A stretch of DNA of 64,000 nucleotides from a virus: positions 35,015-99,014 of the IMG/VR virus record IMGVR_UViG_3300027901_000002, one strand, 5' to 3'. Positions 1 to 64,000 of this stretch are shown here, in pieces. Position 1 is the first letter of the stretch; every line of letters begins with the position of its first letter. The notes beneath the pieces were generated by a model. That model was not told where the DNA came from. It did no database searches and was given only the letters and a program-made list of their open reading frames with translations. The position numbers and the translations under genes were made by a program.

Positions 1-774
1 ATCCATTCCAAATGGATAACTTGAAGTATTTGCAGCAAGAAAATCAAATCTAATAACTATGTATTTAATGTCTGTATAATCAACAGTTGCAGTTTCGTCT
101 ACAATTCTCCAATATATAGCTGTTGCTCCAGTAAAATTTGCTCCACTACAAGTTACTTGTGTGTTAGAATCTACGCTAGTTATTGTGTAATGTCCTTCGT
201 CTACTGATGGTCTATCAAGAATTAATGTATCTCCAACAGAAACCGTTGTAAGAAAATTTTGTCCAGCTTCTGTAAAAATTCCACTTGACGCAGTTGTTAC
301 ACCAGCGATTCCAGCGTCAACAGTTTCTCCTTGCATAAAAACGTCATCTTCGTCACCTGAACACAAAAGAACTTCCCAATTACCCATTCTCTCTTGATCT
401 CCGCCAAAACTCCATTCCCCCCATCTACCGCTTGCGGATGTTGGTAAGGCAGTACTATCGTACAATCTAATTCTTGTAGCTTCTCCATTAGCAAGATATT
501 GATTTCCGCCTTTTCCTTTGACTATATAAATCCATATTAAAAAGTCGTTTTGCGTAATATCTATTGTTGAAGGTAAAGTAAAATACATTGAATTCCATAA
601 CGGTTGTCCGCTAGTAGCGTAGAAATTATAACAATCAGTCCCTTGTTTAGGTTCGTAAGAACCGTTTGTTGCCATAGCATAAGTATACGGATCGCCGTAG
701 CAAGGACTCAAAGTCCAGGGGTTTGGCGTCCCTTCACAATCGTCTATCATAGTGTAGTTGGCTGTAACAGTCAC
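1..774 (-). CDS. Partial adhesin/tail-fibre-like structural protein
   Basis: An open minus-strand frame of 258 codons runs off the left edge, so the C-terminus is missing. I chose the GTG at 774 because it overlaps the upstream stop (GTGA) and has AGGA a few bases before it; ATG at 750 is the alternative. The protein is rich in Thr, Ser, Gly and aromatic residues with no charged clusters, typical of beta-rich virion proteins. Its start (MIDDCEG..PW) resembles the first strand of the concanavalin-like domain in the tail protein at 55819-57672 (VDNFEGG..W). A receptor-binding or fibre role is inferred. Confidence 0.6.
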   Translation of the reverse strand, partial: MTVTANYTMIDDCEGTPNPWTLSPCYGDPYTYAMATNGSYEPKQGTDCYNFYATSGQPLWNSMYFTLPSTIDITQNDFLIWIYIVKGKGGNQYLANGEATRIRLYDSTALPTSASGRWGEWSFGGDQERMGNWEVLLCSGDEDDVFMQGETVDAGIAGVTTASSGIFTEAGQNFLTTVSVGDTLILDRPSVDEGHYTITSVDSNTQVTCSGANFTGATAIYWRIVDETATVDYTDIKYIVIRFDFLAANTSSYPFGMD

Positions 775-1631
775 GTTCCTAACATCATTTGTATTATTTC
801 AGCAATTGTTGGTCTTAATAAAGTTTTTTTACAATTTTCACATAATCTGTCTGGATCAATGGGTCTCATTTTTCCTTCTCCAAATAATGAAGGAGGAGGT
901 GCTAAACAAGAATATTTCTTTTCTAATTTAATAGCTTCTTCTCTCGTAACTCGTGGAATTTGTTCTCTAAATCTCTTTTTGTTTTCGTACAAAATTTCGT
1001 TGCTTCCCAAACAAGCTTTTGCCATATTTAATAAAGAACACGCAGAATCCATCCAACCCATTATATCGTTGCATAAATTTAAGAGACTTTCGTCTGTTTG
1101 ATTTTCAAATCTTAATCTTTGTATTTCTGTAATATAATACATTAATCTTCCGTTCCACAAACAAGTTTCTTCAACGAATAAACTTTGCGTCGGAAATATC
1201 ATATCTTTAATTTCTGACGTAACTTGAACTGCTTGTTCAGTAGAGGCTAATTCGTCTAGTTGTTCTTCTTGTCTACATTGAGCGCAAAATTTTTTCGTGT
1301 CGTAAATATACCATTCCCCGTATAAAGGCGGATGCTCTACAATATTAATAGTTAAACCTAAATCGTAGCGATCGTTTATTTCTTTCGCTTGTTTCGTAGA
1401 TTCTGTGCAAAAATTAGTCAATTGACCTAGAAAAGTTGCGTGTGGCCTTATTTCGTGAATTTTATCTCTTACTTGTGGAGTTTGCTTTCTAAAATTTTTT
1501 TCTGTATCTATAAAAGAAGGATAAATAGTCTCCCTCCACAAACTTTTTCTTCCCATAGAAACTTTTCCTATTAAAAATATGTTGTAAGCACATTTTCTAA
1601 ATATTTCTTTTATATCTTGAAGCGCTCCCAT
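771..1631 (-). CDS. Hypothetical protein with two CxxC pairs
   Basis: A 286-residue soluble protein I do not recognise. Two cysteine pairs are visible, FCAQC near residue 115 and LCENC near residue 262, which could bind one or two zinc ions. The middle is helical. It lies 2 bp from the upstream small gene and overlaps the structural gene downstream, so it is probably co-transcribed with both. Confidence 0.75.
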   Translation of the reverse strand: MGALQDIKEIFRKCAYNIFLIGKVSMGRKSLWRETIYPSFIDTEKNFRKQTPQVRDKIHEIRPHATFLGQLTNFCTESTKQAKEINDRYDLGLTINIVEHPPLYGEWYIYDTKKFCAQCRQEEQLDELASTEQAVQVTSEIKDMIFPTQSLFVEETCLWNGRLMYYITEIQRLRFENQTDESLLNLCNDIMGWMDSACSLLNMAKACLGSNEILYENKKRFREQIPRVTREEAIKLEKKYSCLAPPPSLFGEGKMRPIDPDRLCENCKKTLLRPTIAEIIQMMLGT

Positions 1632-1633
1632 AA

Positions 1634-1831
1634 TTACACCTTTTCAAATAAATTTGCGTCTACCCAAGTTATTCTATTTGAACCTTTTCTCCTTACTAAT
1701 ATTTTATCAGTTGCGGTTGGTTTTGTATCTTGTTCGTCTCCTAAAACAATGTAAATTTTTCCCTTAAAATGAGAATAAACTTCTTCGTATTTTTGTTTTA
1801 ATTTTATTTCGTCGAATAAATTAAACTTCAT
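1634..1831 (-). CDS. Small hypothetical protein (65 aa)
   Basis: A short charged protein of unknown function, with a VLGDEQ turn in the middle and a WVDANLF end. Its ATG overlaps the stop of the preceding 46-residue gene (ATGA), which supports real, translationally coupled coding. Confidence 0.6.
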   Translation of the reverse strand: MKFNLFDEIKLKQKYEEVYSHFKGKIYIVLGDEQDTKPTATDKILVRRKGSNRITWVDANLFEKV

Positions 1832-1968
1832 ATCTCAACATCTGGATTGTTTTTAATAAATTCTTTTAATGATACCCAATTTTTCCAAGTTCTATTATGA
1901 CCAATAACGGTCATTTGTACATAAATTTTACCAGAATAATTAACTTTTTGTAGGTGTGTAACTTCCAT
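1828..1968 (-). CDS. Small hypothetical protein (46 aa)
   Basis: The frame starts at ATG 1968 and ends with a TGA that overlaps the next start. Residues 1-46 contain a NYSGKIYVQMTVIGHNRTWKNW segment that looks like two beta strands, followed by a short helix. A CTG further upstream, with a purine-rich stretch before it, could extend it. No family is recognised. Confidence 0.5.
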   Translation of the reverse strand: MEVTHLQKVNYSGKIYVQMTVIGHNRTWKNWVSLKEFIKNNPDVEI

Positions 1969-2143
1969 TTCAATTCCAGAGGAATCTTTAATTTTTATGG
2001 TTTCAACCAGTTTTTAAAACCCCTTGTTTTCTACCCTGTTTTTATTAGGTACAAAAGTTACCTACACTACAAAAACATTTAACTGGGAAAATTTACTTCC
2101 TTTGTTCCTTACTATTTTTATAAATTATTCTAATTTAAAGGTG
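1969..2143 (-). promoter_or_regulatory. Intergenic region with candidate TATA promoter
   Basis: This noncoding gap contains a minus-strand TTTATAAAAA stretch near 2117-2128 that could serve as a TATA box for the small genes downstream. It also contains the inverted sequence GGTAC..GTTACC near 2052-2066. Because the genome is AT-rich, the TATA call alone is weak. Confidence 0.3.
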
Positions 2144-3214
2144 TTATAAAACCATATCACCAGTAAATCTTAATAAGGTCGCTTGTTTTTTTTCTTTCTG
2201 TTTCTTTTGCTCTTTTGTTTCCTTTGGTTTTGTTTTCTTTTTCTTCCCATGTAACCAATCCTCTTTCTCCTCTTTTGGTTTAAACTTAATAGGAGGAAAA
2301 TTCATTTTCGCCCTCTTATCGTGTTTTCCAAAATTAAGAAGAATCCCGTTAAGATATTTTTGTTTGTAGTCGTATTTGTATGTGTCTACAAAAGACAAAT
2401 TTTCGCTTGGTGAGACACTTGAATAAAATTTATGAAGGTTGTTTCCCAACCAATTTAAAATAAAGATGAAAGGATGTTCGCAATTCTCGAAATCTTTTTT
2501 CTCACATTTTCCAGTCAATATTTTGTAAGCAACTTGCTGAGAACTAAGCTTTTCTTCTTCTATTGGTTTAAAGGATTTAATCCCACTCAATATGTTTCTC
2601 AAAGTCACTCGCATGTCGGAGTCGTAAATATCCTCAATGTCTCCCTGCCAATCTGGATATTTTTTCTTAACGAATTGCTCTACGTCCTTTCGAGTAGGAG
2701 CTTGAAGTTTTAGCGGAGTCATTTGTTTTGCGACTGTTGCGTGAACCGTATCTTTTTTATTGACAATTACAATAAAAGGATTTTTGGATTCTTTTACGTA
2801 AAAATTAATGAGAGCATAAGCTCTCCAGTAAAAGGAGTCTCCCTCTACTACGAAGATAGTGTTCCTCGTTTGTAGAGGGAGTTGTGCAAAATCCTTCAGT
2901 AAATCCTCGGTGTTTCTAGGATAAGAGTATTTTATCTGCCACCCAATTTCGCTGGCAATAAGTCTTGGGAGTGAGGATTTTCCAACGCCATGTTCGCCAA
3001 ACAAAAGGATTTTTTCGTTATTAAGGATAAGCTTTCGCAATTGATTTCTTTGTTTTTCGTTTCCCGCGATTAAAAAACTCGCCAAAATTTTTTTGCCTGT
3101 GTAATTTTCGTAAGCTGTTGTGCATTCTTCAACAGTTGAATTACACAGGCAAGCGATTTCAGGTAATGTAAACCTATTCTGATATACTAATTTTTTTACG
3201 CGTTTTCCTAACAT
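2144..3214 (-). CDS. AAA+ ATPase resembling clamp-loader large subunit
   Basis: A 356-residue P-loop ATPase. Walker A is GEHGVGKS (residues 73-80) and Walker B is FVVEGD (121-126), with a sensor-like IVIVNKKD (about 140-147). The domain order and length suit the ATPase core plus lid of archaeal RFC large subunits. Residues 15-38 look like a helix-turn-helix. A lysine-rich linker leads to QATLLRFT at the C-terminus, which fits a PIP box (QxxLxxF), so it may bind a PCNA-like clamp. I start it at ATG 3214: the longer frame begins with a GTG inside a structured RNA that ends 7 nt upstream. RFC assignment is inferred and the small subunit is not in the window. Confidence 0.7.
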   Translation of the reverse strand: MLGKRVKKLVYQNRFTLPEIACLCNSTVEECTTAYENYTGKKILASFLIAGNEKQRNQLRKLILNNEKILLFGEHGVGKSSLPRLIASEIGWQIKYSYPRNTEDLLKDFAQLPLQTRNTIFVVEGDSFYWRAYALINFYVKESKNPFIVIVNKKDTVHATVAKQMTPLKLQAPTRKDVEQFVKKKYPDWQGDIEDIYDSDMRVTLRNILSGIKSFKPIEEEKLSSQQVAYKILTGKCEKKDFENCEHPFIFILNWLGNNLHKFYSSVSPSENLSFVDTYKYDYKQKYLNGILLNFGKHDKRAKMNFPPIKFKPKEEKEDWLHGKKKKTKPKETKEQKKQKEKKQATLLRFTGDMVL

Positions 3215-3221
3215 AAATTTA

Positions 3222-3352
3222 AGTAAGGAAGGTCGGATTTGCACCGACGCTTTCTTAGGTGATGGTCTCAGTAAAGAAAGTCTAAAATAGATAAGCGGAC
3301 GTCCTTACCATCATTACCGTCAGTAGGCTTTACGCTATCTATTTTCTTCCTT
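3222..3352 (-). ncRNA. tRNA-like four-helix structured RNA (leader or stable RNA)
   Basis: On the minus strand the ends form a perfect 7-bp acceptor-like stem (AAGGAAG/CTTCCTT) followed by an A in the discriminator position. Just inside the 3' end is a perfect 5-bp T-arm-like hairpin (GTCGG, loop TGCAAAT, CCGAC). In place of D and anticodon arms there is a 10-bp stem (AAAATAGATA/TATCTATTTT) with a large apical region and a 7-bp stem (CTTTCTT/AAGAAAG). Their loops contain TGATGGT and ACCATCA, which are complementary and could kiss. A TATA-like TTTATAAATG lies near 3400-3409. The RNA ends 7 nt before the AAA+ gene. It is not a normal tRNA. Confidence 0.65.
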
Positions 3353-3441
3353 TATTTTATTTTATTTTTAAATTTTCTTAACATAAAAATATTTTAAACA
3401 TTTATAAATGTGTATTCCCAGACGAAGCATTTTTATTATTT

Positions 3442-3717
3442 TCAGATTTTTAAAAATAATAAAATAATCAAAATTGAAGTCGCTACGACGTTTCCAATCG
3501 AGGTATATAAAATAAACCTAAGAGTAGAGTTAATTTTTTGCGTTACGTTTAGTGTGTCTTGTAAAGTATCTAAAAGTTCGAGTATATCTTCTTCCATACT
3601 TAAGAAGAGTCCTAGCTCGTACAAATCTTTTTTCGTGTAAGACGAATTACATTCTTTACAATAAAATCTTTCGTAAACCCAATTCATTTCAATGTTTTTA
3701 TGTATCGGACAATTCAT
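3442..3717 (-). CDS. Zinc-binding membrane-anchored small protein
   Basis: Starting at ATG 3717 (TAATG overlap with the peptide before it), the protein is 91 residues. The N-terminus carries CPIH..CKEC, a likely zinc site. A charged helical centre is followed by a hydrophobic C-terminal segment (about residues 68-90) that looks like one membrane span. Function unknown. Confidence 0.6.
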   Translation of the reverse strand: MNCPIHKNIEMNWVYERFYCKECNSSYTKKDLYELGLFLSMEEDILELLDTLQDTLNVTQKINSTLRFILYTSIGNVVATSILIILLFLKI

Positions 3718-3815
3718 TAGTTGTTCGCCATTATTAAGCAAAGCGTTATAATTACGATAGATACGCCTAAAAACAAGGAAATAACAAAAAGGGCGTATTT
3801 TTTAAGTTGGTTCAA
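3717..3815 (-). CDS. Putative single-span membrane peptide (32 aa)
   Basis: A TTG-started frame encodes a short peptide that is nearly all one hydrophobic helix. It ends in a TAATG junction with the next gene and overlaps the end of the gene before it by 14 bp. The junction is the main support; the start codon is uncertain. Confidence 0.4.
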   Translation of the reverse strand: MNQLKKYALFVISLFLGVSIVIITLCLIMANN

Positions 3816-3978
3816 TTTTTTCGACCTTAAAAGTAGTTTCGTTATCGATTCTTTCTGGATCTTGATTCCAAATCCTTTTAGTTGCTTTTCTAATCGCTTC
3901 GCACTCGTCTTCCGCTTCTACTTCTACTCTGTAAATATCTATCAAAAATTCTTTTACTTCTACTTTATATTTAACCAC
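3802..3978 (-). CDS. Small acidic hypothetical protein (58 aa)
   Basis: The frame starts at GTG 3978, overlapping the stop of the DUF4241-like gene. The product alternates V/E/K strands and then a helix containing DECEAIRKATKRIW, an arrangement seen in small beta-alpha phage proteins. Function unknown. Confidence 0.5.
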   Translation of the reverse strand: MVKYKVEVKEFLIDIYRVEVEAEDECEAIRKATKRIWNQDPERIDNETTFKVEKIEPT

Positions 3979-4414
3979 TCATATCCACTCTTATTTCCAT
4001 TATTATACCATCTTCGATTTTTGCGTAAACTGGATACAATCCATCTCCAAATCCAGAATCAAAAGATACAGCTAAACCATCGTGTCCAAGGTGGAAAGGT
4101 ATTTGTTTGTAACTTTTTCCTTTTTTGTGAGAGACGTAATTGTAAGAAAATTCAAATTCTGGTTCGTAATGTATTCGAATCCATTGTTTAAGATCGTGTA
4201 TTAAGTTATTAGGTGTTAATCCTAGTTCTTTTATTTCTTGTTCGTAGCTATCAAAATCTTTACCATATTTGTATATTTTACCGCTTTCTTTGTCTCGATA
4301 TTCTCTTATATCTTCGTATTCGCCTTTTTTCCACCATTTAAGATAAGAAGGATCGCATATTATTAACTGTCCAGAATCTACTCCAACTACGCCAATTTTT
4401 TTCCATTCTGTCAT
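3971..4414 (-). CDS. DUF4241-like protein
   Basis: A 147-residue protein with VGVDSGQLIICDPSYL near the N-terminus and LAVSFDSGFGDGLYPVYA near the C-terminus. This pair of Gly/Asp-rich motifs is characteristic of DUF4241-type phage and bacterial proteins, whose function is not established. Its ATG begins 2 nt after the 3' strand of structured RNA element A, so its translation may depend on that structure. Confidence 0.65.
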   Translation of the reverse strand: MTEWKKIGVVGVDSGQLIICDPSYLKWWKKGEYEDIREYRDKESGKIYKYGKDFDSYEQEIKELGLTPNNLIHDLKQWIRIHYEPEFEFSYNYVSHKKGKSYKQIPFHLGHDGLAVSFDSGFGDGLYPVYAKIEDGIIMEIRVDMSG

Positions 4415-4416
4415 TT

Positions 4417-4558
4417 CGAGTCGGTAGAGTTCGTCAACTCAGTGTTTCACATGCATGTTACGCACACCCCTGATAGCTCCTTGCTGTTGATTGAGGTAAG
4501 TGCAATGAGCACGTCTCTCGCTCCTTAGGAGTCCGTCTTAGGAGGCACCGATTTCTCG
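4417..4558 (-). ncRNA. Structured RNA family, copy A
   Basis: On the minus strand the element opens with CGAG-AAA-TCGGT and closes with ACCGA-CTCG, giving a two-part stem (4555-4558 with 4417-4420; 4547-4551 with 4421-4425) with an AAA bulge. Inside are GTGC/GCAC and GAGTT/AACTC hairpins and a GACGG core motif. It begins inside the 3' end of the gene at 4525-4965 and ends 2 nt before the ATG of the DUF4241-like gene. GC content is visibly higher than in flanking genes. Copies B and C share the same ends. Confidence 0.65.
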
Positions 4559-4965
4559 TCTAACTCTTTTAACCATCTATTTATAAAACCATTTATTTCG
4601 TGAGTTGGAACGTTATATCCGCTTGGACTACCTTCAGACCATTTGTTTAAAATTCTTTGCGTTTCTAACAAAACTAGTTCTGCCATAGTTTTTCTTTCTT
4701 TCAGAAGGTGTTGTTTTCTACTTAATTCCGCTTTTTCGTACATTCCATCTCTATAAAGCATTCTTGCAAACTTCATTTTTTGACGCAATTCAAAAATACC
4801 TAAATAATGACGATTAAACATTTCCACCAAAAACCTAGAATTTCGTCCTCTTTTTTCGAGCATTTTAATTGCTTTGTAAGTTCGCAAAAAATTACCAATA
4901 CTTAGTTTAATTGGATTAGTACTTATATTACTACAAATTGATTCTATTTTTTCTCTTTTTGACAT
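4525..4965 (-). CDS. Hypothetical helical protein (146 aa)
   Basis: A basic, almost wholly helical protein without cysteine pairs or known motifs. Its stop overlaps the 5' part of RNA element A, so its last codons (DEKSVPPKTDS) are constrained by the RNA. The start abuts the stop of the Cys-rich gene before it. Confidence 0.65.
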   Translation of the reverse strand: MSKREKIESICSNISTNPIKLSIGNFLRTYKAIKMLEKRGRNSRFLVEMFNRHYLGIFELRQKMKFARMLYRDGMYEKAELSRKQHLLKERKTMAELVLLETQRILNKWSEGSPSGYNVPTHEINGFINRWLKELDEKSVPPKTDS

Positions 4966-5180
4966 TATTTTTCGTCTAATTTAGATATTGGACAATTTTC
5001 CCAATCTTGTGAATTGTAACAACCGCTAGTACATCCTCCTCCTTTGCCACATATTTCTCCACCACCTCTTAAATCTACAAGATATGGACATGTTGTTTTA
5101 CAAATCCACGTAACATGGTTCCAAGGGCAGTTGTTTATGTATTCACAACCTATACAATAATCTACGCTATAACTTGGCAT
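4965..5180 (-). CDS. Cysteine-rich small protein (71 aa)
   Basis: From ATG 5180 the product has twelve cysteines (YCIGC, NC, ICKTTC, IC, GCTSGC, NC), so it probably binds several zinc ions or an Fe-S cluster, or forms disulfides. A longer start at 5198 would run into RNA element B, whose 3' stem ends only 4 nt before ATG 5180; I therefore prefer 5180. Function unknown. Confidence 0.6.
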   Translation of the reverse strand: MPSYSVDYCIGCEYINNCPWNHVTWICKTTCPYLVDLRGGGEICGKGGGCTSGCYNSQDWENCPISKLDEK

Positions 5181-5184
5181 ATAT

Positions 5185-5333
5185 CGAGTCGGCCTCAATT
5201 GAGATTTTTGCTCTGGCTTGGGAAATTTGCATGCTTTCCAAAATAGTTAAAAGCTATAAAGTTTATAATCCAATGGGATCTCTAGTCCCTGTCTACCCCC
5301 CAAGAGGCCGTCGCAGAGCTTACCGATTTCTCG
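5185..5333 (-). ncRNA. Structured RNA family, copy B
   Basis: The same terminal design as copy A: minus-strand CGAG-AAA-TCGGT pairs with GCCGA-CTCG (5330-5333 with 5185-5188; 5322-5326 with 5189-5193, including one T-G wobble). An inner GCTCTG/CAGAGC stem, a CTCAATTGAG hairpin and a GACGG motif are visible. It ends 4 nt before the ATG of the Cys-rich gene. All reading frames are broken by stops, so it is noncoding. Confidence 0.65.
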
Positions 5334-5419
5334 TTCGGCGGGATGTAGTGACAATACGCACCGTCCCTATGTGACCTTCCTTATTACTCTTACGAGCTAT
5401 GCCCTATACCGATTTCGAG
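5330..5419 (-). ncRNA. Possible fourth, shorter RNA element between B and C
   Basis: Minus-strand CTCG-AAA-TCGGT (5419-5408) can pair with GCCGA-A-CGAG (5339-5330). These arms are shared with the 3' end of copy C and the 5' end of copy B, so this fold excludes the closing stems of its neighbours. It contains GGGACGG, matching the GACGG motif of the other copies. It may be an alternative conformation rather than a separate element. Confidence 0.4.
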
Positions 5420-5551
5420 TCAGCTGGAGCTCCCAAAGAACTTTCGGTTAGAGACGATATACGCTTCAACCTCCCCTGCATCCACTCGTGTAGAGTCTTT
5501 CTCTCTACTCAGGATCTACGGCTGTCCCGCTTCGTTCACGCTGATTTCTCG
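5416..5551 (-). ncRNA. Structured RNA family, copy C
   Basis: Minus-strand CGAG-AAA-TCAGC pairs with GCTGA-CTCG (5548-5551 with 5416-5419; 5540-5544 with 5420-5424). Relative to copy A, two pairs changed on both strands (G-C to A-T, T-A to C-G), which is compensatory covariation. An inner GTAGAG/CTCTAC hairpin and a GACAG motif are seen. Its 5' end overlaps the last codons of the RHH gene in a different reading frame from the overlap in copy A. Confidence 0.65.
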
Positions 5552-5863
5552 TATTCTTTCTTGTCTTCTTTTCTTAATTTCTTCTAACTCACTTTTCGGA
5601 ACTGGTTTTAACTTTACGCCTTCCGCAAAAACCAATTTTAATTCTTTTACCAATTCTTGCTTTACGCCGCTAATTTTAGGAGCAAATTTTGGAGGTTTCG
5701 GAGGAGGGTTCCAAGTAGGACGAGAAATAAATCTTTTCGTCCCAACGAACCTAAGAAAACTACTTCTATTTCTCCCTTCCAATTCTGCGTTTTCGTCTAT
5801 TTTCTTTAGCTCCTCTTCATTAACCCAAAAACTAATTTTTATTGCTCTTTTTCGATGCGACAT
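5516..5863 (-). CDS. Ribbon-helix-helix DNA-binding protein
   Basis: Residues 6-50 (KISFWVNEEELKKIDENA..GRNRSSFLRFVG) fit the RHH fold: a basic beta strand followed by two helices with the N-R-S-S-F turn. A proline-rich linker and a charged helical tail follow, somewhat like MobC or relaxosome-type RHH proteins. It probably binds DNA as a dimer and regulates transcription. The last codons lie inside RNA element C. Confidence 0.65.
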   Translation of the reverse strand: MSHRKRAIKISFWVNEEELKKIDENAELEGRNRSSFLRFVGTKRFISRPTWNPPPKPPKFAPKISGVKQELVKELKLVFAEGVKLKPVPKSELEEIKKRRQERIREISVNEAGQP

Positions 5864-5877
5864 AAGAAACCGATGTG

Positions 5878-5988
5878 TTAACCTTTAAGAATTGGTAAAT
5901 AAATTGCTGTTAATAATATAAACGCAAGTAAATGTACGACAACCCAAAATATAGCAATTACGATTGCTATTTTTTCGTCTTTATCCAT
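5878..5988 (-). CDS. Single-span membrane peptide (36 aa)
   Basis: MDKDEK is followed by one long hydrophobic helix (about residues 7-32) and a KG end. The ATG follows the previous stop with a 1-nt gap. It is one of several microproteins of this type in the operon; function unknown. Confidence 0.5.
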   Translation of the reverse strand: MDKDEKIAIVIAIFWVVVHLLAFILLTAIYLPILKG

Positions 5989-5989
5989 T

Positions 5990-6229
5990 TTAACCCAAAT
6001 TTTTCAAAAAAATTACCAAACAATCTATCGAACAAAAATCAAGCCTACATTCGTAGTAGGTTCCTGTTGTTTTATTGTTTTCGTCTGAAATATTAATATC
6101 AAACGTGCAGTTATCCTTACTAGAAATAGTAATCCAACCAACACATTTTCTAACTTCGTCTAACGTTCCTTCTCTTCCACAACTATCGCATTTATATTTT
6201 GTTATTTTCAAACTTTTCGAACTTCTCAA
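5990..6229 (-). CDS. Zinc-binding small protein
   Basis: The product carries KCDSCG at the N-terminus and FCSIDCLVIFL at the C-terminus, a layout like treble-clef/FCS zinc fingers where the second pair starts a helix. Starts are TTG (6229 or 6211), both overlapping the nucleotidyltransferase gene. Function unknown. Confidence 0.55.
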   Translation of the reverse strand: MRSSKSLKITKYKCDSCGREGTLDEVRKCVGWITISSKDNCTFDINISDENNKTTGTYYECRLDFCSIDCLVIFLKNLG

Positions 6230-6575
6230 TTATTTTTTTTACTTCTGGATGAACTTCCATCGAAGCTCCAGCTCTAATTTTAGTTCCAGAAATAACTTTC
6301 ACATCTTCTGGAACTTCTACTAAAGAGTATCCAACTCCTCTTCCAATAGCAACCATTTCTATGTCTGGAATCGTAATAATTTTTACCATTCCAGTTAAAA
6401 TTTCGTCTTGATACACAACAGAAATCATTCTGTATCTAAGCCAAAGAGGATATTTTTCTTCGCTATCTCTTATTGCGATACAAACTGGCTTTCCGTTAAG
6501 TAAGAAAGAGTCTATAATTGTTTTATGTCCTAAATGGAAAGGAGACCACCGACCAATAAACAAATTATATTTCAT
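6192..6575 (-). CDS. Nucleotidyltransferase, NMNAT/cytidylyltransferase-like
   Basis: GRWSPFHLGHK at residues 8-18 contains the (H/T)xGH nucleotide-binding motif, and ISGTKIRAG (about residues 95-103) matches the ISxTxxR signature of this superfamily. The length (127 aa) is shorter than typical archaeal NMN adenylyltransferases (about 170 aa), so the substrate is uncertain. NAD synthesis from NMN is the most likely role; CDP-alcohol or other adenylyl transfer is possible. Its stop region overlaps the next gene. Confidence 0.7.
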   Translation of the reverse strand: MKYNLFIGRWSPFHLGHKTIIDSFLLNGKPVCIAIRDSEEKYPLWLRYRMISVVYQDEILTGMVKIITIPDIEMVAIGRGVGYSLVEVPEDVKVISGTKIRAGASMEVHPEVKKIIEKFEKFENNKI

Positions 6576-6820
6576 TTTGTAAAATCTCTTGTAAATACGT
6601 GTTCGCCGTGAAGTGTTCTTTCTATTGCGTTAAGATAAGTTGTTTCAAAAATAATCCATTTATCACAGTCCACACATTTATCGTTTTCTACTTTTCCTCC
6701 ACAAAAACAACAAACAGCGTCGTGGAAGTCGGCAATAATAATTCTTACATTAACAAGCATTTTTATTAATTCTTGTTTATCCATGTTGAAATATTCAACA
6801 ATTGGTAGATATTTTTCCAT
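6572..6820 (-). CDS. Zinc-ribbon small protein
   Basis: From ATG 6820 the 82-residue product has CCFCGG and KCVDCDKW, a compact four-cysteine zinc site in the middle, flanked by helices. The start overlaps nothing and the stop overlaps the nucleotidyltransferase ATG. Function unknown. Confidence 0.55.
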   Translation of the reverse strand: MEKYLPIVEYFNMDKQELIKMLVNVRIIIADFHDAVCCFCGGKVENDKCVDCDKWIIFETTYLNAIERTLHGEHVFTRDFTK

Positions 6821-6821
6821 T

Positions 6822-7040
6822 TTAATCCTTGTCTCTATATATTTCAGCATAAGCTCGCATTGGCTTTATAACGTAAAAATAAAACGACAACTTGTTAAAC
6901 TTTGGATGTTTAACGTTTATTAAACATTCAGTAAGAACGTCGGCAAAAGTATCTAAATATATCGCGAGTTCTCCGCGAGACATGTCTTTAAAATTCTCGT
7001 GTCTGCTACCAACGCAAAAATTGTTACTAATTATTTTCAT
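6822..7040 (-). CDS. Hypothetical protein (72 aa)
   Basis: A short helical protein. A strong Shine-Dalgarno sequence (GGAGGAGGG) sits just before ATG 7040, one of the clearest ribosome sites in this operon. No family recognised. Confidence 0.6.
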   Translation of the reverse strand: MKIISNNFCVGSRHENFKDMSRGELAIYLDTFADVLTECLINVKHPKFNKLSFYFYVIKPMRAYAEIYRDKD

Positions 7041-7062
7041 ACCCTCCTCCTCAATTTTTATT

Positions 7063-7305
7063 TTATTTTTCGATTTTGTAAGCTAACTTCGCTTCTCTTA
7101 TTATTTCTTCGAATTTGTCCTTGTCTTCGTACCACCACAATATTGGCTCTGCACCAAAATCAGCAACTATTTGGTAGCCGCATACTGGACACTCCCATAA
7201 ATCAGCGTGAAAAATATAATCGTTTTCTTTGTAAACTATAACTCCGTTTCTTTTACAATCTAAATATACGCCACAATCTACGCAAATTTTTCTCCATTCG
7301 TTCAT
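7063..7305 (-). CDS. Zinc-ribbon protein (CxxC..CxxC)
   Basis: ICVDCGVYLDCK and ECPVCGYQIVADF form a four-cysteine ribbon over residues 8-45. The phrase CPVCG-x-QIV-x-DFG recurs in small phage proteins of unknown function. A helical tail follows. Confidence 0.6.
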   Translation of the reverse strand: MNEWRKICVDCGVYLDCKRNGVIVYKENDYIFHADLWECPVCGYQIVADFGAEPILWWYEDKDKFEEIIREAKLAYKIEK

Positions 7306-7306
7306 T

Positions 7307-7417
7307 TTATTTCCTCTTGTAATTTTTACACGTTCCTAAGTAAAAAGTTATAGGAATAAGGTGCTTTTTGCACCAATGATCTTTACAATGTTTGCAACTA
7401 AGACAAACTTTCTTCAT
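7307..7417 (-). CDS. Cys4 microprotein (36 aa)
   Basis: VCLSCKHC..WC and TCKNYKRK give a C-x2-C-x2-C-x4-C-x14-C pattern. It resembles the 38-residue gene at 15604-15720, so the two are probably paralogues. It sits between the membrane gene and the zinc-ribbon gene, with a 3-bp overlap at the start. Confidence 0.5.
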   Translation of the reverse strand: MKKVCLSCKHCKDHWCKKHLIPITFYLGTCKNYKRK

Positions 7418-7650
7418 ATTTCGCTTTCCCACCGTTCTATAATTGGCGTAAGGTCTGCAAACCTTGCAATTAAGAAAGTAATTCCCACGACTGCATTTAA
7501 TATTGCAAGAAACAAGAAAATACTAAAAAAACTTTTTTCGTCGTTTTTTAATGTTTCCATAGCAAACCAAACACACACGCCACTCATTCCAAACATAAAG
7601 CAAATAGAAACAATTGCTATTATATTTACTATAAGTTCTCCAACTAACAT
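7414..7650 (-). CDS. Two-span membrane protein (78 aa)
   Basis: Two hydrophobic segments (about residues 3-33 and 42-66) are separated by a short charged loop with SFFSIFLF. It has no recognisable domain. Its ATG immediately follows the stop of the next upstream gene. Confidence 0.6.
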   Translation of the reverse strand: MLVGELIVNIIAIVSICFMFGMSGVCVWFAMETLKNDEKSFFSIFLFLAILNAVVGITFLIARFADLTPIIERWESEI

Positions 7651-8166
7651 TTATAACACCATATCGCTCGTTATGTTAATTTTTATGAATACTTCGTCGA
7701 AACTCAAATTTTTAGGCTCGTTTATTTCGGCACCTAAAATTTTTTTCGCGTCTTCCTTTTCCTCTTCGTCTAACTCGTAAAGTTGTTGATACACGTAAGA
7801 ATAAGTATCGTCTAATTTGAATTCCAAATAACATTGACCACTTGGTATAGCAATCGCCCTTACTTCAAAAGGTTGATTGCCGTAATAAGCTTCGATAAAT
7901 TTTTTTGTTTCGTAATAAAAAAATCTTATTCCTTTCTCTAAGAATATCACTACGTCGTCTTTTTGTTTATAATCAAAGTTAAAATTAACGAGTTTAAAAT
8001 TTCTTTTAATTATTATACCGTCTGGCGTTTTTGTTCTATCAACAATGTGATCTATTCCACAAAACCAAACTATGTAGTGATTTTTTTCCAGTAAATCTTC
8101 TTTTAAATCTTCTTCTTTGTATCCCCAATAATTCACGAGGACTTTCTTTACGCTTTCAGGGATCAT
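7651..8166 (-). CDS. Hypothetical protein (171 aa) ending in DMVL
   Basis: From ATG 8166 the protein is mixed alpha/beta with an acidic helix near residue 140. The C-terminal residues (ITSDMVL) match the end of the AAA+ protein at 2144 (FTGDMVL), possibly a shared short interaction motif. Function unknown. Confidence 0.6.
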   Translation of the reverse strand: MIPESVKKVLVNYWGYKEEDLKEDLLEKNHYIVWFCGIDHIVDRTKTPDGIIIKRNFKLVNFNFDYKQKDDVVIFLEKGIRFFYYETKKFIEAYYGNQPFEVRAIAIPSGQCYLEFKLDDTYSYVYQQLYELDEEEKEDAKKILGAEINEPKNLSFDEVFIKINITSDMVL

Positions 8167-8320
8167 CGTCTTCAGTTTTAACCAAACCAAATATATCGTA
8201 TATCAATTCGTCTTCAGAATAGTAAGCGTCGCAAGAAGGACACCAAAAATCCATGTCGTCAGTTAAAAGTAATTCACTACCACATGCTAAATGAATAACA
8301 TTGAACAATTTAGGTTTCAT
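8156..8320 (-). CDS. Zinc-ribbon-like microprotein (54 aa)
   Basis: HLACG and FWCPSCDAYY make a split zinc-ribbon, followed by an acidic helix. It starts inside the 3' end of the TFB gene and overlaps the next start by 11 bp, so it is translationally coupled in the operon. Confidence 0.55.
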   Translation of the reverse strand: MKPKLFNVIHLACGSELLLTDDMDFWCPSCDAYYSEDELIYDIFGLVKTEDDDP

Positions 8321-9371
8321 AAAATTCTGCCTTTAAGTTATTTTTTGTTTTTTTTAATTTCATTTCGTATTTTGGATTTATTAACCCTTTTAACAACAAG
8401 CCATCAATATCGTAAATTTTACACGCGTTTTCTATTATTGACGAATATTCGCATTCTTTTAAAGCTTCTTCGAAGATATTGTCTTTAAAACCAAAATAAG
8501 AAAAAATTGTTTTTAAAATTTCTTTTGTTTCGTATATCCTTTTTCTAAGAGTTCGAACGTCGCAACCAACAATTTCACATAAATCCTTTTGCGTTACGCC
8601 GAAATTTTCGCTAGTTAAAATATAAATACAAGCGGCGGCTTTAACAATTGGATTTCTAAATAAAGTAGAGGAACCTATTGCTTCCTCTATTTTTAAAATA
8701 TTTTTTATGAAATTTTTGCTTGCACAACAGACTAAAAACTCTTCTCTTGGAGATAAGCATATTCCGCTCACTATTTTAGTGACAAAAGTTTCTGGTTGTT
8801 GTTGTTCTACTTTTAAGTTTAAAATCGTAATTAATCTCGAATAAAATTGTTTTATTTTCTTTACATCGCATTCTATTTTCTCAAAATCGAATAAAGTGTA
8901 AGGAAGTTTTTGTTTTTTTATTTCTAAATACGCTATTCCTTGCGCTACAATTTCAAGTGAAACCTTACCTCCACCTCTAAAAATGTTGGTTGAGGAAATT
9001 TCATTTAATTTACATATTTTAATGAAGTTATAAAACGCCGAAGCGTAAAAATCTTTACTTAAACCAAGAAGTTCAATTATCCTCTTAAGTTCTTTTTTGA
9101 TTACAGATTCCCTTTTATCCTTCCAATCGTAATAGTATTTTTTTAAAGCTCTTTTTAAATTAGGATTTTTGCATTGTTTAATGTTTATTTTCGTTCTCTT
9201 GTTTATACCTTTTAAAAATGTAGACCTATTTCTTTCTTTTTCTATTGCCGAGTTGTCTTCTAATTGTTGAGGAGGAGTGTAATCAATCGGTTTATCTTCA
9301 AAAACCAAGCCACAGTTAGTACAAACATCTATTCTGTAAGATTTTTCTCCACATTCTGGACACCACGTCAT
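8310..9371 (-). CDS. tfb: Transcription initiation factor IIB (TFB) homologue
   Basis: The 353-residue product has the archaeal TFB/TFIIB architecture. A zinc ribbon (CPEC..CTNCGLVFED, cysteines 4, 7, 17, 20) is followed by a basic reader-like linker and two cyclin repeats. In the first, GGGKVSLEIVAQGIAYLEI lines up with the RGRS..AAALY helix of TFB. In the second, NPIVKAAACIYI and GVTQKDLCEIVGCDVRTLRKR match the NP..AAA and TQ..I...V..TIR elements that contact DNA. TFB joins TBP and RNA polymerase at archaeal promoters, so the virus probably reprograms transcription. ATG 9371 overlaps the previous stop (ATGA). Divergence is high but no core element is missing. Confidence 0.85.
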   Translation of the reverse strand: MTWCPECGEKSYRIDVCTNCGLVFEDKPIDYTPPQQLEDNSAIEKERNRSTFLKGINKRTKINIKQCKNPNLKRALKKYYYDWKDKRESVIKKELKRIIELLGLSKDFYASAFYNFIKICKLNEISSTNIFRGGGKVSLEIVAQGIAYLEIKKQKLPYTLFDFEKIECDVKKIKQFYSRLITILNLKVEQQQPETFVTKIVSGICLSPREEFLVCCASKNFIKNILKIEEAIGSSTLFRNPIVKAAACIYILTSENFGVTQKDLCEIVGCDVRTLRKRIYETKEILKTIFSYFGFKDNIFEEALKECEYSSIIENACKIYDIDGLLLKGLINPKYEMKLKKTKNNLKAEFYET

Positions 9372-9466
9372 AATCCACACAATTTACCATAAATTATTGC
9401 ACAAATAGAAGTCACAATTAAAAAAAGGACGAAGACGTAAAGAGCCTCTTTCTGGTCTTCGTTCAT
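9368..9466 (-). CDS. Single-span membrane peptide (32 aa)
   Basis: MNEDQKEALY precedes one hydrophobic helix. Both ends overlap neighbours by ATGA (RNase H upstream, TFB downstream), which strongly suggests a real coupled gene despite its size. Function unknown. Confidence 0.55.
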   Translation of the reverse strand: MNEDQKEALYVFVLFLIVTSICAIIYGKLCGL

Positions 9467-9906
9467 TCCCCTAATTGCGTAATTTTTGTTCGCTTAGTTT
9501 CCATTGCCCTTTTACTAAGGGCGTCTGCAAACCCGTTTTCTTTTCTTGGTATTTTTTCGATCTTTACGTCTTCGAAAAACTCTACTACATCCAAAAGGAC
9601 TTTATAGTAGGGTTTTAAATTGCTACTTCTTATGGTTTTATGTTTTGGATTAGTAACGGGAAGTAAACTCCCATACACTAATTCGCTGTCTACATATACG
9701 TTTACTTCTTTCGGTTTAAAATATTGCTTTGTATAGCAAAGTGCATTGATAAGTGCAGCAAATTCGGCTTCGTTGTTAGTTATATTGTCGCCAAGGTATT
9801 GACTACCTTCCATTAATACTTTATTTTCTCTAAAAACAACAAAGCCTATACCTCCGTGTCCAGGGTTAGTTGGACTTGCACCACCATCACAGAATATTTT
9901 TATCAA
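9463..9906 (-). CDS. Ribonuclease HI
   Basis: The 147-residue protein shows the RNase HI catalytic set: IFCDGGASPTNPG (first Asp, residue 6), NNEAEFAALINAL (Glu), VYVDSELVYG (Asp) and ENGFADALSKRAM (fourth acidic residue). It degrades RNA in RNA-DNA hybrids, useful in primer removal or R-loop clearance. The start is TTG 9906. It sits directly after the DUF932 gene. Confidence 0.85.
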   Translation of the reverse strand: MIKIFCDGGASPTNPGHGGIGFVVFRENKVLMEGSQYLGDNITNNEAEFAALINALCYTKQYFKPKEVNVYVDSELVYGSLLPVTNPKHKTIRSSNLKPYYKVLLDVVEFFEDVKIEKIPRKENGFADALSKRAMETKRTKITQLGE

Positions 9907-9910
9907 TAAA

Positions 9911-10921
9911 TCACGTCACTTGTGCTAACATTATTTGTCCTGCTATTTCTTCCAATCTTAACCTGTCTTCTAACAATAAATCTCTTGCGACTTCAGCTAT
10001 GCTCTGTCCTACCCAAAACGCGTTGTCTCCGTAATCGTTTGTTTTCATTATTTTTATAGCTTCTCTAGCCTCTGCAATTTTTATATCAAAATTGTCTGGA
10101 AGCCAATTTACTAAACTGGTTTTTTCGTCGATGTAGGATTCAGCAACCTCCACAGCTTCTCTTAATAGTTTTGCGTATTTATCGTAACCGCTAAAGGATT
10201 CTGCCATGCTTCCCACTAACATTCCAAGCATTTTTTTGTCGTTTGCTCCTTTGTGAACTTGTCTAAACGATATATGATCGTCCCAAATTATTACGCCGTT
10301 AGTACACGCAAATCTAAGAAAGCCAGCGTCGTATCCTAGAGATCTATGTCCACAGAAACTGTTAATAACTATTATTCTATAAGAGAGGTTGTCGTTTCTT
10401 CCTATTTCAATTCCTAATTCTGGAAAGTTAATGTCAATTCTCATTTTGTAAATGTTGTGGTCGAAATTCATCGTATACTTTTCTCCTAACATGTCCACGA
10501 ATTTTGTTACAGTGTCGTAAACAACTTTATCTGGAATGAAAGTGTGTTGGTCGCTAACTACGCCGTAAAGAGAATTATTCGTCGAATCTACGTATCCAAA
10601 AAGCGTTCCGTCTCTTCTTAACAATTCCCCTACTCTTATTAAATCGTCTGAAATCTGTGCAGGATAAATTGTTGTTCCGTAATAATCTTCGTCTTGAATA
10701 GGATCTAAGTTTTCTAATTTTTGAATTATTCGTCCCAAACCTATTTTCAAAGGCTGGTTTATACGTCCAATGTACTGACTTCTAACTTCTTGTCCCCAAA
10801 ATTTATAGCCGTTCGATAAAGAATTTTCGTTTTCCCAATGAACTGCTTTAGAAATTGGAACCTTTTTTACGTTGTCGTTTAAATCGTTGATTAATTTCTC
10901 AAATTGATTTTGATTCATCAT
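9911..10921 (-). CDS. DUF932 (phage/plasmid-like) protein
   Basis: The 336-residue protein has the DUF932 hallmark GYDAGFLRFACTNGVIIWDD near residue 200, along with the early KAVHWEN and mid-protein VVSDQHTFIP regions. DUF932 proteins are common on plasmids and phages next to DNA-metabolism genes; their function is not established. It sits before RNase HI in the same operon. Confidence 0.75.
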   Translation of the reverse strand: MMNQNQFEKLINDLNDNVKKVPISKAVHWENENSLSNGYKFWGQEVRSQYIGRINQPLKIGLGRIIQKLENLDPIQDEDYYGTTIYPAQISDDLIRVGELLRRDGTLFGYVDSTNNSLYGVVSDQHTFIPDKVVYDTVTKFVDMLGEKYTMNFDHNIYKMRIDINFPELGIEIGRNDNLSYRIIVINSFCGHRSLGYDAGFLRFACTNGVIIWDDHISFRQVHKGANDKKMLGMLVGSMAESFSGYDKYAKLLREAVEVAESYIDEKTSLVNWLPDNFDIKIAEAREAIKIMKTNDYGDNAFWVGQSIAEVARDLLLEDRLRLEEIAGQIMLAQVT

Positions 10922-11075
10922 AATTTTTTATATTATTTTGTTTTCTTAAACATAAATCTAATTTACCATATTGATGGACGTGATATTTACACTTATCACA
11001 ACAAAAATGTTCGTGAACTATATATCCTCTTATAGAACACTTATCCATGTTATCGCAAACGCATTCATTGCACAA
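10899..11075 (-). CDS. Cys/His-rich zinc microprotein (58 aa)
   Basis: A TTG at 11075 follows the previous stop directly (TAATTG). The product has CNECVC..C..HFCCDKCKYHVH..C, enough ligands for two zinc sites. It overlaps the DUF932 start by 23 bp. An internal ATG would give a 48-residue form. Confidence 0.45.
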   Translation of the reverse strand: MCNECVCDNMDKCSIRGYIVHEHFCCDKCKYHVHQYGKLDLCLRKQNNIKNYDESKSI

Positions 11076-11270
11076 TTATATTCTACTCTCATCGTAATCT
11101 GGTTCGTAGTTTTCAATTGCTGAGTTTGCGCAATTATCGAAATTTGGACAATCATCAAAATCCCACAAGTCAAAAACCATACTTAAGATTTCTGCGAAAA
11201 AATCAGTATCGTCTCTCATTCGAACGTATATGTCGTCCAAATATTTTCTATCTTCTAAACTAAAAGACAT
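11076..11270 (-). CDS. Small acidic hypothetical protein (64 aa)
   Basis: A strongly acidic protein with DLWDFDDCPNFDNC and a DYDESRI end. Such acidity is common in DNA-mimic or adaptor proteins, but nothing more specific can be said. It overlaps the previous gene by 11 bp. Confidence 0.55.
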   Translation of the reverse strand: MSFSLEDRKYLDDIYVRMRDDTDFFAEILSMVFDLWDFDDCPNFDNCANSAIENYEPDYDESRI

Positions 11271-11712
11271 CCTCTAATACTACCCCTTCGTAAATAAGAA
11301 GTTTGTTTATTTCGTGTCGATACACAGACGCTTTTTTTGGATTTAAATCCATTCTTTTAAGCAGACTCTCTATTTGTTTTTTAGCCATCTCCCTTAACAA
11401 ACTAAAATCTGCTTTTAAAATTCTATTGGAAGGAATTAAATCCTCTTTTTTACCATAGTGTTTTGAGTGCTTAAAATAAACTTCGCCTCCACTATGATTT
11501 CGCTTGCATTTCTTACAAAAATAAGGTCTCAATCGAATTTTGTCGTCAAAATCTTCTAAATTGTCGATTGAAAATTTAAATAAAACTACGCTCTTATACC
11601 TACCTCGTGGTTTAAAGTTACCTACTATCTCAATAGTTCCGTTGCCATTATCTACAACGAATTTTACAATATGAAAATTGTATTCTTCACCGCACTTTAA
11701 ACGAACTTTCAT
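11260..11712 (-). CDS. Hypothetical protein with CxxC..H motif (150 aa)
   Basis: The N-terminal half is beta-rich. FCKKCKRNHSGGEVYFKHSKHYGK in the middle looks like an incomplete zinc site, and the C-terminal half is helical. Function unknown. Confidence 0.6.
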   Translation of the reverse strand: MKVRLKCGEEYNFHIVKFVVDNGNGTIEIVGNFKPRGRYKSVVLFKFSIDNLEDFDDKIRLRPYFCKKCKRNHSGGEVYFKHSKHYGKKEDLIPSNRILKADFSLLREMAKKQIESLLKRMDLNPKKASVYRHEINKLLIYEGVVLEDVF

Positions 11713-12116
11713 TTCAAAGTTTTTCTCTTAAAAATAAAGTGTAAACCGTAAAGAAGTGAAACTAGGATTGTATTGATAGTCAACAAAACAAAAAAAGGAA
11801 ACAAAAAAATAATGCTTTCTGAAATCCCACCAATTCCAACCAAAATTATGTCGCTAAGCGAATTTTCTACTGAATCTTTTCGTTTTTCAAATTTTATTTG
11901 TTTAAAAAGAGTGTTTTCAAACATTTCAAATATAATTCCAGTAAATAAACAACACACAACTCCATAAGAGAGGGCGTATTCTATTTGAAACCCACACATC
12001 ATAATAACGACGTAAGATATAAAAAACGCAAGCATCCCCATAATTAAATGGTCAAAACTATAAAAATCAAGCCATGCTCTTCCCACTTGCGTTCTATTTC
12101 TTGCTATTAGTTTCAT
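11709..12116 (-). CDS. DUF2585-like integral membrane protein
   Basis: Four hydrophobic segments are visible. The motifs WLDFYSFDHLIMGM, FEMFENTLF and RKDSVENSLSDI correspond in order to the W(Y)..SH..HG, E..WE..EN and GDS..NS.SD signatures of DUF2585 membrane proteins. The function of that family is not known. The start overlaps the gene before it by 23 bp. Confidence 0.6.
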   Translation of the reverse strand: MKLIARNRTQVGRAWLDFYSFDHLIMGMLAFFISYVVIMMCGFQIEYALSYGVVCCLFTGIIFEMFENTLFKQIKFEKRKDSVENSLSDIILVGIGGISESIIFLFPFFVLLTINTILVSLLYGLHFIFKRKTLK

Positions 12117-12219
12117 TATTGATCGAAAAGTATTGCTCGGTATCCTCTTGCGGACAGTAATACCAACCTTCTTTGTCGCCTTGTATTGCGCAACCGCAAG
12201 ATTGACATATTATTTCCAT
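12094..12219 (-). CDS. Zinc-binding microprotein (41 aa)
   Basis: From ATG 12219 the product reads ICQSCGCAI..WYYC, a minimal zinc site, then an acidic/polar tail. A longer frame to 12282 would add a basic hydrophobic leader right next to the palindrome, which I consider less likely. Function unknown. Confidence 0.45.
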   Translation of the reverse strand: MEIICQSCGCAIQGDKEGWYYCPQEDTEQYFSINNETNSKK

Positions 12220-12285
12220 TCTAACCAATATTTTAAAACTTTTTAAAATATCTTTTATGATTTTTAAAAATATAAAATACATTTC

Positions 12286-12329
12286 AAATTTGTCAAACCC
12301 CTGTAGTACTAGGGTACTTTGACAAATTT
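12286..12329. repeat. Long palindrome, copy 1 (also at 34271-34314)
   Basis: Perfect 12-bp arms AAATTTGTCAAA / TTTGACAAATTT flank a 20-bp centre containing CCCCTGTAGTACTAGGG. The first 23 bp of the left arm and centre are identical to the second copy, and both are followed by AAAACT. It lies about 145 bp downstream of a minus-strand gene, like the second copy (about 128 bp). It could be an operator, replication or recombination site, or a strong terminator hairpin. Confidence 0.75.
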
Positions 12330-12473
12330 AAAACTTTATTATTTCGATTATATTGATTCTGTTTTGACTTCAATCGTTTTAAATCTGATGTAACGATTTT
12401 AAAATTATTTCACTTTTTTAACAAAAATGTCAAAATCTGATTAGTCAGATTTATTCGTCAAAAAATAAGAAAT
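12330..12473. other. Noncoding stretch with short repeats
   Basis: No gene is seen. It contains AAATCTGAT near 12386 and AATCTGATTAGTCAGATT near 12434-12451, which includes a short inverted repeat (AATCTGA/TCAGATT). With the palindrome next to it, this looks like a regulatory or terminator region. Confidence 0.4.
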
Positions 12474-12905
12474 TCAGATTTTCGATGCGATTTTCGATTG
12501 AATTAATTCGTTGTTTTTTTCCAAAGCCTTTTCTAACCCCCTCTTCAAAACTTTTGAAATTTTTCGAGGAGAAAGAATCCTAGAAAGTCGTAGAATAATA
12601 GTACGATAATCCAGAAACGCCTCCATGTTTGTTTCACGACTCAACAACCTAGAAAAAGTCAGATTTTCAACAAATTTTGCGTCGCAATTGTTAATCCATT
12701 TTCTTAACTGCTTCATTCTAAATTGAGCCCAAGCAATTGGGTTTTCTGGATATTCAAAATTTTCTGCAATATATGGGTTTATGTCATCTTCTAAGACTCC
12801 TTTAACAAACGAAGTAATAGTGTTGAAAATCGCAGTTATCGAAGTACTCGGATTTTCGAGAACTAACAACACTTCCCTTTGTATATCTTTTTCAAAGTCC
12901 TCCAT
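12474..12905 (-). CDS. Hypothetical helical protein (143 aa)
   Basis: An almost fully helical protein without cysteines in pairs and without a known domain; LSRILSPRKISKVLKRGLEKALEK near the end is basic. It begins inside the 3' end of the metallopeptidase-like gene. Confidence 0.6.
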   Translation of the reverse strand: MEDFEKDIQREVLLVLENPSTSITAIFNTITSFVKGVLEDDINPYIAENFEYPENPIAWAQFRMKQLRKWINNCDAKFVENLTFSRLLSRETNMEAFLDYRTIILRLSRILSPRKISKVLKRGLEKALEKNNELIQSKIASKI

Positions 12906-13180
12906 TTTATTTTCCTCGTTGCGTTTTTAAATCTCCAATACCTATCGCTACTTTCAAATTCGTCTATAATTGGATGATGGTGTATTGGTTTTAATCCCAT
13001 TTCGTGTAACACTTTATGGTGTAATTCGTGAATAAGTATTTTTAGCCAAATTGAAGGGTCTGCGTTTTTACCACACAAAAATATTTCTTTTGGCTCTGCA
13101 CAATAACCAAGCGCCCATTTATCGCCTAATTTATTCCAATCCACAAACATATCATCGGGCACTTTAGGTAAAATTTTCAT
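12863..13180 (-). CDS. Small HExxH metallopeptidase-like protein
   Basis: LIHELHHKVLHEMG at about residues 50-63 is an HExxH zinc-protease motif, and an acidic IIDEFE follows about 14 residues later as a possible third ligand. At 105 residues this is a minimal zincin, as in SprT-like or ImmA-like small proteins. Substrate unknown. It starts inside the previous zinc-ribbon gene. Confidence 0.6.
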   Translation of the reverse strand: MKILPKVPDDMFVDWNKLGDKWALGYCAEPKEIFLCGKNADPSIWLKILIHELHHKVLHEMGLKPIHHHPIIDEFESSDRYWRFKNATRKIKWRTLKKIYKGKCC

Positions 13181-13325
13181 CTTTTAACATCCATTTTAAA
13201 TATTGTTTAGTTACCTTTACTTGTTGATTACAATGAGGACATATCGTTTCTATTTTCCTCACGTTATAAACGTAAGAATAAGGAGGTTCAAATTCCTTTT
13301 TACAAGCTGGACACTTAAATTTCAT
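13164..13325 (-). CDS. Zinc-ribbon microprotein (53 aa)
   Basis: FKCPACKKEFE and ICPHCNQQVKV form a typical two-knuckle zinc ribbon separated by about 25 residues. It overlaps the next gene by 17 bp. Function unknown; probably a nucleic-acid or protein adaptor. Confidence 0.55.
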   Translation of the reverse strand: MKFKCPACKKEFEPPYSYVYNVRKIETICPHCNQQVKVTKQYLKWMLKDENFT

Positions 13326-13431
13326 TTGTATCGCTTGTCGTCTTTTCTTACAATAAACGGAAAATAAGGTATTTCCTTAAAAAGGTTTGGAAACTGTAGT
13401 TTCCACTTCGAAGCTCTATACTTTCTCGTTC
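13326..13431 (-). terminator. Intergenic hairpins
   Basis: The gap contains TGGAAACTGTAGTTTCCA (13392-13409), a perfect 7-bp hairpin, and AAGG..CCTT just before it. It separates the membrane gene from the zinc-ribbon operon and may be a terminator or processing site. Confidence 0.35.
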
Positions 13432-13710
13432 TTACTCGTTTTCGTCTGAGGGCCTTTTCGCTCCGTAGTCTGGAATATTTGTGTTTTTTCTTTCGTCCCA
13501 TTTTATAACTACCTCTTTTTTTCTACCGCTACAACAACAAATTAGAATCATTATTATTATAATTCCAATAAATGTTGCGTTGGTTCCGAATTCTATTTCT
13601 GTAAATATTAAAAACCAAACTAACGCTTCTATTAGAACAAATACTAAGAAAAATATTCCGACCAAAATTGCGATAACAATTACAAATGCAATAAAATCGT
13701 GTTTGTTCAT
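13432..13710 (-). CDS. Two-span membrane protein (92 aa)
   Basis: Two long hydrophobic segments (about residues 6-38 and 46-62) end in ICCCSGRKK, then a charged cytoplasmic tail. ATG 13710 follows the previous stop with a 1-nt gap. Function unknown. Confidence 0.6.
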   Translation of the reverse strand: MNKHDFIAFVIVIAILVGIFFLVFVLIEALVWFLIFTEIEFGTNATFIGIIIIMILICCCSGRKKEVVIKWDERKNTNIPDYGAKRPSDENE

Positions 13711-13711
13711 A

Positions 13712-13843
13712 TTAGTCAATATATCCGCTAATAAATTTTGCCATAGCTATTCGGTGTTCTTCTTCTTCTTTTTCCTTTTTTAGTTTTGCTATTAATAAAT
13801 CAAGCATTTCGTCCAATTTATCTAAACTATCTTTCAAACTCAT
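13712..13843 (-). CDS. Small coiled-coil protein (43 aa)
   Basis: MSLKDSLDKLDEMLDLLIAKLKKE has heptad-spaced leucines, followed by an acidic run. The ATG overlaps the DUF6899-like gene's stop (ATGA). Confidence 0.5.
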   Translation of the reverse strand: MSLKDSLDKLDEMLDLLIAKLKKEKEEEEHRIAMAKFISGYID

Positions 13844-14115
13844 ACATTAAACACGTCTCCGTTTTCTTCTTTCTTTTTGTCTTCGTAATGGGAAATTAGT
13901 CTGCGGTATATTTCTTGTTTTGCCGATTCTAAAATTCCCATAATAGTGTTGTAATCGTTATATCGTGTTGGATCTATTACTTCTGTTAACAACTTACATA
14001 TACAGTAGTTTAGTGCTCCAGTAATTTCTTCCTGTGGAAGTTTACACAAATCAAATATTAAATAATCTAAACAATAAGCCAATATTTTTCTATTTTCTTT
14101 TTTTATGTACGGCAA
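13840..14115 (-). CDS. DUF6899-like phage protein
   Basis: The 91-residue product has the family pattern: MPYIKKENRK at the start, GALNYCICKLL in the middle and EIYRRLISHYEDKK near the end (compare the EFYRRV..YEDxK ending). These small proteins are widespread in tailed phages and their function is unknown. The start is TTG directly after the preceding stop (TAATTG). Confidence 0.7.
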   Translation of the reverse strand: MPYIKKENRKILAYCLDYLIFDLCKLPQEEITGALNYCICKLLTEVIDPTRYNDYNTIMGILESAKQEIYRRLISHYEDKKKEENGDVFNV

Positions 14116-14280
14116 TTATTTTTTCAACTCTTTTCCAGTTTGTGAATCAAATTTTATAGCGTTTTTATGACATTCTGCGTGGCAGGCGTACCATCTATCC
14201 ATCAACCCTACCAGAAGTCTAGCCAACGAACCGTATCCAGTATTCCCTCCAAAAAACGATGTCCATTTAATTTTTTTCAT
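14116..14280 (-). CDS. Small hypothetical protein (54 aa)
   Basis: MKKIKWTSFFGGNTGYGSLARLLVGLMDRW is followed by CHAECHKNAI, a possible metal site. The ATG overlaps the stop of the previous gene (ATGA), supporting coding. Confidence 0.5.
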   Translation of the reverse strand: MKKIKWTSFFGGNTGYGSLARLLVGLMDRWYACHAECHKNAIKFDSQTGKELKK

Positions 14281-14657
14281 TGTTCAAATAAACCATCCAA
14301 TACTATTTTTGTAGAATAAGAAACACATCCATGTTCGTATGTTTCTTCTAATATTTTCATAGCTAAACCATACCACAACCAAAATTCTCGTTCGTTTCTT
14401 TCTGCTACGCATTTTTTAATCTCTTTTACGAGATAATTATCTCTTCTCTTGTCACAAAATCTTGGTTCTAAGAGACAAAACTCACATTCGTCATTAGAAC
14501 CAGGTCTTTTAAGAACTAAATGAGATATTGCTTCTTCACAAAAAGGACAACCTCCAGCTATTATATCGTTGTAATCTTCGAATTTTTCTAATTTTCCCCA
14601 TCTTTCTGATATTGATTGTATAGCTAATTCTGAAGCTTTTTCTATTACATCACTCAT
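14277..14657 (-). CDS. Zinc-binding hypothetical protein (126 aa)
   Basis: GCPFCEEAI and CEFCLLEPRFC provide a four- to five-cysteine site over residues 36-70. The rest is helical. Function unknown. Confidence 0.6.
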   Translation of the reverse strand: MSDVIEKASELAIQSISERWGKLEKFEDYNDIIAGGCPFCEEAISHLVLKRPGSNDECEFCLLEPRFCDKRRDNYLVKEIKKCVAERNEREFWLWYGLAMKILEETYEHGCVSYSTKIVLDGLFEQ

Positions 14658-14679
14658 TTTCTATTTTTCCTCCAAATAT

Positions 14680-15081
14680 TTAGTACCAACAACCCCAAAC
14701 ATATTTTTCGAAAGGATAGCGTTTTAAGTGCCAATAATATCGAATAAGAGCCATTATTACTGTGTATTTATTGACTTCCCAACCCCTAGATGGTTGACCG
14801 TGATGGTGTTCTGGTCTTGTCTTCATTTTCCTACTCCAATACTCGTGATTGTATATGTTACCTTTACAATAATACCGTAAAGCGTTTCTCACCGTCTTTA
14901 AAAGGAATTTATGTTCTTCTATTGGAACGAACGGTTTTCTTTTATCCCAATCGTAACAATCCTCTATATGATTGTGGAGCATCCAAAAAGGAAACATTTT
15001 GTTGTAATTACGAGTAATATAGAAGCCATCCCCTTGTGTTGTCCTACAATACCTACATCTTATCGAATAATCGGCACCCAT
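14680..15081 (-). CDS. Aromatic-rich hypothetical protein (133 aa)
   Basis: The N-terminus carries RCRYC; the rest is unusually rich in Tyr, Trp and His, including RPEHHHGQPSRGW and a GCWY end. No family recognised. It overlaps the next upstream gene by one base. Confidence 0.55.
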   Translation of the reverse strand: MGADYSIRCRYCRTTQGDGFYITRNYNKMFPFWMLHNHIEDCYDWDKRKPFVPIEEHKFLLKTVRNALRYYCKGNIYNHEYWSRKMKTRPEHHHGQPSRGWEVNKYTVIMALIRYYWHLKRYPFEKYVWGCWY

Positions 15082-15272
15082 TATTTTTCCTCCTTTCTAT
15101 GTCTTTGACACTCCCAATATTCCGCCTCGATTCCTTTTTTAATGTCGGGAAGGCTTATCTTTCCGAAATACCACCATCGGGACAGTATTCTCCCAAATAA
15201 TATTAAGATTATTCCTCTTCTCCCACAACAAGAACATCGTCTCGACAATATACCCGTGTTTTTTATTATCAT
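15081..15272 (-). CDS. Small Cys-rich protein (63 aa)
   Basis: RRCSCCGRRG followed by a hydrophobic ILILFGRIL segment and a C-terminal ECQRHR may form a zinc site. It overlaps neighbours by 1-4 bp on each side. Confidence 0.5.
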   Translation of the reverse strand: MIIKNTGILSRRCSCCGRRGIILILFGRILSRWWYFGKISLPDIKKGIEAEYWECQRHRKEEK

Positions 15273-15601
15273 TTTCTATTTTTCACCCACATTATTTTTC
15301 CTTCTTTTTTAAGTTTTATACACGTTTCGAAAACTTGTCTCGCGTCCAAATTGTGTTCGAACGCTATATCGCTTGGATAAATAGTTTCGTTTTGATGTTC
15401 GTCTAAATACATTAAAATAAATTTTTCCAAATCTTCCTGATACCATTCTTCTTTTCTTACGTCGTGCCAAATCCAAGCGTGAAAATGAGGTCTCCAAATT
15501 ACGTGAACCTCCCATCTTAAAAATTTAAACCAGAATCCTATTTTTTGGAAATATCCGTTGTACATTTTTCCAAATTCTATAAACTCTTTAATTCTACACA
15601 T
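15269..15601 (-). CDS. Putative winged-helix protein (110 aa)
   Basis: Residues 55-108 (IYPSDIAFEHNLDARQVFETCIKLKKEGKIMW) read like a winged helix-turn-helix with a turn between IAFEHNLD and ARQVFETC. The N-terminal half is aromatic (WRPHFHAWIW). DNA binding is inferred only. Confidence 0.5.
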   Translation of the reverse strand: MCRIKEFIEFGKMYNGYFQKIGFWFKFLRWEVHVIWRPHFHAWIWHDVRKEEWYQEDLEKFILMYLDEHQNETIYPSDIAFEHNLDARQVFETCIKLKKEGKIMWVKNRK

Positions 15602-15603
15602 TT

Positions 15604-15720
15604 TTATCCTTTACTTTTTTTATAATAAGTACAATTTTTAGGTTTAAATCCTATTATTATTAAATATTTAAACTGACATTTTTTGTAATGTTCGCAAGTT
15701 TTACAAAACTCGTCGCTCAT
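15604..15720 (-). CDS. Cys4 microprotein (38 aa)
   Basis: FCKTCEHYKKC..NCTYYKK repeats the cysteine layout of the 36-residue gene at 7307-7417. Starts right at the ATG 3 nt from the zinc-ribbon gene before it. Function unknown. Confidence 0.5.
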   Translation of the reverse strand: MSDEFCKTCEHYKKCQFKYLIIIGFKPKNCTYYKKSKG

Positions 15721-15723
15721 TTG

Positions 15724-15882
15724 TTACCACTCGTACTTACAATCAGTACAAAGGTGCTTCTTTTTGTACATTGGTTTTTGACCATAACCAAAATGATATA
15801 ACGGTTTATCTAAATCGTCCCATTCTTGGATGTGCTTTGGATTGTTGTTTCCACACATCGGACAAGTAGTTTTATTTACCAT
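15724..15882 (-). CDS. Zinc-ribbon microprotein (52 aa)
   Basis: TCPMCG at residue 7 and LCTDCKYEW at the C-terminus form a zinc ribbon. The end resembles that of the next gene (VCDECGEEW), suggesting an adjacent duplication. Confidence 0.55.
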   Translation of the reverse strand: MVNKTTCPMCGNNNPKHIQEWDDLDKPLYHFGYGQKPMYKKKHLCTDCKYEW

Positions 15883-16121
15883 TCTTCACCACACTCGTCA
15901 CAAACATATCCTTTGTTTGCTAATAAATTACTTTCAAACTCTACAAATTTTCCATTTTTATCGTAATAAGCTACTCCGCCTTCCCACCAAAGAATTTTAT
16001 CACTACCACAAACGTAGCAATATTCTCCGCGCTCTCTTAAAACAATTCTTAAATTCTCGATAAAATTGAGAAAATTACAAAACGGATTTAAGTATTTTGT
16101 CGAGTATTTTTTTATGTTCAC
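15876..16121 (-). CDS. Zinc-ribbon protein (81 aa)
   Basis: YCYVCGSDKILWW and VCDECGEEW form the ribbon in the C-terminal half. The N-terminal 35 residues lie partly in the overlap with the next gene, so the true start may be further downstream. Confidence 0.55.
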   Translation of the reverse strand: MNIKKYSTKYLNPFCNFLNFIENLRIVLRERGEYCYVCGSDKILWWEGGVAYYDKNGKFVEFESNLLANKGYVCDECGEEW

Positions 16122-16359
16122 GATCTTCCCACTTGTTGTAATTTTTATTTATACAGGCAATTTTAACAATAGATTCGCACGGATTATATGCACAAGTTTG
16201 ACAAGGATCGTGCGTACAATCTATATATCCAGTAGCCTCGTATTCTCCTTTAAAATGTTCACACTCTGTTAGTACACAAATGTTTGGAGATACATAACAC
16301 CAATATTTACTACAATAAATTTCTTCTCTTATTATAATTTTTTTCTTCAATTTAACCAC
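16075..16359 (-). CDS. Cysteine-rich protein (94 aa)
   Basis: At least nine cysteines are spread over residues 16-70 (YCSKYWC, IC, EC, DC, PCQTCAYNPC, AC), suggesting two metal clusters. Basic helical tail. Function unknown. Confidence 0.55.
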   Translation of the reverse strand: MVKLKKKIIIREEIYCSKYWCYVSPNICVLTECEHFKGEYEATGYIDCTHDPCQTCAYNPCESIVKIACINKNYNKWEDREHKKILDKILKSVL

Positions 16360-16888
16360 TAATTGAAACTATCCCTTTTTTGCGTTTTCTATCTTTCACA
16401 ACCTTTAAAAATTTTCTAATTGTAGCTTCGTTCACGTTTCTAAAAATCGTGTGTTCGAAATCGTACCTAAATTCTTTAATTCCAGTTTGTAAGAAATTTT
16501 CAAGTATATTTACCAATCTACTTTCTTTTTTTATCCCACAATATCTCGTATCTGTTGTTACCCCTATCCACCATTTCATTTCGTGGATTCTTTTCCAAAT
16601 CAAATCGAGAGTTTTTCTTACGTCCCGTTCGTTGTCGTTAATTTCCCAAAACTCTTCTGGAAATATTTGAGTAAAAATTCTTTTTTCTTCTTCGTTAGTA
16701 TAAAACGGATTGTAAGGAATGTTTATCAAATCTCTATCGTATCCTTTCGGATGTAGTATTACTTTATACGAATCTTTTGTTTTTATTATAAACTTTAGAG
16801 AGTTTTCTAGGAATTCTGCTATTTTAAAGTATCTAAACAAAACAACTTCTAACTTTCTATACATTTCAAATTCTTTTGAAACTTCCAT
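16352..16888 (-). CDS. Hypothetical protein (178 aa)
   Basis: An alpha-helical protein with a NIPYNPFYTNEEEKRIF segment and a basic C-terminus (VVKDRKRKKG) that may bind nucleic acid. No family recognised. Confidence 0.6.
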   Translation of the reverse strand: MEVSKEFEMYRKLEVVLFRYFKIAEFLENSLKFIIKTKDSYKVILHPKGYDRDLINIPYNPFYTNEEEKRIFTQIFPEEFWEINDNERDVRKTLDLIWKRIHEMKWWIGVTTDTRYCGIKKESRLVNILENFLQTGIKEFRYDFEHTIFRNVNEATIRKFLKVVKDRKRKKGIVSISG

Positions 16889-16921
16889 TTTTTACATCAA
16901 CCAAATTTTATACAAAAAAAA

Positions 16922-17290
16922 TTAGGTAAAATAAGTTTTACCGTTTGCTCCAAACTTCTTCATTAGATCGTCGTAGTTTTCTTTTACGTGTTCTAGCGCT
17001 TCGTGTGCTTCCTTTTTTACGATTTTTGGAGTAACTTCTTTAATTTTTTCGGTTAAATACTCGAGTGATTTAACCATATATTCTTTTAAGTGTTTGAAAT
17101 TTGTTTTATGGTCGTAGAAATTAGCAAGAGTAGCTTTATGCGCTTTATAAATTTCCACATAAAAATCTGCAAAACAAAAAGTACTTTTTTCTATAAAATC
17201 GTCCATAATATGTCCAAAATGAATATATCGACCAACTATTTTTTCAGAGTTAAACTTTTTCGAGTATTTTTCGAACTCTTCGTTGCTCAT
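16922..17290 (-). CDS. Helical hypothetical protein (122 aa)
   Basis: Long amphipathic helices throughout, with EKIKEVTPKIVKKEAHEALEHVKENYDD in the C-terminal half. Possibly a coiled-coil structural or regulatory protein. Ends one base before the next gene. Confidence 0.55.
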   Translation of the reverse strand: MSNEEFEKYSKKFNSEKIVGRYIHFGHIMDDFIEKSTFCFADFYVEIYKAHKATLANFYDHKTNFKHLKEYMVKSLEYLTEKIKEVTPKIVKKEAHEALEHVKENYDDLMKKFGANGKTYFT

Positions 17291-17593
17291 TTAATATCTA
17301 TATCCCATTTCTCTTATTGTTTTAAGAACAGGACAATCCAGACACCAATCGTCCTCGTATAATCCCTCCACTCTTGTTAAGGCACATATAAATTCGTTAA
17401 GAAAAACTCCATTTAAAACTTTAGCAACTGTTAAATAATTACAGTTTTTATAAAAACCTAAATTGCTTAGAAATAGTTTTATTAAGTATTTGTTTTTCCG
17501 TAGCTTCCGATAGTAAGCGCCCGTGTCTGCGCCACTGCACTCATTCTTTATTGGAGTCAATCTAATAACGTGTTTTATTACAACTGAATCCAT
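17291..17593 (-). CDS. Hypothetical protein (100 aa)
   Basis: Contains WCLDCPVLK near the C-terminus and a further Cys pair (FYKNCNYL, ICAL). No domain recognised. Tightly packed between its neighbours. Confidence 0.55.
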   Translation of the reverse strand: MDSVVIKHVIRLTPIKNECSGADTGAYYRKLRKNKYLIKLFLSNLGFYKNCNYLTVAKVLNGVFLNEFICALTRVEGLYEDDWCLDCPVLKTIREMGYRY

Positions 17594-17791
17594 TTACATC
17601 GCCACAGTAATAAGAAGAATAACAAGGAATATTAAACCACACAACATAGACGATGCGTAGAAAAATATTCCGAGTGCTCCGAGAAATTTTGATAGTTTTG
17701 GTCTTTTATCTTTGTAAAACGAAGAAAATCCTTCGAGTAAAAATATTAAACAAAGAAAAATCCAAACTAACAAAATAAAAAAAGTCAGCAT
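17594..17791 (-). CDS. Two-span membrane protein (65 aa)
   Basis: Two hydrophobic helices (residues 2-23 and 37-63) flank a basic loop KDKRPKLSK. Function unknown; the 1-base overlap with the next gene supports coupling. Confidence 0.6.
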   Translation of the reverse strand: MLTFFILLVWIFLCLIFLLEGFSSFYKDKRPKLSKFLGALGIFFYASSMLCGLIFLVILLITVAM

Positions 17792-18057
17792 TATACAATA
17801 TCCTTTGGATCTATTTTTTTACCAATCGGGACGGAGTAGCCTTTTTTATTCTTACCAGTTTTGCGAATCTCTTGTCCTCCGCATTCGTCGGAGTCTTTCC
17901 ATTGACAAGTTTCGCATTTTTCTAAACCCCAGAATTGAACATCCCAACATTCGGCTGTTAATTTTGATTGGTCAGCTTGCCTTGCTTCCGTTATTTTTTC
18001 AAATTCTCTTTTCGTTAAATAAAAATTTGTCTTTCCAAAATGAGGCATTTTATTCAA
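17791..18057 (-). CDS. Cys-rich phage protein with CETC motif (88 aa)
   Basis: The core CWDVQFWGLEKCETCQWKD..ECGGQEIRKTGKN has five cysteines likely to bind a metal, followed by a basic Gly/Lys segment. The pattern looks like a conserved small phage protein but I cannot name a function. Confidence 0.55.
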   Translation of the reverse strand: MNKMPHFGKTNFYLTKREFEKITEARQADQSKLTAECWDVQFWGLEKCETCQWKDSDECGGQEIRKTGKNKKGYSVPIGKKIDPKDIV

Positions 18058-18376
18058 CTTCCTTTTCTTTCCATTTTTCTAAAATAGGTTTTACTTTTTC
18101 TTCCAATAATAATTCTAAGTTTCTATCTTTATCTGTAAAATACACTCTTGCGATAATATTACATTCTTTAAAATGATTTTCGTCTATTTCTGTCCCTTCT
18201 TTTATTAAAAGGATTAATTCTTTTCCAATTTTTTTTGCGTGTATTAATTCTTCTACACAAAGAGGGTCTAAAAAATATTCGTCTGAAATTACTAAAATAA
18301 CGCCCTTACATTCTTCCATTTTTTCCTTCCAAGGCCCTCTTCCTACCGTTATATTACTTTCTTTTTTTTCTTTCAA
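18050..18376 (-). CDS. Truncated TIR-domain-like protein
   Basis: Residues 15-65 (WKEKMEECKGVILVISDEYFLDPLCVEELIHAKKIGKELILLI) match the second half of a TIR domain: the helix before strand C, the ILVIS strand, the Y..DPLC turn and the EEL..A helix that carries the NADase glutamate in enzymatic TIRs. The first strand (FISYS-like) and first helix are absent, so the 108-residue protein lacks about 40 residues. The start overlaps the zinc-ribbon gene by 4 bp, so it is unlikely to be a sequencing break. It might be a decoy, a dominant-negative partner or a remnant. Confidence 0.6.
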   Translation of the reverse strand: MKEKKESNITVGRGPWKEKMEECKGVILVISDEYFLDPLCVEELIHAKKIGKELILLIKEGTEIDENHFKECNIIARVYFTDKDRNLELLLEEKVKPILEKWKEKEVE

Positions 18377-18594
18377 AATTCCTTACCACAACCACAACAA
18401 TAAATATAGACTGTTTCGCATTCCATTCCTATGTTAGTTTTGTCTATTTTTCGACAGGGTAACGTGAATTCTGCGTATTCGTGTTGAGTCCTTTCCCATT
18501 CGAAATTCTTAGAGCCGCATTTTGGACAACATTCTATATCCGTTAATCTATCAATAATATATTTTACAAATTCTTCTTCTTCGCATTTATCCAT
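18373..18594 (-). CDS. Zinc-ribbon protein, tandem family member 1
   Basis: ECCPKCGSKNFEW and YIYCCGCGKEF form the ribbon; an acidic helical N-terminus (EEEFVKYIIDRL) precedes it. It shares layout with the next two upstream genes, which suggests a local gene family. Confidence 0.6.
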   Translation of the reverse strand: MDKCEEEEFVKYIIDRLTDIECCPKCGSKNFEWERTQHEYAEFTLPCRKIDKTNIGMECETVYIYCCGCGKEF

Positions 18595-18599
18595 TTAAA

Positions 18600-18851
18600 T
18601 CAACAATTGTAAGTGTCTTGAAAAATTATTTTGTTACAATTTTTACATTTAATAACAATATAATCGTGATATTCTGGAAAAAAATTGGAGTCCAATTTTT
18701 TAATGTAATCTTCTTCTACTCCAAAACTAAACACGCCTAAATCCATTTCTATGGAACCGTAAAATTCTGTACAACCACATTCACACGATATTCCTTCTTC
18801 GTCTAAAATTTGGAGTAGGTATTCTTTTAATCCTTTCTCAAAATCTGACAT
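18600..18851 (-). CDS. Zinc-ribbon protein, tandem family member 2
   Basis: ISCECGCTEFYG and IKCKNCNKIIFQD form the two zinc knuckles, about 40 residues apart, after an N-terminal helix FEKGLKEYLLQILDEE. The same order is seen in members 1 and 3. Confidence 0.6.
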   Translation of the reverse strand: MSDFEKGLKEYLLQILDEEGISCECGCTEFYGSIEMDLGVFSFGVEEDYIKKLDSNFFPEYHDYIVIKCKNCNKIIFQDTYNC

Positions 18852-18876
18852 CTAAATCAACTTGTCTATTATTTCT

Positions 18877-19083
18877 TCATTCATCGTACAATACCTTCCC
18901 ACAACAATTACAGTTTATTTTGTGATGTCCATGTGGATAAATTTCGTAAGGATGGTCGCTTATAACTTTACCTTTTTTATCGATATTTATAAAAGTACTA
19001 ATTGTTACGCAGAATTCGTCGTTTCCACAATCTGGACACTCTGGTTCGTCCAATTCTTCAATTAGCCACTCAAATTCACTCAT
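18877..19083 (-). CDS. Zinc-ribbon protein, tandem family member 3
   Basis: MSEFEWLIEELDEPECPDCGNDEFC..INCNCCGKVLYDE follows the same plan as member 2 (helix, CxxCG, beta hairpin, C-x2-C..K..D). ATG 19083 is preferred over GTG 19092. A hairpin-rich leader lies upstream. Confidence 0.6.
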   Translation of the reverse strand: MSEFEWLIEELDEPECPDCGNDEFCVTISTFINIDKKGKVISDHPYEIYPHGHHKINCNCCGKVLYDE

Positions 19084-19123
19084 TTTTTTCACTTTTTAAG
19101 TATGATTCTATACTGTTATAAGA

Positions 19124-19187
19124 GGAAGTGCGTTCTGTGTTACAGCTCGTGCACTTCCACGTGATTTTGACGAGGTTACCTTCTCGT
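19124..19187 (-). ncRNA. Two-hairpin leader structure
   Basis: In the 125-bp gap before the tandem zinc-ribbon genes, GGAAGTGC (19124-19131) pairs with GCACTTCC (19151-19158), and ACGAG (19170-19174) pairs with CTCGT (19183-19187). GC content exceeds the surroundings. It may be a 5' leader element or the terminator of the preceding operon segment. Confidence 0.45.
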
Positions 19188-19208
19188 TGTATTTTTATTC
19201 TTTTCCAA

Positions 19209-19328
19209 TTATGATGACAAATTCGATAAGACACCTATCATCACAACAATTATGGCAATTAAGATAAATATTATGCAGACGATACAACCACAATACCAAG
19301 CTTTTTCGTGTGGTTGTTCGCGACTCAT
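19209..19328 (-). CDS. Single-span membrane peptide (39 aa)
   Basis: MSREQPHEKAWYCGC is followed by one hydrophobic helix rich in Ile and Val. The ATG overlaps the previous stop (ATGA). Function unknown. Confidence 0.5.
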   Translation of the reverse strand: MSREQPHEKAWYCGCIVCIIFILIAIIVVMIGVLSNLSS

Positions 19329-19585
19329 TGTTTAATGCCTAAAATTTTATAACTTCCGTCTTCATTTACTTCTATTTCAATTCCAATCTCACATAAACAA
19401 TAAGCGAAATTGCAGCTTATTGCGTCTTCGCTAAGTCCAATTTGTAATCCTTTTTCCCACATACTGTCTTTGTTTGAATGGAGATATATAACAGTTTTGT
19501 AAGGAAAAATTGGCTTTTCTTTCAAATATAATTTTATTCCACAACGAGGACAATATTCGTCCCCATATTTATGTTCGCAATTCAT
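19325..19585 (-). CDS. Zinc-binding hypothetical protein (86 aa)
   Basis: MNCEHKYGDEYCPRCGIKL at the N-terminus is a His/Cys zinc knuckle as in double-zinc-ribbon proteins. The rest is beta-rich, with another CLCEIGIEIEV region. Function unknown. Confidence 0.55.
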   Translation of the reverse strand: MNCEHKYGDEYCPRCGIKLYLKEKPIFPYKTVIYLHSNKDSMWEKGLQIGLSEDAISCNFAYCLCEIGIEIEVNEDGSYKILGIKQ

Positions 19586-19586
19586 T

Positions 19587-19742
19587 TTAATCCTTCCTAT
19601 TATAAACAGAAACTTCGTTCCCTTTTATTATAACTCTAAATTTTGAGCCGCAATTTTTGCATTCACAATCACATCCTTTGTAAAGGGGCATTAATTTTAA
19701 CTCAATTTTCGTTTTACAGTCTGGACAATTAAATTCAATCAT
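19587..19742 (-). CDS. Zinc-ribbon microprotein (51 aa)
   Basis: From ATG 19742: FNCPDCKTKIEL and CECKNCGSKFRV form a textbook zinc ribbon of the kind found in phage and prokaryotic DUF zinc-ribbon proteins. The stop of the previous gene overlaps the ATG. Confidence 0.6.
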   Translation of the reverse strand: MIEFNCPDCKTKIELKLMPLYKGCDCECKNCGSKFRVIIKGNEVSVYNRKD

Positions 19743-19933
19743 TTTTTTCCAACTAATCCTTTTAAAATTTCTTCTGTTGTGTGGTCTTCTTGATGCCACA
19801 TCATCCTATCAGAGATAGGAGGCACGTTAAAAACGTAATTAATAAGAAATTGTCCGAGTCTCATGTCTGGACAACGCTCCCACGCTTCTTTCAACAGAGA
19901 AGTTATTACTTCTATTCTTTTTTGGTCTCGCAT
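19739..19933 (-). CDS. Small PDMRLGQ-family protein, copy 1
   Basis: A 64-residue protein with IEVITSLLKEAWERCPDMRLGQFLIN and MWHQEDHTTEEILK. The gene at 26387-26635 shares this order closely, so they are paralogues within the virus. Similar short proteins (RI..IL..W...PDLRLGQL) exist in bacteria and phages without known function. Confidence 0.65.
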   Translation of the reverse strand: MRDQKRIEVITSLLKEAWERCPDMRLGQFLINYVFNVPPISDRMMWHQEDHTTEEILKGLVGKK

Positions 19934-20247
19934 TTTAATTCGTTTATCGCGTCTTCTATATGTTGTTTAAACAATTCTTTTTTAAACCCAAAATTAGTAT
20001 TATCGAGTTTGTCTTTAAAAGGAATGTAAAGCATACTATCTAATTTGGCACACAGCCAACAAATCATTCGTTCGTGTTCATCCTTTCCTCTATAATAAGA
20101 TTTTGAGTAGTGATATCTTTTTATTTTTTTTATGTAAAAATACCAGAGTAATTCTGTAAAATAGGTTGTTTGTTTTGTGTGTTTAGTAGATTTATCTCTT
20201 ACATCTTTTCCAAAAACTTTCATAGTTTTATCGTATATAAAATCCAA
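19912..20247 (-). CDS. Hypothetical basic protein (111 aa)
   Basis: A lysine- and tyrosine-rich protein with YFYIKKIKRYHYSKSYYRGKD and a helical C-terminus. The basic central part could bind nucleic acid. No family recognised. Confidence 0.55.
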   Translation of the reverse strand: MDFIYDKTMKVFGKDVRDKSTKHTKQTTYFTELLWYFYIKKIKRYHYSKSYYRGKDEHERMICWLCAKLDSMLYIPFKDKLDNTNFGFKKELFKQHIEDAINELKCETKKE

Positions 20248-20278
20248 TTCTCTATGCGTAATATGTAGATCGAGTCTT

Positions 20279-20626
20279 CTATCTCTTTTGTTTATTTATA
20301 TCACCTTTTAAATCATTTTGTATAGATTGTACTACATCAAACATGTGAGGATTAAACTCTCCAAAATCTTTTACAAATTCTACTATTTTATTGTGGTGCC
20401 TACGAGCTTTAATTTTGGAATGATATCTTTTCATATATATTTCTTTGCCGTTTTTAAAGATCATTGTTTCATATTTTCCTCCAATGTGTTTAAAAGATTT
20501 TTCCATTATTTTGTACATAGTTGGTGTTACAATATGAAAAGGATCGAAAAAATGTAAACAAACGGTCGAAATGTAATAATCACCAAATTTTCTCCTCAAT
20601 TGCCATTTAATTTTTGGTCTATACAT
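20279..20626 (-). CDS. Hypothetical basic protein (115 aa)
   Basis: ATG 20626 forms a TAATG junction with the upstream gene and is preferred over the longer frame. The product has KRYHSKIKARRHHNKIV in the middle and a VVQSIQNDLKGDINKQKR end. Function unknown. Confidence 0.55.
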   Translation of the reverse strand: MYRPKIKWQLRRKFGDYYISTVCLHFFDPFHIVTPTMYKIMEKSFKHIGGKYETMIFKNGKEIYMKRYHSKIKARRHHNKIVEFVKDFGEFNPHMFDVVQSIQNDLKGDINKQKR

Positions 20627-20817
20627 TAGAAACACATTAAGAAAATAAGTCTCATTGGCATCGTAATTAAACAATAACCAATCCAACATAACCCTACAAA
20701 ACCACAAAAATCGTTGTCTTTTTGTACGCCTATTATTATCAAAATAAATCCAGCAAAACCAATTAAACTAGGAACTAATAAAAACCACGCTAATATTTCG
20801 AATGTAATTTCGATCAT
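20626..20817 (-). CDS. Two-span membrane protein (63 aa)
   Basis: From ATG 20817 (ATGA overlap), MIEITFEILAWFLLVPSLIG starts a first span, and a second hydrophobic stretch ends in LIFLMCF. Function unknown. Confidence 0.55.
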   Translation of the reverse strand: MIEITFEILAWFLLVPSLIGFAGFILIIIGVQKDNDFCGFVGLCWIGYCLITMPMRLIFLMCF

Positions 20818-20939
20818 CTTAATAAATGTAATTTCATTTGTCTTTCGAGACACAACCCTACAAAATATTCTGGAACGATATATAAACCCCAAACGACGAG
20901 CATTAAATTATGTCTTGTGTTTTGATTTAAACTAATCAT
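20814..20939 (-). CDS. Small hypothetical protein (41 aa)
   Basis: MISLNQNTRHNLMLVVWGLYIVPEYFVG has one moderately hydrophobic stretch. Overlaps its neighbours by 4 bp each, the typical coupling seen here. Confidence 0.45.
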   Translation of the reverse strand: MISLNQNTRHNLMLVVWGLYIVPEYFVGLCLERQMKLHLLR

Positions 20940-21094
20940 TTTCGATGTCCTCTTCGTATAAAACATTCAGAATGATTAAATCTACCGAGATATTCTACGA
21001 TGTTGTCTTTTTCTTGGAATCTTTCTCTACATATGTAGCAAAAATTCCAAATCATAAATGTTGTTACCATATCCCACAAACCTTTAAGAAACAT
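20936..21094 (-). CDS. Zinc-finger-like microprotein (52 aa)
   Basis: FCYICRERF..FNHSECFIRRGH resembles a C2HC treble-clef knuckle (CxxC then HxxxC). The stop overlaps the next ATG. Function unknown. Confidence 0.5.
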   Translation of the reverse strand: MFLKGLWDMVTTFMIWNFCYICRERFQEKDNIVEYLGRFNHSECFIRRGHRK

Positions 21095-21311
21095 TTTTAT
21101 CCTTTTTTATAATCCATTTGTAAATTCCTTGAACATCGATACAAATTCCAGGCGCGTAAATAATAAATACCAACGACCAGACTTGTAGTGTGATAAAAAA
21201 TATTAAGAAAAAAGTGTCTGTACAAAGCCAAATAATCCAACACCATTTAATCTTTCTTGAGGCTAAAAAAAAGCCAAATTGAGACCAAATAGCAAAAATC
21301 CAATCAATCAT
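21084..21311 (-). CDS. PnuC-like small membrane protein
   Basis: From ATG 21311 the 75-residue product has three hydrophobic stretches and ends GICIDVQGIYKWIIKKDK. Tryptophan-rich spans and a G-x-Y-x-W-x-x-K end recall one half of PnuC-type nicotinamide riboside transporters and the short PnuC-like proteins of phages. The match is by pattern only. The nucleotidyltransferase at 6192 would suit NAD salvage. Confidence 0.4.
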   Translation of the reverse strand: MIDWIFAIWSQFGFFLASRKIKWCWIIWLCTDTFFLIFFITLQVWSLVFIIYAPGICIDVQGIYKWIIKKDKNVS

Positions 21312-21528
21312 CTTCTTCCCATTTTTTAGCGCATTCGTCGCATCCAACGCCCCACACTCGTTCTTCTCCGTCTAACTCGTAAAAGAGCAGATTTATTTCT
21401 TCTGTAAGAATTAGAGCGTTGCAAGCGTCGCAAACGATTTGATCGTCTGGAACATTACTTATATTTTCCGAGACAACGAATCCTTTTTCGTTTAAATGAG
21501 TAAAAGTAATTTTTCTATTTTTAAACAT
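21304..21528 (-). CDS. Zinc-binding protein (74 aa)
   Basis: IVCDACNALIL..GVGCDECAKKWEE forms two CxxC pairs about 28 residues apart around a beta hairpin. ATG 21528 is used; the upstream extension lies in the neighbour's coding region. Function unknown. Confidence 0.55.
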   Translation of the reverse strand: MFKNRKITFTHLNEKGFVVSENISNVPDDQIVCDACNALILTEEINLLFYELDGEERVWGVGCDECAKKWEEDD

Positions 21529-21838
21529 GGGATGGTGTCTCGATACTTTCTTGGTCGGCATCTTCAATCGCGTCCAATATTTCAAATTTTTCTAAATCTT
21601 TAAATACAGCGTCAATAACAACTTTTCTTATGTATTGACTTTTAGAGCTATACAATTCTGTAAAATATGTATTTATAATATCTACTATTCGTGGAGGCAA
21701 AAACAACGAACAATTTATCATTTTTTTACACTTTGGACAAGTCCATTTCTTTTTATAGGGAATCCAACCGTTTATTTTTGCTTCCACTTTTGAAAAGTAT
21801 TTTTCTTCGACGCCGCATCTTTTACATTTTATTATCAT
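21521..21838 (-). CDS. Zinc ribbon fused to a ribbon-helix-helix-like domain
   Basis: Residues 1-42 are a zinc ribbon (IKCKRCG..WTCPKCKKM). Residues 43-85 (NCSLFLPPRIVDIINTYFTELY..SKSQYIRKVVIDAVFKDL) look like an RHH unit: a short strand, a helix, an S-x-x-x-Y-I-R turn and a second helix. A viral DNA-binding regulator is inferred. Confidence 0.55.
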   Translation of the reverse strand: MIIKCKRCGVEEKYFSKVEAKINGWIPYKKKWTCPKCKKMINCSLFLPPRIVDIINTYFTELYSSKSQYIRKVVIDAVFKDLEKFEILDAIEDADQESIETPSHV

Positions 21839-21953
21839 TTTTGTTCTTCTTTTTAAATACTTTTAAACAATTTTCACAAATGTAAGCTTTATGATGTGAT
21901 ATTTTTGTGATATTTTTTGACCCACAATAAGGACATTTTTTTAAACCAAACAA
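21822..21953 (-). CDS. Zinc-ribbon microprotein (43 aa)
   Basis: KCPYCGSKNITKIS..YICENCLKVFKKKN is a classic ribbon similar to the N-terminal zinc ribbons of transposases and transcription factors. It needs a TTG start (21953) and overlaps both neighbours. Confidence 0.5.
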   Translation of the reverse strand: MFGLKKCPYCGSKNITKISHHKAYICENCLKVFKKKNKNDNKM

Positions 21954-23644
21954 TTTATTAACAACCTTCCAAATTTTAAAAGTGTTCCTATTAACTCTCG
22001 CGGACGATAAGTATATACCGTCGTAAAATTTCCTCGTCCATACATCTCTAATAAATGACGACCGTGTGCATCAATACTAAAAGCATATATTCCTTTAACC
22101 ATTTTTTTTGCTTTGTATATTTCAAAAACCGCCTCTTCCATTCCGTATCCGTTGTGACCAGCAGGTTGTCCATCTGAAAAAACTATTATATAACCGCCTT
22201 TATTTTTGTTTGCCTCGTATAAAACAGAAGTACCGTCTAGGTTTTCATAAATGTTTTTTCTACTACCAAATTTATCAAACAATTCTGGTTTAGTATCTTC
22301 GTCAAAATCTTTCACTACAACATTATTAGCACGAGAGTTTCCACTAAAAAGTACAACTCTTATATTAGCAATGTCTTGAAGAGCTTCATTAAAAACAACC
22401 ACTGCTTTTTTAGCAGTATGTGCTTTTTCATCTGGTTTAGTATGACTTCCAAACATACTTCCAGAAATATCTACTAAGAGAGTTATTTTTCGTTGTATTA
22501 ATTTATCTTTTTTAGAAAAGACTTTTTTGTAATCAGAAATAATTGCTCTTACAAACATGTTGTTTAGTCGCCCCCTTTTTCTAAACTTTTGCGGGTCAGC
22601 TAATTTTTGTTTAAAATAGTGTCGCAAATTGTTTATTACACTAAAAAATTCATTAACTATTTCTTTATATGTTGGATAACTTTCATAATTCTCCATTGGC
22701 GCAAATTTTATTTGTTCTTCTGTACATCTTCTAGTTTTTAAAAAAGAACCAGGATTATAAACCAATTTATTAAAATGATTTTTCAATTTATCGTGGATAT
22801 CTTGAACATCGCCGTTTTTAAATTGTGGGTAATACATACATAATTTTTTAATGATTTTTTGTTTTTCTTCTTCGTCTAATTCTGATAATAATTTTATCAA
22901 TTTTTGTATTAAATCGTCTATATCATCTTTAGTATAAAAATTTGGGTTGTGTTTTCTATCAAAATTAAATTGGGGAAATGTTCCTAGCGAGCCAGGTTTA
23001 GAACGATCACCATCACATGATTGTTGTGATGGAGGTGGAGACTCTTTTTTTGGCAAATCTTCTTTTTCTTTTTGTATTAATTTACCAATCATATCAGCAG
23101 CAAAAACAGTTGCCATCGTAGTTCTATTTTGCTGTATTATTTCTTTTGCTTTATCTATTACTTCGAGTGCGTTTTCGCTAATTTTACCTTGAAAATTTTC
23201 TACCAAATCTTCGTAATACGCAGCTAAATCCATAAAAAATCCGTCTTTTCCTGGTCGATATAATTCCAAAGTTTCTAACAATTTTTTTCTAAAAGGTCTA
23301 TAAAATCCAGGAAACATATACTTGTTTATTGTATTTATCCGCAAATCTTCGATAATATTTACTAAACTTCTTGCGTCTTGATGCGAAAGATTGTATTTGG
23401 CTTCTAAAAATTGCGGTAAATAATAATTTATTTGCTCAGTGAAGCTTCCATGTCCAATATGACCACCCTCGTGAATTACATACCCTTCAGACAAAGGTAA
23501 ATCTTCATTTGGGAGGAAAAGGGAGTGGTTGTCGCAACACGGACTTGTGACGTCTCCTATTACTATTTTAATTTTACGTAAGCCGCTTACCCGTATTGCT
23601 AATCGCTTTAAAGTTTCGAGTTCTACTTCTGTAAATCTTGTCAT
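21941..23644 (-). CDS. VWA-domain protein (CobT-like) with HExxH motif
   Basis: A 567-residue protein. Near residue 57 VIHEGGHIGHG contains an HExxH-type motif. The middle (about 190-250) is acidic and disordered. The C-terminal von Willebrand A domain begins with LLVDISGSM, a complete first MIDAS element (DxSxS), and continues through LDGTSVLY (MIDAS Thr) and IVFSDGQPAGH (MIDAS Asp). Together with the AAA+ gene right behind it, this is a MoxR/CobS-CobT-type chaperone pair, which usually remodels or loads metal into client complexes. In phages the client is unknown. The two genes are 2 bp apart. Confidence 0.8.
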   Translation of the reverse strand: MTRFTEVELETLKRLAIRVSGLRKIKIVIGDVTSPCCDNHSLFLPNEDLPLSEGYVIHEGGHIGHGSFTEQINYYLPQFLEAKYNLSHQDARSLVNIIEDLRINTINKYMFPGFYRPFRKKLLETLELYRPGKDGFFMDLAAYYEDLVENFQGKISENALEVIDKAKEIIQQNRTTMATVFAADMIGKLIQKEKEDLPKKESPPPSQQSCDGDRSKPGSLGTFPQFNFDRKHNPNFYTKDDIDDLIQKLIKLLSELDEEEKQKIIKKLCMYYPQFKNGDVQDIHDKLKNHFNKLVYNPGSFLKTRRCTEEQIKFAPMENYESYPTYKEIVNEFFSVINNLRHYFKQKLADPQKFRKRGRLNNMFVRAIISDYKKVFSKKDKLIQRKITLLVDISGSMFGSHTKPDEKAHTAKKAVVVFNEALQDIANIRVVLFSGNSRANNVVVKDFDEDTKPELFDKFGSRKNIYENLDGTSVLYEANKNKGGYIIVFSDGQPAGHNGYGMEEAVFEIYKAKKMVKGIYAFSIDAHGRHLLEMYGRGNFTTVYTYRPRELIGTLLKFGRLLINCLV

Positions 23645-23646
23645 CT

Positions 23647-24729
23647 TTATAATTGTTCTATAAGACGAGGTTTAAAATCAATACCTTTTAAAAATTCTTC
23701 GACAAATTTTTGTTCTTTTTCGTCTTCAGACAATTTATTAACAATAATCGCTTGTACGCTTTGCTTCAAAAATCTTTTTCCCATTCTGGCTACAATTGAA
23801 GCAAAATTGACACACATTCTCGTTGAAAACAATCTGTTCAACGATTTATCTATTAAGGCGGCTTTTCTTAAATGGTCAGCCGCTTCTACGACGACTGAGG
23901 CAAATCCTTCAGAACAAGGAACATTTCTCGTAATAATTTCTATTTCTTTTCTTTTTTCTGGATAGTCAAATTTCCAACCTATTGGAAACCTATCGTTAAA
24001 AGCTTCTTGTAATTCGTTAATTCCAAGTACATTAAAATTAACTGTCGCGATTACAATTAATTTTGCGTCTGAATTTAAACCGTGTCGTTCGCTAGATTTT
24101 GATATTAAGTTTAAATGTCCCTCGGATAAAATTCCATTAAGAGAAATCTGTTCTGGCGTTTGAATTGTATTTGCTTCGTTTATAATTAAAAAACAAATTC
24201 CGTTTTTGTTTGCTTCTTTAACGGCTAAAACTAAAGGGCCGTAACTAAATCGAGTTTGTCCATTAATTATTTCCCAACAACCCTCTAAATCTCTTCTGTC
24301 TAATTGAGGACTTCCATCTATTATGAAGTATCTTGAATTAAAGTGTTTCGCTAACGAAATTGCGAGTAGAGTTTTACCAGTACCTGGAGGGCCGCTGAGT
24401 AATATACCAAGACTTTTTCCTTGTTCAGCAATTTTTATACATTCCATTAGATAGTCGAGTTCTCTCCCTTGTTGAACATATCGTTGTTCTTCACAATACC
24501 TTCTTCTATTTTGTTTTTTTGCAAAATGTGCTTGTTTTGCAAATTCTATGGCTTTGTCTCTCCTTAAAATAGTTTTTGTATGTTTTTTAGTCCAAAAGAA
24601 AGTTTCGCCACATTCTAAACATTCTATAACATAATCTCCGTCGTCTCTGTTTCTTATTTTAAGACAATTAGTGTGACAATCTTGACATTTCATGTTACGA
24701 AGCGATTGTCCTAATCTTTTATCTACCAT
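23647..24729 (-). CDS. MoxR/CobS-family AAA+ ATPase with N-terminal zinc ribbon
   Basis: The 360-residue protein begins with a zinc ribbon (KCQDCHTNC..IECLECGETFF, residues 14-45). The ATPase core shows Walker A GPPGTGKT (near 114), Walker B FLIINEAN, sensor 1 VIATVN, and an arginine-finger DRF. The LNGILSEGHL loop is typical of the MoxR branch. It probably works with the VWA protein encoded immediately downstream. Confidence 0.8.
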   Translation of the reverse strand: MVDKRLGQSLRNMKCQDCHTNCLKIRNRDDGDYVIECLECGETFFWTKKHTKTILRRDKAIEFAKQAHFAKKQNRRRYCEEQRYVQQGRELDYLMECIKIAEQGKSLGILLSGPPGTGKTLLAISLAKHFNSRYFIIDGSPQLDRRDLEGCWEIINGQTRFSYGPLVLAVKEANKNGICFLIINEANTIQTPEQISLNGILSEGHLNLISKSSERHGLNSDAKLIVIATVNFNVLGINELQEAFNDRFPIGWKFDYPEKRKEIEIITRNVPCSEGFASVVVEAADHLRKAALIDKSLNRLFSTRMCVNFASIVARMGKRFLKQSVQAIIVNKLSEDEKEQKFVEEFLKGIDFKPRLIEQL

Positions 24730-24960
24730 TTACATCAATTCTAATTGTAGTTTCGTTGCTATTATTTTAATTTCTTGTAAGTGTTTAACGAACAATTTTT
24801 TAAATCGTTCTTCGTGAATACCATTAATAATTGATTTTAACCATTCCATTGTGCCTAATAATCCTTTCCAATATTCTTGTATAATCAAGGCAGTTTTTTC
24901 TACTTTTTGAACAAAATAATTACATAAATGTTCTTCTTCGCTTTTTGACATTTTAAACAT
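24730..24960 (-). CDS. Helical hypothetical protein (76 aa)
   Basis: Short all-helical protein immediately before the MoxR gene, with EEEHLCNYFVQKVEKTALIIQEYW. It may be a partner of that ATPase, but nothing in the sequence proves it. ATG 4952-region alternatives give a 74-residue form starting MSKSEEE. Confidence 0.5.
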   Translation of the reverse strand: MFKMSKSEEEHLCNYFVQKVEKTALIIQEYWKGLLGTMEWLKSIINGIHEERFKKLFVKHLQEIKIIATKLQLELM

Positions 24961-25165
24961 CTATTATTGCTATTATTGCTATAAGTGCTAAAATTACCAA
25001 AAATATACCTAATTCTATTAGTGCGGCATAAATTCCAAACATTACGAATTCTCCAAACAATATGTCGCCGTATGGAGTCGTCCAAAAATTTATAGACAAT
25101 AAAATTAAATAAATAATCCACCAAATCAAAACTACTAAACTTCCCACGTAATTTTTTTCAGTCAT
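24953..25165 (-). CDS. Two-span membrane protein (70 aa)
   Basis: Two hydrophobic segments (about residues 8-27 and 39-68) are separated by a WTTPYGDILFGE loop. Overlaps both neighbours by 8 bp. Function unknown. Confidence 0.6.
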   Translation of the reverse strand: MTEKNYVGSLVVLIWWIIYLILLSINFWTTPYGDILFGEFVMFGIYAALIELGIFLVILALIAIIAIIDV

Positions 25166-25469
25166 ATTTTTTTCGCACTTCTTCTATATCTACTTCTGTA
25201 ATTACAAAACCTTCTTTAATAAACTGTTCGATGTCTTTTTTAACAATACTTTCTTTATCCCACCAGCATTCACAACCCCAAACGATCTTGCCGTTGTCAA
25301 GAAGAATTTTTGGATTTAATTGCCCTAACGCTCTCACAATTGGCGCTACACCTCTTGCGTTTTCGTCTGGGGTTTCGTATCCAATTAACTCTCCATACCC
25401 TAAAAATTCTACTTGTTTATTGTCGTCGTCTATTGATAAAAAAGCACCAACTCTTATATTTTCCGACAT
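25158..25469 (-). CDS. Conserved-looking phage protein (103 aa)
   Basis: Contains GELIGYETPDENARGVAPIV and NGKIVWGCECWW, Gly-rich conserved-looking motifs I associate with small phage proteins of unknown function. A final beta-alpha unit ends VDIEEVRKKY. No catalytic signature. Confidence 0.55.
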   Translation of the reverse strand: MSENIRVGAFLSIDDDNKQVEFLGYGELIGYETPDENARGVAPIVRALGQLNPKILLDNGKIVWGCECWWDKESIVKKDIEQFIKEGFVITEVDIEEVRKKYD

Positions 25470-25470
25470 T

Positions 25471-26382
25471 TTAAATCTTATTTAACAATAAATTGTTGTC
25501 TTCTAATAACTTTAAAAATTCTTTTGGACGCGTTCTATTTAAATGTTCTTTTCCATTTCCAAAATTTCGCGCCAAAAATCTTAAATAATCCATTATAGTT
25601 CCTCGAGTAAGATAACGCCACTGTTCTTCGTCTCCAGAAAAATCCTTTATGTAAAGTTCGTGGTTAAATTTAACAGCAACAATATGATAGTCTCTATACC
25701 AACTTCTTTGTTTAAAGAAGTAAATTGTTCCTCTGATTCTAAGCCACATTGTAAATGATGTATACCACGTATCGGCTATCTGGCGAAATCCCTCGTCGAT
25801 TCGAGTGTGTATTTCTAACGCTTTTCTTCTTCTTTCCATTTCTTTATCGTACGCTTCTAATTGAGACATTTTATCTCTTAAGTAAGGGGAAGCAGATATT
25901 TCTTCTGGAGTAAAACCAAATTTTTTGTAAAATCTCCAACCGTCGTAAGTCGACGGGCTCGGAATGAAATAATCTATTAATTTTTTGTTTGCAATATATT
26001 TTTCGTCTATTTGTTTTATCAAAAATTCTTTGTATTTTGGATTTGCCAACGACAATTCTTTTAACAAAGGCCACGACAAACTACTATGCAGCAAACGACA
26101 ATCGCAATCGTGCTCTATCCACGCTTGTAAATTAGAACAATGTCCCCAAAATTCGTCTTCTGGAGGAATTTTAAATTGTGTGGCTTGATATTCTGTTTGA
26201 TATGTACTCAAATCGTCTATCGACTCTATTTTATTTATTTTGTCGAAATTGCTTGGAGTGAGAACTACCAATAAATATTTACACATGCTTATGTACTTAT
26301 CGTTTATGTAAATATTTGTTTTTTTGCCTTCTAATTTAACTTCCATTTCTTCAGTAATTTTATAACATAATGATTCTGTCAT
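25471..26382 (-). CDS. EFWGHCSNLQ-motif protein
   Basis: A 303-residue protein with EFWGHCSNLQAWIEHDCDC followed by LLHSSLSWPLLKELSLANPKYKEF (about residues 78-122). I recall this motif pair (EFWGHCSNLQ.W.E..YDTRLLH..LAFPLLK) as common in archaeal genomes, often before leucine-rich repeats. Here it is followed by a helical tail with ERRRKALEIHTRIDEGF rather than repeats. Function unknown; it supports an archaeal host. Confidence 0.6.
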   Translation of the reverse strand: MTESLCYKITEEMEVKLEGKKTNIYINDKYISMCKYLLVVLTPSNFDKINKIESIDDLSTYQTEYQATQFKIPPEDEFWGHCSNLQAWIEHDCDCRLLHSSLSWPLLKELSLANPKYKEFLIKQIDEKYIANKKLIDYFIPSPSTYDGWRFYKKFGFTPEEISASPYLRDKMSQLEAYDKEMERRRKALEIHTRIDEGFRQIADTWYTSFTMWLRIRGTIYFFKQRSWYRDYHIVAVKFNHELYIKDFSGDEEQWRYLTRGTIMDYLRFLARNFGNGKEHLNRTRPKEFLKLLEDNNLLLNKI

Positions 26383-26386
26383 AATC

Positions 26387-26635
26387 TTAAGTTTTTGCGT
26401 CTTTTTTGGATTGATTCGACAACATTTTTTTTAATAAGCGTTCCGTTTCGTGGTCTTCTTGATGCCACATGTTAGAGCTTTGTGGAGGCGGAACAAAAAA
26501 AGTAAAATTAATAAGCAATTGACCTAATCTCATGTCTGGAAAATATTTCCACAATTTTCCAAGAGATTCTAAGATTCTGTCGATCCTCGCTGGATCTCTC
26601 GTAATTTCTTTTTCTTTTTTGTAAATTCTAAACAT
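26387..26635 (-). CDS. Small PDMRLGQ-family protein, copy 2
   Basis: RIDRILESLGKLWKYFPDMRLGQLLIN and MWHQEDHETERLLKK line up with the gene at 19739-19933 nearly residue for residue. The start is taken as ATG 26635; the leader upstream folds into a long hairpin. Confidence 0.65.
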   Translation of the reverse strand: MFRIYKKEKEITRDPARIDRILESLGKLWKYFPDMRLGQLLINFTFFVPPPQSSNMWHQEDHETERLLKKMLSNQSKKDAKT

Positions 26636-26649
26636 AATCGTGAAAGGTG

Positions 26650-26731
26650 AAACTTGGAAGTGGTACAAGGAGGAGGGGTTGATTATCCAAAATAGTGATA
26701 CGAACTAAAATTAAAACCACTTCCTAAGTTT
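26650..26731 (-). ncRNA. Long hairpin in the leader of PDMRLGQ copy 2
   Basis: AAACTTGGAAGTGGT (26650-26664) pairs with ACCACTTCCTAAGTTT (26716-26731): 15 bp with a single bulged base, enclosing about 50 nt. It spans the end of one gene and the start region of the next, ending 14 nt before the ATG on the minus strand, so it could be a terminator or a leader control structure. Confidence 0.5.
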
Positions 26732-26963
26732 CTTGTTTTATAAATTCTCGTAAGTGCCACAACTCGTGTTTTTCTAACCAATTAATGTCCGTTCTACTCG
26801 AACTTAACATTGTTTGTAATATTTGAACCCTATTTCTACGATCGGTGTTGTAAGAAGAACATGTATTTTTAATACACTTGTTTGGCTTGCATTTATAAAG
26901 GATACAATGTTTAACGCATCCCATACAAATAGGCGAGGACTTGTTGGTTTTTACGCTTTTCAT
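26724..26963 (-). CDS. Cysteine-rich protein (79 aa)
   Basis: ICMGCVKHCILYKCKPNKCIKNTC in the N-terminal half has six cysteines at close spacing, suggesting a compact metal cluster. The C-terminal half is helical (WLEKHELWHLREF). Function unknown. Confidence 0.55.
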   Translation of the reverse strand: MKSVKTNKSSPICMGCVKHCILYKCKPNKCIKNTCSSYNTDRRNRVQILQTMLSSSRTDINWLEKHELWHLREFIKQET

Positions 26964-26973
26964 TTTAATCGTT

Positions 26974-27315
26974 TTATTGAATGTATTTTAATTCCCGCGC
27001 GCATTTTTCGCACAAAAATCGAGTAGAGCCTGGAATTGGTTCGGAGTCTTTTATCTCCTCAAAATCTCCGCGTTCGTCCATTTTCCAAACTTTTTCTACA
27101 TCTTCGACGCAATAACGAGCGATAGCTGGACAATGATCGCAGTATTGTTTGTCTCTAATTGTTTCGAGAATGTCGAGTTGAGTTTCCAGCATAAGAAGAG
27201 TTGCTTGTTTTTCGTGAGCGTACGCTTCTTCCATACGCAAATTTAAAACCATATTTTTTAATACTTTGTTGCTCTTTAACAATTCTTCTAATTCGCTTTC
27301 CTTTATAACTTTCAT
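26974..27315 (-). CDS. Helical plus zinc-knuckle protein (113 aa)
   Basis: Residues 1-55 form long helices; YCDHC and FLCEKCAREL make a zinc site in the C-terminal half. Function unknown. Confidence 0.55.
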   Translation of the reverse strand: MKVIKESELEELLKSNKVLKNMVLNLRMEEAYAHEKQATLLMLETQLDILETIRDKQYCDHCPAIARYCVEDVEKVWKMDERGDFEEIKDSEPIPGSTRFLCEKCARELKYIQ

Positions 27316-27362
27316 AATTTTAAGTAATGATGTTTTGTAATCGTAAAAATAAAGAAAAAAAA

Positions 27363-27389
27363 ATCAAACAAAAAAAATGTTAGTTTGAT
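27363..27389 (-). terminator. Hairpin terminator downstream of 27400-27840
   Basis: ATCAAAC (27363-27369) and GTTTGAT (27383-27389) form a 7-bp hairpin next to A/T tracts, just past the stop codon at 27400. Confidence 0.5.
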
Positions 27390-27399
27390 GTTAATTGTT

Positions 27400-27840
27400 T
27401 TACTTCGAATTGGATAAATCTAAATCTTGTAGAAATTCGTCTAGGACGCTCCACAAGCCAGAAGGACTGAAATCTCCAGGAGTCGATACTTCTTTGTCTA
27501 ATTGAGACCTTTGCCAAAAGTTGTTTTCTACTAAAAAGGTTTTGTAGTCTTCGTGATCCTTAGCCCAATCTTGTATAATTTTCCATCTTTCTTTAAGAGG
27601 AATTTTTGAGATTGGTCGTTGATCGATCTTTTTGAGGTCTGGTACCTCAGTAAGGGCGTACGCCGTTTCAACTTTGTCGAGAGGTTTCATTGTTTTTTCT
27701 CCGCTAAAACATCTTTTCTGATGTTCTGGAGGAAGTTGGGAAACGATTTTGACGATTTGATTCTTCTTTAAAGTAATATACGAGGAATCTTTAGTCCGTT
27801 CACTGATTTCAGTTTTAGACATTCCTTTTTTACCTGCCAT
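27400..27840 (-). CDS. Hypothetical basic protein (146 aa), first gene of the left operon
   Basis: Starts at ATG 27840 behind a strong Shine-Dalgarno GGAGGT. The N-terminus is basic (MAGKKGMSKTEISERTK) and may include a helix-turn-helix; the C-terminus is acidic (LDEFLQDLDL). Divergent to the 819-residue gene. Function unknown. Confidence 0.6.
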   Translation of the reverse strand: MAGKKGMSKTEISERTKDSSYITLKKNQIVKIVSQLPPEHQKRCFSGEKTMKPLDKVETAYALTEVPDLKKIDQRPISKIPLKERWKIIQDWAKDHEDYKTFLVENNFWQRSQLDKEVSTPGDFSPSGLWSVLDEFLQDLDLSNSK

Positions 27841-28093
27841 AGCTTTTACCTCCTAATTTTATATTTGGTTAATAATTTTGTTGGTAGATTTTACTGTGAA
27901 ATAAATTCCACTCTATACTATGATATCTCGAATTTGAGATCTTAAAATCTGTGAGAGCTAGGATTATTTCGGTTAATCTAATTGATTGAATAAAGAAAAT
28001 ATTCTCGGATATTCACGATGTAGGGAATACTGGATAAAGAAATTGATTGAAATGAGCCGCTGGTAAAGCGCAAAGTTTATAAATGATGCTACA
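27841..28093. promoter_or_regulatory. Divergent intergenic region
   Basis: No gene is seen in these 253 bp. A dyad ATCTCGAATTTGAGAT sits near 27922-27937. TTTATAAATG near 28075-28085 faces the plus-strand gene but lies very close to its TTG start. AATTTATT near 27900 could serve the minus-strand gene. The region probably drives both genes. Confidence 0.45.
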
Positions 28094-30553
28094 TTGGGAA
28101 TACTTGACAGTTTTGAACTAAAAAAGAGGAGTAAAAAATTGGATTTAAACGCGCTAAAATTAAATACAATCTTCAAGTTGAGGCTTCTTAAATTGGACGA
28201 AAAAGAGTTAGACAAACTCTGCAACCAAGTAATGAGAGGCAACACGAAAACTGTCAAAAAGATTATCTACAAATACATTAGAACTAACACAGAACGAAAG
28301 TCTCAAGACTACTTTTATCAATTTAGGCTCAAAAAAAACAGGCGTTTTCTCAACAAACTATCAATCGAAAACATTCAACGAATGATTAGTATGGAGTTAG
28401 ATCGTTCTCTCAAGCACGATTTTAGAAACAACAAATCTAATTTGAAGTTTCAGAAAGTCGTATCAAACGCTATTGAAACTATTAACAATTGTCCAGACGA
28501 TAGAGTTGTTAATTGCGTCGATTGGATTAAATCTCGTTATCAAATAGTACAAACAGACGAAATTGGTTTGACAAAAATCGAATATTCTTACTCGGATCAC
28601 GCCGCATTGTTTAGAAAGAAGTTAATAAACAAAAAGTTGGAATTCTCTGAAGTAGCAAGAGATGTGTTTGAATTAGTCGATCATCTCGATTACATTCAAA
28701 ATTTAAAGGCTATGATTAATGAGTCCGAATCTAGTACGCCTCCTATCCCTCCTAACGGCACGGTTGATATGTACGAATATACTGACTATTTACAACAAAC
28801 TCAAATTAAAGTAGAAGATTTAAAGCGACAATTAAATAAATACACAATTATTGTCGAACGATTCTTAAAGGAGAGTAGCGTACCAGAGCGTATCAAAGAA
28901 GAAGTTAAGAAAAATAAGTATCAAATTAAAAGTAAGAAAAGTAAATTGTTCGTTTTAGAATTACGCAAACAATTTGAACGATTTATTATAGACGAGAAAT
29001 ATGGCGAAGTAAAGGATACTTTTTGGAAAACTTCTGGAGGTGCTATGAAATTAGTGAGGAGTCCAGCTGTTTGTTTAGATTATGTCGAAGAAAACGCGTC
29101 GTTAGATTTGTCTAAATACCTATTCAATCAGATTAGATACACAACAGACGATAAAGAAGTAAAAGATTACTACGACGCGCTATACAAGCAAATGGTATCG
29201 TCTCAAAACATCAAAATAATAAAGGAAGGTAAAATAAGAGGCGTACATTATATTGTGTACGATTATATTGTGCCTTCTTCGTGGCTCGACGGCAAAGACA
29301 AATGGTTCGACGAAATAGCGAATAAATTGGACGAGAAAGATTTGGCAATAGAGGAATATTGTGATGTGGAATACTCTTTTCCTTATTTTGGATTTTACGA
29401 GAAACAAGGTCATTTTGCAAACAATTTAAAAATGTTTTTAAATAAAATTGGCGTGAAAGGACTTAGCGAAAGGAAGGCAGAGGGAGAAGAGTATCAATAT
29501 GTGGCAATAAATCCTTACCAGATTTATTATCCGTCTCCAAGACATCCAGTTAAAAGAAAGTTTGTAGAAAAAGAAGTCAAGAGACGAGAGTACTACAAAA
29601 TCTACTCTTGTTTTCATCACAGAATAATTTTAAACGACGAAGCTGAATTGTTAAAAGGAGGAAACATTTTTAGGAAATGTTTGTACGAAAGTGGGAGTTT
29701 GGAAATGGATTGTTTTATTTCCGACATAGACGCGAGGAGTGGTTATTTGGAACATTTTGCCAGTATAAACAGCGAAAAATTTAAGCTTTATTTTGAATCG
29801 TTCTTTAAAGATGTACTGACATATTACTCACAATCTAATAGACTTGAAGATTTGTATTTGTACTTGAAGAAGTTGAAATACTTCTACAAGGAAAACATAA
29901 GAACTATTTTAAATCGAGTTCGTGAAATTAGTCGATTAAAAAAACAAATCAAAAAATATCACGGCAATTCGAGAAAACACAAAGTTTTGAAGTCTTTAAT
30001 TCAAAACAAAGAAAATAGATTACCAAACGAGGAGTTCGTGGATTTATTAAAGGAGAACATCAGATTTTGTCGCTTGTTAAGACGAGAATTGATATATGGA
30101 ATCATCACAAACAACAAGTTCGATAAGTCCGAATCAAAAGGATTCTTTAAGCGACTAATGCAAGTTATGGCTAAGAACTACTGTGAAAGTCAGACATATC
30201 GGAGAATTAGAATACAAAGAAGCGTTGTTTCTTATTGTAAAGTGATGGCAAACAATCTTAACATAAAAGGAGTCGTCAAGATTTATAGGAGTCAAAACGA
30301 CGAATTTATTAGGAAGTTTTACCATCAATACAAAAAGAACGAAGTGGCTTTCGACGACATACTACCGAGTCAATTTAAATCAAACGATGTGAAATGGGAG
30401 TCGTGTAAATTATCGAATCTTATTAAGTGTCTTCTTGATGTTGCAGTCAAGAGTAAAGACAGAGAATTGTTTGAGGAGTTATTCGACTTGTTGTATCAAG
30501 CGGAGTTGGAACACAAAGAGAAATTGTTGTTGTCGGAATACAACTCGATTTAA
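28094..30553 (+). CDS. Large orphan protein (819 aa)
   Basis: The only large gene on the plus strand left of 33 kb, flanked by minus-strand operons. The product is basic, rich in Lys/Arg/Tyr and mostly helical, with a probable coiled coil near residues 600-640. I see no Walker, polymerase, nuclease or protease motif. A conserved-looking centre has DYIVPSSWLDGKDKWFDEI and YPSPRHPVKRK. The start is TTG 28094; ATGs upstream are out of frame and the next internal ATG is at residue 47. Its isolation suggests a separate promoter. Function unknown. Confidence 0.7.
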   Translation: MGILDSFELKKRSKKLDLNALKLNTIFKLRLLKLDEKELDKLCNQVMRGNTKTVKKIIYKYIRTNTERKSQDYFYQFRLKKNRRFLNKLSIENIQRMISMELDRSLKHDFRNNKSNLKFQKVVSNAIETINNCPDDRVVNCVDWIKSRYQIVQTDEIGLTKIEYSYSDHAALFRKKLINKKLEFSEVARDVFELVDHLDYIQNLKAMINESESSTPPIPPNGTVDMYEYTDYLQQTQIKVEDLKRQLNKYTIIVERFLKESSVPERIKEEVKKNKYQIKSKKSKLFVLELRKQFERFIIDEKYGEVKDTFWKTSGGAMKLVRSPAVCLDYVEENASLDLSKYLFNQIRYTTDDKEVKDYYDALYKQMVSSQNIKIIKEGKIRGVHYIVYDYIVPSSWLDGKDKWFDEIANKLDEKDLAIEEYCDVEYSFPYFGFYEKQGHFANNLKMFLNKIGVKGLSERKAEGEEYQYVAINPYQIYYPSPRHPVKRKFVEKEVKRREYYKIYSCFHHRIILNDEAELLKGGNIFRKCLYESGSLEMDCFISDIDARSGYLEHFASINSEKFKLYFESFFKDVLTYYSQSNRLEDLYLYLKKLKYFYKENIRTILNRVREISRLKKQIKKYHGNSRKHKVLKSLIQNKENRLPNEEFVDLLKENIRFCRLLRRELIYGIITNNKFDKSESKGFFKRLMQVMAKNYCESQTYRRIRIQRSVVSYCKVMANNLNIKGVVKIYRSQNDEFIRKFYHQYKKNEVAFDDILPSQFKSNDVKWESCKLSNLIKCLLDVAVKSKDRELFEELFDLLYQAELEHKEKLLLSEYNSI

Positions 30554-30636
30554 CTTTTTTTTTCGACCTCGGTAATGCTACAAACGATAAAAAAAGTAGA
30601 AAAAAAAGGATTTGAGGTTGATTGTAGATAATTAGA
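30554..30636. terminator. Convergent-end A/T tracts
   Basis: The gap between two convergent genes has T-runs (TTTTTTTT near 30553-30562) and A-runs, fitting transcription termination on both strands as in archaea (poly-T). No clear hairpin. Confidence 0.4.
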
Positions 30637-31065
30637 CTATTTTACGAAAGCAAGTCTAATTCCTTGGTATCTTATCATATACACGCCTCCCTCAAACATC
30701 ATAAAAATGTCGGCAGTTTCTTTTGCGATCAATAAAAGTCCTTGTAATTCAACGCACGGATTTTTAAGTATTTCTTTTATTTGTTGGACTTCGCTCGTAA
30801 TTTCCACATCGTTCTTTGCTAATTTGTCTAATTCTTTCAGCCATTCTTCTTCGGAGAAAATCCTGTACGTGTCTTCTTGTACGACTAAATTATTTGTTCG
30901 CGATTCAAAGTCGTGCAATATTGAAATTGGAACATCTAAAGCCACGCCACATTTGTTGTATATATGATCTTTCCAAGAATACAAATCGTTGATTAAAGTG
31001 TCGTCAATCCATTCTGTTGAATGATATTTTTGTGAATAATCGGAGACGCTTTTATACCTTGGCAT
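30637..31065 (-). CDS. Hypothetical protein (142 aa)
   Basis: Starts with a GAGAGGT ribosome site inside the preceding gene. An alpha/beta protein with LDVPISILHDFES and IFMMFEGGVYMIRYQGI at the end, resembling a small single-domain fold. No family recognised. Confidence 0.6.
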   Translation of the reverse strand: MPRYKSVSDYSQKYHSTEWIDDTLINDLYSWKDHIYNKCGVALDVPISILHDFESRTNNLVVQEDTYRIFSEEEWLKELDKLAKNDVEITSEVQQIKEILKNPCVELQGLLLIAKETADIFMMFEGGVYMIRYQGIRLAFVK

Positions 31066-31150
31066 GATTTTTACCTCTCAAATTAGTTTTGGATATTTTG
31101 ACTGCCGTCGCGCGGTTGGCAGTCCTAAGATTATGTACATAGTTTGGCAT
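31052..31150 (-). CDS. Basic micropeptide (32 aa)
   Basis: ATG 31150 is preceded by a strong TAGGAGGATAAA ribosome site. The peptide (MPNYVHNLRTANRATAVK..) is strongly basic. It overlaps the next gene by 14 bp and contains that gene's ribosome site, so it may couple its translation. Confidence 0.45.
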   Translation of the reverse strand: MPNYVHNLRTANRATAVKISKTNLRGKNHAKV

Positions 31151-31155
31151 TTGTT

Positions 31156-31317
31156 TTATCCTCCTAATATTGGATAGATTGTAATGTTTGGATTGTCTGC
31201 GTGGAATACTTCTTTCTTTCCACAAGTTTTGCACTTGACTTGATCTGGTAGAAAGTTGAAGACTATTAAGTGATTTATTGACTTACAAATTGGACAAGTA
31301 TAAACTATATCGTGCAT
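31156..31317 (-). CDS. Zinc-ribbon microprotein (53 aa)
   Basis: YTCPICKSINHLIV and VKCKTCGKKEVFH form a textbook ribbon. Its last codons contain the ribosome site of the following peptide. Function unknown. Confidence 0.6.
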   Translation of the reverse strand: MHDIVYTCPICKSINHLIVFNFLPDQVKCKTCGKKEVFHADNPNITIYPILGG

Positions 31318-31318
31318 T

Positions 31319-31462
31319 TTACCACTTCCTCTTTTCGTACGGAATTAACTTTTTGCCTTTCTTATCCATTATGTAAATCGGAGCGAACGGATCTGGACAC
31401 TCGTAAGCTTTTATTGGCTTCATTTTTTTGCCGCATCGCGGACATTTAACTTTCTTCGTCAT
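31319..31462 (-). CDS. Zinc-knuckle microprotein (47 aa)
   Basis: VKCPRCGKKMKPIKAYEC is followed by PDPFAPIYIMDKKGKKLIPYEKRKW. A strong GGAGGAAA ribosome site precedes ATG 31462. Function unknown. Confidence 0.55.
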   Translation of the reverse strand: MTKKVKCPRCGKKMKPIKAYECPDPFAPIYIMDKKGKKLIPYEKRKW

Positions 31463-31781
31463 TTTCCTCCAAAACCTCGTCTAGTTCTGCTAAACATTTG
31501 TCCCAAGCGTCCATCATTTTTTTGATTCGTACTTTTAATCGCTTGGTATGAAAAAGACGATGGACTGTTTGATTTGGACAGATAACTAAGTTGTCTGGAT
31601 CGTTGTTTTTCTTGTTGTGATCGAGATGATGGATTATTTCACCATTCACGATCGGTCGTCCGTATTTTTCCTCAGCCACAAGAATGTGTTCGAACACATA
31701 ACCAGCTTTATTGGCTCTATGATGCGTTGGCATCTTGATGGTTGGATAACCTTTTCTAGTCGGTTTTTTTCTTCGTCCCAT
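31446..31781 (-). CDS. HNH endonuclease
   Basis: The 111-residue product has the HNH core: VFEHILVAEEKYGRPI, EIIHHLDHNKKNNDPDNL and VICPNQTVHRLFH, giving the two metal-binding histidines and the N-x-x-x-N. A basic N-terminus may bind DNA. It may be a homing-type nuclease or a virus-specific nicking enzyme. GTG 31790 would add three residues. Confidence 0.75.
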   Translation of the reverse strand: MGRRKKPTRKGYPTIKMPTHHRANKAGYVFEHILVAEEKYGRPIVNGEIIHHLDHNKKNNDPDNLVICPNQTVHRLFHTKRLKVRIKKMMDAWDKCLAELDEVLEENDEES

Positions 31782-32022
31782 ATATACCACTTAAGTTTGC
31801 TAGTACTCGATAGCCAGCCGCAAATATACTGAAGTCGGCTGGTAATCCAATTCCTTTGAAGTTGTAGTTTCCTTTAGCGACTTCTCGAGCCTCAATTCGT
31901 ACTGCAGTGCTGTAGGAGGGGTGATGGCGTTCTATTTCGTCGCATTCGAGACAGATCATGTCGGTGTTGAATCGAGACATAGTCGTTGGATTGACTTCTT
32001 TTTTACATCTCGCGCAAATCAC
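31756..32022 (-). CDS. Conserved zinc-binding phage protein (88 aa)
   Basis: MICARCKKEV..STMICLECDEIERHHPSYSTAVRIEAREVAKGNYNFKGIGLP: a CxxC/CxxC unit followed by a helix and the GNYNF-x-GIG-LP end. I recall this combination as a widely occurring small phage protein without known function. Confidence 0.65.
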   Translation of the reverse strand: MICARCKKEVNPTTMSRFNTDMICLECDEIERHHPSYSTAVRIEAREVAKGNYNFKGIGLPADFSIFAAGYRVLANLSGIYGTKKKTD

Positions 32023-32291
32023 TTAGGTCGCCTCCATAATTCAATTGCCAATTCTGGGTTTAAGTGGATGTCGGTGTGTTGGTTCATAAAGTCTTCCTCA
32101 GATTGTTCGAGAACGAAGTCTTCGTGAATGTGTCCGCATCGAGACAAAGTTATTTCGTAGTCGCGATATTTTGACACGGTTGCATAGACTATTTTTGAGA
32201 ACTTAACTAGCGAGAACATGTAGCCGAGACGGTTGTATTCCTCTCTGACTTTCTCAAGCTTGTCGTATTCTTCTTGACTAATCCTTATCAT
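32019..32291 (-). CDS. Hypothetical protein (90 aa)
   Basis: Helical N-terminus (EEYDKLEKVREEYNRLGY) then a beta segment and a DIHLNPELAIELW end. No family recognised. Coupled to neighbours by short overlaps. Confidence 0.55.
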   Translation of the reverse strand: MIRISQEEYDKLEKVREEYNRLGYMFSLVKFSKIVYATVSKYRDYEITLSRCGHIHEDFVLEQSEEDFMNQHTDIHLNPELAIELWRRPK

Positions 32292-32574
32292 CGTTTTTTT
32301 GCCTCCGTAGGTCGATTACTATTACATCCTTTGGATTTATTTGATTGGCGTCGAATTTCAACGCAGTCATAGCGTACATAAATCTTTCGTTGTCTCCTAC
32401 TCTCCACAATCTATATAACTCGGAATCTGCATACATATCCCATAGTTTTGGATCGAGAATTTTACGAAGTTCTCTTGGATGTAGATTTCCTCCAATTAAA
32501 ACCCACTTCTTAAACTCTTGTTTTATGTCTAACTCTTTCATAAAATCCTCAAACATTTTCATCCATTTTTCCAT
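32278..32574 (-). CDS. Hypothetical protein (98 aa)
   Basis: From ATG 32574, which overlaps the stop of the previous gene. Contains WVLIGGNLHPRELRKILDPKLW and a VIVIDLRRQKND end. Function unknown. Confidence 0.55.
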   Translation of the reverse strand: MEKWMKMFEDFMKELDIKQEFKKWVLIGGNLHPRELRKILDPKLWDMYADSELYRLWRVGDNERFMYAMTALKFDANQINPKDVIVIDLRRQKNDDKD

Positions 32575-32774
32575 TAAAAGTCGCCTCTCAAAATTGTTGT
32601 TAATGTGCCATCGCATCGAAAACATTTAAATTCGAGGACAGCTTCGCCGTCTTTACAAGACCCTCCTACGCAAACCATTTCACTCATTGAATTGACAATT
32701 CCTTTCATCATACAAATAGGACAGGCAGGATTGGTTGAAATGTAGTGTTTTTCTGGTCTATCGTTTAGACTCAT
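32574..32774 (-). CDS. Zinc-ribbon protein (66 aa)
   Basis: ACPICMMKG and EFKCFRCDGTLTTI form the ribbon. A further C-x5-C pair lies between. Function unknown. Confidence 0.55.
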   Translation of the reverse strand: MSLNDRPEKHYISTNPACPICMMKGIVNSMSEMVCVGGSCKDGEAVLEFKCFRCDGTLTTILRGDF

Positions 32775-33027
32775 TTTTTTTACTCACTTTTTTCATTAAG
32801 TCGATAAATTTCTGAGCGTATTTGTCGTTTGGATTTACGAATTGTAGCATAACTAAATCGTCGAACATATCATTTGGATGCTGTGGAAGTTCGTCTATGA
32901 TGTTGCGTTTAACTACGGCTTTCATCAATTTGTAGAAATATTTCGAAGGATGTTTATGGAACTTGTTCCACTCTCGCTCGGTAGAGTCGGTTAAAACGTT
33001 TGTATTTTTTGTTTGTTTTTTTGACAT
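32758..33027 (-). CDS. Hypothetical protein (89 aa)
   Basis: Starting at ATG 33027. Basic N-terminus, then helices with HPSKYFYKLMKAVVKRNIIDELP. It is the first gene of the 30.6-33.0 kb operon. Function unknown. Confidence 0.55.
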   Translation of the reverse strand: MSKKQTKNTNVLTDSTEREWNKFHKHPSKYFYKLMKAVVKRNIIDELPQHPNDMFDDLVMLQFVNPNDKYAQKFIDLMKKVSKKNESKR

Positions 33028-33253
33028 TCGTATCAACTCAGACTTATTAAATCGAAGGTTTTTCACAGACCTTCAATATAGTATAAGAAGCGATCGTTTA
33101 TAAATATTTCGCTTTTGAGGACAAATTAGAATTAGAGTCGTTCGTAGGCAGGAGTCGGTATTATATACGTTTAACTACTTTGTAGTCAAAAAATTCGTAG
33201 TGATGTGGTGGAGCTTATGCGCCCAATTGCCGCTTCCAAGTACCAGCTCGAGG

Positions 33254-33293
33254 AGTAAAAATTTCGGAGACACCAGAAGTAAAAATTTCGGAG
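33254..33293. repeat. 16-bp direct repeat
   Basis: AGTAAAAATTTCGGAG occurs at 33254-33269 and again, identically, at 33278-33293. Iteron-like spacing of 24 bp. Confidence 0.75.
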
Positions 33294-33543
33294 TGTTTTT
33301 TTTACGACGTACTCGTTTGGACAAAACAAAGCGTGGCATGGATTGTTTTTATTTGAGTTTTGTCCGCATTTAGGCCAAACTAAGAGAAATTGTCCAGTTT
33401 GGAGTCTTTGGAGTCGGAGTTTGGAATCCATCCGTCCGTCGTTATTTAGTTTGGACTAAATAGATGATCTGTAGCGCTAGCGCGTAATATGATCTCAAAT
33501 AGAAAGATTTAAATAAACTCGATGATTTTATATCTACAAGCCG

Positions 33544-33575
33544 TAATCATTGAGATATGAAATGATCAATGATTA
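33544..33575. promoter_or_regulatory. Inverted repeat upstream of 33608 gene
   Basis: TAATCATTGA (33544-33553) and TCAATGATTA (33566-33575) are exact inverse complements separated by 12 bp, centred about 48 bp before the ATG at 33608. A TATA-like TTTAAATAA lies near 33508. This fits an operator between TATA box and gene. Confidence 0.6.
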
Positions 33576-33607
33576 AATTAAGGCTGAATCAATAGAAGTG
33601 AATAAAA

Positions 33608-34087
33608 ATGACTGATAAGAAAAACTCTCTGATTAAATTCTCTGAAATGAATGATACTGATATAGAGAACTTCACTGATAAGATATTCATTTATCGCGAC
33701 TCTGATCGATTCTGGACTAGTTTAAATCGAGATCAAATACTTGAATTATTCAAATACTTAAGAGATTCTAAAGTTTCAGATGATAAGATTAATTCTTTAC
33801 TAGCTTTCAGCGACTCTAAAGAAGTATCTAAGATATATCTAGTAGGAGCTTTATATGAGGCTGAAATAGAGAAAGTAGGAACTAAACTAGTCAAAAATAT
33901 GAATGAGGCTGAAATAAGAGCTCATTTATATAAAATCGTCAAATCTAAGAAAGTTCCTAAGAAACTGGCTGAAATTCTTAAAGAGAATAATATAGGACTC
34001 GAGAATATTAAATCAGAAGCTAAAATCGACTTCAAATTAAAGAATCTAGTCAATCTAGGAATCGTAGCTTTAAAGAACTCGAAATAG
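33608..34087 (+). CDS. Helical hypothetical protein (159 aa)
   Basis: A charged, all-helical protein without recognisable motifs. MNEAEIRAHLYKIVKSKKVPKKLAEIL in the C-terminal half might be a DNA-binding or protein-binding helix bundle. Its Leu and Ser codon choices (frequent CTA, TCT) and word content differ from the neighbours, and it stands alone behind its own operator-like repeat. It could be a regulator or a recent arrival. Confidence 0.6.
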   Translation: MTDKKNSLIKFSEMNDTDIENFTDKIFIYRDSDRFWTSLNRDQILELFKYLRDSKVSDDKINSLLAFSDSKEVSKIYLVGALYEAEIEKVGTKLVKNMNEAEIRAHLYKIVKSKKVPKKLAEILKENNIGLENIKSEAKIDFKLKNLVNLGIVALKNSK

Positions 34088-34441
34088 ATTGACTGAATCT
34101 TAAAACTCTTAAATTTAATTACTCTTTTTTTTCTTTTCTTGATTTTTCTTGAAGTATTGAAATTTTGTAGATAAGAATTCTTATTTTTTAGACTTCTTTG
34201 GGCGAGTCGCGTTCCAGCCCCCCGCAAAAAATATTTTTTTTATTGTTTTTAAATACTTAAAATGAATCATAAATTTGTCAAACCCCTGTAGTATTATAGG
34301 GGTTTCGCAAATTTAAAACTAAACCAGTTCGAACTTTAACTACTTCTACTCCTTTTTTATCGAACCAGCTTGAATTTGATCTAAAAATTTGACTTTTTTG
34401 TCAGGGGGGCCGCCTAACGATTTTTTCTACTTTTTTTCGAT
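34088..34441. other. Convergent intergenic region with GC-rich blocks
   Basis: No gene is seen. It holds a T-run terminator (34125-34140), a GC-rich block with GGGCGAGTCGCGTTCCAGCCC (34200-34220), the long palindrome (34271-34314) and a second GC-rich block AGGGGGGCCGCC (34403-34414). The last two may form terminator hairpins for the RHH gene. Confidence 0.4.
34271..34314. repeat. Long palindrome, copy 2 (also at 12286-12329)
   Basis: Arms of 17 bp (AAATTTGTCAAACCCCT against AGGGGTTTCGCAAATTT, two mismatches) around GTAGTATTAT. The left 23 bp are identical to copy 1, and AAAACT follows both. It lies between convergent genes. Confidence 0.75.
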
Positions 34442-34642
34442 TTAGAGCGACTTTTTGACGAAATTAGCAAACCCTTTACCACTTTTCTCTGAATTTTTAT
34501 TAACTAGCTCGACAAAAAGGAGTTGTTCTTTCACAAGTTTGCGAATTTGAGCTGCCATCGATCTCTCTTGTTCTTTACAATATTGCTTGAATTTCCTGTA
34601 CGTCTCTTCGTCGAAACGAACGTTCAAAATTTTTTTAGTCAT
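34442..34642 (-). CDS. Ribbon-helix-helix (CopG-like) repressor
   Basis: The 66-residue protein starts ILNVRFDEETYRKFKQYCKEQERSMAAQIRKLVKEQL, a complete RHH unit: beta strand LNVRFD, helix 1, the E-R-S-M-A turn and helix 2. It is divergent from the virion operon. The palindrome ATACC-ATTAC-GGTAT overlaps its own start codon, so autorepression is likely, perhaps with control of the virion promoter. Confidence 0.8.
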   Translation of the reverse strand: MTKKILNVRFDEETYRKFKQYCKEQERSMAAQIRKLVKEQLLFVELVNKNSEKSGKGFANFVKKSL

Positions 34643-34743
34643 ACCATTACGGTATTGTAAAGGTTTAAAAATGTTACTTTTAATATTTTTAAAAACCTAA
34701 AACTCTTGATTTATAAAGGAATAAGTTATATTGTTAAGTAGAT
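34643..34743. promoter_or_regulatory. Divergent archaeal promoters and RHH operator
   Basis: Plus strand: TTTATAAA at 34710-34717 lies about 30 nt before ATG 34744, so the transcript starts at or a few bases before the ATG (nearly leaderless). Minus strand: a TTTTTAAAC box (34662-34672) lies about 25 nt before ATG 34642, again leaderless. The inverted repeat ATACC(N5)GGTAT at 34641-34655 sits between the minus-strand TATA box and start. This spacing is typical for archaea. Confidence 0.65.
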
Positions 34744-35160
34744 ATGGAAGAAAATACCTCGCTTGCAAAAAAAGAGGACGCGCAAGCCCTTGCAAAGACA
34801 GAAGAGGAGGGCACTCTTGCCTTCGAAGTTGCGGTGGAAATGGCAAAGAACCACAACAAAATCATGGAGGTCGTTGAAAAACTCTTCAATGATATTCGCG
34901 TAGAAGTTATAGAAGACGACGAAGGCAACAAGATCGGACAAAGGACTCACGTTCCGCCTCAACTTATCAAATGGCTAAGAGAAGCTCGTATGTACGAGAA
35001 CGACATGTGGAAACTGGGAGGAGGAGAAATCGAACAGGAACACGAAAAGAGAAAACTCGAAGTTAAAGCCAAACTAATTATGACGTTAATCGGAACTGAC
35101 CCAGAAGAAAGAGAGAAGTTGATGGAACAATGGAAAGAAACAGTGAGCTTCAAGAAATAA
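34744..35160 (+). CDS. Putative small terminase subunit / virion-operon leader protein
   Basis: A 138-residue acidic helical protein, first in the virion operon and overlapping the large terminase start by 31 bp. Position suggests the DNA-recognition subunit of the packaging motor, but I see no clear helix-turn-helix. The C-terminal part is a coiled-coil-like helix (EQEHEKRKLEVKAKLIM). Confidence 0.5.
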   Translation: MEENTSLAKKEDAQALAKTEEEGTLAFEVAVEMAKNHNKIMEVVEKLFNDIRVEVIEDDEGNKIGQRTHVPPQLIKWLREARMYENDMWKLGGGEIEQEHEKRKLEVKAKLIMTLIGTDPEEREKLMEQWKETVSFKK

Positions 35161-36785
35161 AACAACAAGAATTTGAAAGTATTCAAAATACTATTTTTAG
35201 GGCAGTCGACTTCATCGAAACTTTTTTGCCCGACGAAAACAACTTTAATAAAATCGTAAAGCTCACCCAGCCGCAAAGAGACGCAATCGACAGCATACAA
35301 TTTGGATTCCCTCTTAGTCAATTCGATTTTAGCGAAATAGAAAAACCTTCTCGAGGAATAGTAATGGTCTGGCCCCGTCAAACGGGAAAAACTACAGGTT
35401 GCGGTTACGCAGCAGACGGTATCTTAATAATGAACCCAAACACGAAGATAGGAATTATTGCTGCAACCGAAAAACAAGCAAAAAAGCTTTTCAACAAAAT
35501 TAAAAAAATCCTTCGTCATTCTATGTTTAAAGACATGATAATTCAAAAAACGATGAGAGTTGACTTCCTCGAACTAACAAACGGTAGCTTCGTAGAATGT
35601 TGGCCTTGTACGGAAGGAATTGAAGGAAGCACGTACGATTACCTTTTTGTAGACGAAGCCGCGATTATGGACGAAAAAGTTATTTTCGTTTCAGCTCTAC
35701 CAACAGTTACTCACGGTAAAAGGTGGATAATGCTCTCGACTCCAAAAGGCCCTAAAGGAAAATTCATAGATTATTATTTCGAAGGATTAGACACGAGACC
35801 AATAATTTGCAAGGCTTGCGGAGAACAATTACCTCAAGCAGCATTTAACGTTGATAGATTTCCAATTGGCGTAATGCCAACAGAAGAAATGCACCCTTGT
35901 CCTATTTGCGGTGGATTCGACTACAAATACGGAATCGGCAAATATACAGTTCCTTGGGTTGACCCTTGGAACGATGGTATAAGGTCTAAACAACTTGTTA
36001 AAGCTTTATTAGACGAAAATAATTGGTCAGCAGAAGCAAGACAAGAATATTTAGGAGAAGTCATTTCTGACGCATCAATGGTGTTTCTAGGAGAATGGCT
36101 TAAAAATTGTACCAGAAATAAACTTACTAACCAATTAATTTCTAAAGGAGAAGCGTACGTGGTAGGAATAGATTACGGTAGAAAACACGACGCTTCTTGC
36201 TTTTACGTCACGCATAGAGACAAAAAAACTGGACATATTGTTCTTGATTTTGGAATGACAGTAGCGGGAGAATTCGACAGCCAACGCACTTACCGCTACA
36301 TCAGAAAAAAACTACAAAGAATTTTAGTCACGTTCGACCCTATATGGGTTGTTCCAGATGCAACAGGTTTGGGAGACCCGCTTGTAGAAGAACTAGAAGA
36401 AGACTTAAAAATGTGGCGTTCGAGAGGAATGCCGTTAAAAACGCAAATTTTCAACAACAAGCCAAACAATAAAGGATTTATAATTTCAAGAACGACCAAA
36501 CCAGAGTTAATTGGAAACCTTATCAAAGCTTTTGCAAAAGGATTAATAGAAATACCACCTGCCTCTGAACCAGAAATAGGAAAATTGAGAGAAGAATTAC
36601 TCCGCTACGAGTGCGACAATTTACCTGGAACTGATTACATTAAATACGGAACGCAATCATTCCACGACGACAGAGTAATTGCTCTTGCTTTGTCTGTTTG
36701 GGCTCATAGACAAAGGCCTTTCTATTTAGACCAAATAAAAATTAGAGGATTTAATTTCAACATTCTTGGTAGCGAGGAAATATGA
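35130..36785 (+). CDS. terL: Large terminase subunit (TerL)
   Basis: A 551-residue packaging ATPase-nuclease. Walker A is PRQTGKTT (about residue 82), Walker B YLFVDEAA (about 172), followed by the coupling LSTPKG. The nuclease half has VGIDYGRKHD (about 345), VVPDATGLGD (about 407) and FHDDRVIALAL (about 511), the three acidic positions of the RNase H-like fold. An unusual zinc knuckle (CKAC..CPIC, about 227-263) sits in the linker. Pumps DNA into proheads through the portal. Confidence 0.9.
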   Translation: MERNSELQEIKQQEFESIQNTIFRAVDFIETFLPDENNFNKIVKLTQPQRDAIDSIQFGFPLSQFDFSEIEKPSRGIVMVWPRQTGKTTGCGYAADGILIMNPNTKIGIIAATEKQAKKLFNKIKKILRHSMFKDMIIQKTMRVDFLELTNGSFVECWPCTEGIEGSTYDYLFVDEAAIMDEKVIFVSALPTVTHGKRWIMLSTPKGPKGKFIDYYFEGLDTRPIICKACGEQLPQAAFNVDRFPIGVMPTEEMHPCPICGGFDYKYGIGKYTVPWVDPWNDGIRSKQLVKALLDENNWSAEARQEYLGEVISDASMVFLGEWLKNCTRNKLTNQLISKGEAYVVGIDYGRKHDASCFYVTHRDKKTGHIVLDFGMTVAGEFDSQRTYRYIRKKLQRILVTFDPIWVVPDATGLGDPLVEELEEDLKMWRSRGMPLKTQIFNNKPNNKGFIISRTTKPELIGNLIKAFAKGLIEIPPASEPEIGKLREELLRYECDNLPGTDYIKYGTQSFHDDRVIALALSVWAHRQRPFYLDQIKIRGFNFNILGSEEI

Positions 36786-36991
36786 AAAAGAAAAAGAAAG
36801 AACCAGAAATAGTTATGGTAGATGGAATTCCTTGTATAGTCGCAGAAGTAGAAAAACCACCTCCAAGAGTGATCATTAGGTTTTTCCCATTTTCTGAACT
36901 ACAAAAAAACAAGGAAGACAATTACTTAGAAAAAGTATTAAAAGATTTAGAAAAAATGTTTAAAGATTGGGACTTTTCAGATGCCTATTAG
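36782..36991 (+). CDS. Small hypothetical protein (69 aa)
   Basis: MKKKKKEPEIVMVDGIPCIVAEVE is followed by an acidic amphipathic helix. It lies between terminase and portal with 4- and 11-bp overlaps. Function unknown. Confidence 0.55.
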   Translation: MKKKKKEPEIVMVDGIPCIVAEVEKPPPRVIIRFFPFSELQKNKEDNYLEKVLKDLEKMFKDWDFSDAY

Positions 36992-38405
36992 AAGAACAGA
37001 ACAAAGAAAACCAGATTTTTTACCTAGTAGAAGATCCATTATTGCTGATTTAGACCAAAGCGATTACGCGCTAGACAAAGACCTAAAGGCTCTAAAGAAA
37101 GTTATGATAGAACCTACTTACATAAACCTTGAAGAAGGGTTTTGGAACGATTCTATCGCAGTTAGTTTTACCGACATAACAGCACACGTGATTATAGGAG
37201 ATGGCCCTAGAATTAGGTGCGACAAAAGTCAAGAAGCAGTAGAAGTAATAAAAAGATGGTGTCGTTCAATAAACGTAAGAAGACAAACTTACGAAGATTG
37301 GATAAGAGAATCTTGGTTTGATTCAATGGTTTATGGAAAATTCTTTTGGCGCGTTGAGGAAAGAGCACCTTACGAAAACGTCGATATTCAAAGATTAGAT
37401 CCAAAAACAATAGAAACCAGAATAGACCCAGTAATGGGTTATAGAAAGTTTATTCAACACACGAACAAATATAGATACCATAAAAGCAAAAAACAGTTTT
37501 ATAGAGCAAAAGACGAAGATGGATTATTTTATAGGACTAATTGGGAAAAAAATCCTATGAAAATAAACTATGGTACGAAACAAACTAACTATACTTTAAA
37601 AGAAGTTCAAATTTCTTTAGCCGACGAACCACACGTTATTCTTTACGGAGATTTTTTTAGAAAACCACCTATCGCAAACGCTTTACATTACATAGTTTAC
37701 AAAAGATGGATATTGTGGTTTATGCGTAAATATTCGCAAAAGCATTGGGCTCCTTTTGTTGTTTTATCAGTTGGCGATCCTCGTTCTCCAAACTATCCAA
37801 CAGATAGACATAAAATGCAAGCCGCAATAGACAACGGTAAGCAATTTATAAGACAAATAACAAATTTTGGAGGAGTTTCTTTGCCTGGAGAAATGGATCT
37901 CAAGACTTTAGAAACTCAAACGGCTAGGAGCTCAGAAATCTACGTTTTATACATTCAAGAACTCGACAAACAAATAATGTATACAATTTTCGGTTCGATG
38001 GGACAAAGAGAAGCGAGAGGAACTGAGCTAGCCACTTCAAGAATTTTACAAGAAGGATGGCTTAGGTTTATAAAAGGTATAAGGAGATTGTACGAACTTA
38101 TATCAACGACTTTTTGGGCTTATTGTCTACTTCCTTACCACGGGATAAACGACGTGGAACCAAGTGATTTAGACATGGAATGGAGTCCTTTAAGGTTCGA
38201 AACTATTTTAGAATTATTGCAATCAATCGCAATTGGAGCTAACGTTGGAGTGTTCGAAACTAAAAACGAACTAAGAAAAGCTGCTCAGTCTGCCTTTTCT
38301 TTCTTAGACGAACTACCCGACGGAGACAACAAAAAGGTTGAAGATATTGTCAAAAAACAGCAAGCTGGCGTTGGAACATCGTCTCAAAAAAGCCCTCAAG
38401 GATGA
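36981..38405 (+). CDS. Portal protein
   Basis: A 474-residue protein right after the terminase, with portal hallmarks: an N-terminal region with FWNDSIAVSFTDITAHVIIGDGPRIRC, a wing IEPTYINL, a DSMVYGKFFWRVEE strand, IQRLDPKTIETRIDP, and a helical stem/clip with MYTIFGSMGQREARGTELATSRI. Forms the dodecameric DNA entry ring. Confidence 0.8.
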   Translation: MPIRRTEQRKPDFLPSRRSIIADLDQSDYALDKDLKALKKVMIEPTYINLEEGFWNDSIAVSFTDITAHVIIGDGPRIRCDKSQEAVEVIKRWCRSINVRRQTYEDWIRESWFDSMVYGKFFWRVEERAPYENVDIQRLDPKTIETRIDPVMGYRKFIQHTNKYRYHKSKKQFYRAKDEDGLFYRTNWEKNPMKINYGTKQTNYTLKEVQISLADEPHVILYGDFFRKPPIANALHYIVYKRWILWFMRKYSQKHWAPFVVLSVGDPRSPNYPTDRHKMQAAIDNGKQFIRQITNFGGVSLPGEMDLKTLETQTARSSEIYVLYIQELDKQIMYTIFGSMGQREARGTELATSRILQEGWLRFIKGIRRLYELISTTFWAYCLLPYHGINDVEPSDLDMEWSPLRFETILELLQSIAIGANVGVFETKNELRKAAQSAFSFLDELPDGDNKKVEDIVKKQQAGVGTSSQKSPQG

Positions 38406-38703
38406 TCTCTGGAACATCATAAATAGGGAAAAAATTGAGAAAATAGATTTCCAACAAGGCGTAATGGAAGAACTATTAGATTGTAAAACTATAAATCTTG
38501 GGTTAGTAAATGGTTTAGCAAATTCATTGGAATACGAGTACGATTTCGTTCTTTCTTACTTTTACGACGAAATGGAGAAAAATTACAACGGCGATATTTT
38601 AATCGCAATAAAAAAAACCATAAGTTTATTGTGTAAAAGGATAAAATTAACTTTACAATTAATACAAAAAATAAAGGAAGAAAACAATGGCGGACGAACC
38701 TGA
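38338..38703 (+). CDS. Hypothetical helical protein (121 aa)
   Basis: All-helical product overlapping the portal end by 68 bp; starts are TTG (38338 or 38371), so the N-terminus is unsure. A position between portal and minor head genes suggests a head-assembly role. No family recognised. Confidence 0.5.
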   Translation: MKILSKNSKLALEHRLKKALKDDLWNIINREKIEKIDFQQGVMEELLDCKTINLGLVNGLANSLEYEYDFVLSYFYDEMEKNYNGDILIAIKKTISLLCKRIKLTLQLIQKIKEENNGGRT

Positions 38704-39001
38704 AGAGTATATGGATTTACCGTCAGCGATAAAAGACACTCAAAGAGCCGTTGATTTATTACAATTAAAATGCGATCCAGACGAAAATTGCGCAGAGTGC
38801 GATAAATTTTCTAAGTGCATACATGGAATACACATGGCGATAGGAGATGCCTTTTGGTACATAAACCAAATAGTGAGAATTTTAGAGGTTTTTTATCGAA
38901 ACGTTGGTGTCGTAACTGACGTGACTTCTGAGATACTTGATGGAATAAAAAAAAGCGAAATAAGAAAAAACGAACCTCCAAGTGAGAGGTATATAACATA
39001 A
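38687..39001 (+). CDS. Hypothetical protein with Cys cluster (104 aa)
   Basis: An acidic start is followed by CDPDENCAECDKFSKC, four cysteines that could bind a metal, then a hydrophobic-tending helix (WYINQIVRILEVFY). Function unknown; in the head module. Confidence 0.55.
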   Translation: MADEPEEYMDLPSAIKDTQRAVDLLQLKCDPDENCAECDKFSKCIHGIHMAIGDAFWYINQIVRILEVFYRNVGVVTDVTSEILDGIKKSEIRKNEPPSERYIT

Positions 39002-39495
39002 TGGTAACAATAGATAGAGTTATAAGATTTCTTGAAGACGTGATAAGAGGAGGAGTTAAGGCACGTGCAACCTCTGGAATAGAAAAGATTTTAAAATCAA
39101 ACATGAAATATAAAGTCTTCACTAGTGTTTTAGAAGACGTGTGGAATATACAAGACGCAGAAGAATTGCGTTCTCTTATTAAAACTGGTTCTGAACCTAC
39201 AATTAGAGGTACTTACAACGAACAGTATAAAAAATGGAAGAAAAGATACGCACCATTTCCTCACGTTGTAAGTGGAAAGTTAAAAAGAGGAACGAACGTT
39301 TCAATTGTTGGTGATAAGGTAGTTCTTTCTATACCTGCTTCTGCAAGTACAGCCACTAGAAAATCTCACGTCTACAATTTTGGCCCGATTCACGAGGCGC
39401 GTAAATCTATTTTAAAATCTACCGTTGCTTTTTCGTGGCAAGAAATAAGGAATAGAATTAGAAACACATATAAAAGAGCGTTAGAAAGAGCATGA
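39001..39495 (+). CDS. Minor head / virion morphogenesis-like protein
   Basis: The 164-residue product ends with YNFGPIHEARKSILKSTVAFSWQEIRNRIRN. This resembles the gp10-like / virion morphogenesis family end (a strand then R-P-x-L and a helix). Its place between portal and protease is unusual for that family, so the assignment is tentative. Confidence 0.45.
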   Translation: MVTIDRVIRFLEDVIRGGVKARATSGIEKILKSNMKYKVFTSVLEDVWNIQDAEELRSLIKTGSEPTIRGTYNEQYKKWKKRYAPFPHVVSGKLKRGTNVSIVGDKVVLSIPASASTATRKSHVYNFGPIHEARKSILKSTVAFSWQEIRNRIRNTYKRALERA

Positions 39496-39821
39496 AAAGA
39501 ACTTTTCACTTTAAAAATGCGGCTAAATTTCTTAAATATAGAGAAGATTTAGTTAAAAAGAAAAGGTTAGGATGGGAAGACAGTTGGGCGACTGACAAGA
39601 ATTGGCAACGCAAAACTTTAAACGATGTTTTTGTTTGTAAATGGTGTGCTGGTAAAATGTACGCCGCTGAATTTAGAAATGGTTCTCTTATAATGTCTTG
39701 TCGAACGCCATTGTGTCCTGGTAATATAGATCACGAAGCAAAAAACATACACGAGTTGTCAAAAGTTGACGTTAGAAAGTTAACTAATCAATATTTTTTC
39801 AACTCGATGTTGCGCTTTTAA
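39492..39821 (+). CDS. Zinc-ribbon protein in head module (109 aa)
   Basis: VCKWCAGKMYAAEF..LIMSCRTPLCPGNIDH forms a zinc ribbon near residues 48-82. Function unknown; it is the last gene before an internal promoter. Confidence 0.55.
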   Translation: MKRTFHFKNAAKFLKYREDLVKKKRLGWEDSWATDKNWQRKTLNDVFVCKWCAGKMYAAEFRNGSLIMSCRTPLCPGNIDHEAKNIHELSKVDVRKLTNQYFFNSMLRF

Positions 39822-39878
39822 TATCACACATTTATAAACTATAAAAATATACCTAAAGTAAGTAAAGGTGATAATAGA
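39822..39878 (+). promoter_or_regulatory. Internal promoter before protease and capsid genes
   Basis: TTTATAAAC at about 39830-39838 is a good archaeal TATA box; transcription would start near 39860. AAAGGTG precedes the GTG start at 39879. This probably boosts expression of scaffold and capsid genes. Confidence 0.5.
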
Positions 39879-40907
39879 GTGGAAGATTTTCAAATTGATT
39901 TTTCATTGGAAAACTTTGAAGAAACAGAAGATAAGTTTATTTTCACAGCAAAATCAATAACAAAAGACTTTGTTTGTGAAAAGGGATTGAAAAGATTGGC
40001 TAGTGATTCTCCAGGTAAACACCTTGTTTGGAGACATGAACATCCAATAATTCCAAAATATAAATCCACTCACATATTTGGACGTGTGTTGGAATCTAAT
40101 GTAGAGGATGGTTATATCGTTAGTAGATACGAAGCGTATAAACATACCACAGACCATAAAAAAGCGATAGAAGACATTAAGCTACGAAAAAAAATCGAAA
40201 AACCTCTTTCGATTTCGATGCGATACAGACAATATGGAAAGGAAAACCCAACGCATTTTGATGTATTAGAACATTCGTTAACTCCTACACCCGCATGTAA
40301 AGAATGTGTAGTAATAGATATTCAAAACGAGAGGGACAAAATGGATAAAGAACAAATTGAAAAAAGAATTAAGGAGTTAGAAGATGAGCTGACTAAAAAA
40401 GACAAAACACTAGAGGAACTTGAATCGAAGATTGTTACTCTTGAGAAAGAATCGGAAACAAAAGACGAAGACATAAAAGCAAAAGACAAAGAACTCGAAG
40501 ATTCAAAATCTGAAAACGATAAAATTGTCGAACAATTACTTGAGTTTAAAGACAAGCTAAACGAACAAAAAGACATGATCGATAAATTAAATTCTGATTT
40601 AAAATTCAAAGAAGTTGAACCTTTAATCAATCAATTGGTTGAATTAGATGGCAACGAAATGAGAGATCTTTACTTAATGAAAGTCAAACAAGACTTTGAG
40701 AAAGGAAAAGAATTTCTTATGGAAAGAATCGATGAATTAGAAAAGAGAGGAGACGTTCATGCTGTAACAGAAGATTTAGCTGAAACTGCAAATAAGGCAA
40801 TTGGAGACGAATCGTTAGAAGAAGACGAAAAGACGAGGAAGAAACGAGACAAATCAGCTTTTGCAAATATGCCAATAGAATTTTTCAAAAAAAGAGATGG
40901 TGAATAA
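39879..40907 (+). CDS. Prohead protease fused to coiled-coil scaffold
   Basis: The 342-residue product has two parts. Residues 1-145 resemble a prohead serine protease: HLVWRHEHP (candidate catalytic His), IFGRVLESNVEDGYIV, and KPLSISMRYRQYG (candidate catalytic Ser). Residues 150-300 form a long charged coiled coil (KELEDELTKKDKTLEEL..), as expected for internal scaffold. Such fusions occur in HK97-type viruses. Translation uses GTG 39879. Confidence 0.7.
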   Translation: MEDFQIDFSLENFEETEDKFIFTAKSITKDFVCEKGLKRLASDSPGKHLVWRHEHPIIPKYKSTHIFGRVLESNVEDGYIVSRYEAYKHTTDHKKAIEDIKLRKKIEKPLSISMRYRQYGKENPTHFDVLEHSLTPTPACKECVVIDIQNERDKMDKEQIEKRIKELEDELTKKDKTLEELESKIVTLEKESETKDEDIKAKDKELEDSKSENDKIVEQLLEFKDKLNEQKDMIDKLNSDLKFKEVEPLINQLVELDGNEMRDLYLMKVKQDFEKGKEFLMERIDELEKRGDVHAVTEDLAETANKAIGDESLEEDEKTRKKRDKSAFANMPIEFFKKRDGE

Positions 40908-40911
40908 ATAA

Positions 40912-41430
40912 ATGCCACAATATGATGCGTATACAACCTTTTTTAAGGAACATACTCAAGCTTTAAGCAAGGGCAGGTTTTGGCTTGACGAACAATCAAG
41001 CTGCACGCTAGGCGAATCAATGAAGCTTCACCCGACTTTAACTGGATACATTCAAACTCCGATTAAGAAAAGAAGAATAACTCGATACAGTAATGCAACC
41101 CCTGGTGCTGAAGAAGTTATTGGCGTTTCTCTTGATATAAGACACGTCAGTTCTGGTATTACAAATGACGAACGTATAATGAGACCTGATTATTATTTTC
41201 CACGGGAGATTACCGTTATGCAAATTGGAATTTGTCCTATTGTAAACACGGCGACTGGTTACGTTGCTCAAATTAATGATAAAGCAGTTTCTGCTTTGTT
41301 AGGAGCTCAATCAATAAACGCTCCAGGAGTAGCAACTGGTGCTGGTTACACATTAGGAAAATGGTTGCAAAGAACTCCTGCGCAAGAACCAGGTTTAGTT
41401 TACGTTAATCCACAGTTGGAGGTGTTGTAA
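40912..41430 (+). CDS. Putative capsid decoration/accessory head protein
   Basis: A 172-residue protein directly before the major capsid gene. It is glycine- and threonine-rich with beta character (YVAQINDKAVSALLGAQSINAPGVATGAGYTLGKW), like decoration proteins of the DUF2190 or head-fibre type. The position supports this; the sequence match is weak. Confidence 0.5.
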   Translation: MPQYDAYTTFFKEHTQALSKGRFWLDEQSSCTLGESMKLHPTLTGYIQTPIKKRRITRYSNATPGAEEVIGVSLDIRHVSSGITNDERIMRPDYYFPREITVMQIGICPIVNTATGYVAQINDKAVSALLGAQSINAPGVATGAGYTLGKWLQRTPAQEPGLVYVNPQLEVL

Positions 41431-41432
41431 AT

Positions 41433-42554
41433 ATGTCGTTCAATTGGAATAACTTACAAGACCCAGCATTAATACCTACTTGGTTGTATCAGAGATATAT
41501 CGAAGCTATTGACTTTTTCGATGAAGAATGGAAACCTATGATGACACGCTTTATGCCAAAAAGACCAGCTCCAGGCCCTGGTTCTAAGAAACACTTTAGT
41601 CTACCATGGTTAGCAGATCCACAAGGCATGGCTAGATTCCACGACGCTCGAGAACGAGTCGAAATGATGGGGCCTCCTCACATTGAAGGAATATCCTATA
41701 GTGCGAGAACCATTAAAAATGGATACCCTGAAGACCTTGAGGAATTCGAGGAAGACTTTTCTCACGGCGTAATTCAATCTAAGCGCCTAATGATGGATAG
41801 AAACTTAGTGAGATTCATAAATAGAACGATCGAATTTACTTTAACTCGTTATGTCTATGGAGATCCTACCGTGATGGCTACTTTCTCTAACCAAACTTTG
41901 GACAGGCAAGCTTACGCTAACATTAGAACTGGTACTTTTAGAGGTGCCGCAGATGCCCACTTAGGTGGAGTTTCTTGGGACAACGCTTCTGCAAACATCT
42001 TTAAAGATTTAAACTATCTAAAAGACCGATACGAACTAATGGCTGGCGAAGAGCCTACTTTCTTAGCAATAGGTCGTGTAACTACAAGATCGATGGAAGA
42101 CAACAATGGATTGTTAAACCGATTAATTCAAATTAAAGACACCACACAAGGAGTCTTAGGTGCCGCAATTCAAGGTCTTACAATCACTAGAGTAGTTGGA
42201 CAAACCTACAAAGAAATTCCTGGAATAAGCACAGATAGAGAAGGATATCCTGGTCGCGGTGATTACCTAAGACAAACCTGGAATAGATTAAATAAAATCG
42301 ATATGATGACCACGGTTTATGCTTCTGGTAGATGGGAATGGGGATTAATTTCTGATGGCAATTTAGGTTATACTGCTTGTGCATGGGTACACAAACTTCA
42401 TCAACAGCAAAGGGCAAGCCCAACAGAAATGTTTGTTAGGCAATTTACGGAGCACGATCCTTTAGAAGTCAAAAATACTGCAGCTATATCTGTAACTCCT
42501 GTCGTGACAGACTTTGCTCACGCATTGAGACTTGACCAATTAGCAAAGCAATAA
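41433..42554 (+). CDS. Major capsid protein (HK97-fold)
   Basis: A 373-residue protein in the canonical place after protease and decoration genes. An N-terminal arm leads into ISYSARTIKNGYPEDLEEFEEDFSHGVIQSKRLMMDRN (E-loop/spine helix region), then the axial domain with VYGDPTVMATFSNQ and a long helix. The C-terminal part YASGRWEWGLISDGNLGYTACAWVH is consistent with P-domain strands. Forms the icosahedral shell. Confidence 0.8.
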   Translation: MSFNWNNLQDPALIPTWLYQRYIEAIDFFDEEWKPMMTRFMPKRPAPGPGSKKHFSLPWLADPQGMARFHDARERVEMMGPPHIEGISYSARTIKNGYPEDLEEFEEDFSHGVIQSKRLMMDRNLVRFINRTIEFTLTRYVYGDPTVMATFSNQTLDRQAYANIRTGTFRGAADAHLGGVSWDNASANIFKDLNYLKDRYELMAGEEPTFLAIGRVTTRSMEDNNGLLNRLIQIKDTTQGVLGAAIQGLTITRVVGQTYKEIPGISTDREGYPGRGDYLRQTWNRLNKIDMMTTVYASGRWEWGLISDGNLGYTACAWVHKLHQQQRASPTEMFVRQFTEHDPLEVKNTAAISVTPVVTDFAHALRLDQLAKQ

Positions 42555-42562
42555 GTAGAATT

Positions 42563-43177
42563 GTGATGTCGTCAGTAGAAAAATATGCCACAAAAGAGGA
42601 TATAATCTACTTTGTAAAAATGTTCGATGATGGATTCGACGAAGAAAAAGTAGACGATAGACTCTTAAAAATGACCAACTCTAAAATAGACTCATGGATA
42701 ATAGAGCACTCTAAAAGACCAGTTAACATTCAAGACCGCTTCAACCTTTTATGGTCTGCGGCTGTTTGTTTTTGTTTAGAATTGCTTTGTTATAGTGGAG
42801 ATCTTGCTTGGTCAACAGGAGACGTGGCTTTACAACGAATGAATCGAGCCACCTACGCTTTTCAGAGGTGGCAACCAATGTTTTTCTTTGCTACGGGCGC
42901 TTCAGACCCGTTCAAAGGATTACTGCCACACGAAAGTTATCGTATGATGGCTTACGCCTACGTAGAAGCATATTGCCGTGACGATTTTTTTAAGGAATAC
43001 GGCACTCCATATCCACTTCCAAGAGTTACATTTGACAACACTTCAAGAGGTTTTAATTGGAATCTCGAACATGATTACAAGAAAATTGCGGATTACGAAA
43101 GTCAATACGCTGGATTAACTGGTGGTGTTGGCTTGGCAGATATAACAGAATACGATTTTGATGAAGGGCCTTTGTAA
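42563..43177 (+). CDS. Head-tail adaptor (connector)
   Basis: A 204-residue, mainly helical protein following the capsid gene. VEKYATKEDIIYFVKMF at the start and repeated helices resemble gp6/gp15-like adaptors that sit under the portal. Assigned mainly by order. Confidence 0.5.
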   Translation: MMSSVEKYATKEDIIYFVKMFDDGFDEEKVDDRLLKMTNSKIDSWIIEHSKRPVNIQDRFNLLWSAAVCFCLELLCYSGDLAWSTGDVALQRMNRATYAFQRWQPMFFFATGASDPFKGLLPHESYRMMAYAYVEAYCRDDFFKEYGTPYPLPRVTFDNTSRGFNWNLEHDYKKIADYESQYAGLTGGVGLADITEYDFDEGPL

Positions 43178-43536
43178 TGTTTAAAACACAAAAAATGTTT
43201 GAAGAAAACATAACGATTATAAACGAAAGTTCTCCAGCAAGAGCAAGCGGGGGAATAGCGGTTATAACGGAAGGATCTTCAACAACTATAAAAGCAGTTG
43301 TTATGCCAGATTTAGATTCTTACGCAGAACCTCGAAAAGAAGGTCAATACAATTACGAGCGTTTGTTCGCTCAAGTAAGAAAAAGCGAAATGGATAGGGT
43401 TAATTTAGTAAAAGGAAAAACCAAACTAATTTGGAACGGTTTGGAATATAAAATAGTGAACATCATAGATTACACGAGCAAAAAATTGTTTCAAAACGCA
43501 GAAATAGAGGCAAGAAGAAAAATTGACGTTGACTGA
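43177..43536 (+). CDS. Head-closure / stopper-like protein
   Basis: A beta-rich 119-residue protein (KAVVMPDLDSYAEPRKEGQYNYERLFAQVRKSE, then LIWNGLEYKIVNIIDY), resembling gp16-like head-closure proteins, where the strand W-x-G-x-x-Y-x-V is typical. Located between adaptor and tail-completion gene. Confidence 0.55.
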   Translation: MFKTQKMFEENITIINESSPARASGGIAVITEGSSTTIKAVVMPDLDSYAEPRKEGQYNYERLFAQVRKSEMDRVNLVKGKTKLIWNGLEYKIVNIIDYTSKKLFQNAEIEARRKIDVD

Positions 43537-44122
43537 ATCGCAAAAAGGACAATTAATAGAAGATCTGCAAAATAAAGTCGATTACGAATACAATTCTTGG
43601 TCTCCAAGTATAAATATTTGGAGAGCTGGAGAAGGATACGAAAGAGAACTTCCTTGCGTTGTTGTTGATTTTATAGGTAGCGAAGGCGCTATGTTTCGCT
43701 CGTTTGCAGATTGGGTAGGTTTAATTGACGATTTAAGGCACGAACATGCCTTTTGTGAGAGAGAGTTAGTCAATATTACCGTATATGCTGGAAAATATCA
43801 CAATAGCGGTGCTATAAGAGGAAGAGATTACGCTTCAGAAATAATTCACCGTATAAGAACTAGGATATTAGCGTATTGGAACGATCTCTTATATAATTTT
43901 AACGCTTCAATAGATAGGTCTTTTGACATGCCTATTAGAGATCTAACGATGTTCCAAGAAGACGTAGCAACAAAAGTGCATGAATTTGATTTAAACGTTC
44001 GTTTAAGAACGGACGTAAGGTGGTACAAAACATTACCACAAGGAGCAGATGCAGAAGAAAGAGCTGAAAAGGCTTATATAATTATGAATAATAAAAACAA
44101 CATTAGAATAAACACGAGTTGA
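43523..44122 (+). CDS. Tail-completion / tail terminator protein
   Basis: A 199-residue product positioned before the sheath gene. ELPCVVVDFIG and HEHAFCERELVNITVYAGKYH suit a tail terminator (alpha/beta) that caps the tube. The start is TTG, overlapping the upstream end by 14 bp (alternative TTG two codons later). Confidence 0.5.
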   Translation: MTLTESQKGQLIEDLQNKVDYEYNSWSPSINIWRAGEGYERELPCVVVDFIGSEGAMFRSFADWVGLIDDLRHEHAFCERELVNITVYAGKYHNSGAIRGRDYASEIIHRIRTRILAYWNDLLYNFNASIDRSFDMPIRDLTMFQEDVATKVHEFDLNVRLRTDVRWYKTLPQGADAEERAEKAYIIMNNKNNIRINTS

Positions 44123-44127
44123 ATTAA

Positions 44128-45561
44128 ATGGGTGAATATTTAACAATAATTTGGGACGCAGAAACACCATCTGCCGCAACTGTCCCCTGGGATAATTGTA
44201 TGTTAGTAGTTCACGGAAGCGAAGCTAGTCTCTCTTCAACAAAAGTTATTGCTTGTACTGCAGACGATTGGAGTACAATTCTAGCGAACGAAGGCTTTGG
44301 CGCTTCTTCACAAGCATATAAATCGACCGCAAATTTCTTTTCTGCAAGTCCAACTCCTGGCTCTACATTATACGTTTTAGCGTTAGTTAGTGGAACAGTA
44401 GATATTTATCAAGACACTCCAATGGAGAAAATAACAGAAAGTCTTTACGAGACGCCAGTTAAACCTCCTTTAGGATTTTATGGAACTCAGCAAGTTAAAT
44501 ATTTTCCAGTAGCAGAAAATACAGGTTATTGGATTAATAAACAAGATGGTTCTCAAGGACTTGGTTTCACTTTACAAACAGATGGAGCAGGAAACTGGAA
44601 CGGTAGAATAAATTTCAATAATGGTTTATCTGGAACTGTGATAGACAATCCACCAAGAACTGGTTCTAAAATAACTTGTTCTTTTAGGGTTGGAAGCGCA
44701 ACGGCTGAAGTTAGCCAAAATATAGAACTGTACAATATAAACATGTTGGCTACAGCTTACCAAAATAGTAAATCAATGACTAATTTCACTGGTTCTAACA
44801 CTTTTTACGGTAGTCAAGCAGAAGACCTAATGAGGTTTACAAATGCTATTGCTGGTAAAAATTGTTTATTTTTCTGGAATTTACCAGGAAATGCAGCAGT
44901 TGGGTCTAGTGGAGTTGGAATAAGCGTTAATTGGGAAAATCTTCGTAATTTCATCGGTGCTAGGGAAGATGTTGCTTTAATTAAAGCCAAGCCAAGCTCT
45001 TCAAATCACGATATGGCAGCAGGATATTTAGGAATGACGGCTGGAACTCATCCTCACAAAACAATGAGTTTTGCACAGCCACACATGGGAATTCAAGAAG
45101 AAGAAAGTAAAATTAAAAGAACTTTCTGGAACGCTGGACAGATTGCTTCTCCAATGGAGAGAAGAGAATTATCTGGAAATCCTTTCTTAATCAGTCACGG
45201 ATTTACTCTTGGTGCTGGTTATTCTTCGAGAATTAACTACGTTCGATGTAAATATATTATCAGTCAAAATCTCGTAAATGGACTTTGGGCGCTACTTGCG
45301 TCTAGGGATGTTAGAATGTCTTACGCTGGTATGCAATTAGTAAGAAATAAAATAGCAGGAATATTCAAAACTTTACAAGACCAAGGAATACATGATGGTC
45401 TTGCGTATATTAATATTCCAGTAGAAAACGATTTACTGAACAATACAGCCGCAGGACAAGCCGCAAGAGCAGCGAGAGAAATTCCATCAATTGAGATTGG
45501 GTTTTACTGGTATAGTAGTTTAGAAAAAATTACAATAACGGGAATTAGAAACGAGGCGTAA
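44128..45561 (+). CDS. Contractile tail sheath protein
   Basis: A 477-residue protein whose N-terminal domain (VIACTADDWSTILANEGFG..AYKSTANFFSASPTPGSTLYVLALVSG) matches the sheath pattern: a strand, W..L...G......A..FF...P.P...Y. Residues about 110-230 form an inserted beta domain. The C-terminal domain ends IEIGFYWYSSLEKITITGIR, the strand that links sheath rings. Implies a contractile tail. Confidence 0.8.
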   Translation: MGEYLTIIWDAETPSAATVPWDNCMLVVHGSEASLSSTKVIACTADDWSTILANEGFGASSQAYKSTANFFSASPTPGSTLYVLALVSGTVDIYQDTPMEKITESLYETPVKPPLGFYGTQQVKYFPVAENTGYWINKQDGSQGLGFTLQTDGAGNWNGRINFNNGLSGTVIDNPPRTGSKITCSFRVGSATAEVSQNIELYNINMLATAYQNSKSMTNFTGSNTFYGSQAEDLMRFTNAIAGKNCLFFWNLPGNAAVGSSGVGISVNWENLRNFIGAREDVALIKAKPSSSNHDMAAGYLGMTAGTHPHKTMSFAQPHMGIQEEESKIKRTFWNAGQIASPMERRELSGNPFLISHGFTLGAGYSSRINYVRCKYIISQNLVNGLWALLASRDVRMSYAGMQLVRNKIAGIFKTLQDQGIHDGLAYINIPVENDLLNNTAAGQAARAAREIPSIEIGFYWYSSLEKITITGIRNEA

Positions 45562-45566
45562 TTAAA

Positions 45567-46127
45567 ATGGTAGAACCTGTGTTATCTGACAATTACAAAA
45601 CTTGGGACGTTAGGTTATCTTGGCTTGTTACTTACCCTTCAAGGTTGTTTAGTCCTGGTACTGTTGAAACTGCAAATTTTGAGATTTACGGAACAGATAG
45701 AAGTTCCTTAACTATCAACAGACCATTAACTAGAATAAGTTCTCTTGAACAATACAACCAAGGTTATCAAGATGGCGTACCAGATATAAGAGTAAGCATA
45801 TTTACTAAAGAATCTGGTGAAAACTTCGAAAAGATGAGACGACTCGCCGCGAGTAAAATTCCTTTTGATGTTACTCTTAATTTAGCTTCAGATCCAGTGG
45901 ATGGAAACGACTTTGGTAACAATCCACACGAAGGGATTTGGATTGAGGGCTACGAAGAATTTTTAGGGTGTAGAGTAACAACTGAAAGAACAAACTACAA
46001 TATAGCTGAATTTCCAGTTCGTGAATTTGAGTGTATGGCTTTGAGACACATTATTAAAGAAACTGACGACTTTTACTCGATGATTGAAGGAGATGGAACT
46101 TACGCAACAAGCTGGCCAAGCAAGTAG
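45567..46127 (+). CDS. Tail tube protein
   Basis: A 186-residue beta-rich protein immediately after the sheath. FSPGTVETANFEIYGTDRSSLTINRPLTRISSLEQYN and the later VREFECMALRHI suit a gp19-like tube fold. Order sheath-tube is diagnostic. Confidence 0.7.
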   Translation: MVEPVLSDNYKTWDVRLSWLVTYPSRLFSPGTVETANFEIYGTDRSSLTINRPLTRISSLEQYNQGYQDGVPDIRVSIFTKESGENFEKMRRLAASKIPFDVTLNLASDPVDGNDFGNNPHEGIWIEGYEEFLGCRVTTERTNYNIAEFPVREFECMALRHIIKETDDFYSMIEGDGTYATSWPSK

Positions 46128-46136
46128 TGAATAAAA

Positions 46137-46757
46137 ATGCTGAAGCATATAACTTTGGGGACTAAAGAAGTATTCTATTATAACTACAATGGGGAGAGCT
46201 TACCTCTCCGACCTATTTCTAGTTTTGAACTAGACCAGTGTTTTTATAATAGTCTAGTGTTCGCCGAAGAAGAAGTAAGTGAACTTGTAGTTAAGCTCAA
46301 ACTGAGTTTAATCGATCCTAAATCGAAAATCGACATAAATAATAAAAAATACGCAGACTTAAAAAAGTTCTACGACTTAATTGATTATTGGATAGTTTAT
46401 TATTCTATGAAAGATTTTCAAGACGAGGATTTCTCTAAACCTAAGAACGGAATTCCTTCAGGATTTCTTCTTGTTAAAAAAATGAATGATATACACAAAA
46501 TAGCAAAAACTATTTTGCACTCTTCTTATCAACCAAAAGAAGTTATAGAAGAAATTATTAAGGATGGTAGTGGAAAGTTAATTGCAAAAATTGTTTTTAA
46601 TTTAAACGTTCCGCTTGCTGAATTTTCAAAAATTACAAAACTTCAAAGAGATTTTCTTGTCTTGTCGAAAATAGATTTAGAAAAACCAATACCGCATATA
46701 ATTTCCAAAACTGGAGATAAAGTTTCGTTTAGAGACGTGTTGAGGGGAATGGTATAA
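46137..46757 (+). CDS. Putative tail assembly chaperone
   Basis: A 206-residue, mainly helical protein between tube and tape measure, the usual place of tail assembly chaperones. LPLRPISSFELDQCFYNSLVF starts a helix bundle. I see no slippery-sequence frameshift; only one product is evident. Confidence 0.5.
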   Translation: MLKHITLGTKEVFYYNYNGESLPLRPISSFELDQCFYNSLVFAEEEVSELVVKLKLSLIDPKSKIDINNKKYADLKKFYDLIDYWIVYYSMKDFQDEDFSKPKNGIPSGFLLVKKMNDIHKIAKTILHSSYQPKEVIEEIIKDGSGKLIAKIVFNLNVPLAEFSKITKLQRDFLVLSKIDLEKPIPHIISKTGDKVSFRDVLRGMV

Positions 46758-48616
46758 TGTCCCAACCAATAGATGAATTAATGATATCTGTTGCGATCCA
46801 AGAAGGATCGAACTTAGAAGAATTGTACGAAATGTTGAAAGAAATTCAACAAACTGGTAAAATTAAGATAGAAATGCCAGACGTACCTACTAAACAACAA
46901 ATTACGAGAATACAAGCGAGAATTACAGAAACAACTAATAACATAATTAAATTGTTAAAAACTTTTCCAAATTTATGGGAAAGTATAAAAGACATTCTCT
47001 TAAAAAACATAGAGTCTTTAACTAAACTAGTAGAAGTAATCGACATAACAACGGAAGACATTAAAGATAAGATTGTTGATATTAAATATTTATCAGAAAC
47101 GACACACGATAACGTTCTTAATTTAATTTCAGAAGTAGCAAAATTAGAACCTATACCAGACGACGTAAAACAAATTCTTATTAAGTTAAACGACACTTTG
47201 AAAATTTTAAGTACTCCAAGAGCCGATGTTGATTTATCTGACATTACAGAAAGATTAGATGATATAAAAGATCAGTGTGTGGTAGAACCAATCAATAAAA
47301 TAATTGATTTGATTAAAAATATAATAGAACGCAAGCTACCAGGAATTGCAAGAAGAATCACTAATCAGACTAAACAAATTGAAACTAAAATCGACGAAAT
47401 GATGGATCACGTCACAAAAATAAAAGACGATGCGTTCGAACAAGTCGATCTTTTACACCAAGCGCTTCAATCTGTAATAGTTGGTATTGTAGACAAAAAT
47501 CAATCTATGTTTGATGAATTAAAGGAAAACTTAGACGAATTAACTACGCAATTAAGAGGTACAGATAATTTAATTGTAAACGAATTCACTCTTCTTATCG
47601 ATAATTTACAAGATTTGTTAGATTCAGCGATAATGACTTACGCAGACGAGTTAGTGAGAATAGAAAACGAACTCCTTACTACCGTAGAGGAACAAATGCA
47701 AGAAATAGGAGGTTTATACAACCAAAATTTAAATCTTCAATTAGAAAATTTACACGAAACATTAAAATTACACGAAAAACTACAAGAAAAAATAATAAAA
47801 GAAGCGGACGAATTTGCTAGTGTAACGGAAGCTTTACTTGAAATTTCTAACGCAATTAATACTGATTTGTCGTTTGCTATTAACGAAGTTAAAAACACAA
47901 TAGAACAAATTTTAACAGACATGTGGCTTATTCAAACAACTGGTGGAGAAGCAAAGGAACGTATAATAACTAAATTAATAAATATAGAAAGAGAAGAACC
48001 TACTATTTTAACTAGACCGTTTGAAGCACCAGAAGAAGAAATACCTGATATTATGAGACCAACTACTGAAGTAGTAGAAAAAACTACAGTTTTAACTAAA
48101 CCAGTAGAAAGAGCAGAATTAGGGCCAATGTTTGACGTCGTGAGGTCTCTTATTAGAATTTTATCAACAACTGGTACAGCAGAAGAAGCCAAAGAAAAGT
48201 TTATACAAGACCCAAGAGTTGTTGCTGGAATAAGAGAAAGAGATATAACGCATACTCAAGAAATTATAAAATTATTAGAATTAACAGAAGTGAGCATAGC
48301 TTCTGATTCTCAAGATATTTTGAGAGCAATTATAGACGAAGTTATAGAGCCTTACTTCGAGAATCAAGATAATATTTCACAAAATGTTTCTGAAGGATTA
48401 GCAGAACAATTTAATAAAATTAGAGAAACTAAAGAAGAACTTTCTAGTGTAAGTGAAGATATAAGATATGTTGTTTCTAGGACGAAGGAAGTTCTTGAAA
48501 TTTTAAAGGAAGTTAAGGAAAAAACCGATACTATTAATAGGAAAACCGAAGACAAAACTTTAGAAGAAAAAAACATGGAAAAAGATAGTGGAAGAAAGAG
48601 AGTGTTGACTAAATAA
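46757..48616 (+). CDS. Tape measure protein (coiled coil)
   Basis: A 619-residue, almost entirely coiled-coil protein rich in Glu, Ile, Leu and Lys, with no membrane span. The long helix and the position after the chaperone point to the tape measure that sets tail length. It is shorter than many; the N-terminal helices of the next gene may complete it. Confidence 0.6.
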   Translation: MSQPIDELMISVAIQEGSNLEELYEMLKEIQQTGKIKIEMPDVPTKQQITRIQARITETTNNIIKLLKTFPNLWESIKDILLKNIESLTKLVEVIDITTEDIKDKIVDIKYLSETTHDNVLNLISEVAKLEPIPDDVKQILIKLNDTLKILSTPRADVDLSDITERLDDIKDQCVVEPINKIIDLIKNIIERKLPGIARRITNQTKQIETKIDEMMDHVTKIKDDAFEQVDLLHQALQSVIVGIVDKNQSMFDELKENLDELTTQLRGTDNLIVNEFTLLIDNLQDLLDSAIMTYADELVRIENELLTTVEEQMQEIGGLYNQNLNLQLENLHETLKLHEKLQEKIIKEADEFASVTEALLEISNAINTDLSFAINEVKNTIEQILTDMWLIQTTGGEAKERIITKLINIEREEPTILTRPFEAPEEEIPDIMRPTTEVVEKTTVLTKPVERAELGPMFDVVRSLIRILSTTGTAEEAKEKFIQDPRVVAGIRERDITHTQEIIKLLELTEVSIASDSQDILRAIIDEVIEPYFENQDNISQNVSEGLAEQFNKIRETKEELSSVSEDIRYVVSRTKEVLEILKEVKEKTDTINRKTEDKTLEEKNMEKDSGRKRVLTK

Positions 48617-49929
48617 TGCCAATAAGCGAAGAATACGATACTTGGAGAACTAGAATAGCAAATAGGTTATTTTATCAATACGGATTTAGTATGGCAAAAG
48701 CAGAACAAATTGCAAACAAAGTAGTTGATAGAGTTGCCGCAACTAGTGGTGGTGGTCTATGGACTGAATATTTTAATTACGGAGAACATCTTGCTAGTAA
48801 ATATACAACTTTAAGAGATTTTTATGGAGCTTTAAATAGTTATAGTTTTAAAATTGGAAAAAACGATTTAAGAAATTTAGTAAAGAAATTTAAGACACAA
48901 GGAGCAATAGAAGCAGTAAATAGTTTTGTTAAGCAATACACGCACCCCCAAGTTACAAGTTTAAGAGATTCTTTCAAAAAGATATATACTGGTGTAAAAA
49001 ATTCAAAAATTGCATTACAACTACAGTTGAAACAAAACTATCAACAATTAAAACAAAGAAAAACAGTTGGATTAGCAGTTTTAAGAACTAAAATGGCGGC
49101 TTTAGCAGCTCCACACGCAATTCTTAAAGTTTTATTTGGGTTATTTGGAGCGGTTTCAACTCTTACGGTTGGAAACGAAGTAACAATTGGTGTAATTCCT
49201 CTTGGTGGAATGGGTATTGATTCACCAGTTTCAGTTCAAAATATTGAAGTTGCACATTCAAACAAAATAGTAAAATTTAGAGCAGTTGGTTCTATTTTTT
49301 TAGCAAGCCAAATAGGCGGTAGAGACGCTATAAAAATAAGTGGAAAATTTACTGGCGAATTTAGGATGTATTGGTTAACTGCTTTATGGTTTTTAACGCT
49401 TGCTAGTCAAGGATATTTAGAGGCGTTTGATTTTGATTCTGAACTTGTTAATCAAATTGGTTCAAACGCAGATATGGCTCAAGGAATGTTTAGGGATGGA
49501 GCTGGACAATTAAAAGTGTTAGGAAAAATAAACAACGTTGTAACACAAAAACCAGCGTACGAAAAACACATGACTTATCCAGTTGTTACCAGTCACGAAA
49601 TACTTCCTAATTGTTACATAGAAACTTTTAGTTTTGAAGAAACTGTTGAAGGAAACAAAGACGTTATAACTTACGATTTGTTATTAAGAACTTACGAAGA
49701 GCCAGAAGAATTTTTAGCAGACAACGAACACACGATGTTTAGAGCTAAAAAAAGAACAAAAACCGAACAAGTTATAAACTTTGCTTTAAATTTTGGTTAT
49801 AGAATGTTGAAATACGTGAAAGAATCGTTGTTTGTTGACACTAATTCTTGGAAAGTAGAAAATTATTACAATGTAGACGCTTTAGATATAGGATTTACGT
49901 TTGGATTAGCTTTAATGGGTGGTTTGTAA
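48616..49929 (+). CDS. Tail/baseplate hub-proximal protein, paralogue 1
   Basis: A 437-residue protein. Residues 1-175 are helical and basic, as at tape-measure ends. Residues about 180-370 share an ordered set of motifs with the next gene: IPLGG..; VKFRAVGSIFLASQIGG; KISGK; MTYPVVTSHEILPNCYIETFSF; DVITYDLLLRTYEEP. It ends in a hydrophobic GFTFGLALMGGL. Probably a tail-baseplate adaptor. Confidence 0.6.
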   Translation: MPISEEYDTWRTRIANRLFYQYGFSMAKAEQIANKVVDRVAATSGGGLWTEYFNYGEHLASKYTTLRDFYGALNSYSFKIGKNDLRNLVKKFKTQGAIEAVNSFVKQYTHPQVTSLRDSFKKIYTGVKNSKIALQLQLKQNYQQLKQRKTVGLAVLRTKMAALAAPHAILKVLFGLFGAVSTLTVGNEVTIGVIPLGGMGIDSPVSVQNIEVAHSNKIVKFRAVGSIFLASQIGGRDAIKISGKFTGEFRMYWLTALWFLTLASQGYLEAFDFDSELVNQIGSNADMAQGMFRDGAGQLKVLGKINNVVTQKPAYEKHMTYPVVTSHEILPNCYIETFSFEETVEGNKDVITYDLLLRTYEEPEEFLADNEHTMFRAKKRTKTEQVINFALNFGYRMLKYVKESLFVDTNSWKVENYYNVDALDIGFTFGLALMGGL

Positions 49930-50954
49930 TGTCGTCTTTTATACCAAAAGGGATAGGAGAAGTTGCAACTGGAGCATTAGGCGCTATGGGCGTTGCTTTA
50001 AGTATAGGCATTGGAGCTACAATTTTTCCTATAATGACACAAGCGTTAGCATTTAGTCCTAACCAAGCATTCGTTAATGCAGTTTCTCTTAGTTACATGT
50101 TGGCTAGGTATTATTTAGGAAACGTTCAACCAATACAACCTGCTGCAGTTATTGCTGGAATTCCACTAGGAAGCGTAGAAGAACTAAGTCACGGTATTTC
50201 AGACAGACAAGTAAAATATCGTGCAAACGGTGGAATTTTCTTAGCGCATCAACACGGCGGAAACGAATCGTTAAGAATTGTTGGGAAGGCTTGGGGGCCT
50301 AACAGATTTTTGTTTTTAAACATGCTTGATTTTTTGTTTTTATGGGGGTCTTCTAATATTATAGACGTTTTCGCTCAAACGCTAACTAGTGGTTTTTGGG
50401 GTCAACAAAACGTACCAACTTTAGCAGACACACCTCCTTTAGTTAATCCAAAACTATTAGAAACTAAAGTTGACCCTTGGAAGGAGATAGAATTAACAAG
50501 TTTTGACGAAGGTTATAGAGATAACAGAATGACTTTTCCAGTCATAACAAGAAATCGTATTTACGTTTCTATGTATATTGAAACTTATACTTGGAGACAA
50601 GACCTGGATAGAGATAAGAGAAAAGTTGTAACTTATACAATTTTCTTTAGGAAATACGAACCAGAACAAGAATACGAATTTGGGAACATTATAATTCCAG
50701 CAAAAGAAGAAGGAGAAGAAGAATATTATATGAAAGCTTATAGAAAACCAGAAAAGGCAGATAAGCCATTAGCTACTTCTTATCTTAAAGCTGGTTTAGA
50801 AATTTTTCCAACTCTTTTTATAAACGCTGGACAAGTTTTTAATCCAAATAATTGGGTGAAATTTGCTGGACAAATGCTTAGAAATTATTTTGGCGTAGAT
50901 AGTTTTGAAAAAGGAAGAATACCAGGAATAATAGAGCAGAGAGGATTTTTTTGA
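49929..50954 (+). CDS. Tail/baseplate hub-proximal protein, paralogue 2
   Basis: A 341-residue protein starting at ATG 49929 (TAATG overlap). IPLGSVEELS, VKYRANGGIFLAHQHGG, LRIVGK, MTFPVITRNRIYVSMYIETYTW and KVVTYTIFFRKYEPE match paralogue 1 in the same order. The N-terminus is glycine- and alanine-rich and hydrophobic. Possibly paired adaptors of the baseplate. Confidence 0.6.
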   Translation: MSSFIPKGIGEVATGALGAMGVALSIGIGATIFPIMTQALAFSPNQAFVNAVSLSYMLARYYLGNVQPIQPAAVIAGIPLGSVEELSHGISDRQVKYRANGGIFLAHQHGGNESLRIVGKAWGPNRFLFLNMLDFLFLWGSSNIIDVFAQTLTSGFWGQQNVPTLADTPPLVNPKLLETKVDPWKEIELTSFDEGYRDNRMTFPVITRNRIYVSMYIETYTWRQDLDRDKRKVVTYTIFFRKYEPEQEYEFGNIIIPAKEEGEEEYYMKAYRKPEKADKPLATSYLKAGLEIFPTLFINAGQVFNPNNWVKFAGQMLRNYFGVDSFEKGRIPGIIEQRGFF

Positions 50955-52759
50955 GTAACGCACTTTGGATTCTTAGATTTTACACAGCATTTGACGAAAC
51001 GAATACAATAAATTTTGTTGGAAATATAGAATCCGCAGGAAAAAGATATTTAGACGATATTGTAGTCTTTTCTGGAATGTATGGCGTAGAAGATTATATG
51101 TTGTGGTACGTTCATAAAGATTTAGTTAGTTATAATTTTGCTGGTTATTCTGTTGAATTAAAATTATATTTAAATGGAGATCCTAAAAGTTGTTATTTTA
51201 GAGATAGATATAGAATAGTTGATGTTTCCGACGATTTTGGCGTAGAAACTGATAGAAAATTAGTTTACGCAATACAAGAAGATTACGCAAAATTAAAAAC
51301 TCTTTTAATCGACGCAGGTGTTACAACTTTAGAATATAAAGAAACAAGAACGCCAGAAGACGTTTTAAGAGAAGTTTTAGAAAAAAATGGAATATTTCCA
51401 GTTATATTTTGCGAACACGATGATCCAAACTATAAAAGTTTTAAGTTTGAATATTGTAATTTGAGCTTAGATCCAAGTTGGACGGTTGGAGATTTTATAA
51501 AATATATTGCAGAAGAAAACAATTTTGAGTGGACTATAAAATTTGGTATATTGTTTATAGGGCCAGAACTTAAAACTTACAAACTTTTAAATGCAACAAA
51601 GGATTTTATTAATAGAAACGTAGACAACATATCTAAAAATTATTTTACTGTTAAATTAGGATTTGCGGCTACTCCTCTTAATGTGCTTTATTATCAAGAA
51701 TTAAAAGAATCGGATAAACTAACAGATATGAGATGTGTTTGGGCTAAGCATTGGGTTGGTACTGGAGGAGATTTAACGAAAGGATGTTTTGTTCCAGTTG
51801 GAACAAAAATAGGTAGAGAATTCTACGAAAGGTGTTTAGAAGGAGAAATAGAAAAATTAAACGCAAAATTCTTGTTTTCAAAAGAAGTTAAATACAAGCC
51901 AATACAAATAGGAAGAATTGTTGAAGACGAAGGAGAAAGCGAAACTGCTGATTTTGTGAGTATTACTAAGAAAATAGAAAACTATGCCACAAAAACTCCT
52001 AGAAACATTCAAATAGAAACAGAGGAACCTGTTTATGGATTATTTAAAGTAGGAAGAACAACTCCGTATTTAGATGATATGTTTGGGATTTTTTTCCCAA
52101 TAGCTAACGATTTAACTAAAACTGCTAATCAATTATTATTTTCTCCTTATAATAGGATAGAACAATCTATTTTAGGCCCTTACGTAATGGGGAATGGTGA
52201 TACAGGATTTATTATTCCAGCAAAAAATCCAAAAGATTTTAGATTACAACTTCCACTTAAAAGTAGTTCTGGTAGCGAAATGGGTTGGTGTTTGTACCAT
52301 AATTACGAAGAAGAACAAACATATTTAATACCACACGACGCAGATCCAACAGAAATTATAGGTGATGGAGGAAGCGACCCTCCGTCTGACAAATTCTGGA
52401 TAAAAATAGGCTCTTCGCCAAAGATATTAATAAACATATCAGAAGATACATATATATCCATTTCAAACGACGAACATGTTTCTATCGTAAATAAAGGAGA
52501 TTTTTTTGTTAATTCACAAGGAACTAGTGATTTAAGAGCCGATGGAGATATTACGATTAACTCGAGTGGTGGAAAATTAGACGTTGACGCAGATGGAGAT
52601 ATTACATTAGATACAGCTAATGGAAAAGTTACTATAACTAGTTCAAGCGAAGTAAAAATAACAGTTGGAAGTTCAACAATTACGATAACTTCAAGTTCAA
52701 TTACTATGACGGCTGGTAGCACAGCCACATTAAATTCAAGCGGGTTAGATGTAACATGA
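50951..52759 (+). CDS. Baseplate hub-spike protein (VgrG/gp27-gp5-like)
   Basis: A 602-residue protein. Residues 1-300 suit a gp27-like hub, with a WTVGDFIKYIAEENNFEWTIKFGILFIGP region typical of these barrels. The C-terminal 140 residues are a repetitive beta helix (DGDITINSSGG, DGDITLDTANG, and serine/threonine ladders), like the spike of VgrG or gp5. The start is TTG overlapping the previous TGA. No lysozyme domain is seen. Confidence 0.65.
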   Translation: MSNALWILRFYTAFDETNTINFVGNIESAGKRYLDDIVVFSGMYGVEDYMLWYVHKDLVSYNFAGYSVELKLYLNGDPKSCYFRDRYRIVDVSDDFGVETDRKLVYAIQEDYAKLKTLLIDAGVTTLEYKETRTPEDVLREVLEKNGIFPVIFCEHDDPNYKSFKFEYCNLSLDPSWTVGDFIKYIAEENNFEWTIKFGILFIGPELKTYKLLNATKDFINRNVDNISKNYFTVKLGFAATPLNVLYYQELKESDKLTDMRCVWAKHWVGTGGDLTKGCFVPVGTKIGREFYERCLEGEIEKLNAKFLFSKEVKYKPIQIGRIVEDEGESETADFVSITKKIENYATKTPRNIQIETEEPVYGLFKVGRTTPYLDDMFGIFFPIANDLTKTANQLLFSPYNRIEQSILGPYVMGNGDTGFIIPAKNPKDFRLQLPLKSSSGSEMGWCLYHNYEEEQTYLIPHDADPTEIIGDGGSDPPSDKFWIKIGSSPKILINISEDTYISISNDEHVSIVNKGDFFVNSQGTSDLRADGDITINSSGGKLDVDADGDITLDTANGKVTITSSSEVKITVGSSTITITSSSITMTAGSTATLNSSGLDVT

Positions 52760-53112
52760 GTAAACCAGTAGCGCTTTCTGGAGATATTATAGCAACTCCT
52801 GGAGGAGTACCACCAGCACCTTGTACAGCTGGTAGTTGGAGTGCTGGCCCTGTTATAGAAACATTAGGTGCTAAAGTGTCTCAAGGAGGAACAAAAGTAG
52901 TTTTACAAGCTGAATGTACTTTTACGTTTACTGGAACACAAACTCCACCAGGAATACCTTGTAGTGGTAGTTCAAAGGTTACTTTGTCAGCTAATCCAAC
53001 TAAATTAACAGATAATGGAAGCGATATATTAGTGTTAGGAGATACAAATTCGGATTCGTATGGAAATACTTTAACGGCATCTCCTTCACAGACTAAATTA
53101 AAGACGTCTTAA
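52756..53112 (+). CDS. PAAR-like spike tip protein
   Basis: The 118-residue product starts MSKPVALSGDIIATPGG, then PCTAGSWSAGPV and regular Gly/Thr/Ser strands, as in PAAR or DUF4280-like caps that sharpen contractile spikes. It overlaps the hub-spike gene by 4 bp. Confidence 0.65.
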   Translation: MSKPVALSGDIIATPGGVPPAPCTAGSWSAGPVIETLGAKVSQGGTKVVLQAECTFTFTGTQTPPGIPCSGSSKVTLSANPTKLTDNGSDILVLGDTNSDSYGNTLTASPSQTKLKTS

Positions 53113-53152
53113 AAAAGTAAAAAAATATTAAAATATTAGAAGTGAAAAACAA
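53113..53152 (+). other. Short intergenic gap
   Basis: An AT-rich 40-bp gap before the gp25-like gene; no element is recognised beyond GAAGTGAAA ahead of the ATG. Confidence 0.3.
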
Positions 53153-53542
53153 ATGCCTGGTGTTTTATTAGATTTACGTACAGGAGACCCGATATTAAGT
53201 GAAGAGGGAGACTACGTACAAGTTGACAATAATTACGCGTTTTATCAAATAATAAATAATTTATTAAATTGTCAAGTTGAGTCTGAAATTTGGAATAAAT
53301 ATTACGGTTTTGATTTACAAGAAGCTGTGAGAATGAATTCTGAAGGAGCTCCTGGTCAAGTTATAGAAAGTCTTTTAGCGCAAGCTTTAAGTTCTCAAAA
53401 AGAAAGATTAATTTTTATGGTAGATTATATACACGCAGAAAGAGATGGACAACAAATGAAAGTTAAGTTTTCAGTTCAAAGTAGGTTAGGAACTATTGTA
53501 ACAGCAGAACAAATTTTAGGTGAGAGCGTTGAATCATTGTGA
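53153..53542 (+). CDS. Baseplate wedge protein (gp25-like)
   Basis: The 129-residue protein follows the PAAR-like gene and precedes baseplate J. It has YGFDLQEAVRMNSEGAPGQVIESLLAQALSSQKERL and a beta C-terminus, the pattern of GPW/gp25 or DUF2634 proteins that bind the sheath initiator. Confidence 0.65.
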   Translation: MPGVLLDLRTGDPILSEEGDYVQVDNNYAFYQIINNLLNCQVESEIWNKYYGFDLQEAVRMNSEGAPGQVIESLLAQALSSQKERLIFMVDYIHAERDGQQMKVKFSVQSRLGTIVTAEQILGESVESL

Positions 53543-53987
53543 TATAACAAAAGAGATATTAAATAATCTTTATTGGAATAAAAACATGAGCCAAAGAAAA
53601 ATAGCTAAAAAATTAAATATTGGCTCTACAACAGTCTTTTCTTATATGAGAAAATTTAATATACCAACTAGATTTAAAAACAGTGGTAGAATAATAGGTG
53701 GTCATGGTTATATTAGGATAAGGAAAGGAAATAAATATTTATTCGAACATAGGTTAGTAATAGAAAAACACCTTGGTAGAAAACTAGAAAAGAATGAATT
53801 TGTACACCATATTGATTTTGATAAGAAAAACAACAACATCAATAATTTAACTTTGTATAAAGGACATGGAAAACATAGAGACATAGAAACTAGTTTATAT
53901 AATTGTGTTAAGGATTTAATAAAAATGAAAGTTTTAACATTTGATAAAGAAAAAAACCAATATGAGGTGAGCGTAGATGCCTTATGA
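53520..53987 (+). CDS. HNH homing endonuclease with N-terminal helix-turn-helix
   Basis: Residues 1-50 form a helix-turn-helix (ILNNLYWNKNMSQRKIAKKLNIGSTTVFSYMRKFNIP). Residues 60-130 are the HNH domain (YLFEHRLVIEKHLGRKL, FVHHIDFDKKNNNINNLTLY, GKHRDIE). It sits between the gp25-like and baseplate J genes, overlapping both. This is a typical free-standing mobile nuclease position. Confidence 0.75.
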   Translation: MRALNHCDITKEILNNLYWNKNMSQRKIAKKLNIGSTTVFSYMRKFNIPTRFKNSGRIIGGHGYIRIRKGNKYLFEHRLVIEKHLGRKLEKNEFVHHIDFDKKNNNINNLTLYKGHGKHRDIETSLYNCVKDLIKMKVLTFDKEKNQYEVSVDAL

Positions 53988-55818
53988 TGATGATGGATTC
54001 ACGCCAAGAACGGCACAAGAAATTTTAGAAGATTACGAAGAAAAAGCAACTGACCTTTTTGACGTTGTGAATTTTAGTTTAGGTTCTTTGCTTTATCAAC
54101 AAATGAAAATACACGTTTTAGACGAATATTATTACGAAACTCTTTTAGAAACATGTTCAGAACAAATGTCTATATTAAACGCTGTTGGGGAATGGTTAGA
54201 CAAACACGGCGTTGAATGTGGGATATTAAGAAGAGGAGCAAGTCACGCTCAAGGATACGTTGACGTTTCAGCAACTATTGCTGGAATTTCAATACCAGTA
54301 CCAGCTGGAACCGAATTTAAATCATCACTTAATTCTTACCTAACCGACGAAAACGACACTATACAATATCGTATCAGTAATACAAAAGCTAAAACAGGGG
54401 AATCTTACGATTACTTTTCAAGTGATTATCCTTACGCAGAAAATGTGGTTAAAATCTTAGACGAAAACTTAAACGTTATTCCACCAAGCGTTTACGAGTT
54501 CGATCAAACTTATCACAACAACATTCATTGGTTAGCAGGTAGTTCTGGATATTTAACAGAAAACGAAACTTATTTAGTAGAAGTTGGTGGAACGGTTACT
54601 AAAAGAATTGAAGTAACGTCTGTTGCTTCTGGAGTGATAAGTAACGCTAAAATTGGAGAAATTACAACTTCAGTAACATATCCTTATCTTAGTGTTAACA
54701 ATTCAAGGGGAGTTTCTGGTGGTATAGATAAAGAGTCAAACGACAAGTTTAGGACGAGATTGCTCTCAGCTCAAAGGAGAAATTTTACTCTTGGAAAAGT
54801 TCACGATATTGCGGCTGGAATTAACGGTGTGAGAGCAGCAAAAGTGTTTCAAGATAAAGGCGTAGACCAAACTAGTATTGCTGATTGGGATAATCCAACT
54901 TGTGGTTCTGGTATTAAAATGGATAAATATGCTATAAGTTGGAGTCAAAGGTTTGTGCCTGGTGATTTGGTTCTTTCTTTAGGAAAAATTACATTAAGTG
55001 GAAAAGCTATTAATAGTCCGCCACCTATAAGATTAGGTCTTAGATTAAGTACTGCTGGAACTGGTGTTGTTGATTATTTTGATTTTGCAACTTTTGCAGA
55101 AGAAGATTTAAAACCAGGAGTTGGTGGTTATCAAGATTTAGATTTGGTTTTAAAATATAACGGTTTAGACAAAACTAAAACTTATCAATTTGATTTGTGG
55201 TTAAAACAATCTGAAGATGGAATAACTGGTATAGATTTTAGTACTAATTATTGGGAATTAAGGACTAGTACAGAAGGATATGGGATTGGAAACAGATATA
55301 AATTTTACGAAGTCAGCGGTGGAGTTTTCATAGACCGAGGCGATAGTTTAGATTTAATGTTTAAAACTTGGTATAATGGTGCTGGATATACAGTTATGTT
55401 AGCGCCAGAAGACGGATTTGGGTTTGATAATATAGCTGAAGAATTAGAAGGAATGTTAGATTACGTTGATGGTGGAGGGTTAAGTCCAATAGGAATTCAA
55501 TATCAAATTTTGGAAGCGACAGAAATTGATATTGATATAAGAGGGATTATTTATATAAACGAGTTAGCCGATTTTGCGACAGTTAGAGAAGATATTATTA
55601 GTAATATTGAAAATTACTTAGAATCTCTACAAACAGGAGATGACGTAATTTACGCAGAAATCGAACACCAAATTATGAGACATCCACAAGTTATAAACCA
55701 AAAAGAATTATACATTAAAAGATCTGACGTATCTACTTGGGGGCAAGCAGATATAGCAATTTTTGACGACGAGATAGCGGATTTAGGAACTAGAAACTTA
55801 CAACGTGGAGTAGGATAA
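53977..55818 (+). CDS. Baseplate J-like protein
   Basis: A 613-residue protein with the baseplate J pattern. The N-terminus has FSLGSLLYQQMKIH and IPVPAGTEFKSS. The centre has GGIDKESNDKFRTRLLSAQRRNFTLGKVHDIAAGINGVRAAKVF. A beta-rich insert (about 300-470), like a carbohydrate-binding domain, precedes the C-terminal IDIDIRGIIYINELADFATVRED segment. Forms the wedge arms of the baseplate. Confidence 0.75.
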   Translation: MPYDDDGFTPRTAQEILEDYEEKATDLFDVVNFSLGSLLYQQMKIHVLDEYYYETLLETCSEQMSILNAVGEWLDKHGVECGILRRGASHAQGYVDVSATIAGISIPVPAGTEFKSSLNSYLTDENDTIQYRISNTKAKTGESYDYFSSDYPYAENVVKILDENLNVIPPSVYEFDQTYHNNIHWLAGSSGYLTENETYLVEVGGTVTKRIEVTSVASGVISNAKIGEITTSVTYPYLSVNNSRGVSGGIDKESNDKFRTRLLSAQRRNFTLGKVHDIAAGINGVRAAKVFQDKGVDQTSIADWDNPTCGSGIKMDKYAISWSQRFVPGDLVLSLGKITLSGKAINSPPPIRLGLRLSTAGTGVVDYFDFATFAEEDLKPGVGGYQDLDLVLKYNGLDKTKTYQFDLWLKQSEDGITGIDFSTNYWELRTSTEGYGIGNRYKFYEVSGGVFIDRGDSLDLMFKTWYNGAGYTVMLAPEDGFGFDNIAEELEGMLDYVDGGGLSPIGIQYQILEATEIDIDIRGIIYINELADFATVREDIISNIENYLESLQTGDDVIYAEIEHQIMRHPQVINQKELYIKRSDVSTWGQADIAIFDDEIADLGTRNLQRGVG

Positions 55819-57672
55819 ATGGATTTTAGAGACCAAATAAGATATTACTTAAACACTGCGTTTAAACAGACTATTGAAGATAGTCCTTACAGTGGTCATA
55901 GTTTAGTAAAATTTGGAGAATGGAGTAGAGAAGAAGGATTTGTAAAAGACGATTCTGCTTCTTACAACGATGTTGCTGTTCCTTGTCCAGTTATTGCAAT
56001 TGTTGACGAAAAAATAAGAGAAAATCATTTAATACTAACTATAACTGGAACTGAGGCAGTATACGACCAAGATGAATCATTTCAACAAATAGGCGTTACA
56101 ATAACGAAAAAAACATATAAAAAAGGAACAAATACAGTTCAAACAACTCTTGAAATTCCTAGATTTACTAGAGAACTAGCAACCTTCTTAATTTCTGGTT
56201 TAGGAAACAAAATATTTGAAATAACTAGCGTAACTTCAAACATTCCAATTGCAGAACAAGTAGGTGGTGGTAAAGTAAGTTTTTACGGTTTAGCAAGCGA
56301 AGGGAGCAAAGTTCTTTATTATTTAGGAATGTTTAAGATACATAACATGATTAAAGAAATTATAAATTCAATTTGGATAGCTCCAGAAAAGTGTCCTCTT
56401 TGCGATGGAACTGGAACTTACGGAACTGGTGGTGGTACTTGTCCTCAATGTAATGGTTATGGATATAGTGGACAAAACGCGGCAAAAGGAATAGCTCTCG
56501 CAAAAGGGTACGACGTAAAATTAACAAGAGAAAAGTTTGCTGAATATCCTCTTACTGACGCTCAATTTGAAAAAGTATGGAAATTTATAAACCAAGCATG
56601 GACTCAAAAATGGTGGGTGACACCAACTGTTTCAGAAATAAAAAGATTGTTTGCTCATTTTTACAACGTTTCACAAGACGATATAATAATTACAGAAAGA
56701 TATCACTTTTCAATGCCGCATTGGGATATTTCTCTTCCTTTAGAAGCGCAAACAGGAAGCCCTTTTGACGTAGGAGATACAGATTTAATGAAGTATATAG
56801 CAAGATCTGTAACTCCAGCAGGGGTGAATGTTTTTGTTGGGTTTTATAGATATATTAATATAGGAGATTTAGACGATTTACAGTGTATAAAAGCAGAATT
56901 ACAAGTTGGAAATTCTCTTATAACAAGAGCGATAATGATAAGCTCAATAGAAGCGGCTTACGATCATTGGTTTAGTAGATATAGATGTTGGAACGGATGG
57001 AATAGATGTGTAGACAATTTTGAAGGAGGATTTGGATTAAATTGGAACACGAGCGGAAACGTTGATATATTCAACGCAAACGATATAGGTAGAAATTGGT
57101 GTAGGTTAAAAGGAAATTCTTACGCTCAAACTCCTACTGGATACGCTATTACTAACGCGACTGGTGTTGTTGAAGCATGGGTTCATCCAAGAGACAACGA
57201 ATTAAGGGTAGGTGCTTTTCTTACTGGTGTTGAAGATTGGGCTTTTTACTTAGATTTTAAAAGTAGTGGTTTTTACGATCATAATAATAATTTAATAAGA
57301 GCAGCAAAACCAGATTGTGATTATCATATTAGAATGGATTTTATAAGCGATAAATATTTATCTGGTGTTCTTGGTTATGTAGATAAAGTGTATATAAATA
57401 GAGAACAAGTAGCAACTGGAATATGTTTTAAAAATGGTTTGCTCCCTAATAGACCTATAAGAATAAGTAGTAATGGAGTTGGAACTGGATTTTTTGATAA
57501 CTTTGGTGCTAATTGGGTTAGTGGATATACTGAAAACGATAATTGGCAAAGACTATATCAATGGGGTTGGGGTGAAAATCATCTAAACTGTTTGAGTGGC
57601 GTTACTAATTTGTTCGAAAAATACTTTCACAAAGATAAGTTTTTTAACATAAACGTATCTGGTGTGTGTTAA
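55819..57672 (+). CDS. Baseplate/tail protein with DnaJ-type zinc finger and lectin-like domain
   Basis: A 617-residue protein after J. At about residues 192-215, CPLCDGTGTY..CPQCNGYG repeats the CxxCxGxG motif of DnaJ zinc fingers (two pairs). Residues 235-300 are helical. From about residue 395 a concanavalin-like domain begins with VDNFEGGFGLNWNTSG and continues to the C-terminus. Probably links baseplate to receptor contact. Confidence 0.6.
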   Translation: MDFRDQIRYYLNTAFKQTIEDSPYSGHSLVKFGEWSREEGFVKDDSASYNDVAVPCPVIAIVDEKIRENHLILTITGTEAVYDQDESFQQIGVTITKKTYKKGTNTVQTTLEIPRFTRELATFLISGLGNKIFEITSVTSNIPIAEQVGGGKVSFYGLASEGSKVLYYLGMFKIHNMIKEIINSIWIAPEKCPLCDGTGTYGTGGGTCPQCNGYGYSGQNAAKGIALAKGYDVKLTREKFAEYPLTDAQFEKVWKFINQAWTQKWWVTPTVSEIKRLFAHFYNVSQDDIIITERYHFSMPHWDISLPLEAQTGSPFDVGDTDLMKYIARSVTPAGVNVFVGFYRYINIGDLDDLQCIKAELQVGNSLITRAIMISSIEAAYDHWFSRYRCWNGWNRCVDNFEGGFGLNWNTSGNVDIFNANDIGRNWCRLKGNSYAQTPTGYAITNATGVVEAWVHPRDNELRVGAFLTGVEDWAFYLDFKSSGFYDHNNNLIRAAKPDCDYHIRMDFISDKYLSGVLGYVDKVYINREQVATGICFKNGLLPNRPIRISSNGVGTGFFDNFGANWVSGYTENDNWQRLYQWGWGENHLNCLSGVTNLFEKYFHKDKFFNINVSGVC

Positions 57673-57674
57673 AC

Positions 57675-58316
57675 ATGTTTGCATTAAAAGGAATGGTAGA
57701 ATCAAATAAAATAAGAAAAGACGGGACGAGGTACGATTTTAGAAAGCATCGTAATCTCTTAGTTGACGATGGTAAGGAATACATATTAGACGGGTTCGCT
57801 GGGATAAAAACTTGGCACAAACCTCAAGAAACTTATTCTTCTGGAACAATTGATTTATGGGCTTGGAAAAGGTTTGGTGGTGCTGGAGCTTGTATGTTTA
57901 GCAACGCTTCTGTTGAAAGAGCTAATGGAATTAATGGAATACCTAGTGGGAGTTGCGATTATCCAATTTTAAGTACTCAACTAGTTAGTCCCGAAGATTC
58001 TACTCTTTCTAAACAAGTTGGAACAAGAATTCAATTAACAAAAACGCGAAGAGATCAAACAGTTGAATTTGTAGGGAGATTTGAAGTACCAGGTAATATT
58101 CCAAGCGGAACACAAATAAGAGAATTTGGATTATTTTTAAAGCCGACTGGGCCTAGCGCAGACCCTTCTTTTCTTGAATCCGCTAAACCATATACAATGT
58201 TATGTAGAACTGTTTTATGGGGTAGTGGTGTTTGCGGAGTAACAGGGGTGTATAGAGACGAACCTCTGATAGCAAACGACGACGTAGAAATAAGATGGAA
58301 ATTTGGTGAGATATAA
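57675..58316 (+). CDS. Tail fibre / collar-like protein (213 aa)
   Basis: ATG 57675 lies 2 nt after the previous stop. FRKHRNLLVDDGKEYILDGFAG at the start and IREFGLFLKP..RTVLWGSGV..VEIRWKF at the end follow the pattern of small tail-fibre or adaptor proteins whose C-terminal strand is I-x-W-x-x-x. A receptor-complex role is inferred. Confidence 0.5.
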   Translation: MFALKGMVESNKIRKDGTRYDFRKHRNLLVDDGKEYILDGFAGIKTWHKPQETYSSGTIDLWAWKRFGGAGACMFSNASVERANGINGIPSGSCDYPILSTQLVSPEDSTLSKQVGTRIQLTKTRRDQTVEFVGRFEVPGNIPSGTQIREFGLFLKPTGPSADPSFLESAKPYTMLCRTVLWGSGVCGVTGVYRDEPLIANDDVEIRWKFGEI

Positions 58317-58720
58317 TGCCTTTTGCAGGATTTAAAGATTGGGCTGATTGTATGGCCAAAATGGCCAAGAGGTATAAAAAAATAGAAATTAGAAGGAAGG
58401 TGTGTGGGAAATTGCAAGCTCAACACGAAAAAAAATTAGAGATAGAAGAGATTAAGAAAAGAGTGCAACAAGAAAGGAAGGAAATTGCTATAATTAGAAA
58501 AGAGTTACAAGAGAAAAAGAAAAAGTGGATTCAAAAGGCGGTAAAAGGAATGAAAGTTGGAAGTTTTACTGCTTGGTGTAAGAGGCACGGTTTTGGTGGA
58601 GTAAATCAAGCGTGTATAAACGCGGCAGCAAGAGCAGGAGGTAAGATTGCTCAGAAAGCTTTATTCGCAGCAAACGCGTCGAAGGGGAAATACTCATATC
58701 CGAAAAAGAAGAAAAAGTAG
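58316..58720 (+). CDS. Coiled-coil structural protein (134 aa)
   Basis: The N-terminus (MPFAGFKDWADCMAKMAKRY..CGKLQA) resembles a short processed virion motif, followed by a coiled coil (EIEEIKKRVQQERKEI) and a basic tail ending KKKKK. Possibly a packaged DNA-binding or assembly protein. Function unknown. Confidence 0.5.
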   Translation: MPFAGFKDWADCMAKMAKRYKKIEIRRKVCGKLQAQHEKKLEIEEIKKRVQQERKEIAIIRKELQEKKKKWIQKAVKGMKVGSFTAWCKRHGFGGVNQACINAAARAGGKIAQKALFAANASKGKYSYPKKKKK

Positions 58721-58783
58721 AGGAACAAATCGTAAAGGATTACGAAGAATTAATAAAAGAAAAAATAAAAAGGAAGAAAGAAA
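58721..58783 (+). other. Short gap before tailspike gene
   Basis: A 63-bp purine-rich gap. A frame encoding a charged peptide runs across it but has no convincing start. AGGAAGAAAG acts as ribosome site for the next gene. Confidence 0.35.
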
Positions 58784-61783
58784 ATGACGACTAACGACGA
58801 AGAAAGAGATTTTAGTCAAGTTGGTAAACAAAGATTCCCTGGTCGGTTCGATCCTAAGTTGTTGCAAAACGTAGACGACGCTGGGGACGGTTATCCTGGT
58901 TTACAAAAAGCTATTAGAAATTGGCACGACGCAAATAAATTCGACGTCAACAACGATTCTAATTGGTATTTTGTAGAAACAGAAGCAGAATTGAACGCAG
59001 CTATAACTTCAATAGGTTCAGACGCTGGAGTTATAATCTTAAAAACTGGAACTATAACTCTTACAGGAAGTATAAATATTAATGGAGGAGGTAGTTATAT
59101 CATTATGGGGATGGGACAAAACTCTATCATACAAACTGCCGCTGGAGCTAATCATGGTTTTAGCGTTACTAATTGTACTTCTTGCGTTTTTAAAGATTTT
59201 AAAATTAATGCAACTGGACAAACTGGAACAACGGGAGCTATCTATATTAACGATTATTGGGTTTTAGTAGACAACGTGTTTATAGAAAATTCTCGTAATG
59301 GTATTTATGGTTATAATACTGGAGGAATCGTAATAAGAAGTTGTAACATAGATAATCATAATAGAGGAATATTTTTCGATAATGTAATCTATTCTGAGAT
59401 AACTGGTTGTTTAGTACAATCGGCTAACGACGCAAACATTTTATTAGAGAATTGTGCAATTGCAAATATAATAATATCAAACAATCGTCTTGTTGGTGGG
59501 AACAACAGTGATATTACTATTGGACAAACTTCATACCAGATTGTCATTACTGGAAATACTTTTTTTGGTTCTGCAAGTAGCCCTATTGGTGTAGCAGTTG
59601 TTCAAACAAGTAGACACGTTCTTATAAACGATAATTCGTTTTATAACTATGTTGTTGGTAATGTGGGAGTTTCTATTAGTAATAGTGAATATGTAATGGT
59701 TGATGGAAACTTTTTTGAAGCTTGTGCGTATCCAGTATTTATTAACGACATTGGAGGTTCTGCCGATCATTGTTCTGTAACGAATAATAATATGAAGCAA
59801 GGGGTTAGAGCAATAATAACAAACGCAGCAGGCGGAACTATACAACATTGCAACTTCAGCAATAACACTATATCTAACTTTGAAAGGGGAATTCAGATAA
59901 CATCCACTGCAGATTACTGTACGATTTCTGGAAACTACATATCCAACATCGACAAATACGAAGCAATTACCGTGTCTGGAGGGAGACACACAATAATTGG
60001 AAACACGATAAGAGACGTTGATCGAAACAACTCAGATATTTATCCAGCAATTGAAAATAGTGCAGCTGGTACAGCAATAGTTGGAAATTCAATTTCAAGT
60101 TGTAGGAATGCTGGTTCTGGATATATTACTGGAATATATAACAGTGCAGATTATTGTACTATTTCTGGAAATTTAGTTCACAATAATAATACAGGGATAG
60201 TGAATACTGGTGATTACGTTTCTATAACTGGAAACACGTGTACGAACAATACACACACAACAGATAACTGCTATGGAATATATTTAAACGTTGGAAGTTA
60301 CAACACTATTGTTGGAAACAATATGTATAACAACGGTCACGATGGTATTTACGTGCTTAATTCAATAGGCGTTACAGTAAGTGGAAATCAACTTTACTAT
60401 AATCAAGGAGTTGGTATTAGAACTTCTGGAGGACAATCTCTTACTATTAATAATAACGTATTAAGAGCCAACACAGAAGAAGGAATAATAGTTAGCAACA
60501 CTCCATATTCTACTGTAATAGGTAATAGTGTTGTTGGAAACGAGTTAGATGGTATTCACGTCAAAACAAACGCAAACGGAACAGCAATAATTGGAAACAA
60601 TTGTAGTGCTCCTGGAACCCTTAGTGGTTCTGGCCCTCTTGCTGGAATCAAATTAAGCGATACTGTATCATATTGTAGGGTTGTTGATAATTATTGCAAT
60701 AATTACCAAAACAATGGAGCTGGAACAGGATACGGAATTTACGTTGGTTCTGGATGTACACAAAATTCTATAATAAATAACCTTCTTCCAACAACTAACG
60801 ATCAAACATTCTACAACGTTGGAAACTTTACTAGAATAGAATTACTATGTAATACTCAAGCGGAAATACAACAAGGACTTGATGGAATAGGGTCTACTAG
60901 TGGCGTTATAAAAATAGGACATGGAGCAATAAGTGCAACTTCAGTGATAACTATAAGCGGTGGTGGTTCTTACGTAATAGAAGGACAAGGAGACGCAACA
61001 GTTCTTACTTCAGGAAACAATAGTGTTTTTAGCGTTACTAGCGTTGCTTCTTGTGTGTTTAGAGACTTCAAAATAAACGCGTCTGGTCTTACTACATCGA
61101 CTTTAGAAGTTATAAACGTTACAGACGGCCCAGTTACAATCGACAACGTTACAATAGAAGGAGACGGAACGAATGGATATGGAATAGAAATTAATTCTAC
61201 GGAGTGTCAAATTAAAAACTGTCGAATAGCAAATGTAAATTATGGAATAAGAGTTGTTGGTGGAACAGGGAACGAATGTAGAATTGTTGGAAATTATGTA
61301 GGTGGCTGTACTAGAGGAATTGAATTAGCTTCAAGTCAAGATAACGTCGTTAATTCTAATCACGTAGACACGAACGATTACGGAATTTACGTAGGAGGAG
61401 CTTCTGACAACAACACTATTACAGGAAATCATTGCTTCGACAATACTATAAGAGGAATAGAAATAAATGGAAGCGATTATAACACAATTACTGGTAACAC
61501 TTGTAATGGAAATAATGCAGATAGTGCGACAGATGGAGGAGGTATTTGGATCGACGCAGATTCTAACGAAAACACGATTAATGGTAACACTTGTAATGGA
61601 AATTCCAATATTGGTTCTGGAACAGGGTATGGAATAATAATAAACAACTCAAATTGTGATAATAATACAGTTGTTGGAAACACAGCGTTAAACAACGACA
61701 CTCAATATTCTGATAGTGGAACTGGCACTGTTGACGATTCTTCAGATGGAACAACTAACTCTAATTTAAATAATTTTGGATAA
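58784..61783 (+). CDS. Right-handed beta-helix tailspike/adhesin (999 aa)
   Basis: Dominated by parallel beta-helix coils of the NosD/pectate-lyase type (ITGN..NN..GI repeats). A cap domain occurs twice: near residue 59 (AELNAAITSIGSDAGVIIL..GGGSYIIMG) and near residue 681 (AEIQQGLDGIGSTSGVIKI..GGGSYVIEG), each followed by CVFKDFKIN or CVFRDFKIN. So the protein is an internal duplication. It probably recognises or cleaves a surface polysaccharide of the host. No catalytic residues can be named. Confidence 0.75.
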   Translation: MTTNDEERDFSQVGKQRFPGRFDPKLLQNVDDAGDGYPGLQKAIRNWHDANKFDVNNDSNWYFVETEAELNAAITSIGSDAGVIILKTGTITLTGSININGGGSYIIMGMGQNSIIQTAAGANHGFSVTNCTSCVFKDFKINATGQTGTTGAIYINDYWVLVDNVFIENSRNGIYGYNTGGIVIRSCNIDNHNRGIFFDNVIYSEITGCLVQSANDANILLENCAIANIIISNNRLVGGNNSDITIGQTSYQIVITGNTFFGSASSPIGVAVVQTSRHVLINDNSFYNYVVGNVGVSISNSEYVMVDGNFFEACAYPVFINDIGGSADHCSVTNNNMKQGVRAIITNAAGGTIQHCNFSNNTISNFERGIQITSTADYCTISGNYISNIDKYEAITVSGGRHTIIGNTIRDVDRNNSDIYPAIENSAAGTAIVGNSISSCRNAGSGYITGIYNSADYCTISGNLVHNNNTGIVNTGDYVSITGNTCTNNTHTTDNCYGIYLNVGSYNTIVGNNMYNNGHDGIYVLNSIGVTVSGNQLYYNQGVGIRTSGGQSLTINNNVLRANTEEGIIVSNTPYSTVIGNSVVGNELDGIHVKTNANGTAIIGNNCSAPGTLSGSGPLAGIKLSDTVSYCRVVDNYCNNYQNNGAGTGYGIYVGSGCTQNSIINNLLPTTNDQTFYNVGNFTRIELLCNTQAEIQQGLDGIGSTSGVIKIGHGAISATSVITISGGGSYVIEGQGDATVLTSGNNSVFSVTSVASCVFRDFKINASGLTTSTLEVINVTDGPVTIDNVTIEGDGTNGYGIEINSTECQIKNCRIANVNYGIRVVGGTGNECRIVGNYVGGCTRGIELASSQDNVVNSNHVDTNDYGIYVGGASDNNTITGNHCFDNTIRGIEINGSDYNTITGNTCNGNNADSATDGGGIWIDADSNENTINGNTCNGNSNIGSGTGYGIIINNSNCDNNTVVGNTALNNDTQYSDSGTGTVDDSSDGTTNSNLNNFG

Positions 61784-62018
61784 AAAAATAAAGAAGGTGG
61801 TATTTATAACAGAAGCGGAAAAAGTTTCAAAGTTAAAAAGTATTTTTAAACAATATAGACCTTCTCTTAAGAGAACGAGAACTATATTAATACAACTCGC
61901 AGGTCAAATTATTTTGACCATAATGTTGTTACATTCGTATGGGTTTGAAGTAACAATGTTTGCGATTTTGCCTCAGCTTTTGGAACTATTACAAATTATA
62001 GAAAAAAAAGAAGAATAA
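61776..62018 (+). CDS. Small membrane protein, holin-like by position
   Basis: A TTG (61776) or GTG (61797) start gives an 80- or 73-residue protein with a basic N-terminus, one or two hydrophobic segments (ILIQLAGQIILTIMLL and MFAILPQLLELLQII) and a charged end. It is last in the virion operon. A holin is possible but unproven. Confidence 0.5.
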   Translation: MDKKIKKVVFITEAEKVSKLKSIFKQYRPSLKRTRTILIQLAGQIILTIMLLHSYGFEVTMFAILPQLLELLQIIEKKEE

Positions 62019-62026
62019 ATCAATAT

Positions 62027-62129
62027 AGGTTCGACGTAAAAGGAGGTCAAAAAATTCCACAGAACGCTATTTTTGTCTTCTGTGGGAATCGTTTTTGATC
62101 GAAAATGTAGTTGATATCACGTCGAACTT
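62027..62129 (+). ncRNA. Three-tier hairpin RNA
   Basis: An outer stem of 11 pairs (62027-62037 with 62119-62129, GTTCGACGT core), a middle stem GGTCAAAAA/TTTTTGATC (62045-62053 with 62092-62100) and an inner stem ATTCCACAGAA/TTCTGTGGGAAT (62054-62064 with 62078-62089, one bulge) nest within 103 nt. It follows the last virion gene. It could be a 3' end/processing structure or a stable small RNA. Confidence 0.6.
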
Positions 62130-62220
62130 TTTTCACTTATTTTTGATATTTTAAAATCGATCTCTCCTAAAATCAAACCAGTCGAGAGATAGATTCGTAA
62201 AAAACGGACAAAAGAGATTT
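62130..62220. other. Intergenic sequence with small hairpin
   Basis: ATCTCTC and GAGAGAT (near 62159-62165 and 62183-62191) could pair. T-runs near 62127-62146 may end virion transcripts. No gene is seen. Confidence 0.35.
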
Positions 62221-62221
62221 A

Positions 62222-62240
62222 AAAGAGTTTTAAACTCTTT
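62222..62240. terminator. Bidirectional terminator palindrome
   Basis: AAAGAGTTT-T-AAACTCTTT is a perfect 9-bp palindrome, 3 bp past the stop of the small minus-strand gene. It separates convergent genes. Confidence 0.5.
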
Positions 62241-62243
62241 AAA

Positions 62244-62405
62244 TTAAGATCTACTTCTCCTATTAAAATTGTCGCAGGACACTCCAAATTTGTCTAGTAC
62301 AATCCCAATAAGAATATCTATTTTGTCAAAGTCTTTATATTTCTCTAAAAGAAAGGTAAGCTCTTTTACCTCTTCGTTCTGCAATTTTGAAATGTCGTAA
62401 ATCAT
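62244..62405 (-). CDS. Small hypothetical protein (53 aa)
   Basis: MIYDISKLQNEEVKELTFLLEKYKDFDKIDILIGIVLDKF: two amphipathic helices followed by a basic tail. It has an ATG start and ends next to a palindrome. Function unknown. Confidence 0.5.
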   Translation of the reverse strand: MIYDISKLQNEEVKELTFLLEKYKDFDKIDILIGIVLDKFGVSCDNFNRRSRS

Positions 62406-62486
62406 ACCATAACCATATCTTGATCCTTTTTAAAGGTAATTTTTAAAATAAAAAAAGAATTAAAAAAAGTTTTATGGTTTATTTAC
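62406..62486 (-). other. Short intergenic gap
   Basis: An AT-rich 81-bp gap with A-runs; it probably contains the end of the phosphoesterase transcript or the promoter for the 53-residue gene. No distinct box stands out. Confidence 0.3.
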
Positions 62487-63461
62487 TTAGAGGGAAACAG
62501 AGATCCTGTGTGTATCAAGATGTAATTTTATTTTTGGAGCTCCTAAATCTCCAGAAAGAGGATAACCAGCTCTCTGAGCGTAAGTTCCCCAATATCCTAA
62601 AAACGAACCAGACAAGACAAAATGTCTTGGAACTGATTCTACTGTTTTCGTTATAACATTTGGTCTATATCTATCCATCTTAGTTGCGTCGAGAGAATGT
62701 ACGTGACCCATAATGTACAATTCTGCTTCTACTATTCTATCTAATTCTATACACGCTTTTATCTTAGTGTGCGGATATCTTGCTCCGCTACGCCCGTGAG
62801 TTGTATACGCTGTGTAAACTTCCTTTCTTTCTCCATCTGTTATTTCAAAAGCGTGAATCATTCCATCCTGGAAGTAAGGAACTCCTAATAATTTTGCCAT
62901 TAACTTTGCCAGGTCAAAACCAGTTTTCTTGTGAACTCTTAACTCGTGGTTTCCTCTTAATAATCCAAGTATTTTGTCTTGTTTTACTAAAGGCTCAAAC
63001 TTTTCAACAATTTCGTAAACTTGAGAATCTAGGAATTTTGTTTGGTCGAATAATCCAGGACTATCAACAATACTCGATTCTACTAAATCTCCCATAAGAA
63101 TTATTTTAATGTCTGGAGTTATTTTGCACCAATCTAACACGAAGTCTAAAAACCCTTCGTCGCAATCTTCGTTTCCCCAATGTATATCACCAACAGGAAC
63201 TAATCTCATAAAGTCCCAAGAAGGATCGATTACTATTTTAACGTAATTAAGAAGAGGAACTCTCTTTACTGCTTTATAATCTCTTGTTTGTTTAAATTCC
63301 TCAAACCTCTCTTGATACTCTTCTTGTTTTATTCTTTTTCTTTCTCTTCTGTAAACGTCTTCGCTTACTCCCAAATACTCGGCTTGCTTGTTTCTCGTAT
63401 CAAACTTTAATTCTGCTTTTGTGATTTGCTCTAAAGTTAATCTAATAGCTTTTCTCGGCAT
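62487..63461 (-). CDS. Calcineurin-like metallophosphoesterase with N-terminal HTH
   Basis: A 324-residue protein. Residues 1-40 look like a helix-turn-helix (KQAEYLGVSEDVYRRERK). The catalytic domain shows all metal-binding motifs: VGDIHWG, LMGDLVE, LLRGNHE, YTTHGRSG and MGHVHS. It hydrolyses phosphodiester or phosphomonoester bonds with Mn or Fe; the substrate could be DNA ends, cyclic nucleotides or protein phosphate. The HTH suggests DNA-directed action. Confidence 0.8.
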   Translation of the reverse strand: MPRKAIRLTLEQITKAELKFDTRNKQAEYLGVSEDVYRRERKRIKQEEYQERFEEFKQTRDYKAVKRVPLLNYVKIVIDPSWDFMRLVPVGDIHWGNEDCDEGFLDFVLDWCKITPDIKIILMGDLVESSIVDSPGLFDQTKFLDSQVYEIVEKFEPLVKQDKILGLLRGNHELRVHKKTGFDLAKLMAKLLGVPYFQDGMIHAFEITDGERKEVYTAYTTHGRSGARYPHTKIKACIELDRIVEAELYIMGHVHSLDATKMDRYRPNVITKTVESVPRHFVLSGSFLGYWGTYAQRAGYPLSGDLGAPKIKLHLDTHRISVSL

Positions 63462-63579
63462 TTTTTAACATCTTTTTTAATAATTTTTTAACATCTTTTA
63501 ACCTTTGCTTTACAGTTCTTTTATCATTGATCCATGCGTTATACACTTCTCGATTAATATGTGCTTTATCTATATTCAT
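63442..63579 (-). CDS. Small basic hypothetical protein (45 aa)
   Basis: MNIDKAHINREVYNAWINDKRTVKQRLKDVKKLLKKML: a basic amphipathic helix that may bind nucleic acid. It overlaps both neighbours (20 and 14 bp). Confidence 0.5.
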   Translation of the reverse strand: MNIDKAHINREVYNAWINDKRTVKQRLKDVKKLLKKMLKNAEKSY

Positions 63580-64000
63580 TTTCGTACCAGTCCAACGCTG
63601 ATTTTAATTGGTCGCCAACGTGTTCTTGGCTTACTATTTCTTGGACTTTTAAAGCGTTTTGAATCATATTATCTTCTATTACTTCGTCTCTACTCATATC
63701 TTTATACTTTTCGTAGCACATTCTTATTTTCTTTTTTACGTCTTCGTATTTCGGAACTTTCCATTCCAATTGAGGTTGAAGAAGATCTTGATAAAGATTG
63801 TCTTTTCTAAATCCTATGTTTTCCCAATCTCCAACGTCTATTAAGAAAGAATTATCATCGTTCATGTAATCTAAATGTCCGCTATGTCTCGGAGCAATAG
63901 CTGGGATTCCACAAAGCATTGCTTCAGTTGTTGGAGCACCCCACCCTTCACCACAATCAGTTGCTATGTAAGCGTTAACTGCTCTATAAACCATTGAAGT
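63566..64000 (-). CDS. Glycosyltransferase, GT4/GT1-type (5' truncated by window edge)
   Basis: The visible C-terminal 144 residues carry ATDCGEGWGAPTTEAMLCGIPAIAPRHSGHLDYM, the donor-binding Rossmann motif (EGWG..EAM..G.P.I....G) of GT4-type glycosyltransferases. The N-terminal acceptor domain lies beyond the window. It may decorate virion or host surface glycans. Confidence 0.8.
   Translation of the reverse strand, partial: TSMVYRAVNAYIATDCGEGWGAPTTEAMLCGIPAIAPRHSGHLDYMNDDNSFLIDVGDWENIGFRKDNLYQDLLQPQLEWKVPKYEDVKKKIRMCYEKYKDMSRDEVIEDNMIQNALKVQEIVSQEHVGDQLKSALDWYENEYR

Follow-up and report, generated by a model that had tools for sequence, protein, structure and literature searches.

Three copies of a repeated element (A, B and C) and an imperfect fourth (D), all on the minus strand of a viral genome, are probably archaeal bulge-helix-bulge (BHB) introns situated in polycistronic mRNAs of a tailed archaeal virus, judging by their sequence. 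An intron or a BHB-excised RNA is a better reading of them than an unknown cis-regulatory or small-RNA class. The window, i.e. the whole stretch of DNA that was analysed (64,000 nt), comprises bases 35015-99014 of a 99-kb virus record (IMGVR_UViG_3300027901_000002, here called G000). The features concerned are, in window coordinates:

3971-4414, minus strand: gene downstream of intron A, DUF4241 (Pfam)
4415-4552, minus strand: predicted BHB intron A, 138 nt, between ORFs 4553-4965 and 3971-4414 (BHB closing stem, splice model)
4417-4425, minus strand: inner-helix 3' strand ACCGA and central-helix CTCG of A (sequence, fold)
4553-4558, minus strand: 5' exon end of A, CGAGAA, i.e. the central-helix CGAG and the first two bulge nucleotides (pairs with CTCG at 4417-4420)
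4553-4965, minus strand: gene upstream of intron A (ORF; without splicing it continues into KSVPPKTDS-stop)
4965-5180, minus strand: gene downstream of the C-D-B array, 71 aa, ending ...SKLDEK-stop (ORF)
5183-5327, minus strand: predicted BHB intron B, 145 nt, ending 2 nt before the ATG (5180) of ORF 4965-5180 (CGAG-AAA-TCGGT ... GCCGA-CTCG-ATA)
5328-5413, minus strand: predicted element D, 86 nt, directly between C and B, imperfect BHB (sequence, fold, boundaries)
5414-5545, minus strand: predicted BHB intron C, 132 nt, at the 3' end of the RHH-protein gene (5516-5863) (CGAG-AAA-TCAGC ... GCTGA-CTCG-AAA)
5546-5863, minus strand: ribbon-helix-helix (NikA-like) gene, 5' exon of the C-D-B array (Pfam, splice model)

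Based on its gene content, the virus appears to be an uncultured tailed virus of archaea. It encodes a TFIIB-like factor (TFB; window 8310-9380, Pfam), indicating that it lives with an archaeal-type transcription system, as well as an AAA clamp loader and a family B DNA polymerase. Its terminase has remote homologues in Halogranum tailed virus 1 and in Thermus phages. Elements A to C sit in a run of small accessory genes on the minus strand; measured downstream from the TFB gene, the elements of the window are 2.8-5 kb away. Spacings between genes are often -8 to +2 in this genome.

The family B DNA polymerase is split over two ORFs of G000 (L005 1424-2698 and L004 15828-17492) that lie approximately 930 nt apart; the second part corresponds to an 875-aa ORF (L035 1327-3954) in a related virus. 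An intron as the cause of this split was rejected, since the gap contains unrelated small ORFs. A C-terminal tag, (S/N/D/G)DM(E/I/V/Q)L-stop, was present in 21 of the 1486 ORFs of the virus group (approximately 0.4 expected from the internal rate). Its carriers are DNA polymerase B, a D12 methyltransferase, a likely C5 methylase and an ATPase, among others. Tagged ORFs were located at 2144-3244 and 7651-8190 in the window and at 11811-12278, 13411-14280 and 15828-17492 in L004, and the tag also occurs in L013, L019, L020, L021, L024 and L035. It may be a sliding-clamp-binding peptide.

The initial annotation had described three copies of an element (A at 4417-4558, B at 5185-5333, C at 5416-5551), and these were found again, with the same closing strands, when the sequence was re-read. 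Their consensus closing stem on the minus strand is CGAG-AAA-TC(G/A)G(T/C) ... (A/G)C(C/T)GA-CTCG. A search pattern derived from those same three copies had no match elsewhere in the window (0 expected from shuffles). The inner pairs differ between copies and still pair (TCGGT/ACCGA in A, TCGGT/GCCGA in B, TCAGC/GCTGA in C), A and C overlap the 3' ends of ORFs in different frames (4525-4965 and 5516-5863), and an ATG follows 2 nt after A and 4 nt after B, all as that annotation had it. The same holds for the G + C content, which is above that of the surroundings (A 0.51, B 0.44 and C 0.52, versus approximately 0.34 for the window); in a composition scan, A, B and C were the strongest non-coding GC outliers. 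The recurring core that had been noticed inside the elements takes the form G(A/C)(C/G)GG, 9 nt past the inner 5' strand, in all three copies.

No known riboswitch, tRNA, RNase P or intron core had been recognised in the elements, in agreement with our finding of no Rfam match at gathering score in the window; the best weak matches in the two regions with elements were far below the cut-off. Group I and group II introns were dismissed for lack of an Rfam match, and ARAGORN found no tRNA or tmRNA in the window or in L024, a sequence of a related virus that is treated below. No Rfam family, tRNA or ORF thus explains the elements. The 99-kb record as a whole contained no tRNA that we could find; among the relatives, tRNA genes were seen at L018 16551-16700 (G002; Ala-TGC and an unassigned one) and at L023 12700-12773 (G003; Ile-GAT). 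Whole elements did not fold more stably than shuffled sequences (z of -1.3, -0.6 and -0.04 for A, B and C), so the evidence lies in the closing stem.

The archaeal BHB motif consists of a 4-bp helix between two 3-nt bulges, which are the splice sites (PMC4090602). A 4-bp helix, an inner AAA bulge on the 5' side and three unpaired nucleotides outside the 3' strand give the closing stem this layout. In the EndA pathway, each bulge is cut after its second base. The 3-nt bulge after the 3' strand, which gives the closing stem its BHB geometry, had been overlooked in the initial annotation. Its proposal of a structured RNA in several copies, absent from Rfam and with covariation in the closing stem, is supported but incomplete: the stem fits a known motif, the archaeal BHB. 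The closing strands are as it described them, but the outer CGAG is probably exon, outside the element. An outer helix is only weakly present in A to C: it has 1 bp in A (4 bp if a 2-nt bulge is allowed) and 1 bp in B and C with the immediate flanks, or 3 bp when the two exons (1 and 2) of the C-D-B array pair with each other.

Element D, which fills the gap between C and B, had also been overlooked. It starts with ATCGGT and finishes with GCCGAACGAGAA. Its stem has a central CTCG/CGAG and an inner TCGGT/GCCGA with one extra A; there is an extra unpaired base opposite the 5' bulge and the first inner pair is irregular. The CTCG at the end of C precedes D, D closes in the CGAG that is the strand paired by B, and CTCGAA-ATCGGT is present in the DNA at the C/D boundary. 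These flanks and this end suggest that D is a fourth element, though an imperfect one, which shares the AA^A junction (^ marks the cut) and is stacked between C and B with no exon in between.

In the proposed mechanism, the last four exon bases, CGAG, and the CTCG close to the intron's 3' end would form the 4-bp central helix, flanked by bulges AAA (5' side) and AAA or ATA (3' side), with TCGGT/ACCGA as the inner helix. The tRNA-splicing endonuclease of the host would cut after the second base in each bulge (AA^A, AT^A); joining of the exons and circularisation of the intron would then fall to an RNA ligase (RtcB). The expected products are circular RNAs of approximately 86-145 nt and mRNAs in which compact gene boundaries are restored. 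C, D and B, lying head to tail at one exon junction, would be removed singly or as larger units, depending on the order. Any order of removal should clear the array, except one in which C and B are both individually removed first, as D would then be stranded between two non-complementary CGAG strands.

Excision of A changes the end of the upstream gene from ...LDEKSVPPKTDS-stop to ...KELDEK-stop, with the TGA overlapping the next ATG (AAATGACAG). The splice model reads GAC GAG AA^A TGA, with an ATGA overlap onto the next gene, and the predicted exon junction after removal is GACGAGAA/ATGACAG. The new end resembles the ...SKLDEK-stop of the neighbouring 71-aa gene (4965-5180), which stops just before its own downstream ATG, and it fits the compact gene spacing. 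Excision of C-D-B joins ATACGAGAA to ATATGCC and yields ...RIREICQVIA-stop, a few codons into the next gene. When the introns are left in, A and C alter the last residues only and F, an element of the related virus described below, is in frame. No ORF is destroyed, so splicing is not required for the proteins. Homologues of the four flanking genes, intron-free or otherwise, were absent from the collections and virus records searched; they were also lacking in the five full virus records of relatives that were compared, which thus offer no empty site.

Two further elements, E and F, were found in tandem in a related virus (G003) with a terminase that is 71% identical. The GC island that contains them (L024 14921-15121) had been flagged by the composition scan before structure was sought there. 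It lies in an accessory region 2.6-3.8 kb downstream of the TFB gene of G003, a comparable place. E reads TTAAT-GCTG-AAA-TCGGTTG ... CGACCGT-CAGC-AAA-ATTAA (intron of 87 nt) and F reads TAAAT-GTGG-AAA-TTGGTGG ... CCACCAA-CCAT-AAG-ATTAA (intron of 72 nt). Both are positioned between the stop of one small gene and the start of the next, or at that start. With F excised, the reading is open MWKIKMSEENKK...; MWKIKMSEENKKICEEC...; the frame is kept with or without F.

In E and F, the central helix is altered on both strands (GCTG/CAGC and GTGG/CCAT, with one G-U in F), as is expected if the exon pairs with the intron. The outer helix, which was not used in finding these elements, is complete in E (5 of 5 pairs, UUAAU/AUUAA), and F has 4 of 5 pairs. 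E has a U-U mismatch beside the 5' bulge, and its first inner pair is irregular. In all five elements (A, B, C, E and F) the 5' bulge is AAA and the geometry is N4 - AAA - T(C/T)(G/A)G(T/C) ... complement - N4' - 3 nt. At both sites of this virus, the 5' strand of the central helix reads CGAG, and the relative has GCTG and GTGG, hence three different sequences only; each has a matching 3' strand, as would be predicted if the 5' strand is exon.

A multiple alignment of whole elements misaligned the insides, which are poorly conserved between copies; for this reason, the stem strands of the five elements were counted, joined by an artificial TTTT linker, instead of building a covariance model. 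Standard pairs occupied 81% of cells (63% in shuffles) and 10 pairs were changed on both sides (5.2 in shuffles). The covariation score was 0.588, versus 0.243 (sd 0.060) in shuffles, and was reached by 0 of 500 of these; slid registers scored 0.127 at most. In the central helix, 100% of cells were paired and 3 of 4 pairs were changed on both sides, a covariation that rests on E and F, both inspected for pairing once composition had flagged them. All these counts come from a small set of five sequences. A, B and C have one central helix, and their covariation concerns inner pairs only.

The 5' signature N4-AAAT(C/T)(G/A)G(T/C) occurred at 204 sites in the viral sequences examined. Six of them had a strong 3' partner no more than 260 nt away, versus 1.4 expected when the downstream sequence was shuffled. 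These six were A, B, C, E, F and one site in a remote virus (L041); the latter was rejected as an intron, as it sits inside a 200-aa ORF. The other five all lie in GC islands at gene boundaries, in two related viruses. An unrestricted BHB scan gave equally many strong matches in real and in reversed sequence, showing that geometry alone proves little, and we claim no further introns from it. The case as read from sequence is built on repetition, place, composition and covariation, and not on geometry alone. Matches to the A/B/C pattern in L008 and L009 were discarded as chance; they represent the same stretch of two related GC-rich phages, inside an ORF. A DNA-level similarity search detected none of the elements in the relatives, and the other non-coding GC islands inspected did not contain such a motif (one in L018 contains tRNAs).

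The terminase relatives are viruses with 61-71% identity in that protein. The only cellular link of the virus group is a 14-kb contig (L034, DXJL01000117.1; terminase 68% identical) assigned to a Candidatus Heimdallarchaeota MAG; this may point to an Asgard host for the virus group, or else to misbinning of the contig. Among 227 genomes of the phylum of this MAG, no other genome contained the terminase and none contained the A/B/C pattern. Neither the tRNA-splicing endonuclease (EndA) nor RtcB was found in the virus records at family thresholds, so the host would supply both. The MAG with the related contig has two EndA-type domains and RtcB, and the archaeal control genomes could supply both enzymes as well. 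What the sequence shows is the geometry, the repetition and covariation of the elements, their placement at gene boundaries and the presence of similar elements in a related virus; cleavage, ligation, circular products and translation of the spliced exons are inferred.

Several other explanations were considered. The elements could be BHB-excised functional RNAs, i.e. structured, probably circular non-coding RNAs made for the virus, with incidental exon joining and a gene-boundary position that avoids harm. The chemistry is the same as for BHB introns, and several features fit: the G + C content of the elements is 0.44-0.55, versus 0.30-0.34, their insides are long rather than minimal, they occur at gene edges only, and no protein needs their splicing. 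Archaeal introns can indeed carry functional RNAs, as shown by the box C/D RNA hosted by the tRNA-Trp intron (PMC4090602). However, we consider this unlikely, given insides that are poorly conserved between copies, lack an Rfam match and have folding energies within those of shuffles, while the core recognised as common comprises G(A/C)(C/G)GG (A to C) and a short hairpin before the 3' inner strand. Somewhat less probable is a cis-acting structured leader or intercistronic RNA (riboswitch-like, or acting in translation control or mRNA processing) whose closing stem merely resembles a BHB. The stem would hold the start region in A and B, 2-4 nt from start codons, but the end of C is not at a start codon, there would be no role for the 3 nt that follow the 3' strand or for the outer helices on the exon side in E and F, and the stacking of C-D-B with common AA^A cut sites is hard to explain.

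Small non-autonomous DNA mobile elements (MITE/hairpin type) with imperfect terminal inverted repeats, inserted at ACGAGAAAT, would account for the occurrence of ACGAGAAAT at both insertion sites in different genes, for tandem insertion at one site and for complementary ends. This is nevertheless very improbable: target duplication is lacking, no transposase was recognised nearby, and the AAA asymmetry of the ends, for which a DNA inverted repeat has no need, is constant in all copies. In addition, E and F have other outer four bases, each set with its match on the opposite strand (in one case through a G-U pair), which points to pairing at the RNA level. Chance, in the form of local duplication or coincidence of short complementary strings, is scarcely credible. 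Single BHB geometries of equal score do occur at background rate, but 1.4 signature sites with partners were expected and six were found; five of these are the elements, every one in a GC island at a gene boundary in two related viruses, with covariation beyond that of shuffles and slides.

BHB introns in viral mRNAs are thus the reading that we prefer. An extension of it, possible but doubtful, is that the elements form a mobile family, either RNA-level parasites or viral circular-RNA genes. Its members might insert where the gene boundaries of archaeal tailed viruses offer a short site (CGAGAA^AT or equivalents), and might stack into one another. They would have no need of an ORF; the tRNA-splicing enzymes of the host would be wholly responsible for their release, and possibly also for reverse splicing into new sites. 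If true, the intron reading would provide the first sign, within the literature searched, of protein-spliced mRNA introns in archaeal viruses; in that literature, mRNA BHB introns are known from few cellular genes and no splicing has been demonstrated for an archaeal virus. It would also bear on the spread of BHB introns, a question usually studied in tRNA genes only, and it predicts viral circular RNAs that existing RNA-seq might show.

The 4-bp central helix, 3-nt bulges and inner helix, and the proposed exon-intron pairing, are as in the BHB introns of pre-tRNA and pre-rRNA, which are processed by EndA and RtcB (PMC4090602). In contrast to these, the virus elements are located in mRNAs, have no homing endonuclease ORF and have a weak outer helix in A to C. 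For archaeal-virus protein genes, 12-bp putative introns have been described, without demonstrated splicing according to the paper that cites them (Peng et al., cited in PMC2738675). In that account the 12-bp insertions keep the frame, whereas the virus elements are approximately 10 times longer, GC-rich and at gene junctions. Our literature search for BHB introns in viruses yielded nothing closer than these 12-bp putative introns. These insertions are reportedly those of variants of the rudivirus SIRV1. Among cellular mRNAs, the cbf5 pre-mRNA introns of Crenarchaeota are BHB-like, lie in a protein-coding transcript and are cut by EndA; they are 16-44 bp long and interrupt the codon of a catalytic residue (PMC2738675), whereas the virus elements are GC-rich, measure 72-145 nt and occur in multiple copies at the edges of genes. 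The 5' UTR of Haloferax volcanii HVO_1309 contains a BHB intron that was cut in vitro and for which a circular RNA was found (PMC7714728). Both this intron and the virus elements are in untranslated parts of mRNAs, but HVO_1309 is a single cellular case and the virus elements are a family with stacked copies. The virus family differs from the known systems in length, copy number, stacking and place.
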